The notes below the pieces were generated by a model, which worked only from the letters and a program-made list of their open reading frames with translations, was not told the DNA's origin and made no database searches. A DNA stretch of 45,834 nucleotides from a virus: IMG/VR virus record IMGVR_UViG_3300009008_000072, positions 1-45,834 of that record. The stretch is one strand, 5' to 3'. The first letter of the stretch is position 1. Each line of letters begins with the position of its first letter. Of the stretch, positions 1 through 45,834 are shown piece by piece. The position numbers and the translations under genes are program-made.

Positions 1-14
1 AGGGTGATCCAATC

Positions 15-3000
15 ATGTTGCCGATACATCCAAAAGTCGAAAACATGTTGTCGACTTTTAAAACAAAGGGTCAGGCCTGGGATATAGAGAACACGAACAA
101 TCTTTTTAATACTTTTCCTTCATTTATGTTAGAAGAGGATAGGGGAAGGCTTTATGAATTAATTCAAATTATGTCGAGCCAGTTCGATGAAATATATACA
201 CTTATAGAGCATTTGCCAAAATTAAAAAGAAAAGGTTTTAAAGACGTAAACGTTTCTGGCAGTGCGTCAATAAGAACAAAAGCAAATTCAGAAGTTCACA
301 ATAAAACATATTGCGACCCAGATTATCAGACAGAGAACACCGGTGGCCGATTTGAAGACCCAACAAAAGTAAAACTAATACCAGACGGTAGAGGTATATT
401 TGGGGGAGCAGACCTTTTTTCTTCTTTCTTGGATCGTGATGACAGAGAGCAGTACGATTACAGTCTTTTGCAGATAAGGGACTTTTTTATACAAAACCTC
501 TACAATACCGCAACAGAAATTAACAAAAGGAAAGGGACAGAGGATTCGTTTAGAAATCTTATAAGATGTTTTGGCATAGATGACAAAATAATAAAACTAA
601 ACATATATGCAGACAACTTTGAATATAAAGTAGATGAAAGTCAATTACACACTGTTTCTAAGCAGAAATCGCTAAATTGTGGGGTCACCGATCACTTTAA
701 CGCAACCGTGCACCACAACACTGGGAGCGCTTCGTACACTAGAAACTATATCGCCGGTTCCACGCCAACAAACTCAGGACAAGGGATCACTCTAGAGGGA
801 AATGTGATCTTTCCAAAGGTAGATTCAGAGGCTAGTCCCTATTATGTTTCAAAAGATTTTGAAACAATTTCAATTTTCGGAATGCACAAAGCAGAGTTGC
901 TTACAGAAAATCTTAAAGTTGATTACTCAAATCCAGCAAGCTTTCAGGTTCAGGCAGTCAGAGACATAGTTAGGCCAAATGATGTGCATTTTAGGTTAAC
1001 AAGTTCTGCGGGGTTGATAACAGAACTAACAAGCAGTGTATATCAGGAGATTTATGACAATAAGCCGTGGAACCTGTCTATCAGGATAAAGCCAAATTCA
1101 GAGTCCTTGTTCGGAACTTTGACAGGATCTGTAGACAAGAACTACACTTTGGAGTTTTCAGGGTACAATTACGATTTGGACTCTTTGAGCGAAACTTTTC
1201 AACTTACTGCTTCTCTCTCTTCCGCTGTAGCTAACGCTGTCTTGGCAGCCAACAAGCGCGTATATATGGGCGCCCACCGAAATAACATGACTGGGTCAAC
1301 GAGAGAGAAGACTGATCTTAGATTTGTTTCTCTGTCTTATTGGCAGGATTATTTAGAGTCTGCCGAGCTGCAAGCCCACGCGCGAGACTTCGGAAACATT
1401 GGCCGCCTAGGTTTGTATAAAAATATAGATGTCAATGCCGGAGCGCTGGATAATTACGACATTCGGAAAAATGACGCTCTTGCACTTCATTGGAATTTCG
1501 AAATGCATACAGCATCTTCAGATACTGGTGTTATGGACATTTTGGATATTTCCAGCGGCTCCTTGGACACTATTGGTGCGTTCGGTCACTATGGAAACAT
1601 AGTAGGGTACCAGCATCCAGGAAAAGTACAATTTGCAAACATTCCTTCAAAGGCTATTATGCAAGAGTTCTTATCAGTTTCTAAATTTTCATATTTGGAA
1701 AACATCCATTCAAGCGATCAGGTTCAAATTTTAGATTTAGACAGGACGACCTTTAAAAGAAATGAAAAACCAATAACTTTCTTTTATTCTTTTGAGAAGA
1801 GTATGTATGCTGCCATTTCAGAAGAGATATTGAAGTATTTTGCTGGCCTAATCGAGTTCAACAACCTGATTGGCGAACCGGTAAACAAATATAGGTCAGA
1901 TTATAAGGGCTTGAGAGTGTTAGCTCAAAGGTTTTTTGAAAAATCTCAAGGAGACCTAGATTATGATAGGTTTGTTGAATTTTATAGATGGGTGGATGAC
2001 TCAATTTCTAAATTTATAGATCAAATTAAGCCATATTCGGCCCGGTTTTCGAAGAAAATTTTAAATGTGGTCGAAAGCCACACACTAGAAAGAAACAAAT
2101 ATGACCACAAATTTCCAACGATAGAGATGAAATTGAATGACCCAATTGCACCTATTTTGGGCATAAACGAATTATTGTATGATTGGGAACACGGCCATGC
2201 GCCATTAACAACAACAGTTTCTTCTGGTACTTTAGCCGCGGCCACTGGAAAGATTACGATTATGGGCAGTTCCGCTTCTTTGTTGGACGGGGGAACTGTG
2301 ACAATAACAAATACTGCAGGCCTAGAGAAGGTGTATATATTTGACGATGACGGCGACGGTGCCACCGGAACGGTAGATGGTTCCGGAAGAGTGAGAGTTC
2401 AGATTAGTGGTTTTAGTAAAGACGCCATGGCCACCCAGTTGAAGAATGCAATTAATCACGACAATGGTCACGGAGATACGATTACTATTACGGGACCAGG
2501 CCTAGAGTGGTCCGATGACGGAATATTAAATTTTACCCAAGCCACAGCCGGGTCAGCCGGAAACGTAACGATCACAAGCACTGTCAGTAGTGGATATTTC
2601 GACCCGGAAGGTTTTAGCGGCGGCACGGGAGGTTCAACTTCTAGCAGATCCGAGAAAGATAAATGCTTGTGGTGGAAAGATCGAGCAGACAGGAGGCATG
2701 ATATTCCAGCGGCCGCCTCTGTAGACAAAGACAGAGAGAGGCAAAGAGTTGCAAGAAACACCCACGCATCTGGCTCAACTTATGTATTGCGAAAACTATC
2801 AAGACCCTATAAATTTGGGGTCACCATGCAGACAGGTTTTAGATCAGGGCAAAATAGAAAAACAAACAAAAATGATGAGTTCTACAAGTCAGTATCAAAA
2901 TTTGGCAGCACAGCAAATATAACCCTTCCAGCGGTAGATATAATAGAGGACACTTATTGTAATGATATTATAGATCCGAACTACAAAGAAAGATTTAGAA

Positions 3001-6000
3001 TTAAATCTTATACGGTGGGAGTTGATGGATATTATGATAGGGACTCGGATTATAGTTTGCCGTTTAGTCTGTTTTCATCGTCGGCTGGTTCATCTTTTCC
3101 GAGCACCAAGGCCGGCTTGATCGTGACGAACAACCATCATGATCATTACGGCGATGATCACGAGATTCCATTACAGGGGCCCTTTACTGAGGCTCACGTT
3201 GGAGGTATGCCTCACCGCCATGAATCTTTAGCAGGTACACTTAGCCAGGCTCGCGCAACAATTCAGGTTGACACTGGAGAACTTGGAACAACAACGTTGA
3301 TTCTTAAAAACTCTGGAGGAACTACTCATACGATTACTGCTGCAGCTCTAGGTGCGAGTAATCCATCAACTGCAACAAAGATAAACACTGACCTCATTGG
3401 AAACGCTAATGACGCTACTGTACAAATGAAGGTGTCTTTGGACGCCGCCAACGCGGCCGGCAACATTAAGATGAATGTTTCCACTATTACTAATAATTCG
3501 GACGGGAACCCTAGAATAATAACTTTAACTCAATTTGATACTGGTGGTCATGGGAACACACCGATCGCGGGTACCATGGTGTCTGGAAACAAGGTTCTTG
3601 TTAATAGTTTGGACCCCGACAGCGCCCATGGTGAATTATTTTTCACTGGGGGGAATCGCATAGAGAGGTTAGAAGCCTATGAAGTAAGGTCGGATGCGAA
3701 CTCTATTACCATCCATCCGGTACCAGCTTCTGATCCTAGATCTTATTATTTTAGAGATGGTCTAGCAAAAAGGCCTGTAAATATTGCAAACATTAAATAT
3801 ACAACAGGGTCAGCAATATTGGGAAATTACGACCGCGACTATCAAGTAGTGCTTACTAACGGGCGCTCTTTGAACAACAATGATTTTGTTGATAATGAGG
3901 GTTTTTCTTTTTCTGGCTCTGCATCAACCTTTATAAACGAAATTATAGATACATCTAAGCCAGCGAGAACAAAGACGGAACATGTAATAGTTAATAGGTT
4001 TAGCAATGCAGGCCCAGAAACGGCAGCAGACTCTAACGGAGGTTATTCTGTAGATGTGGAGTCAGGAGAGTTCTCAGCCTATAATACAATTAATTATAAA
4101 AACATGAATGCGAGAAGGATCCTAAGCAGGCTTCATATTGAAAAGTCAGAGCAATTTGGTCTCCGATCAGGCTCCTTGAACACTTTGCTTGATTATACTC
4201 TAACAAGTAGTTTGGATGGCCCAACTGAAATCAGGCCGTCTATGGCGACTTCTGTTCATATGCAAAACAGAAACCCTCACTACTACCTGGATCTTCCCGT
4301 CAGAGCAACTATGACGATTATGACGGACACTGGCACTCTGAGTACAAACTCCTTGACGCTTAAGAATTCTGACGGAACGACGCACACCATTAGTGCTGCA
4401 GCCTTAGGCGGCGGGAACCCCTCTACGGCGACACAAGTAAATACAGATATTGTTGGTAACGCCAACGATGCAGCAACACAAATCAGGGCATCGCTAGCGG
4501 CCGCTGCGACAGCAGGCAGCATAGATATGATAGTGTCGGCGGTCACGAACAACTCTGCAGGAGACCCTCGAGTCATTGCTTTAACCCAAAACCACCCCGG
4601 CACTACTGGCAACACAGAGGTTGCGGGATCTTTGGTTAGCAGTAACAAGCTCATCATAAATAATATAACTGCTGGTGGATCACATGGTGAGTTATTTTTT
4701 ACTGGCGGTGCCAACCCTGGCTCTTATGATTATGACAACTTTGTGGTGTATCACCAGATCCCACAAAATGATATCCAGTACACTTGGATAACAGCATCCT
4801 CTACGGATACTATAAAAACTTTCAGAGGACACACTTCTAATTTTACTATCCCGTCATCTTCCGGCCACCAATACCCTGCAGAGATTCAATTTTTGCAAAA
4901 GAGCGACCATGCAAGCTACTGGTGGATGGAGCCGAGCACATACTCTCGCATTTGGGGTATTGCCCCCGGATATGCCTCCGCCGAGGGTGAGAACCCCCCG
5001 GGCTATCAGCAACCCGTTTATACTGATTTTGTGGGAATGAATGCAAATATATATGAACCGGTGTCTTCTTCTATAAATACCTTAGGTTATTCATCTTTGG
5101 AATTTAGTGACACCGCCAAGGCCGGCCACACGGGCCTCTTTGTGAGTATAAATTACACAAATCAGACTTTTCTTGATGGTAATTTTGTTTATGGCGGCCA
5201 AACCTCACCCGGCGAAGAATCAAGAGTCTATGGGGTAGGCAGCCACGGATATGCTTGGGGCAATATGATCCTTAACGCACTAATACAACATCGACAGGGC
5301 CCTTATGGTTGGCCATCATGGAAACAGCTCCGCGGAGCATCTCATCCAATTATGAGAAGTCATAGAAAAAATAACCAATATTCTATACATTTTCGAGAAG
5401 GGGTTCCTAGTACTTCGCCGATAGTGGACTACGAATACGATATATCACCCCGCGGTTCTAAAATAAAGGACAAATCAGCAAGATATTCTAGTAGGGTTGC
5501 AAAGAATTATTTTGATATTCCTGTTACATCCAAGTTTGATCCATTTGTAATGATGAATTTTTCGGACTCAACTCTTCGGTTCATAGAAGACATGGGTTCG
5601 GGCACCGGTGATCAGGTGATGGAAAACGTTCTTTGGTGGCTTACTGATGTTAGCACAGTCTTTCAGCCTGATTCTCAAATGTTTGAGAATATGTATTTTG
5701 CAGTTCGAGACACATACACAAATGCGATATCTACTTTTTCAAATCCTGAAATTATTAGTGCTCTCAAGATAGATGAGGTGACACACCAGCCCATGGAATC
5801 AATGATGGCCGCTTATCAGGATGATAGCAGGGCAGACAAGCCAGACGCTTTTCATCAGATTAACTACCTTGAAGCAATATACCCAAGAGAGATCAACACA
5901 TATACAAAGAATGCCAGAAATAGAGAGAATTTTGTTTTTCACTCTTGGAATTCTGATAGATCTAAGAGAGAAAACATTTTAATCGGAAGTGCAATATCGG

Positions 6001-9000
6001 CATATTCAGATAATTCTGTAATTTTTCCAAAAATTAGACCAGTTATAGAAAACTATACGGAAACAAATTCTCTTTTTGTGGACACCTTAGATTACAAGAA
6101 CTCCGGAGCGACGATAGTTCAATACATTACATCAAGTGCGTGGCTGCTTGATAGTCGTAAAGACTTTTCTAAAGAGCCCCTTTCTCTTACCGCATCATAT
6201 ACATCCACTAATGCTAGCTTTTTAGCAAATAGAGACCAGGGAGTCAGAGGCGAAGGGGAGCTACAAAATGATTATAGTATATTTGGCCTAGGTTATAATA
6301 GAATTCATGGAACCCCTCCTCCTGCTTTGGTGTATAATCGTCGCATTCCACAGCCGTACGGCACATATGGCGCCGACGGCTATGAGGAGTATTTAGCAGG
6401 GGAAAGCAAGTGGGAGGTGAACAAGGATAGTAGTTCTCCATTTTACGATAAATACACAGATTACAACGAAGAGATAAGATTAGTAGGGCAGAACTATTCT
6501 CTGGTCCCTGAATTCAAGATAAGTGACCACATAGAGACCATCGTCAAATTATCTGACCAAAGCACATCTCGAGAAGACTTTAACACGCCGCTAGAAACTT
6601 TGTTAAGCTTGACAGGAGGCGTCTACAATACTTCTCATGGAACTTTGGCAGTCGGTTCTAATTTTTATAAAACATATTCGACATCAGATTTCTTAAAGTA
6701 TTTCGGAACAATTCAAGACTCTTTCGAAGAATCAAATGCCCCTTTTGCCCCCGGGCGCCTCACACTAAAGTGCAAGGGTGTTATGAAATTTTTGCCCTAT
6801 AGGGGCTTTTATCCGGTCGAGAGAACAGCGCAGATAGGTGAAATTTTTACTAAATGTTACTTGCAAGACTATAGATATAAATCTTTAAACGGCTCAGACG
6901 TGAGTGATCATTTAGATAAAAAGATGTCAGGGTCTTTGCATCATGCTATAAAACCTCTCATGGCTCCTGGGGTTTTGTATAATTCGATCAAATCTGGGGT
7001 TGCAGTTGATTATCCTTTGTTTGAGAATGATATAAGGGGAACTAAGGCAATAGGGTTCATAAACATCAATCTTTTGGATGCTTCAAAGACAGCGTGGACC
7101 GCAAATTCAATTTCCTCTGCAGGGACATACCCAAAGATACAAATGGGACTATTAGAGGCGGATGGTACAACAACAACAAAGACATTCCACTTCTTTTCGG
7201 ATGCAGTAGACAACGCGAGTGAGTCAACTCACGTTAAATATGTTGATGTTGGCCAGCCTCCAGAACTTGCAGCTTCGCTTGACCGCAGGTCTGCATCTAG
7301 AAACACTCAGGTTGCTCGACAGCTTTCTGCTAAGCTGGTCGCCGCCGGCTTTGAAGTGGTGGATTTAAATTATTTAGTTGAGACGGATTATTCTGTTATC
7401 AACACCGATGGGTCGATCTCATCAGGAACCAATCCACCAGACCGAATGCCCACTGCCTTGTGGTCAACTGGAGATCCTGACTTTAACATAGGCGTCATCC
7501 CCGACCCCGGTGAAGATAGTTCCGGCCGCGCGAAGGCCATGTACATTCCTGGTGTTGGGCTGGTTTCAGTGCCGGGAGTAGGGGGAGCTTGTATTGTTTT
7601 TCGGCAGCCTTATGTTGGTTCTTCTGGTAACGTTGCGCTGAGTGTGTCTGATGGTGTGCGAGATGGCTCTGGTCAAGAAGCAAGTAAAATTCATTTTTCT
7701 GCTAATCCCGGGCGCGGCGTCACTATATCGGGAGGTCATTCTATCAATATGCGCCTAGGGGCTGGAGGCTCCTCTGGCGTTGGGCCCGGGTTTCTAAGAG
7801 AATTATCTACATCGCCAACTTCCAATTCTAATTTACGCAGCTCTTTGGGTCAGTATTTTGCAGGAGGTGTTACTGGATCTTTTGTAAACAATACAAAAGA
7901 TAAAGGCATTCCAAGAATTAAAGCAAAAGCCATAAAAAGAGTTTCTTTCGAGGATTTACTAGACGTGGAAGGTTTGTTGGGTATTGATTTGCCAGATAAC
8001 GAGCCCCATCCTTCGGCAAGTTTTATATACGGAAACCAGTACTGGTATAAGACTTTTGATTACCCTTTTAAGTTTGGTACCGCTAATGTTGAGCACTCAA
8101 GAGAGTCTTTAGGGTTGGGCGCTTTTAGTAGTTTAAGCGACTATACAACATATAAGATGGCAATTAATAATTTTACAGCAGAAACTGTAAACTTTTTCCT
8201 AAAAGATCAAAAGCTAACATCTTTTAAATCTAAAAAAATAAATTTCATATCTCCACCTGGAGTTAGTTATAAGATGAGAGTCTACCTTCACAATCAGGAC
8301 TTGGTGATGTATGATCGTCATTCCGCTTTTGGGCCACCCGTCGATGCCGGAGATGTTGTTAAAGAGGTGCGAACCGCGACAAATGCTCAAGTTGGCAACA
8401 AAGCCTCTGGTAATTTTACAGTAAGTATTACAGATTCAGGCGGCAGTAACCATTGGACTCTGGACGCGCAATTAAATTCAACTAGCAACGGTGGCAACGA
8501 GGGCAAGTATCCGGGTATTACGATACCGCTATACAGCGGCTCTTCATCGACCAATATAAGCTTTTTGTTTTATCATGACGCTGCCAATAGTATGGCAAGT
8601 AACAACACTAGTGTTAAATATTTTATTAACTTGGAAGATGGCAGCGGCCTAAAGACAAATATCGAAGTCGCAAAAGAACTGAGAATAGCGCTATCTTCTG
8701 CAGGTTTTTTGGTTACTAATTCTGACGCTGCAAAAATAATATTTACACAACCTGTGCAAGGCTCAGGCGGCAACGCGACTTTGGTCTCTGTTGATGGCGG
8801 CATTGCTAGCAATGTAGAGGCAGATGGTGTGGTGAAGGGCCTGAATGATGGAGGGAGTCACGAGGGCTATGTTATCGCCGCCGGCTGGTCAAACCCTCAA
8901 GGGGGGTCCTCCGCATCCGGAGTGGAGTATTTTACTTCTGGCAAGCAGCTTTTTGAGGGGTCTCATGGTTTTGCCCCTTATGTGCCGCCATTTTTGGACC

Positions 9001-10421
9001 CTGGCGCAGATCCTTATGTTGAGTTCACTTTTAATACCACCAAAGAAGGAGAAAATCAAACATACTCTTATGATGATCTCATGAGCGGCATGACTTTAGA
9101 ATATAGGAACTTTTACAACATAGAGGCCCAGACTTCTTCTGCGACAAACTTTCAGCACGCGATGTGCCTAAGTGCAAGTCTCGACCTTAAGTCGGGCTAT
9201 TTGGAGCCAACATTCGAAAGAGAGTATGAATCAGGTAACAACTTAACAAGAATTCCTGGTAATCTTAGGGTTGTTATACCCAAAGATTCTTCTTCAAAGC
9301 GCTGGGTAATACAATCAAAGTGGGAGACCCCGCTGCTGGATTTTGAAAATGTGCCGATGTCTGTTTTGGATTTATCAAATTCAACAGTAAATACTGCAGT
9401 TACAGACTCTCCATGGAAAACAGAAAATTGGTTAACGTATTTGACGCACTCTGTAAATACGGCAACAACCTATTTGACCGCTTCTAGAGGAATGTGGCAC
9501 CAAAGGGGCAAACTACCAGGTGAAAACAAGAAGGGATATTTCTTGTCGATCGCAGATGTTAAAAGATCTGACGGAGAATATCACCCCTCTTTAGCGAAAG
9601 CTGTAGGATTTTTACCAGAAGATCAAAAAACAAGCACACTTCGTATGGGAGCCATCGCTGAAGAAAAAGAAATAAGTGAAGCGGTGGTTGCAATACCGTA
9701 TTATTGTGATATACACGAAAATGTGCAATTTTTCAAACTCCAGGAAAAGCAAATTCAAGTAGCTGAAGAAGAAAATAGAAAAATTTTTGAAATGCCGGAA
9801 GGAGAGGGAAGAGAGAGAAGATTGAAAGAAGTGCGAAATCCGATAGCATTTCAGATGAGAATGATGAAAAAATATATTTTTCCTCCTCAGTTTGATTTTG
9901 TGCAATTTCCAAAAAAGGTCAGAAAAAAGGAAGCAGTAGCTATGTACGTTTTTGAATTCAACGCGAAGCTAACAAAGGAAGATCTTAAGAATATTTGGGA
10001 GAATACGTCCCCGACCTCCGCAGAATCAACAGCGATGCCCCAGCATTCCAATTCGGGTCTACGCGCGGGATCCACAATGGATACCCAATATGTTTCACAT
10101 ACACTGCATTCTTCTTTGGAAAACCCATTAGATCCTAGGTTTTTGAAAGAGGAGGTGCGATGGCTTGTTTTTAAAGTCAAATACCGAGCAGAAAAAGACT
10201 ATGCACAAGTAAAACTTAATTCATTATATCGTGGCATGGAAAATATGGACTTGATTTCTATGGACGCTTTGTCAGACTTGTCAACTTATAACTTAACGAG
10301 AGATTTGCAAGATATCCACTATTCTTACAATTGGCCGTATGACTTCTTTTCTTTAGTAGAGCTAGTTAAAGTAGAGGCAAAGGTAGATTTTGTAACGGCT
10401 AGAGATCCAGGTAAACCATAA
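15..10421 (+). CDS. Giant virion structural protein (tail/baseplate-adhesin type), 3468 residues
   Basis: This is a very long open frame with no internal stop. I do not recognise a named gene. The composition (Ser/Thr/Gly/Asn/Tyr-rich, beta-type, no signal peptide or membrane helix) and the neighbours point to a tail or baseplate component. Residues about 150-200 (TEINKRKGTEDSFRNLIRCF) resemble the 'KGTE...fr.li..fGI' stretch of contractile-tail baseplate proteins. Residues about 330-560 contain LamG/concanavalin-like segments. Residues about 1035-1075 are His-rich (NNHHDHYGDDHE, then PHRHES). Five insert-like beta modules lie near residues 732-876, 1081-1212, 1431-1565, 2346-2589 and 2797-2960. 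The C-terminal ~250 residues hold a charged, probably coiled-coil stretch, then a conserved-looking globular tail. The ATG at 15 follows AGGGTGAT, but the frame stays open to the left window edge, so an earlier start cannot be excluded. The next gene begins directly after the stop. Confidence 0.8.
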   Translation: MLPIHPKVENMLSTFKTKGQAWDIENTNNLFNTFPSFMLEEDRGRLYELIQIMSSQFDEIYTLIEHLPKLKRKGFKDVNVSGSASIRTKANSEVHNKTYCDPDYQTENTGGRFEDPTKVKLIPDGRGIFGGADLFSSFLDRDDREQYDYSLLQIRDFFIQNLYNTATEINKRKGTEDSFRNLIRCFGIDDKIIKLNIYADNFEYKVDESQLHTVSKQKSLNCGVTDHFNATVHHNTGSASYTRNYIAGSTPTNSGQGITLEGNVIFPKVDSEASPYYVSKDFETISIFGMHKAELLTENLKVDYSNPASFQVQAVRDIVRPNDVHFRLTSSAGLITELTSSVYQEIYDNKPWNLSIRIKPNSESLFGTLTGSVDKNYTLEFSGYNYDLDSLSETFQLTASLSSAVANAVLAANKRVYMGAHRNNMTGSTREKTDLRFVSLSYWQDYLESAELQAHARDFGNIGRLGLYKNIDVNAGALDNYDIRKNDALALHWNFEMHTASSDTGVMDILDISSGSLDTIGAFGHYGNIVGYQHPGKVQFANIPSKAIMQEFLSVSKFSYLENIHSSDQVQILDLDRTTFKRNEKPITFFYSFEKSMYAAISEEILKYFAGLIEFNNLIGEPVNKYRSDYKGLRVLAQRFFEKSQGDLDYDRFVEFYRWVDDSISKFIDQIKPYSARFSKKILNVVESHTLERNKYDHKFPTIEMKLNDPIAPILGINELLYDWEHGHAPLTTTVSSGTLAAATGKITIMGSSASLLDGGTVTITNTAGLEKVYIFDDDGDGATGTVDGSGRVRVQISGFSKDAMATQLKNAINHDNGHGDTITITGPGLEWSDDGILNFTQATAGSAGNVTITSTVSSGYFDPEGFSGGTGGSTSSRSEKDKCLWWKDRADRRHDIPAAASVDKDRERQRVARNTHASGSTYVLRKLSRPYKFGVTMQTGFRSGQNRKTNKNDEFYKSVSKFGSTANITLPAVDIIEDTYCNDIIDPNYKERFRIKSYTVGVDGYYDRDSDYSLPFSLFSSSAGSSFPSTKAGLIVTNNHHDHYGDDHEIPLQGPFTEAHVGGMPHRHESLAGTLSQARATIQVDTGELGTTTLILKNSGGTTHTITAAALGASNPSTATKINTDLIGNANDATVQMKVSLDAANAAGNIKMNVSTITNNSDGNPRIITLTQFDTGGHGNTPIAGTMVSGNKVLVNSLDPDSAHGELFFTGGNRIERLEAYEVRSDANSITIHPVPASDPRSYYFRDGLAKRPVNIANIKYTTGSAILGNYDRDYQVVLTNGRSLNNNDFVDNEGFSFSGSASTFINEIIDTSKPARTKTEHVIVNRFSNAGPETAADSNGGYSVDVESGEFSAYNTINYKNMNARRILSRLHIEKSEQFGLRSGSLNTLLDYTLTSSLDGPTEIRPSMATSVHMQNRNPHYYLDLPVRATMTIMTDTGTLSTNSLTLKNSDGTTHTISAAALGGGNPSTATQVNTDIVGNANDAATQIRASLAAAATAGSIDMIVSAVTNNSAGDPRVIALTQNHPGTTGNTEVAGSLVSSNKLIINNITAGGSHGELFFTGGANPGSYDYDNFVVYHQIPQNDIQYTWITASSTDTIKTFRGHTSNFTIPSSSGHQYPAEIQFLQKSDHASYWWMEPSTYSRIWGIAPGYASAEGENPPGYQQPVYTDFVGMNANIYEPVSSSINTLGYSSLEFSDTAKAGHTGLFVSINYTNQTFLDGNFVYGGQTSPGEESRVYGVGSHGYAWGNMILNALIQHRQGPYGWPSWKQLRGASHPIMRSHRKNNQYSIHFREGVPSTSPIVDYEYDISPRGSKIKDKSARYSSRVAKNYFDIPVTSKFDPFVMMNFSDSTLRFIEDMGSGTGDQVMENVLWWLTDVSTVFQPDSQMFENMYFAVRDTYTNAISTFSNPEIISALKIDEVTHQPMESMMAAYQDDSRADKPDAFHQINYLEAIYPREINTYTKNARNRENFVFHSWNSDRSKRENILIGSAISAYSDNSVIFPKIRPVIENYTETNSLFVDTLDYKNSGATIVQYITSSAWLLDSRKDFSKEPLSLTASYTSTNASFLANRDQGVRGEGELQNDYSIFGLGYNRIHGTPPPALVYNRRIPQPYGTYGADGYEEYLAGESKWEVNKDSSSPFYDKYTDYNEEIRLVGQNYSLVPEFKISDHIETIVKLSDQSTSREDFNTPLETLLSLTGGVYNTSHGTLAVGSNFYKTYSTSDFLKYFGTIQDSFEESNAPFAPGRLTLKCKGVMKFLPYRGFYPVERTAQIGEIFTKCYLQDYRYKSLNGSDVSDHLDKKMSGSLHHAIKPLMAPGVLYNSIKSGVAVDYPLFENDIRGTKAIGFININLLDASKTAWTANSISSAGTYPKIQMGLLEADGTTTTKTFHFFSDAVDNASESTHVKYVDVGQPPELAASLDRRSASRNTQVARQLSAKLVAAGFEVVDLNYLVETDYSVINTDGSISSGTNPPDRMPTALWSTGDPDFNIGVIPDPGEDSSGRAKAMYIPGVGLVSVPGVGGACIVFRQPYVGSSGNVALSVSDGVRDGSGQEASKIHFSANPGRGVTISGGHSINMRLGAGGSSGVGPGFLRELSTSPTSNSNLRSSLGQYFAGGVTGSFVNNTKDKGIPRIKAKAIKRVSFEDLLDVEGLLGIDLPDNEPHPSASFIYGNQYWYKTFDYPFKFGTANVEHSRESLGLGAFSSLSDYTTYKMAINNFTAETVNFFLKDQKLTSFKSKKINFISPPGVSYKMRVYLHNQDLVMYDRHSAFGPPVDAGDVVKEVRTATNAQVGNKASGNFTVSITDSGGSNHWTLDAQLNSTSNGGNEGKYPGITIPLYSGSSSTNISFLFYHDAANSMASNNTSVKYFINLEDGSGLKTNIEVAKELRIALSSAGFLVTNSDAAKIIFTQPVQGSGGNATLVSVDGGIASNVEADGVVKGLNDGGSHEGYVIAAGWSNPQGGSSASGVEYFTSGKQLFEGSHGFAPYVPPFLDPGADPYVEFTFNTTKEGENQTYSYDDLMSGMTLEYRNFYNIEAQTSSATNFQHAMCLSASLDLKSGYLEPTFEREYESGNNLTRIPGNLRVVIPKDSSSKRWVIQSKWETPLLDFENVPMSVLDLSNSTVNTAVTDSPWKTENWLTYLTHSVNTATTYLTASRGMWHQRGKLPGENKKGYFLSIADVKRSDGEYHPSLAKAVGFLPEDQKTSTLRMGAIAEEKEISEAVVAIPYYCDIHENVQFFKLQEKQIQVAEEENRKIFEMPEGEGRERRLKEVRNPIAFQMRMMKKYIFPPQFDFVQFPKKVRKKEAVAMYVFEFNAKLTKEDLKNIWENTSPTSAESTAMPQHSNSGLRAGSTMDTQYVSHTLHSSLENPLDPRFLKEEVRWLVFKVKYRAEKDYAQVKLNSLYRGMENMDLISMDALSDLSTYNLTRDLQDIHYSYNWPYDFFSLVELVKVEAKVDFVTARDPGKP
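2208..2640 (+). repeat. Inserted beta module A within the giant structural protein
   Basis: Residues about 732-876 of the 3468-residue protein. Features are a Gly/Ala/Thr/Ser-rich start, a strand reading VYIFDDDGDG, a helix-like MATQLKNAIN, a strand ending NFTQATAGSAGNVTIT, and a GG-rich exit. The flanks (ELLYDWEHGHAPL before, CLWWKDRADRRHD after) look like a single interrupted domain. It shares the pattern 'A..L..AIN ... LTQ...G..GN..I' with the other modules in this window. Confidence 0.6.
3255..3653 (+). repeat. Inserted beta module B within the giant structural protein
   Basis: Residues about 1081-1212. It reads ATIQVDTGELGTTTLILKNS at its start and HGELFFTGG at its end. It is the closest relative of module C downstream: aligned by eye, more than half of the positions match, including STAT, GNAND and HGELFFTGG. 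The module separates a His-rich GGMPHRHES segment from RIERLEAYEVRSD. Confidence 0.7.
4305..4706 (+). repeat. Inserted beta module C within the giant structural protein
   Basis: Residues about 1431-1565. It is a paralogue of module B with the same order of blocks: LTLKNSDGTTHTISAAALGG, NPSTAT, GNANDA, VTNNSAGDPRVIALTQ, GNTEVAGS, HGELFFTGG. The conserved ends of B and C, with unrelated sequence on either side, define the module limits well. Confidence 0.7.
7050..7780 (+). repeat. Inserted beta module D (longer variant) within the giant structural protein
   Basis: Residues about 2346-2589. Blocks are a strand ending TTTKTFHFFSD, VKYVDVG, a helix VARQLSAKLVAAGFEVVDL, and IVFRQPYVGSSGNVALSVSD. 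This matches the order strand, helix A..L..AL..AGF, strand with QP..GS.GN seen in module E. It carries extra Gly/Pro-rich sequence between the helix and the last strand. Confidence 0.55.
8403..8895 (+). repeat. Inserted beta module E within the giant structural protein
   Basis: Residues about 2797-2960. Blocks are NISFLFYHDAANS, SVKYFINLEDG, the helix EVAKELRIALSSAGFLVTNS, and IIFTQPVQGSGGNATLVSVD. It is most like module D. It separates MYDRHSAFGPPVDAG from HGFAPYVPPFLDPG, which read as two halves of one domain. Confidence 0.55.
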
Positions 10422-11243
10422 ATGGCTTTTATTAACAAAAAAGAAGAAGTAATACAGATAAAGTTAACACAGTTTGGAAAAACGCAGCTAGCAAAGGGTC
10501 GATTCCGCCCACACTATTATGCTTTTTTTGATGACGACATTATTTATGATGCTTCCCACGCCGGAGTTGTGGAGGATCAGAACGATATAATAACGAGAAT
10601 TAAAGAGTCTCCTAGACTTGACCTACAACACGTAACAAAGGGAGTAGAGCTTAATTACTTGACTGGGTCAGATTTAATAGAAAAGGGAGAGAGAGACCTT
10701 TACGAGCCGCTAGATGAATTTCAAGAGACTGAAGAGAGGGATAGAATTCTAAATAGAATATTGGGATCCTCTCATCATGGCACCCAAGAGGCGCCCTATT
10801 ATACTCTAGACGCTCTGGGGGGGGCGATTATAAAAAACGAAAACTTGCAAGTAACTTTTAGTACAGGTTCGGGAGAGTCTAAAATACCACAAATAGAATT
10901 TAGGCCAGAGTATGTGATATTTAGCGATAATAGAAGAAAGAGGGATCCGATTCAGGATCTTGAAACCTTTGTAGACCTTTTATCTGAAAATATAGAATTT
11001 TTAGACGGAACGACACTTCACATAGAAAAGGAAGATCTTGTTCTTGGTCTAACAGAAAGTAACGCACCTTTCATAAAGGATACTTTTGAATATCAGCTTT
11101 ATGAAATAAACAAAGAGCAGGGTGAAGAAAAGTTAGTCCCAATTGAGGACGACGGTCAGCTTTTCGAGATAAGGAAAGACAAAAAAATATCTAACTATGA
11201 AAAGCATAAAAAAGGGCTTGTTAAGGGCTTTTTCAACACATAG
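10422..11243 (+). CDS. Virion structural protein, paralogous N-terminus with the gene at 17940
   Basis: 273 residues, starting one base after the stop of the giant gene and apparently translationally coupled. The first ~45 residues (MAFINKKEEVIQIKLTQFGK, then LAKGRFRPHYYAFFDDDIIY) match the start of the protein at 17940 (MAFLDNSGDILLDAVLTDAG, then MARGEFKITKFSLGDEEINY). Both follow the pattern MAF...I...LT..G...A.G.F.......DD.I.Y. The rest is acidic, with no recognised domain, membrane segment or catalytic motif. I infer a baseplate or tail protein from position and paralogy. No precise function can be assigned. Confidence 0.75.
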   Translation: MAFINKKEEVIQIKLTQFGKTQLAKGRFRPHYYAFFDDDIIYDASHAGVVEDQNDIITRIKESPRLDLQHVTKGVELNYLTGSDLIEKGERDLYEPLDEFQETEERDRILNRILGSSHHGTQEAPYYTLDALGGAIIKNENLQVTFSTGSGESKIPQIEFRPEYVIFSDNRRKRDPIQDLETFVDLLSENIEFLDGTTLHIEKEDLVLGLTESNAPFIKDTFEYQLYEINKEQGEEKLVPIEDDGQLFEIRKDKKISNYEKHKKGLVKGFFNT

Positions 11244-11260
11244 GAGAAATAACTGATTTT

Positions 11261-14200
11261 ATGTTAGAATACGCAAAAACACCCACCATTTTGACAAAAA
11301 GAATAATAGTTACGCCAAGAAGCGTCCCTGTTGATCCGCTAGGCGCTGAACCCGCTCGAAACCTAGCAATAGACGTAGACTTTTTAATAAGAGAGGCTAG
11401 AGATTATTCGTGGTTTAGGATACCGGAGTTTAAAAAATACATAAACCTTTATGTCTTAGAGGTCCGTGGTTCAACAGGATATGCTCAGAATCTTTATAGT
11501 ATGCTTTACGACACATCACGAAGATGGGGTGCTTTAAAGGATTGGCTGATAACAACCCACCACATTCCAAGAGAGGTGGCAGAGTCTCAACACTCTATTG
11601 AAGGAATATTTCAATCTCTTATGGCCTATAGCGATGAAAGGTTGGGGGTTACGTGCCACACATACAGCCTGAACGATGTCATAGACCAACACTCTACAAC
11701 GCTAACTATGCAAGCTCAGAGTGACCTAGATCTAAATTCAGGTACGGGGGTTTCGGGAGCAGAACCGTTTGATTATCTTTTTAGTAAAGAATACAAAATC
11801 AGTAAAGACATTCAAAATTTATCATTTATATGTTTTTCCCACGTGGATGTCGAACAAATGTTAGAAGACTTCTCAATAGATCCAACGATTTATCCATCTG
11901 CGATAGATGAAATTCATCAAGTTGGTGGGATAACAACTATGGATGTAGTCTTTGAAGAGGGAAAAGTCCCCACACAAAGCCTTATATATGTCCACCGCGA
12001 GGATGAAACAAAGATTTGGAATGGCCCCACTCACTATCACCCCCCAAACAGCCCCTCTCCGGATGGATACGTTGGGTGGATGGGTGGAGTTTCTCATGTA
12101 TCTCCGGGACCTAAACCGAAGTTAAAGCAGATAGGAGTCAGAAATACGAAAGTTAAATACGATGCTGACCCGGTTTCGATTGATTATTTCGGCGGCGACC
12201 CGGGCTATGGTGCACCAATCGCAAATTATCCTATAAGTGTTGGTAATTATGACTTTTCGACAATTGAGAGATCAATTGATATGATTTCTCGCATGACGAG
12301 AGATACAAACGATAGCTCTATAAGACAAAAATTTGAGGAGATCCTAGAAAAACACAGAGGAGACAACGTGATAGATGGTTTTATGGAAATAAGTAGAGAC
12401 CTTCAGGGATCAGCAAAAATGGTTTTTTCGTTTGACTATCTCAATGTGATAAAGCAGAATTCAAAATATGGTTATTTTTTAGATTTTGTTCCCCCTGGCG
12501 TTAAAGCGGCTATGTTAACTAGCAGTCAAATACTTAGCCTTAAGGTTGTGAGGAAAAGGGTGAGCAATTATCCTACTGGAATAGGGTATTTTGGAGAAAA
12601 CGACTATAAACCTATGGATACTGATGATGTGCCTCATTTGGTTGTCGAAACTGCAGACTCAAGCGACCCGGTTTGGAATCACAAATTGATCACAAAAGCA
12701 CAACGAGATAAGAGACAAGAAAGAGTAATAGCAAAGATTGAGGAGTGCGCCATAAGCTTGCCAGACGAGCCAACCCCGGAGACTTTTAGGCACTTTGTCC
12801 TGAGGGACTATGACTTTTCTAGAGTTAATGCAGGGGTTTATACTTACCAGATTCACTTAATCATAAAAGACGGGATAGAGGAGACCCTAAGAGAACTGCT
12901 TTCCAACGCCCGGAAAGCAGCAAACGAATTGTCGGATTTTATACAGATTGCAAGAATACCAAAAATAAAATATAAGAATTCCGAGGATCGATATTATGAC
13001 TATCATGTCGATAGGGGTGGCGCTTTTGATGTTTATAGGCTTAGTGACTCAAGAGTTGGGGAGTCTTCTGGTCATTACGATTATGAGAAGAAAGTTTTTA
13101 CTGAGGAGTTTAGAGAACAGGATGATGTTATCTCAAAGTTGGAAAATGCAATAGATATATATACTTTGATAAGAACTATTTTCGCTTATATTTCTGGTAC
13201 TGGAGAATCTTTGGATTGGAACTTGGTGTCGCATCATATAGAGGTTAACACAAGTCCTCTTATGAATGGTACTTTAGAATCTTGTGAAATATTTTACCAG
13301 AGATTTCGAGATATTGTCGCCTTCTTATCTTCTACGTTGGGAGAAAAACTTGAACCAAACTCGACCATTTCGGAGAACCCGACCGCGGCCTTTAATGCAA
13401 GGTTGAATTCCTATAAACCCCCAGCACACATTGAGGTTTGCAAGGACTATAAGGCTTACATAAATGCTGTAAAACGCCCAGTTACTCGTTCTTATTTTGG
13501 GCCCCTCACTATGTTCACAGCTTTAGCTGACATTGTTGAAAAACTACAGCTAGATAGGAATATATACTCTCTGCCGCTAAGTTTTTACGACGGACCAGGA
13601 ACCATAGTATTCCCGGATGCATATTTGCTTTCCGGCCCATCGACATCATCGAGCTCCACCACAATGCCCGCTTCGGAAAGTTATTTTGATGATCCTCGCC
13701 GCGGCAGCAAATACAACCAGGGAGCAAAAGAATACTATAAGAAAAATACGATCCTTGCGTCAAGGATGCTGTACAGCAAGCCCATAGAAGAACTGGCTCC
13801 TATAAAGTTTGGTCTTGATAGGCTCACAAAGCGCGCCGCCGCGTCCTCAATTGGTGGCATGTCGGGCATTTATACAAAAACTTTTGACGCTACTGGTTTT
13901 GTTGGCTATATAGAGGGTCTAAGTGTCGGGGCGCTGGGTTTTGGTACTGGTATGGTGTTCCAAAATCTTGTCGACCCTTCTCCGAAGAACACACTTACGC
14001 ATGAAAATTTCAATAAATTGTTGTGTGGGGCTTTGTACGTTTTGGACTCGGCAAAAGATTATAGAAAATTTATAAGAAACATAATTAAAGAAAGAAATTA
14101 TTTGGTTAAAAATGATGGACTAATGAAGTATATTGATGTTTTAAAAAACTATAGAACGTTTGCCGGAAATGTTACAAAAGGTCCGTACGACACCTCTAAA

Positions 14201-14638
14201 AGATATTTAGAATCTTCTTCTATGGCTGAGCACAAAGAGGCAAACAAGTTTAAAGAAAAGTTCGAAGAACTAGAAGCAGCTGGCATACGTGACCCAAACG
14301 CTTTTGATATAAAAAGCAAATATCTCTTGGGCTCTCCTATGGAATTAGTGATGAGGACAAGGATATCTTCCTTAAATACGGGCGGTCCCCGTTCGAGCAA
14401 CAAGTCTTCTGCAACCGGGTTTAGGGCGTTTTTGCAAAATTCGAGACCCTCTGAGCCGGCAGAGTCGGCACTCTCTATGTTGAATCGAGCTTCTAGAAGG
14501 TCCCGCTCAGGGCAAACTGTCCGCCGAATAAAGGTTCTCACCCTAGAGCCGGTAATCTCACCCACATCATCAGTTGGTAAAACTTTTGAAGAGAATGATT
14601 TTGATACGGCAGATACAACAATGTTGGTGGAATTTTAA
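11261..14638 (+). CDS. Large virion structural protein of unknown function, 1125 residues
   Basis: 1125 residues with no recognised enzymatic motif, signal peptide or membrane span. The N-terminal part (about 30-110) is alpha/beta with many aromatic residues. The C-terminal ~100 residues are basic and Ser-rich (NRASRRSRSGQTVRRIK near residues 1080-1095). A GAGG-type SD lies 14 bases before the ATG, a long spacing. No better start exists in frame, so expression may rely on coupling to the upstream gene. The next gene begins directly at its stop (TAA then ATG). It lies among tail-type genes and is most likely a baseplate or tail structural protein, an inference from position and size only. Confidence 0.7.
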   Translation: MLEYAKTPTILTKRIIVTPRSVPVDPLGAEPARNLAIDVDFLIREARDYSWFRIPEFKKYINLYVLEVRGSTGYAQNLYSMLYDTSRRWGALKDWLITTHHIPREVAESQHSIEGIFQSLMAYSDERLGVTCHTYSLNDVIDQHSTTLTMQAQSDLDLNSGTGVSGAEPFDYLFSKEYKISKDIQNLSFICFSHVDVEQMLEDFSIDPTIYPSAIDEIHQVGGITTMDVVFEEGKVPTQSLIYVHREDETKIWNGPTHYHPPNSPSPDGYVGWMGGVSHVSPGPKPKLKQIGVRNTKVKYDADPVSIDYFGGDPGYGAPIANYPISVGNYDFSTIERSIDMISRMTRDTNDSSIRQKFEEILEKHRGDNVIDGFMEISRDLQGSAKMVFSFDYLNVIKQNSKYGYFLDFVPPGVKAAMLTSSQILSLKVVRKRVSNYPTGIGYFGENDYKPMDTDDVPHLVVETADSSDPVWNHKLITKAQRDKRQERVIAKIEECAISLPDEPTPETFRHFVLRDYDFSRVNAGVYTYQIHLIIKDGIEETLRELLSNARKAANELSDFIQIARIPKIKYKNSEDRYYDYHVDRGGAFDVYRLSDSRVGESSGHYDYEKKVFTEEFREQDDVISKLENAIDIYTLIRTIFAYISGTGESLDWNLVSHHIEVNTSPLMNGTLESCEIFYQRFRDIVAFLSSTLGEKLEPNSTISENPTAAFNARLNSYKPPAHIEVCKDYKAYINAVKRPVTRSYFGPLTMFTALADIVEKLQLDRNIYSLPLSFYDGPGTIVFPDAYLLSGPSTSSSSTTMPASESYFDDPRRGSKYNQGAKEYYKKNTILASRMLYSKPIEELAPIKFGLDRLTKRAAASSIGGMSGIYTKTFDATGFVGYIEGLSVGALGFGTGMVFQNLVDPSPKNTLTHENFNKLLCGALYVLDSAKDYRKFIRNIIKERNYLVKNDGLMKYIDVLKNYRTFAGNVTKGPYDTSKRYLESSSMAEHKEANKFKEKFEELEAAGIRDPNAFDIKSKYLLGSPMELVMRTRISSLNTGGPRSSNKSSATGFRAFLQNSRPSEPAESALSMLNRASRRSRSGQTVRRIKVLTLEPVISPTSSVGKTFEENDFDTADTTMLVEF

Positions 14639-17600
14639 ATGGCTAATATTTATGAATTATTAAAAAAAGAGAAGGAGAAGGCAGAAATAATAAAAAACTC
14701 TCCAACAACTCTAGGCGCATCTGAAGGTGCTTTAACAGTTGGTAAGAATGTGGAGAATCTTTTGTTGCCGCCTTCGTCAGGGCCTTTTTGTGAAGGGTAT
14801 CCACCACGCCCAGCACCCCCAGATGGTAGTAATATACGCAAGAAACATAAATCTGAAGATGCTAGTCACGGACTAAGTATATATAGTGATCCAAATCAGC
14901 CAGATCTCTCTGTCCAGCGTCAACATCTTCCTGTATATTTGTATCCTTTGGAGACGATTGATTCCCCCCAGACTTCAAGCACGAGAAACAAGCTACTAAT
15001 TAATGAAGGTCTTTTCTGCCCACTTCCAGACGAAAACAACATAAAGGAGTTTGTCAGTTCTCTCGATGGCGACGTTGTCCGCCGCAGAGACCCACTAGCA
15101 ATAGTTCAACACTTGGGAAGACTAAGAAATGATATGGAAGAAGATTCGGCACCCCTTCGTGCTGACATTTTTCGTATTTGCTGCGGCCGTCACTGGACCT
15201 ATCGCAATCCAGGGCCAAGTAGAGAGGGTCACGAGCTGTTGTTTTCTGAGTATATTTTATCGCAGCCGACATTAGAGCATGAAATTAACTTTGTTGTAAG
15301 TTTTTTAGATGCTACTTTTCAAGGCTATGACGCACCGAATCAGCAATACAGCGAAAGGCTTCTTATAAATTTAAATGGGTTTGAGGGTGTTCTTGGTGAT
15401 CCGTCCGCATTCAAGCCAGCAAGAATCGCCAATCTTGCGACAATCGACATTTCCGATAAACTTAGAAAGATGGTGCCAGAACACAAGCTATATGCTCTAT
15501 ATTTTTATGGTAAAAAGCCAGTAAGTAATTTTTCGGTACCTTCCTCAGAGTTTACTGGCCCTCTAGCAGAAATACCAGGCGGAGTCCCGGTAAAACCCTT
15601 TGTTGATAAGTTGGGGCTTTTTCCTGTTCTTGGTCTGAGTAATATTTATTATGATTTTGTTCATAGTACGGAAATACCATTTTATCAGAACGAGGCTAGT
15701 TTGCTTGGGTACAATCAGTTTTCCACAATTGATATAAGGGTGGTGACAAATTCGACCTTTTATAAGAGAGAATCTCATTGGGCCACATACAAGAATATTT
15801 ATCGCACCCACGAACAGCTGAGAAAATCTGAAAACTCTAAACTGGAATTTAGAAACAAAGAACCGTGTAACGTGGAGGACAATATATTACTTTTCCCATC
15901 AGCGCAGGTAGAGAGTTTTGAAGAGGTGGCGAAAAAGACATCAATGTATTTTCCACAACACGTTGAGTTTGACATACACACCCAACAGGGTTCCGCATTT
16001 GCTGCCATGGCTTCGCTAACAAGAATGGATAAATACTTTCTTGATCTCATAGCAAACCCAAGAGGGATATACGACAAACACAGAATAAGAGAACCATATC
16101 GCGAAACCATGGACGAAGAAACTCAGAATTCAGAGAAGGCAAGCCTGAATGATAGATTTATTTCAGACCCTAAGATGCTGGACACTTATGATATAATATC
16201 CTTTATATCAGAAATGGATAAAGACGTGATTGAGCAGGTATATGAAAGAAAAGATATGTTTCCTATGGGCCTTAATCCTCCTCGAAGAAGTGAGTTCTCT
16301 TTAGGAGAAGAAGAGGAAGAGAACGCAACGTTGGATGGTTTTTGGGATCTTATTAATAAGAATGTTTTCGTTTCAAAATTATATAAGTTTATAACGCCAG
16401 AAAAGATTAGGAGATTTAAAGACATCTGGAATGGAGAGTTAGCTTATTCTGAGACTGTGGCTTATAAGGTTTGTAAGTATGATTTTCATGAAGATGGTCT
16501 CCCAAACTCAACACCTTTGCAGGAGTTTGTTTTTTTTGATAATGAGAATATAACTAATTTTAAGTTTATAGACAACCAGGTTCTTTACGGCGAGAAATAC
16601 CACTATAGAATATTTGCCTACAATATCGTGATAGGTTCGGAATATAAGTATGAAGGGTCGTATAATAAAAATCATGGCAAGTATGAGATAGACGGATTCA
16701 GGGATAGAAGAACAAACGTCACAGTGACCACAAAACCAAAAATAGTATTAGTTCAAGTGCCTTATTTTGAGAAAACTTTAGAAACTCGCGACAGGCCACC
16801 GATGTTTCCAGACGTTTCTTTTCTGCCTTACAAGGGGATAGATACCGAGGTAGGCATTGTTTTGACTACGAATTATGGAGAGTATAATTCGGTCCCTGTA
16901 AAAGTGCTGGACACTGATGAGCAGATTATCGAGAGAATGGTTTTGGCCTCAAATCCTGATATTGACGGACGGATTCTATACAAAGGAGACAGTCCACCAT
17001 CTGCATATCAGATTTTTAGACTGGAAGATCCGCCTGATTCGTATTCTGATTTCGCTCGAGCAAAGATATATAATGTAACTTATCCTAGGAACATAAGGAA
17101 TGAGAGAATTTTTAACTTACCACAAGAGACATACATAAAGGGTAAGGGGTTGATACACGATAACCAGATAGAACCAAATAAAGATTATTATTATATGTTT
17201 CGCTCATCTGATCCCGCCGGCATTTCAAACCCTTCTAGGGTATTTAAAATAAGGCTGATATCCTATGAAGATGGGGTCTATCTAGATGTAAAGCCCCACT
17301 CATTCAGTAAAAGAAAGAAAATGATAAAGGGAGACTTGTCGCAATTTTTAGAAATAGAGCCATCAGCAATGCAAAGCTCTTATGCACTTAATCTTAATTC
17401 AGACCCTAGGGAAGCTTACAAGAGCTGCCCCCCTGCAGGAGAGATCAGGCTTGGCTTGAGCGAAAGTTCAATATGGGGGAAGTATTACAAACTTAGAATA
17501 AGGTCAAAGGTTACTGGAAAGGTTTTGGACGTTAATTTTAAATTTAATTACAAGATCCACGAAAATCTTGAAACAGCTGAGCCTGATGGTTATACACCTG

Positions 17601-17803
17601 AGGACGAGCCCTGCCCTCCTAGGTCTAAGGTATCGAATTCGTCTTCGGGACTTCCCAACAAGGGGGCGGATTCTGCAAAAAGTTATACAGGTCATTCTGG
17701 GTGGGGGATTTGGCAAGGAAAAAGCACTAGCAAAGCGAAACCAAAAGGGGACAGATATCAAGGTATCGATTTCGATCCGCGACCCCCAAAGGGCTACAAG
17801 TGA
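14639..17803 (+). CDS. Large virion structural protein with fibronectin-III-like segments, 1054 residues
   Basis: 1054 residues, starting immediately after the previous stop. The N-terminus is a short Lys/Glu-rich helix (NIYELLKKEKEKAEIIK) followed by a Pro-rich linker to about residue 75. Two stretches have fibronectin-type-III character: around 650-670 (YGEKYHYRIFAYNIVIGSEY) and around 845-870 (NKDYYYMFRSSDPAGISNPS). The last ~60 residues are low-complexity Ser/Gly/Lys-rich. FnIII-like domains are common on phage tail and capsid surfaces, so an exposed tail or baseplate part is likely. No enzymatic motif was found and the exact role is unknown. The segment ends at a 136-base intergenic gap with a promoter-like element, so this gene probably closes a transcription unit. 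Confidence 0.7.
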   Translation: MANIYELLKKEKEKAEIIKNSPTTLGASEGALTVGKNVENLLLPPSSGPFCEGYPPRPAPPDGSNIRKKHKSEDASHGLSIYSDPNQPDLSVQRQHLPVYLYPLETIDSPQTSSTRNKLLINEGLFCPLPDENNIKEFVSSLDGDVVRRRDPLAIVQHLGRLRNDMEEDSAPLRADIFRICCGRHWTYRNPGPSREGHELLFSEYILSQPTLEHEINFVVSFLDATFQGYDAPNQQYSERLLINLNGFEGVLGDPSAFKPARIANLATIDISDKLRKMVPEHKLYALYFYGKKPVSNFSVPSSEFTGPLAEIPGGVPVKPFVDKLGLFPVLGLSNIYYDFVHSTEIPFYQNEASLLGYNQFSTIDIRVVTNSTFYKRESHWATYKNIYRTHEQLRKSENSKLEFRNKEPCNVEDNILLFPSAQVESFEEVAKKTSMYFPQHVEFDIHTQQGSAFAAMASLTRMDKYFLDLIANPRGIYDKHRIREPYRETMDEETQNSEKASLNDRFISDPKMLDTYDIISFISEMDKDVIEQVYERKDMFPMGLNPPRRSEFSLGEEEEENATLDGFWDLINKNVFVSKLYKFITPEKIRRFKDIWNGELAYSETVAYKVCKYDFHEDGLPNSTPLQEFVFFDNENITNFKFIDNQVLYGEKYHYRIFAYNIVIGSEYKYEGSYNKNHGKYEIDGFRDRRTNVTVTTKPKIVLVQVPYFEKTLETRDRPPMFPDVSFLPYKGIDTEVGIVLTTNYGEYNSVPVKVLDTDEQIIERMVLASNPDIDGRILYKGDSPPSAYQIFRLEDPPDSYSDFARAKIYNVTYPRNIRNERIFNLPQETYIKGKGLIHDNQIEPNKDYYYMFRSSDPAGISNPSRVFKIRLISYEDGVYLDVKPHSFSKRKKMIKGDLSQFLEIEPSAMQSSYALNLNSDPREAYKSCPPAGEIRLGLSESSIWGKYYKLRIRSKVTGKVLDVNFKFNYKIHENLETAEPDGYTPEDEPCPPRSKVSNSSSGLPNKGADSAKSYTGHSGWGIWQGKSTSKAKPKGDRYQGIDFDPRPPKGYK

Positions 17804-17889
17804 TCAGTCTTGGGTTGAAACATTTTTTGTTTGATACTATTTAAATGTGTTGGTGTTGGGTTTTTTTATTGCGTTGTATTAAAAGTCCG

Positions 17890-17907
17890 AACTATTTACT
17901 ATAAATA
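17890..17907 (+). promoter_or_regulatory. Candidate late promoter upstream of the gene at 17940
   Basis: AACTATTTA at 17890-17898 is followed by TATAAATA at 17900-17907, the latter identical to the T4 late-promoter consensus. A second ACTATTTA lies at 17836-17843. The 136-base gap holds no ORF, and AAGGAG precedes the ATG at 17940. The same AACTATTTA element recurs before several other late genes in this window. Confidence 0.5.
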
Positions 17908-17939
17908 GTTGTATTTTATTTTGTTAAGGAGAATGATTA

Positions 17940-18884
17940 ATGGCATTTTTAGATAATTCTGGCGATATTTTGCTAGATGCAGTGTTGACCGACGCCGGCC
18001 GCCAACGCATGGCCCGCGGGGAATTTAAGATAACTAAGTTTTCTTTAGGTGATGAAGAGATAAATTACGAACTATTTAACAAAGATCACGTTAGTGGTTC
18101 CGCCTTTTATGACTTGGAGATAATGCAAACTCCGATTCTAGAAGCTTTCACAAACAACACTTCGACAATGAAGTCGCGACTGATGACGATTACGAGAAAT
18201 AATGTTTTGCATATGCCTATTTTAAAGATAAACACTCAGGCATCTTTGCAAGAAGATAATGGACAGCCTTCTGAGTTCTCGGGAGGTTATATACTTACTG
18301 CGAATCAATCAGCTGAAACTGACACAAGCAATGCTCTCGCTAATGTAAATGGTGTTTTGTACGGAGTAAACCCAAATAATTCTCAAAGCTTGATCATAGT
18401 AGATCAAGGAATTGATTCTAATGGGGACCCTTCTTACACTCAGCCAATAGACGATGATTTGCAAGAAAACCAATATCTTATACAGGTTGACCATCGCCTT
18501 CTTAGGGTGGCCGAGCCAGCCGCAGGTTCCACGCAAAAATATTCTTTTGTCGACGACGATAATATAGCGACATATTATTTCTCTATAGGTAAAAACGCAA
18601 CTATGATTGAAAGCATAGGAGTCATCCCGGATGGAGACCAGCAAAACAAGGCAGCAAAGCAGGTTTTTAAGGGCCCCTTGGGGACAAGGTTTAAATTCAA
18701 GCTCTCGGCAGCGTTGAATATCAGAGAAAGCACGGCCCTTTTTGATAAGTTGGGCCCGGGCACCACAACTTTTGAGGTAGGTACAGTAACTGGCCTCCAG
18801 TATTTGGACACAATTATCAGAGTTACCGGCGTGACGACTGGGTATTCGGTAGATATCCCAATAAGAATAATAAGAAAAGCTTAG
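17940..18884 (+). CDS. Virion structural protein (tail/baseplate type), 314 residues
   Basis: 314 residues. The N-terminal ~45 residues (MAFLDNSGDILLDAVLTDAG, MARGEFKITKFSLGDEEINY) are related to those of the gene at 10422. I remember this N-terminus as recurring in structural proteins of marine T4-like phages, without a defined function. The remainder is beta-rich, with no membrane segment or catalytic motif. A strong AAGGAG SD precedes the ATG, and a promoter-like element precedes that. The gene is followed after 9 bases by the next structural gene with its own TAGGAG. The likely role is a tail or baseplate protein, inferred from context. Confidence 0.75.
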   Translation: MAFLDNSGDILLDAVLTDAGRQRMARGEFKITKFSLGDEEINYELFNKDHVSGSAFYDLEIMQTPILEAFTNNTSTMKSRLMTITRNNVLHMPILKINTQASLQEDNGQPSEFSGGYILTANQSAETDTSNALANVNGVLYGVNPNNSQSLIIVDQGIDSNGDPSYTQPIDDDLQENQYLIQVDHRLLRVAEPAAGSTQKYSFVDDDNIATYYFSIGKNATMIESIGVIPDGDQQNKAAKQVFKGPLGTRFKFKLSAALNIRESTALFDKLGPGTTTFEVGTVTGLQYLDTIIRVTGVTTGYSVDIPIRIIRKA

Positions 18885-18893
18885 GAGTAAACA

Positions 18894-20108
18894 ATGGCGC
18901 AATCTACAGTATTTAAAACTTTTTTAAACTCAGACGTAACAACCACGAAGACACTGCTTCACGAGGCAATACCAATAACGGGATCTCTGGTTTCGGGAAC
19001 CTACGGGAAAGCTGACGGGTCAGATTATGGGGCAGAGCCTCATATAAAGAAGTATTCGCACGGAATGTTTCAAAGCGTGTATGACTATCCGCATCTTAGC
19101 TCCTCAGCAAATCACATTTTTGATATTTCTACGGGTGTGGCACCCTATGTACCATTTAGTGGATCAGGAGGCACATCAGATTACCAAGGTCTTTACACCT
19201 CGTCGGCCATGCTTCCTGGTGTCGTAAAGACACAGATGGATAAGAAGAAGAATATCTACATACAAATGGCTCAAATTTTAGCTGGCTATGATATAAGCGG
19301 CTCTGTGAGGCTGTTTGATAGTGATGGGGACTATGGAACCAAAGCAGATAAAATATTAGATCCGATTTTTCTTACCTTTTCTAGATTATTGGTAAAGGAC
19401 GAAATAAAGAAAGGGTCGTTTTCTCTTAGGCTCGGCACAGATCAGTCCTTTGATACACCATTTACTAAGGTGGTAGTTGTGAAGGACACGGGCGCCGCGT
19501 CAAACTACAGAGTTAATTCACCCGCCGGAGAATATGCTTTACTGTATGCTTCGGACGGCACAGATCCAGTAGCAATTGCTGCCAATGTCAATTTAGCTGT
19601 AGGATTGATATATTATCAAGCAGGGGTGGTTATTTTGGATGGCTCAAAGCTATTCCGCGTTGCCACCACCCCCGGTGCTGGTTCGAACCCCATACTGGAT
19701 GCTGATGGTATTCTTGTGGGTTCCAACTCTCCTCACATGCATCATGCTAATGTTGGAGGTGGTAAGACCCACACTCATATTTTTGCCAGTGGCACGATTG
19801 ATCAAATGGCCGATGCTGTCAGAAGAAGGATTCAAGACGTTTCGTTTAATAACACTACAGAGTTGAATTCTGCAGTTTATTTTTGTAGAGCGCACCACAA
19901 TGAATTCAATTATAGTTCGAATCCTACATATTTGAACGGAAGCCAGCTCAGAGTCAAGAAAAACATACAGGATCCGCCTAGAAGTTATGTAACTACCGTT
20001 GGGCTTTATTCTACTGATAACGAACTTTTAGCAGTGGCCAAATTATCTGAACCAATCAGAAAAGACCCAACAAATGAAGTGACGCTGAGGGTCCGTCTGG
20101 ATTACTAA
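18894..20108 (+). CDS. Virion structural protein with His-rich HxH loop; paralogue of the next gene
   Basis: 404 residues, ATG with TAGGAG. It appears related to the following gene. Both start with a (V/L)FK.F...DV pattern. Both end with the same block: SSNPTY here versus SNNPTY there, then TTVGLYSTDNELLAVAKLSE here versus SSVGIYDENYNLIGVAKLAN there, then a terminal R/K-L-D-aromatic. A loop near residues 280-298 reads SPHMHHANVGGGKTHTH. HxH motifs of this kind bind iron in some phage spike and needle tips (known for T4 gp37 and P2 gpV), but whether metal is bound here is inference. No enzymatic motif was found. A tail or baseplate surface role is likely. Confidence 0.75.
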   Translation: MAQSTVFKTFLNSDVTTTKTLLHEAIPITGSLVSGTYGKADGSDYGAEPHIKKYSHGMFQSVYDYPHLSSSANHIFDISTGVAPYVPFSGSGGTSDYQGLYTSSAMLPGVVKTQMDKKKNIYIQMAQILAGYDISGSVRLFDSDGDYGTKADKILDPIFLTFSRLLVKDEIKKGSFSLRLGTDQSFDTPFTKVVVVKDTGAASNYRVNSPAGEYALLYASDGTDPVAIAANVNLAVGLIYYQAGVVILDGSKLFRVATTPGAGSNPILDADGILVGSNSPHMHHANVGGGKTHTHIFASGTIDQMADAVRRRIQDVSFNNTTELNSAVYFCRAHHNEFNYSSNPTYLNGSQLRVKKNIQDPPRSYVTTVGLYSTDNELLAVAKLSEPIRKDPTNEVTLRVRLDY

Positions 20109-20109
20109 G

Positions 20110-21330
20110 ATGTTGTTCAAAGAATTTGAATCAACAGATGTCATTCATAACACGATTCTTACCCATCCAAAATATGATTTTTTTGTATATCAAAACAGGG
20201 TGTACAAGAATGAGGAGATATTAAATACAGGATCCTTTCAGAATCTTGAGAAGCACGTGGATCAGGGCAAAGTTAGTCTATATGAAATAAACGTTAATAG
20301 ACCTTCAACTCAGTTAATTTATCCTTTTATTACAAAAGAGGGGGCAAGGACATCGTTTAAAACGATTTCTGTTTCAAACTTTTCTGATTCATCTCAGTTT
20401 AACTACGGAGATAAAATTACAGGATCCTACCCTCTTTCTGCCGGCATTAATAGAATTTTAATAAAAGATGGGATAGATATAGGTTTGTTGAATTTTGAAA
20501 CTAAAGATACTTACGTTTCTCCTTCCGGTAATAAGAAATATATTCGCTCTTTAAAAACTGTCTTAAATGACAACGCTCGCTTTAGTCAGCATTATTCTTA
20601 TTCTTCTTCGTATGGGGACAAGTCTTCCCAAAAGATTAATATGATTTGTGTGCCATCTATTTTGTATGGTTCTAAAATCAAACCCGGCTCTTTAAAAATG
20701 AAGTATTATATTTCTGGTAGTCTAGTTGCGGAAGTAAATGATAAAAATTTAAATGGAGAATTAATAGAAACCACCGGATCAAACAAGGGCTCTGTCGCAG
20801 GGGTTGTATTGTATAACCACGGTTTAATGTTGCTTACAGGGTCTTGGAAAGTACACGCAACACATACAGAAAAATATGAAGGAGCCACAGCCGGTAATCT
20901 CTCACCTAGATGGAACAACTTTGGTGCAGGTATGCCCATGGTTGGGGACACTTATGAGTTTACTGGAATACCTTCTTCTAGTTTTGGGCTTCAATTTGAA
21001 GGTGTAAGCAAGATACCCACATTAACTCTGTTCGCCCATTCAGAAAAAGGGGAACATAGTTTTTCAAATAACCCGACATACATTAAATCCGGAAGTGCCG
21101 CAGAACACAATTTGACCTTAAAAAAATACTTAGAGAAGCCCGCGACAATTAAAAATATTGTAGATTCCGTTTACTCAAAGCATGAAGAGTCCTATGAGCC
21201 AAGAACATTTATATCTTCGGTTGGAATTTATGATGAAAACTATAATCTAATTGGTGTTGCAAAGCTAGCAAACCCTGTAAAAAAGAAGATGAATAGAGAC
21301 TATACATTTAAATTAAAGCTTGACTTTTAA
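20110..21330 (+). CDS. Virion structural protein, paralogue of the gene at 18894
   Basis: 406 residues, starting one base after the previous stop with no convincing SD, so probably translationally coupled. The C-terminal ~110 residues share the block 'S.NPTY ... SVG(L/I)Y ... N.L.(A/G)VAKL' with the upstream gene. The middle (QKINMICVPSILYGSKIKPG) aligns with LDPIFLTFSRLLVKDEIKKG of its neighbour. The tandem arrangement indicates gene duplication followed by divergence. The paralogue's His-rich loop is absent. It is a structural, probably tail or baseplate, protein by context. Its 3' end carries the -35 element of the downstream resolvase promoter. Confidence 0.75.
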   Translation: MLFKEFESTDVIHNTILTHPKYDFFVYQNRVYKNEEILNTGSFQNLEKHVDQGKVSLYEINVNRPSTQLIYPFITKEGARTSFKTISVSNFSDSSQFNYGDKITGSYPLSAGINRILIKDGIDIGLLNFETKDTYVSPSGNKKYIRSLKTVLNDNARFSQHYSYSSSYGDKSSQKINMICVPSILYGSKIKPGSLKMKYYISGSLVAEVNDKNLNGELIETTGSNKGSVAGVVLYNHGLMLLTGSWKVHATHTEKYEGATAGNLSPRWNNFGAGMPMVGDTYEFTGIPSSSFGLQFEGVSKIPTLTLFAHSEKGEHSFSNNPTYIKSGSAAEHNLTLKKYLEKPATIKNIVDSVYSKHEESYEPRTFISSVGIYDENYNLIGVAKLANPVKKKMNRDYTFKLKLDF

Positions 21331-21349
21331 TATATTATTCTGATATAAT
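21320..21349 (+). promoter_or_regulatory. Sigma-70 type promoter with extended -10, upstream of the RuvC-like gene
   Basis: TTGACT at 21320-21325, an 18-base spacer, and TATAAT at 21344-21349 preceded by TG at 21341-21342 (extended -10). The -35 overlaps the end of the preceding coding region. Transcription would start about 21355-21357, essentially at the A of the downstream ATG (21357). The mRNA would therefore be leaderless or nearly so. Confidence 0.75.
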
Positions 21350-21356
21350 ATTTAAT

Positions 21357-21890
21357 ATGTTAGTACTTGGCTTGGACATTTCTACTAGTATCTCGGGCGC
21401 GACCGTACTTGATTCTGCTGGTGCAATGCTTTACAATGAGTCTTGGGATACAAGAAATAAGAAATATTTCCCATCGATCTACCACAAGGCGCGCCAGATC
21501 AGGGACAAGTTGCAAGATATTAAGCATCAATATTATATTGAAAACGTTCTCATAGAACAATCATTACATTCGTTTAGATCTGGTTTTTCTTCGGCTCAGA
21601 CTCTTTCGACACTATCCAGATTTAATGGTATAGTTTCTTGGATGTGTTGTGATATTTTTGGAATAGAACCTCACCTTATTGCTGCCACAACTGCAAGAAA
21701 GCAGTCTGGACTAACGATCAGGAGAGGGGAAAATTCAAAAGAAAAGGTTCTTAAGTTTGTTATTGACAACGAGCCTAGTTTTCTGATAGAATATACTAAA
21801 CATGGAAATCCCCGCCCTGGGACATATGACAGGGCGGATAGTTATGTCATCGCGAAAGCAGGCTTAAATTGGAAAAACTCAACATCTTAG
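21357..21890 (+). CDS. ruvC: RuvC-like Holliday-junction resolvase (RNase H fold)
   Basis: 177 residues, close to the usual RuvC length. The acidic residues of the RNase-H-fold active site are visible: D7 in LGLDIST, E67 in VLIEQS, and D158 and D161 in YDRADSYVIA near the C-terminus. Such enzymes cut four-way junctions. In T4-like phages a junction resolvase debranches replicated DNA before packaging, and RuvC-like proteins replace T4 gp49 (endonuclease VII) in some of them. The ATG gives the conserved N-terminal strand at the expected place. No SD lies upstream, and the promoter -10 ends 8 bases before the ATG. The 3' end overlaps the primase gene by 22 bases. Confidence 0.88.
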   Translation: MLVLGLDISTSISGATVLDSAGAMLYNESWDTRNKKYFPSIYHKARQIRDKLQDIKHQYYIENVLIEQSLHSFRSGFSSAQTLSTLSRFNGIVSWMCCDIFGIEPHLIAATTARKQSGLTIRRGENSKEKVLKFVIDNEPSFLIEYTKHGNPRPGTYDRADSYVIAKAGLNWKNSTS

Positions 21891-22789
21891 TTTCAAACTT
21901 AGGAAACTACTATCAAAATAATCAAGAATATTTGTTTCGTTGCCCAAAATGTGAACATCCCAAAAGGAAACTTTCTGTAAATTTAGAAAAAGGGCTCTTT
22001 AAGTGTTGGGTCTGCAGTTATTCAGGAAAATCAATAGGCAAGATGCTAAAAGACTATTTTCCATATGCGGAATATTCAAAGTGGTCAGAGGTGTCATCAG
22101 AAATAGACTTGTCTAAATATGAAGAAATATTCCAAGAACATCAGAACGTAGATTCTAGAGAAGAGGTAACCCTCCCCAGACACTATAAATCTCTTTCTGC
22201 AAAATATAAAAAAGAGTTTATAAAACCTCTGACCTACCTTCAGAACAGAGGCCTTACCACAGCAGACATACTGCAGTGGAAGGTTGGATTTTGTGATTAT
22301 GGAGAGTATGCTGGCCGTATTATTGTGCCCTCGTTCGACGCTCAAGGCGCACTGAGTTATTATATTGGGAGATCTTATTATGAAAACTCCTACAAGTATA
22401 AAAACCCGAAACACAGCAAGGATGTTATATTTAACGATATTTTATTAGATTGGAAATCTGACTTGGTTTTGGTGGAAGGGGTCTTTGACGCTATAAAGGC
22501 AAAGAATGCAGTACCACTACTTGGCTCTACTCTGAAAGAAGGATCCAGACTTTTTAAGAAGATCGTGCTTCATCGCCCAGATGTTTATTTGGCTTTGGAT
22601 CCCGACGCGGACGACAAGGCATATGAAATTTCAGCTCTTTTGGGCCAATATGGGATAAATACATTTAAAGTTGATATTTCGGGGTTTGCAGATGTTGGAG
22701 AAATGACAAAGAAAGAATTTTTAAATAGGAAATCAAATGCTTCTTTTATAGCTTCTGGTGACTATTTAATGTATAAATTAAATTTCTAA
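21869..22789 (+). CDS. DNA primase, zinc ribbon plus TOPRIM domain
   Basis: 306 residues. An N-terminal zinc ribbon has C25-x2-C28 and C46-x2-C49 (FRCPKCEH and FKCWVCSY). A TOPRIM domain follows, with E203 in VLVEGVFDA and the acidic pair D244/D246 in LALDPDADDKA. Together these indicate a DnaG-type primase, which makes RNA primers at the replication fork. T4 gp61 is the functional counterpart. No helicase domain is attached. The first usable start is TTG at 21869, within the resolvase gene. AGCAGG lies 6 bases upstream and the frame closes at a TAG at 21839, so an ATG start is not available. The 22-base overlap implies coupled translation. Confidence 0.88.
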   Translation: MEKLNILVSNLGNYYQNNQEYLFRCPKCEHPKRKLSVNLEKGLFKCWVCSYSGKSIGKMLKDYFPYAEYSKWSEVSSEIDLSKYEEIFQEHQNVDSREEVTLPRHYKSLSAKYKKEFIKPLTYLQNRGLTTADILQWKVGFCDYGEYAGRIIVPSFDAQGALSYYIGRSYYENSYKYKNPKHSKDVIFNDILLDWKSDLVLVEGVFDAIKAKNAVPLLGSTLKEGSRLFKKIVLHRPDVYLALDPDADDKAYEISALLGQYGINTFKVDISGFADVGEMTKKEFLNRKSNASFIASGDYLMYKLNF

Positions 22790-22801
22790 AGGAGACTATT
22801 C

Positions 22802-22984
22802 ATGGAAATTACCAAAAAACAACTTAAGAATATTATTAAGGAAGAGATGGAAATATTGTCCCGAACAGGTGATATAGATTCTCTAACAGAGGTAGAAAGA
22901 AGGTTTTTTAAAGAACTCCTAGAGAGGCTTTCACCACAAAATTTAGCTGAGTTTGGTATTAAAAAAACGCAACAGAGTTCTTGA
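22802..22984 (+). CDS. Small hypothetical protein, 60 residues
   Basis: 60 residues, ATG with a good AAAGGAG 6-7 bases upstream, so probably translated. It is highly charged and helical, with no Cys and no membrane segment. The N-terminus (MEITKKQLKNIIKEEMEIL) follows a 'K.LK.(I/M)IK...' pattern also present at the start of the protein at 34130. I remember similar N-termini on many small phage proteins, without a known function. It lies between the primase and the SbcDC-like gene, and its stop codon overlaps the -35 of the next promoter. Confidence 0.7.
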   Translation: MEITKKQLKNIIKEEMEILSRTGDIDSLTEVERRFFKELLERLSPQNLAEFGIKKTQQSS

Positions 22985-23009
22985 TTTTTGGAAGCAGTTC
23001 TGCTATACT
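22981..23009 (+). promoter_or_regulatory. Sigma-70 type promoter with extended -10, upstream of the SbcD-SbcC fusion gene
   Basis: TTGATT at 22981-22986, a 17-base spacer, and TATACT at 23004-23009 preceded by TGC (extended -10). The -35 box overlaps the stop codon of the 60-residue ORF. A start near 23016 leaves a short leader with TGGAGAG before the ATG at 23031. Confidence 0.75.
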
Positions 23010-23030
23010 TATTATTAGTATGGAGAGAAC

Positions 23031-26000
23031 ATGAAATTTGCACACATAGCCGACACCCACATTCGAAATTTAAAGTATCACTTTGAATATCGCGAGGTCT
23101 TTAGGCAACTATATAAATCACTAAAAAACAACAAAGTAGACTATATCATCCACTGTGGTGATATTGCACACACTAAGACACAAATTTCCCCAGAATTTGT
23201 GGATATGTGTAGAGAGTTTTTTGAAAACCTTTCAGCAATTGCCCCAACATATATTATTCTTGGTAACCATGATGGCAACCTTCGTAATGGCAGTCGACAA
23301 GACGCTATATCGCCAATAGTAAAAGCAATCAATTCTCCTAATTTGATCCTGCTTAAACACGCCGGCGAAACCCCGTTATCATCGGGGTTTGTTCTCAATG
23401 TTTTATCGGTATTTGATGAAGATAACTGGGTTAAACCCTCCAACAGAGAATCTATTAACATAGCCCTGTATCACGGCGCGATTAGTAAATCAAAAACCGA
23501 CACCAATTGGACACTGGGGGGAGATCACGATATTGGCATTTTCGGGGAATTCGACTTTTCGTTCCTTGGGGATATACATAAGACTCAGCAATTAGATAAA
23601 GAGGGAAGAATCAGATACGCGGGATCGACAGTTCAGCAAAATTTTGGGGAATCACTCGACAAAGGTTATTTGCTTTGGGATATTAAAGACAAAGAAGATT
23701 TCACCGTCGACCATATAACCTTTGAAAACCCAAAGCCTTTCATTACATTAAATCTAACAAGAAAAGGAAACCTTCCGAGAAGTAAGCCCCCAGAAGGGGC
23801 AAGGTTGAGAATAGTTTCAGAGAACAATGTATCGCTAGATAAAGTGAGAAAGGCCGTCGACACGGCAAAATTTAAATATAATCCAGAATCAGTAACCTAT
23901 CTTAATAGAGCTGCAGGCAAGCAGATTACAATCGACGTTCCAGACTCTTCGACAAAAAAGGACCTAAGAGACCTCAAGACTCAAGAACAGCTGATACAAG
24001 AATATCTGAAAGAATATGATGCATCAGAAGAGGTCTTAAAAAGAGTCTTCGAGCTTAACAAAAAATATAACTCCCACATCGAAGGAACAGAAGATACATT
24101 TAGAAATGTGCACTGGTCACTTCAGAAATTAGAGTGGGACAATCTTTTTAATTATGGAGAAGGCAACATGGTTGATTTTTCAAAGTTAGAGGGCATTGTG
24201 GGTATTTTTGGCAAGAATTATTCTGGAAAATCTTCTATTGTGGACTCTTTGCTGTACACCATGTACAATTCGACTTCGAAGTCAATAAGAAAAAACCTCA
24301 ACATTATCAATCAAAACCACTCAGAGTGTAATGGTACCGCGACGATTAGGATAAACGAGACAGACTATATCATCGAGCGCGAATCAAAAAAATATACAAA
24401 AAGGCTACATGGTGTAGAAACCATAGAAGCTAAAACCGATTTAGATTTTTATGAAGATGATTTTTCAGGGGAAACCGTAGAGCTAAATGGAACATCCAGG
24501 CAAGATACTGATAAAAACATTCGTAAATATTTTGGTTCTTTGGATGATTTCTTGTTAACATCTATGGCTAGCCAATTAAATTCACTAACTTTTGTAAACG
24601 AAGGTTCAACAAAAAGAAAAGAAATTTTAGCTAAATTTTTAGATCTTGAAATATTTGATAAAAAATTTAGAATGGCGAAAGAAGACTCTGCGTATACATC
24701 AGCAGCTCTAAAGAGACTATCAGGAATCGATTTCGAATCAGAAATAAACAACATTAAGTCTCAAATTTCAAAAAGCCAACTTCAAATAGAGACAAACAAG
24801 GCCTTGTGTTTGGAGCACAGGGAAGAAATTTCATTGACTTCAGAAAAATTGGAAGAAACACAGGGGAAAATCAACTCAGTTCCTGCAGAAATTATCGACC
24901 CGGTGATTGTCGGTCAAGAAATTGCAGACAAAAAGGCATTAATATTAAAATCCTCCAGAGAAAGAAAAAATGCAATATCAGAACTCTCAGAGAGTAAAAG
25001 GAAATTTGAAAAAATTGAAGACTTCTTATCAGAGTTCGACATTTCTTCATACGAAGAGAAGAAAAAAATAATAAATGGAAATGAGGAAAAACTAACAGAG
25101 ATGATTGCCTCGTTGAAAGAGGAGTCTGAGTTCAAATCTTTAAACGAAAAAAAGAAAAATTTATTGTCAGAAGTTCCGTGCGGTAGTCAATACCCAACGT
25201 GCAAGTTTATTAAAGATGCGCACTCTGCAGTTCAATTGTTGGAGATAACCGACAGAAACATGGGAAATTTATCGCAAAAAATAAACAATTTGGGTGCAAA
25301 GATAGCAGAATTAGAACCAGAAAGAGTGAACAGTCATATCGATAAATACAACTTGTTAATTGATAAAAGAAACTCTCTTGCAACTTCTGTTGCTTCTTCT
25401 AGGTTGCGAATAGAAAGAGCAGACGCTCTTTTATTTAGGGAGCAGGTAGAGTTAGAGAAATTAGAAGAAAAAAATACAGAATATCATGAAAATAGGGATG
25501 CAATTGAAAACCTAAAGGGCTTGATCTTGACGCGCAATTCTTTTAAGAAAGATTTGAAGGAACAAGAACAGCAGCTAGAATCTTGCGAGCTTGCAATTAT
25601 AAAGCTCCACAAGCGCCTAGGCGCCCGCGAACAAGAGCTAAAGCAAATGAAGAAAACTTATAAAGAATATCAAACTTTGCAAGAAGACTTTGCCGCATAC
25701 CATCTGCTTATGGTGTGTTGTCACCCAAACGGTATTGCTTATGATATTATAAAAGACAGGTTGCCAATTATAAATCAAGAAATTGCAAAAATCTTGACAA
25801 ACATTGTAGAATTTGAGATTTTTATTCAAAACGATGACAAGAAGCTTGATATCTTTATAAAGCACCCCAAGCACGAACCACGCCCCCTAGAAATGGGTTC
25901 CGGAGCAGAAAAAACAATAGCGTCTATGGCGATTCGTTTGGCGTTTTTAACTGTTTCAAGTTTGCCCAAGTCGGATCTATTTATTTTAGATGAACCTGGG

Positions 26001-26168
26001 ACTGCTTTAGACGAAGATAATATGGAAGGTTTTGTTCGAATTTTAGATATGATACGAGGTTATTTTAAAACAGTCTTGTTGATATCTCATTTAGATAATT
26101 TAAAAGATTGCGTAGATATGCAAATTAACATTGAAAGAAAGGGCGGATACGCCCACGTAAATATATAG
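23031..26168 (+). CDS. Fused SbcD-SbcC (Mre11-Rad50) recombination nuclease, T4 gp47-gp46 equivalent
   Basis: 1045 residues. Residues 1-250 are a calcineurin-like metallophosphoesterase: D8 and H10 (IADTH), D44 (CGDIAH), N79-H80-D81 (LGNHDG), H148 (LYHGA) and H183 (GDIHKTQ). From about 365 onward lies a Rad50/SbcC SMC-type ATPase: Walker A near 391-402 (GIFGKNYSGKSS), long coiled coils, a hook at C717 and C724, a signature LEMGSGAEK near 953-961, and Walker B with D987-E988 (ILDEPGTALDED). In T4 these are two proteins that resect DNA ends for recombination-dependent replication. Here they are one chain with no stop or frameshift between them. The hook is C-x6-C, not the usual C-x2-C. It has its own promoter, and the cytoplasmic role is well supported. 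Confidence 0.95.
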   Translation: MKFAHIADTHIRNLKYHFEYREVFRQLYKSLKNNKVDYIIHCGDIAHTKTQISPEFVDMCREFFENLSAIAPTYIILGNHDGNLRNGSRQDAISPIVKAINSPNLILLKHAGETPLSSGFVLNVLSVFDEDNWVKPSNRESINIALYHGAISKSKTDTNWTLGGDHDIGIFGEFDFSFLGDIHKTQQLDKEGRIRYAGSTVQQNFGESLDKGYLLWDIKDKEDFTVDHITFENPKPFITLNLTRKGNLPRSKPPEGARLRIVSENNVSLDKVRKAVDTAKFKYNPESVTYLNRAAGKQITIDVPDSSTKKDLRDLKTQEQLIQEYLKEYDASEEVLKRVFELNKKYNSHIEGTEDTFRNVHWSLQKLEWDNLFNYGEGNMVDFSKLEGIVGIFGKNYSGKSSIVDSLLYTMYNSTSKSIRKNLNIINQNHSECNGTATIRINETDYIIERESKKYTKRLHGVETIEAKTDLDFYEDDFSGETVELNGTSRQDTDKNIRKYFGSLDDFLLTSMASQLNSLTFVNEGSTKRKEILAKFLDLEIFDKKFRMAKEDSAYTSAALKRLSGIDFESEINNIKSQISKSQLQIETNKALCLEHREEISLTSEKLEETQGKINSVPAEIIDPVIVGQEIADKKALILKSSRERKNAISELSESKRKFEKIEDFLSEFDISSYEEKKKIINGNEEKLTEMIASLKEESEFKSLNEKKKNLLSEVPCGSQYPTCKFIKDAHSAVQLLEITDRNMGNLSQKINNLGAKIAELEPERVNSHIDKYNLLIDKRNSLATSVASSRLRIERADALLFREQVELEKLEEKNTEYHENRDAIENLKGLILTRNSFKKDLKEQEQQLESCELAIIKLHKRLGAREQELKQMKKTYKEYQTLQEDFAAYHLLMVCCHPNGIAYDIIKDRLPIINQEIAKILTNIVEFEIFIQNDDKKLDIFIKHPKHEPRPLEMGSGAEKTIASMAIRLAFLTVSSLPKSDLFILDEPGTALDEDNMEGFVRILDMIRGYFKTVLLISHLDNLKDCVDMQINIERKGGYAHVNI

Positions 26169-26180
26169 GAGATTTTGAAT

Positions 26181-26399
26181 ATGGCACGCTTTAAAGCGTT
26201 TATGGACAGATATACAGAGAGGTTTATTTCTAGAAAATTTTTGGCTTGGATAACAGCTACGGTTTTGTGCTTATATGGGTCAGTAACAAGTGATAATTGG
26301 ACAGCGATTACGCTAGCTTATATTGGCACTCAAGCACTGGTAGATATGGCAGTTCAGTGGAAACACGGCCCGAGATTATATTCGAGAGATATGGAATGA
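26181..26399 (+). CDS. Small membrane protein, holin-like
   Basis: 72 residues. The ATG at 26181 is chosen over an in-frame TTG at 26175 because AGGAG at 26167-26171 is then 9 rather than 3 bases away. A basic N-terminus (MARFKAFMDRYTERFISRKF) is followed by a hydrophobic stretch, LAWITATVLCLYGSV, and a second moderately hydrophobic one, WTAITLAYIGTQALVDMAV, ending in a charged tail. This size and layout fit phage holins, which permeabilise the inner membrane at lysis, but no specific holin signature is certain. The stop overlaps the next start (ATGA), and two further membrane or exported proteins follow. No endolysin was found nearby. Confidence 0.55.
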   Translation: MARFKAFMDRYTERFISRKFLAWITATVLCLYGSVTSDNWTAITLAYIGTQALVDMAVQWKHGPRLYSRDME

Positions 26400-26800
26400 G
26401 TTGGCTGATAGTTAAAAAGGTACTAAAAGAGTCTTGGATTTGGCTAAAAGAACATTGGCAACTGCCGTTCTTGTTTGTATGGACGATCGTGGTATATGTT
26501 TTAACCAGAAGAAACACAGACTCTTTAATAGAGGTGGTGGAAGCCAAAAAAGAGTCTTACAGGAGGCAAGTTGAAGCTTTACGAAAAAGTCACAATGATG
26601 AACTGTTAAGAAGAGATTCCCTGGAAGACAAGTATGAAAAGGTTTTAGAAGAAGTCGAAAGAAAATTCGAATCAGAAGAAAAAAGAATATCAGAAGAAAA
26701 CAAAAATAAGATAAAAGAAGTAATAGTTAAATCAAAAGGAAATTCAGATGAAATTAGAAAAAGAATTGAAGAGGAATTTGGGTTCAGGTTTGTGGAATAA
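26396..26800 (+). CDS. Membrane-anchored coiled-coil protein, candidate i-spanin-like
   Basis: 134 residues from the ATG at 26396, which overlaps the preceding stop (ATGA). An upstream TTG in frame is not supported. One membrane segment lies near residues 22-37 (QLPFLFVWTIVVYVLTR). A long Glu/Lys/Arg-rich coiled coil then runs from about 42 to 128. A short N-terminal membrane anchor plus coiled coil is the layout of lambda-Rz type inner-membrane spanins, which help disrupt the envelope at lysis. The next gene starts inside this one, as in Rz/Rz1 pairs. The assignment is by topology and context only, and other membrane-tethered roles are possible. Confidence 0.5.
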   Translation: MSWLIVKKVLKESWIWLKEHWQLPFLFVWTIVVYVLTRRNTDSLIEVVEAKKESYRRQVEALRKSHNDELLRRDSLEDKYEKVLEEVERKFESEEKRISEENKNKIKEVIVKSKGNSDEIRKRIEEEFGFRFVE

Positions 26801-27263
26801 GATTTTTGCGTTTGGTCTTATCGCGACGCTTTCTCTTCCTGTCTACGCGCAACCCAACACTAATGATATTCCTCTGCCGCCCGTTTCGTTTTCTCGAGTT
26901 ACTGATGGGGAAATATTAAATAGTATCGGCCTTGACCCAATTGGTGGAGCATGGTGCTATGACGATGAGGCAAATGCCATTCTTATTACCGCCCCAGCAA
27001 GAGAGAGGTCCAAATGCGAACTCAAACTTATGTACGAACTAGAGAAGCAAAAAGTTAAATATCAGTTTGAGATTGATAAATTAAAACTAAGAGTCGACAC
27101 GCTAACCAACCAACACAGGGAAATCAACCTTATAAAAGATAGAGAGATCGACCGCTTAACCGAAGCGGCAATAAAAAGGCCAAATGATTATACTGCTTGG
27201 TGGGCAACAGGGGGTTTCGTGACAGGAGTTTTGACAACCCTGGCAGTAGTTTTATCTCTATGA
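26748..27263 (+). CDS. Exported protein with C-terminal membrane anchor, possible lysis-cassette member
   Basis: 171 residues, starting 53 bases inside the previous gene, with AAAGGA about 7 bases before the ATG. Residues 15-35 (LWNKIFAFGLIATLSLPVYA, then Q) look like a signal peptide cut after VYA. There is no lipobox Cys. A small globular part with two cysteines (GGAWCY and RSKCEL, about residues 67-86) follows. A coiled coil covers about 86-140, and a terminal membrane helix lies near 150-171 (WWATGGFVTGVLTTLAVV). The protein should therefore face the periplasm and be anchored at its C-terminus. The embedded start resembles spanin pairs, but the missing lipobox argues against a standard o-spanin or u-spanin. 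Function is not established. Confidence 0.5.
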   Translation: MKLEKELKRNLGSGLWNKIFAFGLIATLSLPVYAQPNTNDIPLPPVSFSRVTDGEILNSIGLDPIGGAWCYDDEANAILITAPARERSKCELKLMYELEKQKVKYQFEIDKLKLRVDTLTNQHREINLIKDREIDRLTEAAIKRPNDYTAWWATGGFVTGVLTTLAVVLSL

Positions 27264-27595
27264 CAGACAAAAAAGATTACAATAAGATAGCTAAAATCGA
27301 AAAAGCGATCGCTGAAAAATATGGCAAGGAAGCAACAAAGAACCCTAAGTCCGGATGGAACCAGCAGAAAGAAAAAGAGCACTTAAAGAGTCTTAAAAAG
27401 TTTTATAAAAGAAAAGAAAATAAACTTCGCACACCAAAGGAAGAAAAGGGATCCAGAACCTGTCCGGTTTGTGAAACCTATTCACTAGATTTGTCAGATG
27501 ATATTTATATGAGTAAATATTGTTGTTGTTTTCGTTGTTTTATACAGTATGTCGAAGACAGAGAAGAAAGGTGGCTTTCTGGGTGGCGCCCTTAA
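27260..27595 (+). CDS. Small Cys-rich (probable zinc-binding) protein, unknown function
   Basis: 111 residues from the ATG at 27260, which overlaps the preceding stop (ATGA). The longer TTG/GTG-type frame is rejected. The first ~65 residues are Lys/Glu-rich. The C-terminal ~45 hold C68-x2-C71 (RTCPVCET) and a C88-C89-C90-x2-C93 cluster, ending REERWLSGWRP. A four-Cys zinc site is likely. I remember related C-termini (Cys pairs followed by 'ERWL.GWRP') in other marine T4-like phages, without an assigned function. It ends the membrane-protein operon and is followed by a 58-base gap with a late-promoter-like element. Confidence 0.65.
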   Translation: MTDKKDYNKIAKIEKAIAEKYGKEATKNPKSGWNQQKEKEHLKSLKKFYKRKENKLRTPKEEKGSRTCPVCETYSLDLSDDIYMSKYCCCFRCFIQYVEDREERWLSGWRP

Positions 27596-27626
27596 TTAAT
27601 TATTTATTGCTAAGTTCAAAATACGG

Positions 27627-27637
27627 AACTATTTATT
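27627..27637 (+). promoter_or_regulatory. AACTATTTATT element before the terminase operon
   Basis: AACTATTTATT at 27627-27637 in the 58-base gap, directly followed by a strong SD (TAGGAGGAG, 27637-27645) and the ATG at 27654. It is one of a series of near-identical elements at starts of late units in this window. Here the motif is so close to the SD that a start site downstream would leave only a very short leader. Confidence 0.4.
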
Positions 27638-27653
27638 AGGAGGAGTGCAAAAT

Positions 27654-28163
27654 ATGGCAACAACATTAGAAATTGTAAATGGAATCTCCCAAGTGATGGC
27701 CAACTCACACGACGGAGCAACAAATGATAAATTCGAACCTTTATTGGTAGGACTAGAAAGAGAAGAGGGGAACCCTATTACTGATTCCAGGGTTGTAGAT
27801 GGTTTCTCAGTAAGAATCCATGGTGGGAACAGGCTGTGCATATACTACAACCTAGAGCCCCCGCTCAAAGAGGTTCACGGAAGTTCTTTCGAATCGGATA
27901 TAGAATCGAGAATAGAGAAAATAAAGTCATTTATCCAAAAAGAATATAAATCTATTACTGGGCGCGCCCTATCACTATCAGATCCGGAGGAGGTCAAAGT
28001 TGTCGTAGAGTATCTTTCTAGAATAAGGACTTCGGTAAGGGCGCACAAAAGCTATAAGATAGGGGGAGTGACCTCAGAGCCAGTGGGCGAAGAGAGCGAA
28101 GATCGATTAGAAGATTCTTTTAAAAAGTGGCTTTCACAGGGTAAGAACGACAAGTTGTTCTAA
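27654..28163 (+). CDS. Conserved hypothetical protein upstream of terminase, 169 residues
   Basis: The ATG at 27654 is chosen over GTG at 27645 because the AGGAGG SD sits at the correct distance only for the ATG. It is 169 residues, mixed alpha/beta (DSRVVDGFSVRIHGGNRLCI, then a long helix IESRIEKIKSFIQKEYKSIT). The C-terminus is acidic. Its stop overlaps the terminase start (TAATG), so the two are coupled. In T4 the small terminase gp16 (164 residues) sits in this place. Similar length and position make a small-terminase role possible, but I see no DNA-binding motif. I remember homologues next to the terminase in other marine phages with unknown function. Confidence 0.65.
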   Translation: MATTLEIVNGISQVMANSHDGATNDKFEPLLVGLEREEGNPITDSRVVDGFSVRIHGGNRLCIYYNLEPPLKEVHGSSFESDIESRIEKIKSFIQKEYKSITGRALSLSDPEEVKVVVEYLSRIRTSVRAHKSYKIGGVTSEPVGEESEDRLEDSFKKWLSQGKNDKLF

Positions 28164-29749
28164 TGGTTTTTCGACTAACCAAAAAACAAATAATAAAAGA
28201 AATTCTGAAATGCGGCAAGCAGCCAGATTATTTTATAAACAATTATTGTAAAATCACCCATCCTCAAAAAGGGCTAGTCCCCTTTCACTTATATGACTTT
28301 CAAAGAGATTTAGTAGAAAAATTTCAAGATCACAGGTTTAATGTTATATTAAAGGCCCGCCAGTTGGGCATATCCACTATTACGGCGGCCTATGTGGTTT
28401 GGCTGATGCTTTTCCATAGAGAGAAGAATGTCCTGGTCATCGCGACCAAATTTCACACGGCAGCAAACTTGGTTAAAAAGGTGAAAACGATCATAAGAAC
28501 GTTACCAGAGTGGCTGCAGATTTCAAAAGTCAGTATAGACAACAGAACTTCATTCGAATTAACAAACGGCTCTCAAATAAAAGCCTCATCGACTTCTGCC
28601 GATGCGGGTCGCTCAGAGGCATTATCTCTTTTAGTGGTTGACGAGGCTGCACATGTTGAAAACCTTTCTGAATTATGGGTTGGCTTGTATCCCACACTTT
28701 CTACTGGCGGCCGCTGCATAGCCCTCTCTACTCCAAATGGTGTAGGTAACTGGTTTCACAGGACGTATGTGGACTCTGAATCTGGTTCAAATGACTTTTT
28801 TCCAACAAAATTGCCATGGGATCTACATCCAGACAGAGATGAAGAATGGTTTGAAAAAGAAACAAAAAACATGTCTAGAAGAGAAATCGCCCAAGAGCTA
28901 GAGTGCAACTTCAATATGTCAGGCGAGGGGGTTTTTGATCCTACGGATCTCGAACGCTTGCAAGCATCAATTTTAGATCCAAAATATAGAACTGGCGTAG
29001 ACAGAAACTATTGGATATGGCAAGAGTATGATCCCTCCGCGACCTACCTGTTAACAGCAGATGTGGCAAGAGGAGACGGACAAGATTTTTCGGTGTTTCA
29101 TGTATTTAAACTTGAAACAATGGAATTGGTAGCAGAATACAGGGGAAAATTAACACCCGACTTGTTCTCTAGGGTGGTGCATGACGCTGGAAGAGAGTAC
29201 GGAAATTGCTTGTTGGTTGTGGAAAACAATTCAGTTGGTTTTGCGGTTCTTGAGAAGCTAAAGGAGTACAATTATCCTAATTTATATTATTCAATAAAGT
29301 CTACTCATGAGTTCGTAGAACAATATCAGGCAGAAGTTATGAACAATTCAGTCGCCGGGTTTACCATGACTTCCAAAACAAGACCCTTGGTTATAGCGAA
29401 GATGGAAGAATTTATTAGAAATGACCTAATTAAAATATACTCGCCAAGATTGCTGAGCGAGATGAAAACTTTTATTTGGCACAATGGAAAGCCAGAAGCT
29501 ATGAGATCATATAACGACGATTTAGTAATTGCTTGCGCCATCGGGTGCTGGATAAGGGACACGGCTTTGGTTGTCAATCAAAGAGATGCCGAATACAAGA
29601 AAGCTATGTTATCTTCGATAACTAAATATAATAACAATTTAGATACCGCAATTAACGGTATGATTAAGCAAAAAAATACCAAAATGTATGATAGGATAAA
29701 AGAGCACAGTAAGAACGTTGATAACTATTCGTGGCTGTATAAAGGATAA
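28163..29749 (+). CDS. terL: Terminase large subunit (gp17-like): packaging ATPase and nuclease
   Basis: 528 residues. The packaging ATPase domain has KARQLGIST (64-72) at the Walker A position, Walker B LLVVDEAAH (D160-E161), and a coupling motif STPNG (189-193). The RNase-H-like nuclease has D300 in LTADVARGDGQD, E354 in LVVENNSVG, and D452/D453 in YNDDLVIAC. It pumps DNA through the portal into proheads and cuts concatemers. The Walker A lacks the usual Lys before S/T, with Ile there instead. The only nearby Lys is K64 at the start of the loop, a relocated form known in some terminases such as lambda gpA. The start overlaps the previous stop. The portal gene follows after 8 bases. Confidence 0.96.
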   Translation: MVFRLTKKQIIKEILKCGKQPDYFINNYCKITHPQKGLVPFHLYDFQRDLVEKFQDHRFNVILKARQLGISTITAAYVVWLMLFHREKNVLVIATKFHTAANLVKKVKTIIRTLPEWLQISKVSIDNRTSFELTNGSQIKASSTSADAGRSEALSLLVVDEAAHVENLSELWVGLYPTLSTGGRCIALSTPNGVGNWFHRTYVDSESGSNDFFPTKLPWDLHPDRDEEWFEKETKNMSRREIAQELECNFNMSGEGVFDPTDLERLQASILDPKYRTGVDRNYWIWQEYDPSATYLLTADVARGDGQDFSVFHVFKLETMELVAEYRGKLTPDLFSRVVHDAGREYGNCLLVVENNSVGFAVLEKLKEYNYPNLYYSIKSTHEFVEQYQAEVMNNSVAGFTMTSKTRPLVIAKMEEFIRNDLIKIYSPRLLSEMKTFIWHNGKPEAMRSYNDDLVIACAIGCWIRDTALVVNQRDAEYKKAMLSSITKYNNNLDTAINGMIKQKNTKMYDRIKEHSKNVDNYSWLYKG

Positions 29750-29757
29750 GAGGTTTA

Positions 29758-31761
29758 ATGGCTGAGAAAAAAACAAGTAGAAACCCGGACAGTTTACTCT
29801 TTAGGAGGCTTACTCGCCTTTTATCGGGCCCACTAACAAATTATAGAACACAAACAAACCACAGACTAAGAAGAATTGATTTAGACAAGTATGCACAAAG
29901 GTTTGTTTCGGTCAGCGGCCGCCAATTTAAGAAAACGGCCTATGATCCCTATGCCAACCTACAGGCAAATGTCTTAGCAGCACAGCAGCGTACAGAAAGG
30001 TACGTAGATTTTGATCAAATGGAATACACTCCTGAGATTGCATCGGCTTTAGATATTTATGCAGACGAAATGACCACTCATAGCAAGATACAACCCTTGT
30101 TGAATATCGATTGCCATAACGAAGAAATAAAGTCAATTCTTGAATCGCTATATTATAACATTATCAACATAGAATATAATCTTTTTACCTGGTGTCGCTC
30201 GATGTGTAAGTATGGAGACTTCTTTTTATACATGGATATCGATGAGATTAGAGGAATCCAGAGCGTGATAGGGTTACCTTCGCAAGAAGTGGAAAGAATG
30301 GAAGGAGAAGATAAATCAAATCCAAACTATGTGCAGTTTCAGTGGAACTCTGCAGGGATGACGTTTGAGAATTGGCAAGTAGCACACTTTAGAATATTGG
30401 GAAATGATAAGTATAACCCATACGGAACAAGCACTCTGGAGCCCGCCCGCCGTATTTGGAGACAACTAACATTATTAGAAGACGCGATGATGGCGTATCG
30501 AATTGTTAGATCTCCAGAGAGAAGAGCCTTCTATATTGATGTAGGCAATGTTCCCCCACAGGACGTTGAACAATTTATGCAAAAGGCTATGACCCAAATG
30601 AAGAGGAATCAAGTAGTTGACCCCACTACTGGCCGTGTGGACTTAAGGTATAATCCGATGTCGATAGAGGAGGACTATTTTATACCTGTGCGAGGTCAAA
30701 TGAGTGGAACCAAGATAGAATCTATTAAGGGAGGACAATACACCGGAGACATTGATGATGTCAAATACCTGAGAGACAAGCTGTTCTCTGCCTTGAAGAT
30801 ACCTCCGTCTTATTTAGCTAGGTCGACAGAAGGAGGAGAAGAGGATAAAAGCACTTTAGCCCAAAAGGATATTCGCTTTGCAAGAACGGTACAAAGACTT
30901 CAAAGGTCGGTAACTACGGAACTTGAAAAGATAGGAATTGTTCACTTGTATGTTCTGGGATATAGGGAGGAGGATCTGGTTTCATTTAAGATCAACCTGA
31001 ATAACCCTTCAAAAATTGCAGAACTTCAAGAACTAGAGCACTGGAAGACCAAGTTTGAAGTCGCGACAGGCGCCACCGAAGGATTTTTTAGCAAAAGATG
31101 GCTGGCTCAAAAGATGTTTGGTATGACTCAGGATGAGTTTGTGAGAAATAGAAGAGAGATGTACAATGATCGAAGGTTTGATGCTGCTCTCGAATCGGCC
31201 GGCGAGATGGAGCAAGCTGCCCAAACAGCAGGCGCCGACGCCGGCGCAATGGGAGCCGAGCCCGGAGGTATGGGCGGCGTCGGACCCGAGGCTGAGCTGG
31301 GTGGAGACATGGGTATGGGTGGCGAAGGTGGAATGGAGGCACCCGGCGACGCCGGCGGAGAGGCTGCACCAGAACCAGAAGCAGAGGGCGCTTTATTGGC
31401 CGCACCCGGCAAGAGAGACGATGATACTTTTAAGTGGGTCACTCCTGACGGCCGTACAACCACCTCACGATCAAAAGGCAAGAAATATACACCACGAGAC
31501 AAGAAGGGAGGAGACAGAAGAAAAACATCCGGCCCTAGAAAGAAAACATATAAAGGATCTTATGCCTCTGAGAAGTCCAAATCCACCCCAAGGAACGTTT
31601 TTCCGGGGGCGCTGGATTTAATGAGTATAGGTAGGGGGATTTATGAGAATAAAGAAACTACTTATAGTAGAGAAGAGAAAGAAATTTTAACTTTAAACTT
31701 AGAATTAAAACAGTTGCACGAATCATTAAAATCGAGGAAAAAAGATGAGACTAAAACATAA
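29758..31761 (+). CDS. Portal protein (gp20-like) with low-complexity C-terminal extension
   Basis: 667 residues, longer than T4 gp20 (about 524). The core matches the T4 portal family: YRIVRSPERRAFYIDVG, MKRNQVVDPTTGRVDLRYNP, IEEDYFIPVRG, and a KYLRDKLFSALKIPPSYLAR segment. It forms the dodecameric ring through which DNA enters the prohead and on which the terminase docks. Residues about 480-550 are a Gly/Ala/Met/Glu-rich low-complexity tract (for example PGGMGGVGPEAELGGDMGMG). A basic Ser/Thr/Lys-rich stretch (about 560-620) follows, then a short helix. SD AGAGG precedes the ATG. The 3' end overlaps the next gene by 17 bases. Confidence 0.95.
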   Translation: MAEKKTSRNPDSLLFRRLTRLLSGPLTNYRTQTNHRLRRIDLDKYAQRFVSVSGRQFKKTAYDPYANLQANVLAAQQRTERYVDFDQMEYTPEIASALDIYADEMTTHSKIQPLLNIDCHNEEIKSILESLYYNIINIEYNLFTWCRSMCKYGDFFLYMDIDEIRGIQSVIGLPSQEVERMEGEDKSNPNYVQFQWNSAGMTFENWQVAHFRILGNDKYNPYGTSTLEPARRIWRQLTLLEDAMMAYRIVRSPERRAFYIDVGNVPPQDVEQFMQKAMTQMKRNQVVDPTTGRVDLRYNPMSIEEDYFIPVRGQMSGTKIESIKGGQYTGDIDDVKYLRDKLFSALKIPPSYLARSTEGGEEDKSTLAQKDIRFARTVQRLQRSVTTELEKIGIVHLYVLGYREEDLVSFKINLNNPSKIAELQELEHWKTKFEVATGATEGFFSKRWLAQKMFGMTQDEFVRNRREMYNDRRFDAALESAGEMEQAAQTAGADAGAMGAEPGGMGGVGPEAELGGDMGMGGEGGMEAPGDAGGEAAPEPEAEGALLAAPGKRDDDTFKWVTPDGRTTTSRSKGKKYTPRDKKGGDRRKTSGPRKKTYKGSYASEKSKSTPRNVFPGALDLMSIGRGIYENKETTYSREEKEILTLNLELKQLHESLKSRKKDETKT

Positions 31762-32569
31762 TAAGAAAAGAAATACTGCGTTTGTTTATGAGGCTTTAAT
31801 CCGAGAATTGACAACTTCAATTATTAAGAAAAACAGAAACAAACAAAACAAGATCGTTTCAATTATAAAGGAGCATTTTCATTCCGAAAGTTCTTTGAAT
31901 GAAGAGTTGGGGCTTTATCGGTCTATTTACGAGACAACAGAGATAGATAAGAACCTCGCAGAGAAAATAGTAAGTGAGGCAAAAGTCTGTTATTCTAAAT
32001 TGGATAAAAAGAAAATTTTCAAGGAACAAAGTAATCTCATAAACAAGATTAATCGAGTTTTATCTAATAAGATATTCACAAAATTTGTACCAAATTATAA
32101 GAGCTTGGCATCTGTATATTCTATTTTTAATGAAAAGCTTCCAGTTCACGACAGAGTTCTTTTAGAAGAAAGGATAGTGGGTCAGATGTCATCCTCAGTC
32201 GACCACCCGACAGAAGATATAAAGGAGCCAATAGACAACATTGTTTACAAAACATTCACAGAGCAGTTTAACAAAGAATACTCAGAAGGGTTGCTAGAGG
32301 AACAGAAAGAGCTGCTAACAAGATACATTTCATCCTTTTCAGACAATTCTTTGTCTCTGAAGATTTTTTTGAACGAGGAGGTTGGAAGGTTAAGGGGGAT
32401 TCTCGAAACTTCCAGGACAAAAGAGTTGGTGACTAGCAATCCTGATATCGACAAAAAGATTACAGAAGTGCTAGAGATACTTGAATCATACAAAAAAGTA
32501 GCAATAAACGAAGACATGATGGAAGAAGTGTTAAAGATTCAGAAGCTTGCAGCGGAGCTAGGTGAGTAA
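31745..32569 (+). CDS. Hypothetical head-region protein, 274 residues
   Basis: 274 residues, starting 17 bases before the portal stop, with an AGGA SD. It is basic at the N-terminus (MRLKHNKKRNTAFVYEALIR), otherwise helical and charged throughout. No Cys cluster, membrane segment or catalytic motif was found. In T4 the genes between portal (20) and protease (21) are the small prohead-core genes 67 and 68. This gene and its neighbours occupy that interval, so a head-assembly or core role is possible. I saw no clear similarity to gp67 or gp68. Confidence 0.7.
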   Translation: MRLKHNKKRNTAFVYEALIRELTTSIIKKNRNKQNKIVSIIKEHFHSESSLNEELGLYRSIYETTEIDKNLAEKIVSEAKVCYSKLDKKKIFKEQSNLINKINRVLSNKIFTKFVPNYKSLASVYSIFNEKLPVHDRVLLEERIVGQMSSSVDHPTEDIKEPIDNIVYKTFTEQFNKEYSEGLLEEQKELLTRYISSFSDNSLSLKIFLNEEVGRLRGILETSRTKELVTSNPDIDKKITEVLEILESYKKVAINEDMMEEVLKIQKLAAELGE

Positions 32570-32572
32570 GCT

Positions 32573-33121
32573 ATGTCGATAGATGTAAAGATAAAAGGGA
32601 TCCCAGTTCCGATTCATTTAAGTGCCCGCCGCACTTTGGATGGAAATATCTTAATTCTTGACCACGAAGATCTAGATATTGTTGTAATGAAAGAAAAAAA
32701 GAAGTGTATTTCTTTCCCAAAGAACGAGATGTCTGATAAGGTTTATTCTTCACAAGACAGGATGTACAAGTTTCTTGTAAAAAAGGGTGTGGTTGACCCC
32801 GGGTCGATTAGGGGAGGTAATGTATATGGCTCTCTTGAAGCCGATATTATAGAGTCCTCAATCCCGGGCGTAGATTCAATCCAAGCTACTTTATATAGCT
32901 TGTATGAATACGTTAAGGAGGAGCGTCCATATTTTGGTAATCTGAAGAAGATTGAAGATGATCATCTCGACCATGTGCTGCATCCTGATTCTGAACACTC
33001 TACTGAGTTGGGAGACGTACCGCACGCTGCAAAGAAGGGGTCTCACGATTCTCGTGTGCGTCCGTTTGGTATGATGTATAATTATTCTGTATTGCGAGAA
33101 AGCGAAGGCGAGGAAGATTGA
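32573..33121 (+). CDS. Hypothetical head-region protein, 182 residues
   Basis: 182 residues, three bases after the preceding stop, with only a weak SD (AGGTGAG). It starts with beta strands (MSIDVKIKGIPVPIHLSARR, LDHEDLDIVVM) and continues with helices and an acidic C-terminus (RESEGEED). No recognised domain was found. The position between portal and protease suggests a role in head assembly, but this is inference. The stop overlaps the TTG start of the following membrane protein. Confidence 0.65.
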   Translation: MSIDVKIKGIPVPIHLSARRTLDGNILILDHEDLDIVVMKEKKKCISFPKNEMSDKVYSSQDRMYKFLVKKGVVDPGSIRGGNVYGSLEADIIESSIPGVDSIQATLYSLYEYVKEERPYFGNLKKIEDDHLDHVLHPDSEHSTELGDVPHAAKKGSHDSRVRPFGMMYNYSVLRESEGEED

Positions 33122-33474
33122 GTTTATTATATTTTGTATTAATTGCTTTTGGGTTTACTCAGATTATAGTATATGGGAAGATTTTAGATAAAGTTCGCCC
33201 TACACGAGGGTGGTTTGCAGAGCTTTTATCCTGTCCTATGTGTGTGGGTTTTCATGTTGGTTGGATTTTGTGGTTGTTTAACGATTATACTGAACTATTT
33301 ACTTATGATTATAGTTTGGCGACGGGATTCGGTTTGGCATGTTTGAGCTCAGGTACAAGTTATATATTAAACATGATCTTTGGAGATTGTGGCATAAAGA
33401 TTGATTTAGGAGGTAAACATGAGACCATTGACAAAAATAAGATGGATGATTCGACCGGTCGCCAATTGTTGTAA
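33118..33474 (+). CDS. Small membrane protein, DUF1360-like
   Basis: 118 residues, starting at TTG 33118, which overlaps the previous TGA. GAGGA lies just upstream and no ATG is available. An N-terminal membrane helix (LLYFVLIAFGFTQIIVYG) is followed by LLSCPMCVGFHVGWILWLF, which combines a CxxC motif with a second membrane segment, and a third hydrophobic stretch near residues 66-86. The 'SCPMC.GF..G' pattern is that of DUF1360 membrane proteins found in bacteria and phages, function unknown. A membrane protein within the head cluster is unusual. The 3' end overlaps a 21-codon ORF with a strong SD. Confidence 0.65.
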   Translation: MSLLYFVLIAFGFTQIIVYGKILDKVRPTRGWFAELLSCPMCVGFHVGWILWLFNDYTELFTYDYSLATGFGLACLSSGTSYILNMIFGDCGIKIDLGGKHETIDKNKMDDSTGRQLL

Positions 33475-33484
33475 AGGATCATAG
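33419..33484 (+). CDS. Candidate microprotein, 21 residues, with near-perfect SD
   Basis: The ORF reads MRPLTKIRWMIRPVANCCKG followed by Ser and a TAG stop. It lies out of frame across the end of the DUF1360-like gene. AGGAGGT is followed by a 4-base gap to the ATG, one of the strongest SD matches in the window and better than that of its host gene. The peptide is basic with two adjacent Cys. A GC-rich hairpin terminator follows immediately. Translation is inferred from the SD only, and the peptide could instead be a by-product with no function. Confidence 0.45.
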   Translation: MRPLTKIRWMIRPVANCCKGS

Positions 33485-33489
33485 TTGAT

Positions 33490-33508
33490 GCGGGTGGCCC
33501 CCGCTTTT
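33490..33508 (+). terminator. Candidate Rho-independent terminator upstream of prohead protease
   Basis: GCGGG (33490-33494), loop TGGCC, CCCGC (33500-33504), then TTTT. The stem is short but all G-C. It separates the packaging operon from the protease operon, which has its own leader element (GTATTTATAA) just before the ATG at 33531. Confidence 0.5.
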
Positions 33509-33530
33509 AGAGTTGGAGTATTTATAAGAG

Positions 33531-34133
33531 ATGAAACTGTTAAGAGAATATTACGAATTATGTGAAGGTGGTATATGCCAGGATTTGCTAACTGAAGACG
33601 AAAAACGTCGAGTGGCAAATGGTGCTATTATCTTATCGGGTGTTATGCAGATGGCTGAAACTCAAAATGGCAATGGTCGCATATATCCCCGAAGTGTCCT
33701 GATGAGAGAGGTCAAAAATTATAAGAAAATGGTGGAAGAGAGGAGAGCCTTGGGAGAATTAGATCACCCAGATTCTTCTGTTATAAACTTGGCTAACTGT
33801 TCTCACTTGGTCACAGAGATTTGGTCGGATGGGGACAAGGTCATGGGAAAGATAGAAGTTTTGAACACTCCTTCTGGAAATGTATTGAAGTCTTTGATAA
33901 CAGCCGGCGTAAAGTTGGGAATTTCTTCAAGGGGAATGGGCTCAGTTAAAGAATCAAATGGTGCGACCATGGTCGAAGATGATTTCACTTTAATTTGTTT
34001 TGATATGGTTTCGGATCCTTCCACCCCAGGCGCTTTTATGATGAAGGAGGCCCGCGAGAAGCCGAATATATTTACAAAAGCAGACAAAATTAGCAGATCT
34101 TTGAATGAGATATTATATAAGCGTGAAAAATGA
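33531..34133 (+). CDS. Prohead serine protease (gp21-like)
   Basis: 200 residues, close to T4 gp21 (212). Family motifs are NGRIYPRSV (about 48-56), GELDHPDSS with candidate catalytic H79, and GISSRGMGS with candidate catalytic S132/S133. An acidic segment (ICFDMVSDPSTPG) probably supplies the Asp. It cleaves scaffold and capsid proteins during head maturation and is later degraded. GGAG TATTTATAAGAG ATG is the leader, with the SD about 12 bases upstream. The stop overlaps the next start (ATGA). The assignment is strong on motifs and context between portal and scaffold. Confidence 0.93.
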   Translation: MKLLREYYELCEGGICQDLLTEDEKRRVANGAIILSGVMQMAETQNGNGRIYPRSVLMREVKNYKKMVEERRALGELDHPDSSVINLANCSHLVTEIWSDGDKVMGKIEVLNTPSGNVLKSLITAGVKLGISSRGMGSVKESNGATMVEDDFTLICFDMVSDPSTPGAFMMKEAREKPNIFTKADKISRSLNEILYKREK

Positions 34134-34552
34134 AGAAATCAGAACTTAAAGAAATGATAAAAGACTGTGTGAAGGAGGTTCTTTTTGAGGAGGGGACGCT
34201 TTCGACAATTATTGCAGAAGTTGCTTATGGGCTTACTTCCGCAAGGTCTTTGGTGGAAAAGCAAAACACTGTGGAGGTTGTGCAGCCTGCAAAAGACAAT
34301 TCTCTTAATTTGTCGCAGCAGGCTCAGCGCAAAAAACTAGAAGAGACGAAAAAAAAGATGCTGGACGCTATAGGAAACTCTTCAATGAAGGGGATCTTTG
34401 AGGGGACAGAACCTTTGAGATCTGGTGGTGCTCCGAACTCAGAAACTTCACCTTCTTCGCCGCTTTCACATATTGCACCGGGCGACGCGGGTGTTGATAT
34501 ATCTGGAATCTTAAACATTGCAGGGTCTAGCTGGGAAAGGTTAAAAAAATAG
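34130..34552 (+). CDS. Hypothetical protein coupled to the prohead protease, 140 residues
   Basis: 140 residues, start overlapping the protease stop (ATGA). A helical, charged N-terminus (MKKSELKEMIKDCVKEVLFE) is followed by a Gln/Lys-rich helix. A disordered Gly/Ser/Pro/Glu-rich stretch comes next, and a short C-terminal motif (GVDISGILNIAGSSWERLKK) ends the protein. No known domain was found. The N-terminal 'K.LK.(I/M)IK' pattern also starts the protein at 22802. Position suggests a prohead core or protease-associated function, which is inference. Confidence 0.65.
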   Translation: MKKSELKEMIKDCVKEVLFEEGTLSTIIAEVAYGLTSARSLVEKQNTVEVVQPAKDNSLNLSQQAQRKKLEETKKKMLDAIGNSSMKGIFEGTEPLRSGGAPNSETSPSSPLSHIAPGDAGVDISGILNIAGSSWERLKK

Positions 34553-34561
34553 GATTGTATA

Positions 34562-34786
34562 ATGGCAAAGCCAGTTCATGTTGAAGTATATATAAGAGAC
34601 CAAGAGCAGTTTGCGAGAATGTTGAAGAAGTTTACGAGAAAGGTTAAGAAATCTGGCATTCTGGATGAAGTAAGAGAAAGAAGACACTACACCAAAAAGT
34701 CAGAAAAGAGAAGATTGAAGAGGGCAAACAAAAAAAGACGCTCTCAAGAGTCAACAAATAAGCACAAAGAAAAGTTTAAAGACTAG
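34562..34786 (+). CDS. rpsU: Phage-encoded ribosomal protein bS21
   Basis: 74 residues, matching bacterial bS21 in length and layout. A short strand (VHVEVYIRDQEQF) is followed by LKKFTRKVKKSGILDEVRER, corresponding to the 'L.RF.R...K.G.L.E.R.R' signature. HYTKKSEKRRLKRANKKRRS follows, corresponding to the basic 'FYEKP...KR..A' helix, and the tail is basic. In bacteria bS21 binds the 30S subunit near the mRNA SD-pairing site. Phage copies are known in some marine phages and are thought to bias initiation to phage mRNAs. AGGA overlapping the preceding stop is the SD. It lies among head genes and is probably co-expressed with them. Confidence 0.92.
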   Translation: MAKPVHVEVYIRDQEQFARMLKKFTRKVKKSGILDEVRERRHYTKKSEKRRLKRANKKRRSQESTNKHKEKFKD

Positions 34787-34811
34787 TTATACAATAGGAG
34801 AATAGTTTAAG

Positions 34812-35234
34812 ATGGCAGCAAGCACAAGCTCAGGATTTCATACACACAGTAGTTGGGGTAGAACGAGAAGACCAAAAAATATCGCAGGTGCAGATAAGAC
34901 AGCGGTTGTTCACGTAGCATCCATTGCCGCGGCAAAGGCAATAACGGACGCCCAAATCGCGGCCGGCTCGACTAGTTTAGCTAAATCAGCAAGTGGCGTG
35001 TATTCAACACAAAATCAAAGGTTTTTGCACTTAATTTCTAGCACCAATGGGACAGTTGTGAACGTTTGGGTTTTTCACTACGCCTCCGGTAAATGGTCTG
35101 AGTTGTTGATAGGCGCCGAAACTGTAACGCTTGCGGCAGCTAAAACAAAAATTATAGAAATCGCTGGGGCCGATTTAGTAGCATTCAACGTCACTAATGC
35201 TTCGGATGTTCATGCCGCCTGTTCTACCTTCTAA
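34812..35234 (+). CDS. Small structural protein, candidate head decoration protein
   Basis: 140 residues, TAGGAG SD. It is Ala/Ser/Thr-rich and beta-type (VVNVWVFHYASGKWSELLIG), with no Cys other than near the end and no membrane segment. The N-terminus is Ser/His-rich (MAASTSSGFHTHSSWGRTRR). Composition and position between bS21 and the scaffold suggest an abundant virion protein such as a capsid accessory or decoration protein. No family was recognised with confidence. A weak AT hairpin (35271-35288) and a promoter-like element lie downstream. Confidence 0.65.
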   Translation: MAASTSSGFHTHSSWGRTRRPKNIAGADKTAVVHVASIAAAKAITDAQIAAGSTSLAKSASGVYSTQNQRFLHLISSTNGTVVNVWVFHYASGKWSELLIGAETVTLAAAKTKIIEIAGADLVAFNVTNASDVHAACSTF

Positions 35235-35253
35235 ATTTTACTTCTTTTTATAA

Positions 35254-35288
35254 AACTAGTTACTAATTATAAGAGAATACTCTTTTTT
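35254..35288 (+). promoter_or_regulatory. Promoter-like element and weak hairpin before the scaffold gene
   Basis: AACTAGTTA at 35254-35262 followed by CTAATTATAAG resembles the AACTATTTAC-TATAAATAG element at 17890. AAGAG-AATA-CTCTT plus TTTT (35271-35288) could be a weak terminator, but the stem is only 5 bp and AT-rich. A near-repeat AGTTAGTAATTATA spans the SD-start interval of the scaffold gene. Confidence 0.3.
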
Positions 35289-35324
35289 GTATACGTATAT
35301 TGAATTTCAGGAGTTAGTAATTAT

Positions 35325-36491
35325 ATGTCTTCGTTACTAGAAAAGGCTATTGTTGATGCAAAAGCTTTAAAAGAGGCTGCATTGAAAAATGCTGAGAATA
35401 TTGTTATAGAGAAATATTCTCAAGAAGTCAAAAGTGCCATGAACACCCTTCTCGAGCAAGAAGCCGACCCAATGGCCGACCCAATGGCCGACCCAATGGC
35501 CGATCCAATGGGTGATCCCGAAGCGACCGAAGATGACGACACCGGAGCAGATTATATTGAAGACATTCCAGACGGTTTTCGGGCCGACCCCGAAGATGAT
35601 AGACTTATACGAATTAACTTAGACCAGCTTGAGGCAGATTTTGATGATCTGGCCGACGAAAAAGAGTTGGCAGACTTAGAAAAGTATGTACATCCAGACG
35701 GCGATGATCAGATGGAGATAGGTCTTGAAGATTTGGAAGATCTTTCTGCAGAAGAAGACTTTGGCATGGGTGACGATATGGGGTTCGATACGGAAGTTGC
35801 GCCAGATGCAGCCGCCACTGATGTTGCTCCCGCTCCCGAAGCAGGCGGCCTTCCCCCGCTGCAAGAAGAGGTGGACGTCGACTTGAACATGCTTTATGAA
35901 GAATTAAACACCGCAAGCATTCCGAAAGAAACTGATACGGGCTGGGCAGGAAGCGCAGATCCCGATGCAGAAGACAGGCTCAAAGCCCGGGATGCAGGCG
36001 CTAATGGTGACGCGTGCAAGAAGTGCTCCGGAGAAGATGATGACGCTCCGTGTACCTGTCCCAAAGAAGACTCAAAAGAAATACAAAAAGAAAATATTAT
36101 TTTAGGCAAAGCAGCTTTGAAATTTCGTAAAGAAAACAAGAAACTCAAATCTGTTTTGAAGACTTTGCAAGAAAAGTTGGAACAAGTGAATGTCTCCAAC
36201 GCGAAGCTATTATATATCAATCAGACTTTAGAAAACCCCTCCTTGAATGAGCGACAAAAACAAAAAGTTGTCGAAGCGATTTCCAAAACTGATTCGGTAC
36301 AAGAAGCGAAAACTATTTTTGAAACACTTAAACATGCAGTGGGAACAACAACAAAACAAACTGTTCCAGATTCGCTGAATGAAGTTGCAAGTAGGAAATC
36401 GTCGCTATTAATTGCTGCTAGACAGCAAACAAAAGAGGACGCTGGAAATCCTTTCTTCGATAGAATGAGAAAACTAGCAGGTATAACATAA
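35325..36491 (+). CDS. Prohead scaffold / core protein (gp22-like)
   Basis: 388 residues, longer than T4 gp22 (about 269). It is very acidic through residues 45-240, with four ADPM repeats (47-62). A Cys cluster follows at about 227-245 (DACKKCSGEDDDAPCTCPKE). A long charged coiled coil (about 255-305, KLKSVLKTLQEKLEQVNVSN) and a C-terminal helix (NPFFDRMRKLAGIT) complete it. Scaffold cores are acidic, helical, and proteolysed by the prohead protease before DNA entry. Position directly before the capsid gene and the C-terminal coiled coil match this role. The Cys cluster may bind metal and is not something I associate with gp22. Confidence 0.82.
   Translation: MSSLLEKAIVDAKALKEAALKNAENIVIEKYSQEVKSAMNTLLEQEADPMADPMADPMADPMGDPEATEDDDTGADYIEDIPDGFRADPEDDRLIRINLDQLEADFDDLADEKELADLEKYVHPDGDDQMEIGLEDLEDLSAEEDFGMGDDMGFDTEVAPDAAATDVAPAPEAGGLPPLQEEVDVDLNMLYEELNTASIPKETDTGWAGSADPDAEDRLKARDAGANGDACKKCSGEDDDAPCTCPKEDSKEIQKENIILGKAALKFRKENKKLKSVLKTLQEKLEQVNVSNAKLLYINQTLENPSLNERQKQKVVEAISKTDSVQEAKTIFETLKHAVGTTTKQTVPDSLNEVASRKSSLLIAARQQTKEDAGNPFFDRMRKLAGIT
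35463..35510 (+). repeat. Four tandem 12-base repeats in the scaffold gene
   Basis: GCCGACCCAATG occurs three times exactly and once with a single change (GCCGATCCAATG), encoding ADPM four times, followed by the partial copy GDP. The DNA-level identity suggests recent slippage expansion and a likely length-variable site. Confidence 0.9.
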
Positions 36492-36523
36492 AAAAATAAA
36501 GAATTTAAGGAGGTTACTATACC

Positions 36524-38464
36524 ATGTCTGTTTTACAGAAATTAACTGAAGGTATTGTTTCTCGTGACGTTGGTCGCGAGGGTGAAGCACTACTTTCTAA
36601 GTGGCAAAAGACTGGTCTTTTAGAAGGACTAGACACTGGCCGCAATAAGCAATCCATGGCCGTTCTCCTGGAGAACCAGGCCAAAGAGCTTCTTCGTGAG
36701 GCTTCTTCAATGTCTGCAGGTGATGTCGAAGGCTTCGCCGCAGTTGCATTCCCAATCGTTCGTCGTGTATTCGGTGGATTGATTGCAAACGACCTTGTGT
36801 CAGTTCAGCCAATGAGCTTGCCATCTGGTCTTATCTTTTTCCTTGACTTTGTCCACAGCCCGGATACTCGTGCGAATGTCCGTGCCGACCGCGGTGACTC
36901 TGTTTATGGCGGCAACGTCGTAGCTCGAGCCGTGACTGGTGGAGTCGATTTGGAACTAAGCACCACGACGGCCGAGCAATCCGGACCCGGTGGGCTTTAC
37001 GATCTCAATACTGGTCGTACGCATACCACAGGCGCTATCAACGCCGCGGACTCGGAGGGCTTTCAGTTCCTTAATACTCCCGCCATCGGCACCCTCGCGG
37101 CCGGCGGCGCCTTGATCTCTGCACTAACCGAAGCAGAAAAGAAGATCATTGATTATGATCCAGACATTTTGGACCTTGGGGCAAAAGACTCCACAGCTAG
37201 AATTTTGGTTCTTGATGGAGCAGATGACGTAGACGGCGGAACCATGGGCCGACACCTCGTGGGTCTAAATAAAGACGCTTTAACAGCCATAGATCTTCAG
37301 CGTGACGACAACGGCCACATTGTGGTTTATGATGCCTCCACGAATGACACCCATCGTCTTATGGGCGCTGCAGCCACTGAGCCAGTTCAGCTTGTTCGGC
37401 GATTAACTAAATTGCAAAAAGTTGGCGGTAAGGACTACGTGAGGTTCGTCTTGGTTTGCGGCTCAACGATCATGGTCGATGCCTCAGCCGGCCAGAACGG
37501 CGCCGGCGACGCGCCGCTCGTGTTGCATGTCGACCGCGCTGACACCCGTGATGCAGCCCTCGATGATGCTGACAACTTTGGTATTCGATTTCCAATTTCA
37601 GATCAGTTTGTTTCGGGTGGTGATCCATCCGGCTTGGGTGCAGTTGCTGGTTCTTCTTCAGCTCAGGGCTGGGAACTCGAAGGAAGCGAAGATATGGCTG
37701 AGATCGATATCAAGGTCGACTCTATCGCCGTAACTGCTCAGACTAAGAAACTCAAGGCTAAGTGGACTCCTGAGTTGGGTCAAGATCTCAACGCATACCA
37801 CAACCTTGACGCAGAAGTAGAGCTAACGGGCATCCTTTCAGAGCAGATTGCTTTGGAAATTGACCGTGAAATTCTTGGAGATCTAGTCCAGGGAGCTACA
37901 GCCGGCACTCGCTACTGGAGCCGCGCCCCGGGCCTCTTTGTTGACGCACAGGGCCAGGAACTTGGCGCAACCTCTGCAGCACCTGACTTTACTGGTACTG
38001 TTAGTGAGTGGTATGAGACGCTCATTGAAACTATCAACGATGTTAGTGCTCAGATTCATAGAAAGACGCTCCGCGGAGGCGCAAACTTTGTTGTTTGTTC
38101 CCCTGAGGTTGCAAACATTCTTGAGTTCACGAGCGGCTTTCGCGCAAGTGTTGTTGCAGACCAGGATAAGGGCACTATTGGCGCCCTAAAGACTGGTTCG
38201 CTCAGTAAGAAGTTTGATGTTTTTGTTGACCCTTACTTCCTGCGAAATGTGATCCTTGTGGGTCGCAAGGGAAGCTCCTTCCTTGAGAGTGGCTATGTGT
38301 ACGCCCCGTATGTACCGCTGCAGGTCACTCCTACCATCTTCGGTGTCGAAGACTTCGTGCCTCGCAAGGGTGTGATGACTCGATACGCTAAGCAGATGGT
38401 TCGTCCCGACTTGTATGGCATCGTCATCGTACGAGGCTTGCTTGGTGAGGCCGGCGCTAGTTAA
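36524..38464 (+). CDS. Major capsid protein (gp23-like, HK97 fold)
   Basis: 646 residues versus 521 in T4 gp23. Matches to T4 gp23 include LLENQAKELL near the N-terminus, PIVRRVFGGLIANDLVSVQP, KKLKAKWTPELGQDLNAYHN, LDAEVELTGILSEQIALEI, and the C-terminal YVYAPYVPLQVTPTIF. The N-terminal ~50-70 residues are probably removed by the prohead protease. Length beyond T4 gp23 comes mainly from a region at about 150-390, which looks like an enlarged surface insertion. AAGGAGG gives a strong SD. Codon choice differs from neighbours: Arg is mostly CGT/CGC rather than AGA, consistent with very high expression. A strong terminator follows. Confidence 0.97.
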   Translation: MSVLQKLTEGIVSRDVGREGEALLSKWQKTGLLEGLDTGRNKQSMAVLLENQAKELLREASSMSAGDVEGFAAVAFPIVRRVFGGLIANDLVSVQPMSLPSGLIFFLDFVHSPDTRANVRADRGDSVYGGNVVARAVTGGVDLELSTTTAEQSGPGGLYDLNTGRTHTTGAINAADSEGFQFLNTPAIGTLAAGGALISALTEAEKKIIDYDPDILDLGAKDSTARILVLDGADDVDGGTMGRHLVGLNKDALTAIDLQRDDNGHIVVYDASTNDTHRLMGAAATEPVQLVRRLTKLQKVGGKDYVRFVLVCGSTIMVDASAGQNGAGDAPLVLHVDRADTRDAALDDADNFGIRFPISDQFVSGGDPSGLGAVAGSSSAQGWELEGSEDMAEIDIKVDSIAVTAQTKKLKAKWTPELGQDLNAYHNLDAEVELTGILSEQIALEIDREILGDLVQGATAGTRYWSRAPGLFVDAQGQELGATSAAPDFTGTVSEWYETLIETINDVSAQIHRKTLRGGANFVVCSPEVANILEFTSGFRASVVADQDKGTIGALKTGSLSKKFDVFVDPYFLRNVILVGRKGSSFLESGYVYAPYVPLQVTPTIFGVEDFVPRKGVMTRYAKQMVRPDLYGIVIVRGLLGEAGAS

Positions 38465-38486
38465 TATTTGACTAGCTAGCAAATTT

Positions 38487-38518
38487 AAAGCCCCTTCATT
38501 AATTTGAAGGGGCTTTTT
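38487..38518 (+). terminator. Strong Rho-independent terminator after the capsid gene
   Basis: AAAGCCCCTTCA (38487-38498), loop TTAATT, TGAAGGGGCTTT (38505-38516), and a T run to 38518. The 12-bp stem with U tract starts 22 bases after the capsid stop codon. Confidence 0.93.
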
Positions 38519-38528
38519 GTTTTTAGGA

Positions 38529-38548
38529 AACTATTTACAGTATAGATA
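38529..38548 (+). promoter_or_regulatory. AACTATTTA element before the gene at 38604
   Basis: AACTATTTA at 38529-38537 followed by CAGTATAGATA, positioned just after the capsid terminator and 66 bases before the next ATG. It resembles the element at 17890, with TATAGATA in place of TATAAATA. Confidence 0.45.
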
Positions 38549-38603
38549 AGGATAAGGCGATTTATGCCTTGAAAATTTAAAGCATAAAAAGGAGATCATT
38601 TAA

Positions 38604-39017
38604 ATGAGTAAATTAGGAAGATATAGTGCGGATAGAAAGAAGATTGAGGCACTCTCAGCAGCAAAGAATGTTGAAGTTGCAGATTGCGGAACTATCTTCA
38701 TGGCGGGTAACTTTACAGGCGCGATCGTTTTACCAGCAGCATCAGCAGCAGGAAAAGGCTGGTGGTGTAAGATTGTTATGTCGGCAAATCTCACTGCAGG
38801 TAACATTACTGTAGATTTGACAGGCTCTGATACAATTGAGCTTGTGGCTTCTGCCGCAGTCGACGGTGCAACGGTTGTTCTCACCGGTGGCACTGCTCAG
38901 GTTAACATCATCGACGATGTAGCACTAAAAGGTGATCAGTTGGAGATTTTTACAGACGGTACCTCTTGGTACGCTCTTGGGTGCGTTGCTGTAGCAACTG
39001 CTCTCACAACCTCTTAA
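38604..39017 (+). CDS. Small virion protein downstream of the capsid gene, candidate decoration protein
   Basis: 137 residues, AAGGAG SD. It begins MSKLGRYSADRKKIEALSAA and VEVADCGTIFMAGNFTG, then is a beta-rich Ala/Val/Thr/Gly sequence (TVVLTGGTAQVNIIDDVALK). I remember similar proteins (GRYS.DRK, ADCGT.F) immediately after the capsid gene in marine T4-like phages, treated as virion proteins. It forms its own transcription unit with an upstream late-type element and a terminator on both sides, which suits an abundant structural protein. A capsid-accessory or decoration role is inferred. Confidence 0.72.
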   Translation: MSKLGRYSADRKKIEALSAAKNVEVADCGTIFMAGNFTGAIVLPAASAAGKGWWCKIVMSANLTAGNITVDLTGSDTIELVASAAVDGATVVLTGGTAQVNIIDDVALKGDQLEIFTDGTSWYALGCVAVATALTTS

Positions 39018-39050
39018 TAAATAATAACTTCGCCTTATCAATAGAATCAG

Positions 39051-39076
39051 CCCCAAGTCTTATGGCTTGGGGTTTT
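39051..39076 (+). terminator. Rho-independent terminator after the gene at 38604
   Basis: CCCCAAG (39051-39057), loop TCTTATGG, CTTGGGG (39066-39072), then TTTT. It lies 33 bases after the stop codon and isolates the 38604 gene as a single-gene unit. Confidence 0.85.
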
Positions 39077-39087
39077 CTATTTTATGA

Positions 39088-39103
39088 AACTACTTATTAT
39101 ATA
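39088..39103 (+). promoter_or_regulatory. AACTACTTA element before the gene at 39125
   Basis: AACTACTTA at 39088-39096 followed by TTATATAG, directly downstream of a terminator and 29 bases before the ATG at 39125. It differs by one base from the AACTATTTA element seen elsewhere. Confidence 0.4.
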
Positions 39104-39124
39104 GCCTAGACAAAGGAGTTTATA

Positions 39125-39559
39125 ATGGGCAAGAGAAACAAGAGACTTACAAGAGCAAAATATGCGAAGAAATATGCAGCGATTCGCGAAACGATCGCAA
39201 GATTAACAGGATCCACAGTCGAGGTCGTCGACGCGATAGTGGAGGATTCCCCTGAAATCATCGAGCCGGCACTCGAAACCGTCGAAGAAGCACTAGCTAG
39301 CATTCCGAATGCTTTAGTACAGATAAAGGAAACAACCACGACAGATAACACGAACAATGAATCGGCCACAACAGAAACGAACAACGAAACGGCTGAAACA
39401 GAGACGGTGACAAGGCCAACGACGACTACGAAGAAAGCAACGACCACAAAGAGAGTTGCGACACCAAAGAAGACTAGTACAAAAAAGCGCACAAACACTA
39501 ACAAGACAAACACAACTCGTCGCACAACGAGAAAAACTAAAGCAGCTGCGAAAGCTTGA
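39125..39559 (+). CDS. Basic Lys/Thr/Arg-rich protein, histone-H1-like tail
   Basis: 144 residues, AAAGGAG SD. The basic start (MGKRNKRLTRAKYAKKYAAI) is followed by a short acidic helical region (about 28-70). The C-terminal half is almost only Thr, Lys, Asn, Arg, Ala and Glu, with AT-KK and TT-RR repeats (KKATTTKRVATPKKTSTKKR). Such tails bind nucleic acid in H1-like and viral core proteins. A DNA-binding or head-internal protein is plausible, but no domain is recognised and a linker or disordered virion protein is equally possible. It is a single gene between a terminator and a weak hairpin that overlaps its stop. Confidence 0.65.
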   Translation: MGKRNKRLTRAKYAKKYAAIRETIARLTGSTVEVVDAIVEDSPEIIEPALETVEEALASIPNALVQIKETTTTDNTNNESATTETNNETAETETVTRPTTTTKKATTTKRVATPKKTSTKKRTNTNKTNTTRRTTRKTKAAAKA

Positions 39560-39566
39560 GGCTTTT
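39551..39566 (+). terminator. Weak hairpin overlapping the stop of the basic protein gene
   Basis: AAAGC-TTGAG-GCTTT followed by T, spanning the TGA stop codon. The stem is 5 bp, so this is only a possible weak terminator. Confidence 0.25.
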
Positions 39567-39578
39567 ATTGAGTCCGTT

Positions 39579-39597
39579 AACTATTTAGTTTGATAAC
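39579..39597 (+). promoter_or_regulatory. AACTATTTA element before the neck gene
   Basis: AACTATTTA at 39579-39587 followed by GTTTGATAAC, in the 68-base gap before the ATG at 39628. It is one of the series of identical elements preceding late units. Confidence 0.45.
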
Positions 39598-39627
39598 ATT
39601 CTTTATAAACAAGCGAGGACTCAATGA

Positions 39628-41262
39628 ATGTCGGTACCTGTTCTTACTCCATCAAGCGCAATTAGTGCAGTAACACTTCCTGCAACAGGAAGCTTTGCAA
39701 ACGTCGATGCACATGTTCCATATAGAATATATTCAGATGAATCGGCACCCCTTTATTCATCGATGTTTGTTTCTGGTGCAACAGAGCAAGTATCCTATGT
39801 TTATAAGAAATTGGGTGGCGATGTACTTGATATAGAGTTGACTGAGGGGAGCGTCTATTCCGCTTACGAAGAGGCAGTACTAGAATACTCTTATATATTA
39901 AACTTACACCAAGCAAATAACGTCATTTCTGATGTTTTGGGCAACTCTACTGGATCCTTTGATCATAAGGGGAATCTGATGTCGGGCTCTGATCTGTATG
40001 CATCTCTTGATGGTCAACATGTTGCGCTTAAGTATCCTCTTTTTGATTATGCCATGGCTCGACGCGTCAGTGAGGGCATCTCCGCAGAAATAGGACTTAA
40101 AGGCAGCAACAATCATTATTCTGCATCCTTTGCAGTGACTGATGGAATTCAGGACTACAATTTGCAGACGATTTTGGACAACGAGGACGGCACTGCTGCC
40201 ACCGCTACAATAACCGTTACATCAGATGCCGATGCAGCGGGGCTCAATGGGGACTCTTTTAAGCTAGTCGACTCTCAAGGTCGAGTAGCAAAATTTACTT
40301 TTGATTCTACGACAGCAGAAACGGTAAATGGCAGAATAGGGTTGAACGGGGTGGCAGACGTTGGCCCCATTTCTATAGCCATAATGAATGCAATAAATGA
40401 CTCGAGTGTTAATCTAAAGGTTACAGCAACCAATCCCAGCCCGGGCACACTTACACTTACGCAAGATATAGCAGGCACGGTAGGGAACAAATCAGTTGAT
40501 TTTTCAGGGGTTACAGATATTTCTTCAACAGACTTCACTTCAGGCGCCGGGTCTGAATATGTCGGAAGAATTAATGGCCGAAAAATACTAATAACCAAGG
40601 TTTATTATAAGACTCCGGCCGCAATGTGGAGGTTCTTTGGCTATTATGGGGGGTTAAACGTAGTTGGAAACCTCCATAACTATGGGCAATTTTCAGATGA
40701 TTCCTCCTTTCAACTTGTGCCAACGTGGCAAAACAAGCAACAATCTTTAGCATTTGAGGATGCGATTTACACTAGGATGTCTCATTATTCGTATGAGATA
40801 AGGAATAATTCTACAATAAGATTATATCCTATACCATCGGCACACACGCCCGATCACATGTGGATAGAGTTTACTGTACCATCTGACGTTTGGGAATCGG
40901 AGGATACACAGACCGGCGGCGTAAACAATTTGAACACAATTCCTTTGGGTAATTTGCCATTTGAAAATATAAACTCGATAGGAAAGCAATGGATTCGAAG
41001 ATTTGCCCTAGCATTGTGTAAAGAGACTTTGGGGCAAGTTAGGAGTAAGTTTAATTCTATCCCTGTACCTGGGGACAGCATAACGCTGAATGGTACGGCT
41101 TTATTATCAGAGGGCAAAGAAGAGCAAGAGAAACTTAGAACCGAACTCAAGGAGACTTTGGCAGAAATGACATATAGTAAGCTTGCAGGTGATGATGCTA
41201 CGTTAATAGAAAATTCACAGAAAGTTATGACCCAGGTACCAAACTATATATTTGTAGGATAA
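39628..41262 (+). CDS. Probable neck protein (gp13-like) carrying an inserted beta module
   Basis: 544 residues, longer than T4 gp13 (309). The helical N-terminal part (LGGDVLDIELTEGSVYSAYE, then EEAVLEYSYILNLHQ) and the C-terminal block (WIRRFALALCKETLGQVRSK, then SIPVPGDSITLNG) resemble neck or virion proteins of T4-like marine phages. It is followed by gp14- and gp15-like genes, in T4 order 13-14-15. Residues about 188-308 hold a recurrent beta module inserted between DYNLQTIL and YVGRINGRKI. The assignment as gp13 rests on context and weak resemblance. A general head-completion protein is the alternative. GAGGA is the SD. Confidence 0.62.
   Translation: MSVPVLTPSSAISAVTLPATGSFANVDAHVPYRIYSDESAPLYSSMFVSGATEQVSYVYKKLGGDVLDIELTEGSVYSAYEEAVLEYSYILNLHQANNVISDVLGNSTGSFDHKGNLMSGSDLYASLDGQHVALKYPLFDYAMARRVSEGISAEIGLKGSNNHYSASFAVTDGIQDYNLQTILDNEDGTAATATITVTSDADAAGLNGDSFKLVDSQGRVAKFTFDSTTAETVNGRIGLNGVADVGPISIAIMNAINDSSVNLKVTATNPSPGTLTLTQDIAGTVGNKSVDFSGVTDISSTDFTSGAGSEYVGRINGRKILITKVYYKTPAAMWRFFGYYGGLNVVGNLHNYGQFSDDSSFQLVPTWQNKQQSLAFEDAIYTRMSHYSYEIRNNSTIRLYPIPSAHTPDHMWIEFTVPSDVWESEDTQTGGVNNLNTIPLGNLPFENINSIGKQWIRRFALALCKETLGQVRSKFNSIPVPGDSITLNGTALLSEGKEEQEKLRTELKETLAEMTYSKLAGDDATLIENSQKVMTQVPNYIFVG
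40189..40551 (+). repeat. Inserted beta module F within the neck protein
   Basis: Residues about 188-308 of the 544-residue protein. It reads ATATITVTSDADAAG, FKLVDSQGRVAKFTFD, AIMNAINDSSVNLKVTATNP, TLTLTQDIAGTVGNKSVDFS, and ends DFTSGAGS. The same order of strand, helix A..I..AIN, and LTQ..AG..GN occurs in module A of the giant protein. Confidence 0.65.
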
Positions 41263-41277
41263 TGAGGTTCTAATAGC

Positions 41278-41766
41278 ATGTCTGATAATAAATGGGAACA
41301 ACCGGCTAAGCCACCTCCTCCGATGTTTGTCGGAAAGAAGGAAAAAGACTTTGTAAAGCAGGTTAACGATGAGGTTATTGAGCGCGTCGTAGGTCAGACG
41401 ATTCTTTATCATCCTATCAGTATAGAACACACGAACTTTCACACTCTCTATGGAGAGGCGATTGAAAAGAATTTTTTAAACCCAATTAGGGTCCACGCGC
41501 TGGTTAAATATACGTCTCAAGAAACTACAACAACAAGCTTGGGTGTCGACAGGATAGAAAAGATAGATGTGTTTTTTCACAAAAGAAGGTTGACAGAGGA
41601 TCAAGACCTTTTTGTTAGGGAAGGCGACTTTATACTGTTCGGGGAACAATATTATGAAATATTGACTCTCGAGGAGCCGAAATGGCTGTTCGGACAAGTA
41701 GAATCCAAATTCGAAATTGCAGCATCCTGCGTAAGAGCAAGAGAGGGACTTTTTGATGCAAGCTGA
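41278..41766 (+). CDS. Neck protein (gp14-like)
   Basis: 162 residues, shorter than T4 gp14 (256). Blocks line up by eye with T4 gp14 in the same order: ILYHPIS... with LYGEAIEKNF, then FGVDR-like LGVDRIEKIDVFFHKRRL, then REGDFILFGEQYYEILTLEE, then WLFGQVESKFEIAA. gp14 joins the head vertex to the tail after packaging. The match is modest, but neighbours gp13-like and gp15-like support it. A GAGG SD lies about 12 bases upstream. The end overlaps the next gene by 11 bases. The missing length relative to T4 is at the C-terminus. Confidence 0.62.
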   Translation: MSDNKWEQPAKPPPPMFVGKKEKDFVKQVNDEVIERVVGQTILYHPISIEHTNFHTLYGEAIEKNFLNPIRVHALVKYTSQETTTTSLGVDRIEKIDVFFHKRRLTEDQDLFVREGDFILFGEQYYEILTLEEPKWLFGQVESKFEIAASCVRAREGLFDAS

Positions 41767-42982
41767 GTATGATAAAGATCACAGCCTTTTAAAGCTTTAC
41801 TTCAACCCTTCGACAATTGAAACGATAGACAGGGCAATGATGAACTATGTGGAAAAGCTAAAGCTATTTTCAGAAACAAACAAGGGTTGGAAGAAAGTAC
41901 CTGTTATATGGGCTTCTGCAGAAAGGGCATTTCAGAGTAAGAAGGATTCTGAAATTCGAGACGCTAGCGGTATGCTTAAGTTGCCACTTATAACTGTAGC
42001 TAGAACAGAGATGACTAAAGATCCTGCTAAGCGCGCCGCATTTCACGGAAATGTTCCAGAGATTAACGATGAACAGGGCGGCGCCATTGCCACACATCGA
42101 GTGATATATCAAGATAAGTCACGAAACTTTGCCCATGCAGACAATAATCGAATGTTTAATCAGTCTGGCTTCCCTCGCGAGAATAAGAAAAAAGTATACA
42201 AAACAATTTCTGTGCCAATGCCAGTTAATATTTCTGTAAAATATGATATACTTATAAGAACAGAGTATCAACAGCAGCTAAATGATTTGATGCTGCCCTT
42301 TATAACAAAACCCGGGACCATAAATTTCGTGTCGATATCAGAAGAAGAGCATAAGTACGAAGCGTTTATAGATCAGGGATTTACGCAGACCACCAACCTA
42401 GATAATTACACTTCGGAGGAAAGAAGATTCGAAACCAAGATTTCTGTCTCTGTTATCGGGTATTTGGTGGGAGAAGGAAAGAACAGAGAGCGTCCTCATT
42501 TTGCAGTGAGGGAAAATTTCGTAGAGATTAAGACACCAAGAGAGAGAATTTCTTTAAGAGAAATTCCAGATCATGAGTATGGCGCATATTATGGTCTGGC
42601 CGGCGTTACAATGCAGGAACTGGTTAGAGAATTTGGACCTTCGTTTGTGGGTCAAAACTTTTCTAATATTCCTGCTATTGGGGCAGGTTTTATGGGCGGT
42701 TTTCAAAATAGTGGAAATGTTGTGACTACCAATAATTTTTCGACAGTGCTTAATGAGTTTTTCGCCTTTCGAGAACTGATAAAGGACACCGGCGAAGCTG
42801 CCGGCAGAAATTTTACAACCTCAAAGGACGTGAAATCAGACAGTGAGACGATTTTCGTCGACGGTCAGTTGCAATTTCCTGGAGCGAACAGAGACTATAC
42901 GATACTAAATCGAAATATTACTTTTAATTACAACATAGATGAGGATTCTACTGTTTTTTGCACCTATATAATAGACAGGTAA
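41756..42982 (+). CDS. Tail terminator / sheath-stabiliser (gp15-like)
   Basis: 408 residues from the ATG at 41756, preferred over TTG at 41753 because GAGAGGGA is 7 bases away. Blocks match T4 gp15 (272 residues): MNYVEKLKLF, KKVPVIWASAERAFQ, MLKLPLITVARTEM, PMPVNISVKYDILIRTEYQQ, LNDLMLPFITKPG, and RRFETKISVSVIGYLVG. gp15 caps the contractile tail and connects it to the neck, so its presence argues for a myovirus. The protein is longer than T4's, with an extra C-terminal ~140 residues including a Gly/Asn/Phe-rich stretch (GAGFMGGFQNSGN) and a final beta region (YTILNRNITFNYNID). Confidence 0.72.
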   Translation: MQAEYDKDHSLLKLYFNPSTIETIDRAMMNYVEKLKLFSETNKGWKKVPVIWASAERAFQSKKDSEIRDASGMLKLPLITVARTEMTKDPAKRAAFHGNVPEINDEQGGAIATHRVIYQDKSRNFAHADNNRMFNQSGFPRENKKKVYKTISVPMPVNISVKYDILIRTEYQQQLNDLMLPFITKPGTINFVSISEEEHKYEAFIDQGFTQTTNLDNYTSEERRFETKISVSVIGYLVGEGKNRERPHFAVRENFVEIKTPRERISLREIPDHEYGAYYGLAGVTMQELVREFGPSFVGQNFSNIPAIGAGFMGGFQNSGNVVTTNNFSTVLNEFFAFRELIKDTGEAAGRNFTTSKDVKSDSETIFVDGQLQFPGANRDYTILNRNITFNYNIDEDSTVFCTYIIDR

Positions 42983-42998
42983 AGGAGGATATAAGGCA

Positions 42999-43457
42999 AT
43001 GAGTCTCAAAGACAGACTAAATAAAGTTTTGGATCGGATAGACGATCTATCTAGCAAATTAGAACTATCAGAAAAGGAGAAAAAGGAAATGATCGAAGAC
43101 CCAATTGCATCTCAGATTGAGGAGCTTTTAGAAGAAGAGGGGGGACAGGAGGCCGACCAAGCTGGCCAGCCGGCTAGTCCCCCACCGCGCCTGGAGATTG
43201 AGTGGGAGGCTGTGGCTCCAATCGTCCAGTTACGTAACGCCTCTAACAGCTTGAGAAGTTCGCTCTCGGAGCTTTGTATTGAATACGAGATAAGAAAGAG
43301 AAAAATTATGAACTCTTTGGAAGCAATTGAAACTAATCTTGCCGAGAGAGTACAAGAGTTGAGAGATTCAAGTGGCCTTCCAGAAGAAGCGATGTATAAC
43401 TTACGACTTCCTGACGAACCAAACGATTCAGGTGAGTTTATCTTGAGAGAAGAATAA
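42999..43457 (+). CDS. Hypothetical coiled-coil protein, 152 residues
   Basis: 152 residues with a strong AAGGAGG SD. The N-terminal ~50 residues are a charged coiled coil (LKDRLNKVLDRIDDLSSKLE). A Pro/Glu/Gln-rich linker follows (about 50-63), then a second helical region (about 75-125). No Cys cluster, membrane segment or known motif was found. It lies between the tail terminator and a DUF5659-like gene. A tail-assembly or small virion role is possible, but nothing in the sequence decides it. Confidence 0.65.
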   Translation: MSLKDRLNKVLDRIDDLSSKLELSEKEKKEMIEDPIASQIEELLEEEGGQEADQAGQPASPPPRLEIEWEAVAPIVQLRNASNSLRSSLSELCIEYEIRKRKIMNSLEAIETNLAERVQELRDSSGLPEEAMYNLRLPDEPNDSGEFILREE

Positions 43458-43512
43458 GAAAAGACCGTCAGGCATATCTTTTATTCTTTTTGTTAAAGAA
43501 AACAAACTCAGG

Positions 43513-43527
43513 GAGACTATTTATAAC
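43513..43527 (+). promoter_or_regulatory. GACTATTTATAAC leader between SD and ATG of the gene at 43528
   Basis: AGGGAG is followed by ACTATTTATAAC and then ATG at 43528. It is the same core (ACTATTTA) as the intergenic elements, but here it lies within the SD-to-start spacer, as also before 33531 (GGAG TATTTATAAGAG ATG). Confidence 0.35.
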
Positions 43528-43758
43528 ATGAGCAATGATAAGAAAACTTATGTAACAAGCGATATCGGAATCGCCGCGTACCTACAACTTCATAATTTTA
43601 AACTACTTAGTTGCAAAAGATTGGACAGTGGAAAATTCTATTTCGAATTTGATGACGCCTCGGATGAGTGCCAAATGAGATCTTTAGAATTTTTACAGTC
43701 CGACTTTTGCAAGTTTGATAACATAATAAGAAACTTAAAAAAAGTATTGTTCTCTTAA
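43528..43758 (+). CDS. Small DUF5659-like protein, 76 residues
   Basis: 76 residues. The pattern YVTSDIGIAAYLQLHNFKLL, then KFYFEFDD, then FDNIIRNLKKVLF corresponds to the small DUF5659-type proteins of phages and bacteria ('Y.T.D...AAYL...G..L...F.F.D....L..LK'). Function is unknown. Codons and SD (AGGGAG) support translation. It is single and short, between the coiled-coil gene and the fibre gene. Confidence 0.65.
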   Translation: MSNDKKTYVTSDIGIAAYLQLHNFKLLSCKRLDSGKFYFEFDDASDECQMRSLEFLQSDFCKFDNIIRNLKKVLFS

Positions 43759-43873
43759 AGAACTGAATTACTATATACATTAGAGTGTTTGTCTAGTAAC
43801 TTCAGTTAATCTTTCCTTTAGTTTTCCCCCTTTTTATTTAATAATTTTTAAATTCAGTTTTGTCGCAAAATGG

Positions 43874-43892
43874 TCCTATCTTTTATAGGAGG
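43874..43892 (+). promoter_or_regulatory. Hairpin covering the Shine-Dalgarno of the tail-fibre gene
   Basis: TCCTAT (43874-43879), loop CTTTT, ATAGGA (43885-43890). The right arm contains the first part of the AGGAGG SD (43887-43892), and the ATG follows at 43902. Folding would partly hide the ribosome site. The 143-base gap before the gene otherwise shows T-rich sequence and a weak ACTATATAC stretch. Confidence 0.4.
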
Positions 43893-43901
43893 AAAAAATA
43901 G

Positions 43902-45834
43902 ATGGCAAAAGCAACAGGCTCCATTACAATTAATGGAAATCCGGATACAGATGGAAGTACCGTTGTCGTCGACGATGGTCAAGGTACGATCCACAGTGAA
44001 GTCACGTTTAATACCAGAGACGGCCCCACAGACCACAATGTAACGTCGAAGAACGCAAACTTGTTTACGACTTCAACGAATAGCACCTCTTCAAGTCGCC
44101 CTCAAATGTACTTGAGGATTGGTGGAGGTAACTGGTCGTACAATAGTTTCGACGATGATTGGGGTATGGATGGAACCTACCCTGCAAAGCTGTGGATATC
44201 TGATACAGTAGGTAATAAAATATCTATTAGATTTTCCACTGCGACGTCAGGAACTTCCGGTTCAGCCGTCGATGATGCTTACAACAGTCAATCTCGTAAG
44301 ATCTCGACTGGCGTATACGAAGTAACAGCCAATAACGGCGTTACTGGTATTGTTGGTGGTATAATCTATGGTATCAAGGTTTGTATACAGGATGCTATTG
44401 ATAATGATAGTTTCGACTTAACAGTTTTAGTTAAGAATGGCTCAAATGCAACACAGACGAGTACCACTCCCAGTACAAGTATGACTCAGTTATATTTGTA
44501 CTCCCCGGAGAGTACAGACAGAGGTCCAGAACATGCCGGTATATCGGTTGGTCTGGATAGGCACAGCGGATCTTGGACAACCACATCTTCCGCTTCTGAG
44601 TATTTTGGTATTGCTGCTTATGCATCACATTCAGGGAGTAATTATGCTATTACGAATTTGAATGCATATGATACAGTTGGCTATTGTTGGAAGGGTACTC
44701 CATATGAGGTTTCACATGGAGACTTAACAGCAGCAGAGATTGCTGATCAACTTAAAAAACTGATCAACGCATTGCCGATAGCGATTACAGCAACAGTTAG
44801 TTCGAATGTAGTTAGTTTAACGAACGATGCCCACGGAACGGGGGCTAATGTAACCATAACAACAAACGACTCTACTAATTTTGGTGTCTCTGGCATGTCC
44901 GGTGGCAGCGCACAAGGTGGAGGAGGAGGATCAACACAAATGGCAAGAACAATGCTAAACAACAACCGGCTAGCAATAACAACTGCTCTGTTACCGCAAG
45001 ATATAAACGAGCAGAATACTCAAGCTGACCTAGGTAGCACCTCAATGGAGTGGGGCGACCTTTATATGGCTGATGGCAAGGCTATCAAACTTGGTCATGA
45101 CCAAGAAGTTACGTTAACTCACGTTGCAGATACTGGTATTCTTTTGAATTCCAGCATGCAGCTCCAATTTGGTGATTCTGCAACTCATATTAAGCAGGTC
45201 TCTGACACCAACCTGGAGATTGAAGCAGATGGATCAGTTATTCTCGATGCGCCTGTTCTTGATCTTCAAGATGACGGAGTTATCGTTAAGTTTGGCGATG
45301 ATTCGGATGTCACCTTGACACATATCGCAGATACAGGACTTCGTTTGAACTCAACAATGGCACTTCAGTTCAACGACGCATCACAATATATTTATGCTCC
45401 GTCAGCAACTGTGCTTGATATTCACGCTACTGATGAGGTAGAGATTACTGCAACTCTCTGTGATATTAATGCAAACCTGGATGTTTCAGGGACATATACC
45501 GGCGGCGGCCTGATGACCGTCGGCGGCAGTATTGTGATTCCAGACGCTGGCACAATTGGTTCCGCTTCGGACACTAACGCAATCGCTATTTCTAGTGGTG
45601 GTGTTGTTTCTGTTTCGGCCACCACTGACGCGTCCAGCTCAACAAGCGGTGTCCTCACTGTTGCTGGTGGTATGGGTGTTGCTAAAAAGCTATACGTTGG
45701 TACAGACTTGGACGTTGACGGCACAGCCAATCTTGACATTGTTGATATTGATGGCGCTGTAGACATGGCAAGTACACTAACCATCGGCGGCGTTACCAAA
45801 GTCGGCTCTGCGGCTGGTAGTGGTGTAGATGCTT
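43902..45834 (+). CDS. Tail-fibre type protein, N-terminal part (runs off the right edge)
   Basis: An open frame from ATG 43902 to the window end, 644 codons with no stop. AGGAGG lies 9 bases upstream. The first ~260 residues are a beta-rich domain (KATGSITINGNPDTDGSTVV). A beta module follows at about 269-345, ending in a GGGGG stretch. The next part is typical of phage side fibres: two related segments (VTLTHVADTGILLNSSMQLQ at about 402 and VTLTHIADTGLRLNSTMALQ at about 469), then DVSGTYTGGGLMTVGGSI and GVLTVAGGMGVAKKLYVGTD repeats. Such fibres bind host receptors. The C-terminal tip and any chaperone lie outside the window. Similar fibre repeats are common in viral metagenomes. Confidence 0.88.
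   Translation, partial: MAKATGSITINGNPDTDGSTVVVDDGQGTIHSEVTFNTRDGPTDHNVTSKNANLFTTSTNSTSSSRPQMYLRIGGGNWSYNSFDDDWGMDGTYPAKLWISDTVGNKISIRFSTATSGTSGSAVDDAYNSQSRKISTGVYEVTANNGVTGIVGGIIYGIKVCIQDAIDNDSFDLTVLVKNGSNATQTSTTPSTSMTQLYLYSPESTDRGPEHAGISVGLDRHSGSWTTTSSASEYFGIAAYASHSGSNYAITNLNAYDTVGYCWKGTPYEVSHGDLTAAEIADQLKKLINALPIAITATVSSNVVSLTNDAHGTGANVTITTNDSTNFGVSGMSGGSAQGGGGGSTQMARTMLNNNRLAITTALLPQDINEQNTQADLGSTSMEWGDLYMADGKAIKLGHDQEVTLTHVADTGILLNSSMQLQFGDSATHIKQVSDTNLEIEADGSVILDAPVLDLQDDGVIVKFGDDSDVTLTHIADTGLRLNSTMALQFNDASQYIYAPSATVLDIHATDEVEITATLCDINANLDVSGTYTGGGLMTVGGSIVIPDAGTIGSASDTNAIAISSGGVVSVSATTDASSSTSGVLTVAGGMGVAKKLYVGTDLDVDGTANLDIVDIDGAVDMASTLTIGGVTKVGSAAGSGVDA
44706..44933 (+). repeat. Inserted beta module G within the tail-fibre protein
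   Basis: Residues about 269-345. Blocks are LTAAEIADQLKKLINALPIA, VSSNVVSLTNDAHGTGANVT, TNFGVSGMSGGS. It keeps the helix, strand with LT...G..(A/G)N, and terminal F...GG pattern of modules A to F, but is shorter. Confidence 0.5.

Follow-up and report, generated by a model that had tools for sequence, protein, structure and literature searches.

Recurrent beta domain at five insertion sites of a giant baseplate protein, with copies in further virion proteins, in uncultured T4-like phages

A giant protein at the gp7 position and its five modules

A 127-kb contig (G001) matches the window, which is the whole 45,834-nucleotide (45.8-kb) stretch of viral DNA analyzed here, at more than 99.9% identity in the regions where the two were compared. 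The window encodes T4-type head genes (terminase, portal, gp23-type capsid protein, and head-tail adaptor) and starts within the gene of a giant protein. An earlier note made from the window took this to be a protein of 3468 residues, which is not its full length: the frame in G001 spans about 3894 amino acids, and the window begins about 426 residues into it. An open reading frame of 1045 amino acids at 23031 to 26168 looks like a nuclease-ATPase fusion: its first third matches SbcD-like profiles, and the remainder matches SbcC-like ones. The giant and the segments of interest within it are as follows.

15 to 10421, plus strand: giant baseplate protein at the gp7 position, C-terminal 3468 residues, following gp25 and gp6 homologues (synteny)
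2217 to 2636, plus strand: module A, between WEHGHAPL and CLWWK (alignment; AF2 model, pLDDT 86)
3246 to 3659, plus strand: module B, between VGG.PHRH and ERLEAY (alignment, profile search)
4296 to 4721, plus strand: module C, a paralogue of B with 60% identity (alignment, profile search)
7041 to 7832, plus strand: module D, of E type, between SGVAVDYPLF and TGS..N.TKD.GIPR (alignment, profile search)
7371 to 7586, plus strand: internal segment of 72 amino acids nested in module D, residues 2453 to 2524 (profile search)
8382 to 8963, plus strand: module E, between SAFGPPVD and GHGFAPYVPP (alignment, profile search)

The gene order in G001 is gp25 (phrog_261), gp6 (phrog_219), one gene of 639 amino acids, and then the giant, which occupies the T4-type gp7 position after the wedge genes gp25 and gp6. 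Scans of the whole giant against Pfam and PHROG returned no match, and no sequence match to gp7 was found in PDB or PHROG. A profile of the N-terminal region of the giants matched no solved structure in PDB, and a tblastn search of two giants and one module against 50,697 phage records was also negative. In the cultured Flavobacterium phage immuto, the corresponding place holds gp25, gp6, two small genes, and a protein of 1265 amino acids, which the N-terminal profile of the giants matches at 7.5e-21. The assignment of the giant as a putative wedge protein rests on its gene position and on this match to immuto rather than on a match to gp7 itself. Immediately preceding the gp25 homologue, in the part of G001 before the window, is a second giant open reading frame of 3902 amino acids (L124:2295-14000) that matched nothing in Pfam or PHROG.

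The five segments lie at the residues given in the earlier note, and each contains strands, an A..L..A(I/L) helix, an [LF][TR]Q strand, G..GN, and a glycine-rich exit. In pairwise comparisons only the relationship of B to C is obvious (about 140 bits, 60% identity), and those of D to E and of A to E are marginal. With a family profile built exclusively from inserts of other phages, the scores were 4e-16 for A, 5e-6 for C, and 2e-3 for E. B scored weakly (0.94) and belongs to the family because it is homologous to C. When the E-type copies of a sister phage (G007) were added to the profile and D and E of this phage were omitted, module E scored 1e-7. Module D matched an E-type profile at 2.5e-6 when intact and at 3e-9 after removal of its 72-residue internal segment. 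Among 400 shuffled control sequences, the best score never fell below about 0.02. The profile comparison that the earlier note had proposed thus unites A, B, C, and E, and D joins them through the extended profile; on these scores, A to E form one domain family, of which D is the most divergent member.

Empty sites, alternative cargo, and copies elsewhere in the virion

A search that started from capsid protein relatives led to homologous giants; the conserved N-terminal region of these giants then recovered 548 IMG/VR stretches, of which 80 loci were kept. Site occupancy was counted in 81 nonredundant giants or pieces of giants, all from uncultured phages. The insert was lacking in 34 of 46 sequences at site A, 61 of 72 at site B, 51 of 68 at site C, 39 of 46 at site D, and 49 of 55 at site E. 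Aligned with one another, the best giants show every site as a clean block that is either present or absent, the flanks being joined where it is absent, as in W..GHAP-CLWW at site A and AFGPP-GHGFAPY.PP at site E. Insert lengths at site A are likewise discontinuous: 40 of 56 sequences have four residues or fewer, none has 5 to 114, and the rest have 115 to 156, 242 to 275, or 438. The conserved anchor blocks contain no module match, which is partly a consequence of how they were constructed. At every site, most homologues thus lack the insert and carry the two flanks directly joined, which bears out the proposal that the named flanks are single regions interrupted by a domain inserted into loops. 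We consider the segments almost certain to be inserted copies of one domain.

Counted on a tree built from the N-terminal core, the minimum number of changes between filled and empty states is 10 for site A, 9 for B, 11 for C, 4 for D, and 3 for E. Because this tree is unrooted, it does not separate gain from loss, recent duplicates excepted. In some loci (L129/L130, L137, L160, L163, and L166) the giant is represented by two adjacent open reading frames, the break in L129/L130 falling at insertion site C; such splits could reflect fission of the gene, a frameshift, or faulty assembly. Relatives of the giant were also found in three contigs from bacterial bins, L205 and L206 (Maricaulis MAG) and L207 (candidate division WOR-3 MAG), which may be binned phage contigs or hints of hosts.

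The same sites hold LamG/concanavalin-like, F5/8-type, and unassigned domains in sister giants. A home-made profile identified LamG-like inserts six times at site A, three times at B, six times at C, and twice at D, and Pfam Laminin_G_3 matched 10 of 25 scanned inserts (best, 4.4e-23), the F5/8-type Pfam matches among the same 25 being weak (0.007 to 0.01). At site D, where this phage has module D, G003 and G005 have a long insert, assigned to LamG by Pfam in G003 (2.6e-13), and a short linker is all that is present in G007, G013, and G016. Tandem modules occupy site E in G007 (three copies) and G013 (two copies). The LamG/concanavalin A-like domain resembles the modules in occupying identical insertion sites and differs from them in belonging to an unrelated family and in its size of about 250 to 300 amino acids; its fold is known as a lectin-type fold. 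Some inserts of about 150 amino acids classed as "other" (L164 and L197, site A) resemble diverged modules, so the module counts are probably low. Two further observations concern cargo outside the module family. Site C has a recurrent type of insert of about 210 to 235 amino acids with no assigned family (L131, L138, L161, L162, and L173), and at least 30 giants (e.g., L134, L139, and L183) have a LamG-like domain at a standard N-terminal position (about residues 150 to 450), for which the giant of the window gave no match.

The domain extends beyond the giant. Two further copies in the window had been missed in the earlier note.

39628 to 41262, plus strand: neck/head-tail adaptor protein with one module (phrog_211 match)
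40180 to 40560, plus strand: module of the neck protein, residues 185 to 311, absent from nearly all homologues
43902 to 45833, plus strand: tail-fiber-like protein with a module near its N terminus; the frame in G001 is 1517 amino acids (profile search)
44544 to 44921, plus strand: module of the fiber protein, residues 215 to 340 (E value, 3e-18)

In G001, modules are also carried by the tail sheath (residues 482 to 631 of a protein matching Pfam Phage_sheath_1C at 3.5e-8) and by the protein just upstream of the giant, so that one phage has the domain in giant, upstream protein, neck, sheath, and fiber. The module search of this 127-kb contig returned no match in capsid, portal, terminase, or replication genes. 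The neck module is present in 3 of about 65 homologues (this phage, L007, and L030), and the remainder are empty at the corresponding place; the three module-carrying neck proteins are 69 to 74% identical in their cores and 27 to 28% identical in their modules. Sheath homologues also vary in length in the module region. For the protein that precedes the giant, the best matches of its modules are orthologues across phages, which suggests that this copy is fixed and integral there.

Several comparisons point to copying and exchange. The modules at sites A and C of G007 are 80% identical as protein and 76% identical as DNA, and the DNA match begins and ends at the borders of the domain. In this phage, modules B and C and the copy in the sheath are mutually similar, the last being nearest to C. 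Eleven of 51 modules have their best match within their own genome, compared with 2.9 expected by shuffling (maximum of 10 in 2000 shuffles). Some modules are nearer to copies at other sites or in other proteins than to the copy at the same site elsewhere, and the neck module of L030 is closest to the site A module of G003 (41%). These patterns indicate that modules have been copied between sites and exchanged between virion proteins. The suggestion that the domain spreads by insertion is upheld by its insertion into other virion proteins, and exchange between sites also helps to account for its recurrence.

Fold and precedents

An AF2 model of module A, computed from an alignment of 49 family rows (pLDDT 86, pTM 0.83), consists of four strands, a 13-residue helix, and four further strands, a beta-sandwich with one helix that is predicted confidently. 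The model of the stretch with D and E (residues 2320 to 3004) was too poor for its fold to be judged (pLDDT 44). The best Foldseek match of module A in PDB was the D2-D3 region of the flagellar cap protein FliD (3.4e-3; probability, 0.99; TM-score, about 0.43). Other weak fold matches in PDB were T7 tail chains of 793 residues, which we take from their length to be the nozzle, and a 493-residue chain of a Mu baseplate entry (0.036), presumably the sheath, again judging by chain length. Predicted viral proteins matched better (2e-8; TMq, 0.67 to 0.73), two of them named baseplate J-like; other phages thus have the domain as well, where it has gone unnamed.

A possible relationship to tail sheaths recurs in several comparisons. 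Module A matched the predicted sheath of SppYZU05 (1.3e-3; TMq, 0.42), PF17481 (Phage_sheath_domII) matched 1 of the 49 members of the module family (3.4e-4), the PHROG tail sheath family matched one member (1.6e-4), and the module profile matched sheaths in PDB at 0.014 to 0.027 with the motif aligned. The fold predicted for module A is distantly like those of tail sheath domain II, the T7 nozzle, and flagellar-cap D2/D3, a likeness that is weak but coherent. Phage_sheath_domII is weakly similar in sequence to the modules, with an LT...G..GN motif, and is a surface beta-sandwich added to a conserved core, as the modules would be; the similarity is sub-threshold, and the modules differ in being mobile between wedge, neck, sheath, and fiber. 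FliD D2/D3 and the variable domains of flagellin are surface exposed and placed within a conserved assembly core, as the modules would be, but FliD D2/D3 belongs to bacterial flagellar proteins and has no sequence match to the modules. The Q, G, G, and N of LTQ...G..GN that are conserved throughout the family are also present in sheath domains and seem to be structural, so they indicate no binding site or ligand. Weak Pfam matches to single modules, including PF22544, were taken as chance, as was an RTX-toxin match to the PDB profile (0.017), which covered only the front half and not the LTQ..GN motif. No module matched the Ig-like Pfam families (Big, Fn3, and I-set) above the cutoff, the hits being sub-threshold (HYDIN Ig, 0.0063).

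Promiscuous decoration domains are a known kind, and domain shuffling has already been described (PMC10684548). The closest precedents are the carbohydrate-binding modules (CBMs) of lactococcal 936 siphophages and the Ig-like domains of phages. In 936 phages, CBMs occur in the neck passage structure, the major tail protein, and the evolved Dit, and two of them have been shown to bind host cells (PMC6669499). Like the modules described here, they are accessory domains of beta structure that the neck, tail, and baseplate proteins of a virion may have or lack. They differ in that their binding to host cells is experimental, whereas our modules are an unnamed family known from sequence, occur in T4-like marine myoviruses, and are present in five copies in one protein. 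Ig-like domains are described, in the work cited in PMC10684548, as promiscuous beta-sandwiches found on unrelated virion proteins and exchanged horizontally (Fraser et al. 2006, J Mol Biol 359:496). The modules share this promiscuity and exchange; unlike in Ig-like domains, module A has a central helix and finds its best solved fold matches in flagellar-cap and phage tail proteins, and the modules are set inside loops. What is new is the domain family, its fivefold use in one giant at the wedge position, and the sockets that it has in common with lectins.

Possible roles of the modules

The sequence comparisons establish that the modules form a single family, that the sites are cleanly empty in other giants and have changed state repeatedly, that modules have been copied from site to site, and that several virion proteins of one phage contain them. 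We interpret the modules as mobile, interchangeable virion decorations that probably serve auxiliary adhesion in a large group of uncultured T4-like phages. The domain would reach new loops through illegitimate recombination, and swaps at existing sockets would proceed via recombination in the conserved flanks. The insertion sites would lie in surface loops facing outwards, where the modules would add weak accessory adhesion to host-surface glycans or particles before irreversible attachment. This last step is proposed because lectin-type folds share the sockets and because neck and tail modules of 936 phages bind host cells (PMC6669499); the use of identical sites by LamG and F5/8-type domains strengthens it. 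Taken by itself, adhesion as the function is in our view about as likely as not.

The main rival of adhesion is a bracing or stabilizing role, in which the modules are inserted and mobile but architectural, docking wedge, fiber, sheath, and neck to each other. An apparently similar fold in sheath domain II and, by fold match, in the T7 nozzle would fit such a role, as would the copies that a single phage has in neighboring virion proteins, among them the fiber (in its N-terminal part) and the protein upstream of the giant; moreover, for extra tail sheath domains a role in adsorption has been proposed, with stability as the alternative (PMC9230969). We nevertheless hold bracing to be rather unlikely, because at each site most relatives have no insert although their cores are otherwise conserved, and because a lectin-type domain can take the place of the module there, a substitution that a specific docking contact would not readily accept. 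Patchy presence, rapid turnover, and fast divergence (27% identity in the neck module versus 70% in the core) could also be those of neutral passengers, domains with close termini that are tolerated in loops and spread by recombination without function. Yet at least 13 giants keep full-length open frames without decay, tandem copies recur, and the copies sit in virion proteins, the search of G001 having given no hit in its capsid, terminase, or replication genes, so that we consider this improbable. That the segments are instead integral to the surrounding domains and were lost in some lineages draws on the unrooted tree, which gives no formal proof of polarity. It is very hard to reconcile with empty sites being the majority at every site, with the different, unrelated domains that fill the same site, with the A/C pair of G007 and the B/C pair as recent between-site copies, and with the distant cultured counterpart in the immutovirus, which has just 1265 amino acids; we give it hardly any credence.

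Beyond mobile decoration for auxiliary adhesion, we tentatively suggest that a sheath-domain-II/flagellin-like domain may have become a virion-wide mobile unit on a general plug-in platform, with standard sockets in wedge, neck, sheath, and fiber that unrelated lectin folds share. Adhesion might then be retuned by exchanging whole domains within the tail's most conserved region, and not within fibers dedicated to receptor binding.

These results name a recurrent virion domain that had not been described before and whose sockets are defined; the phage group that carries it is uncultured and abundant, as judged from the 548 IMG/VR stretches with a relative of the giant. The baseplate wedge is usually thought of as rigid and conserved, and it too is a hot spot for plug-in domains. 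In nature, one scaffold occurs with its sockets empty, filled by a module, or filled by LamG, which allows a direct comparison of how a decoration affects adsorption while the background stays constant.
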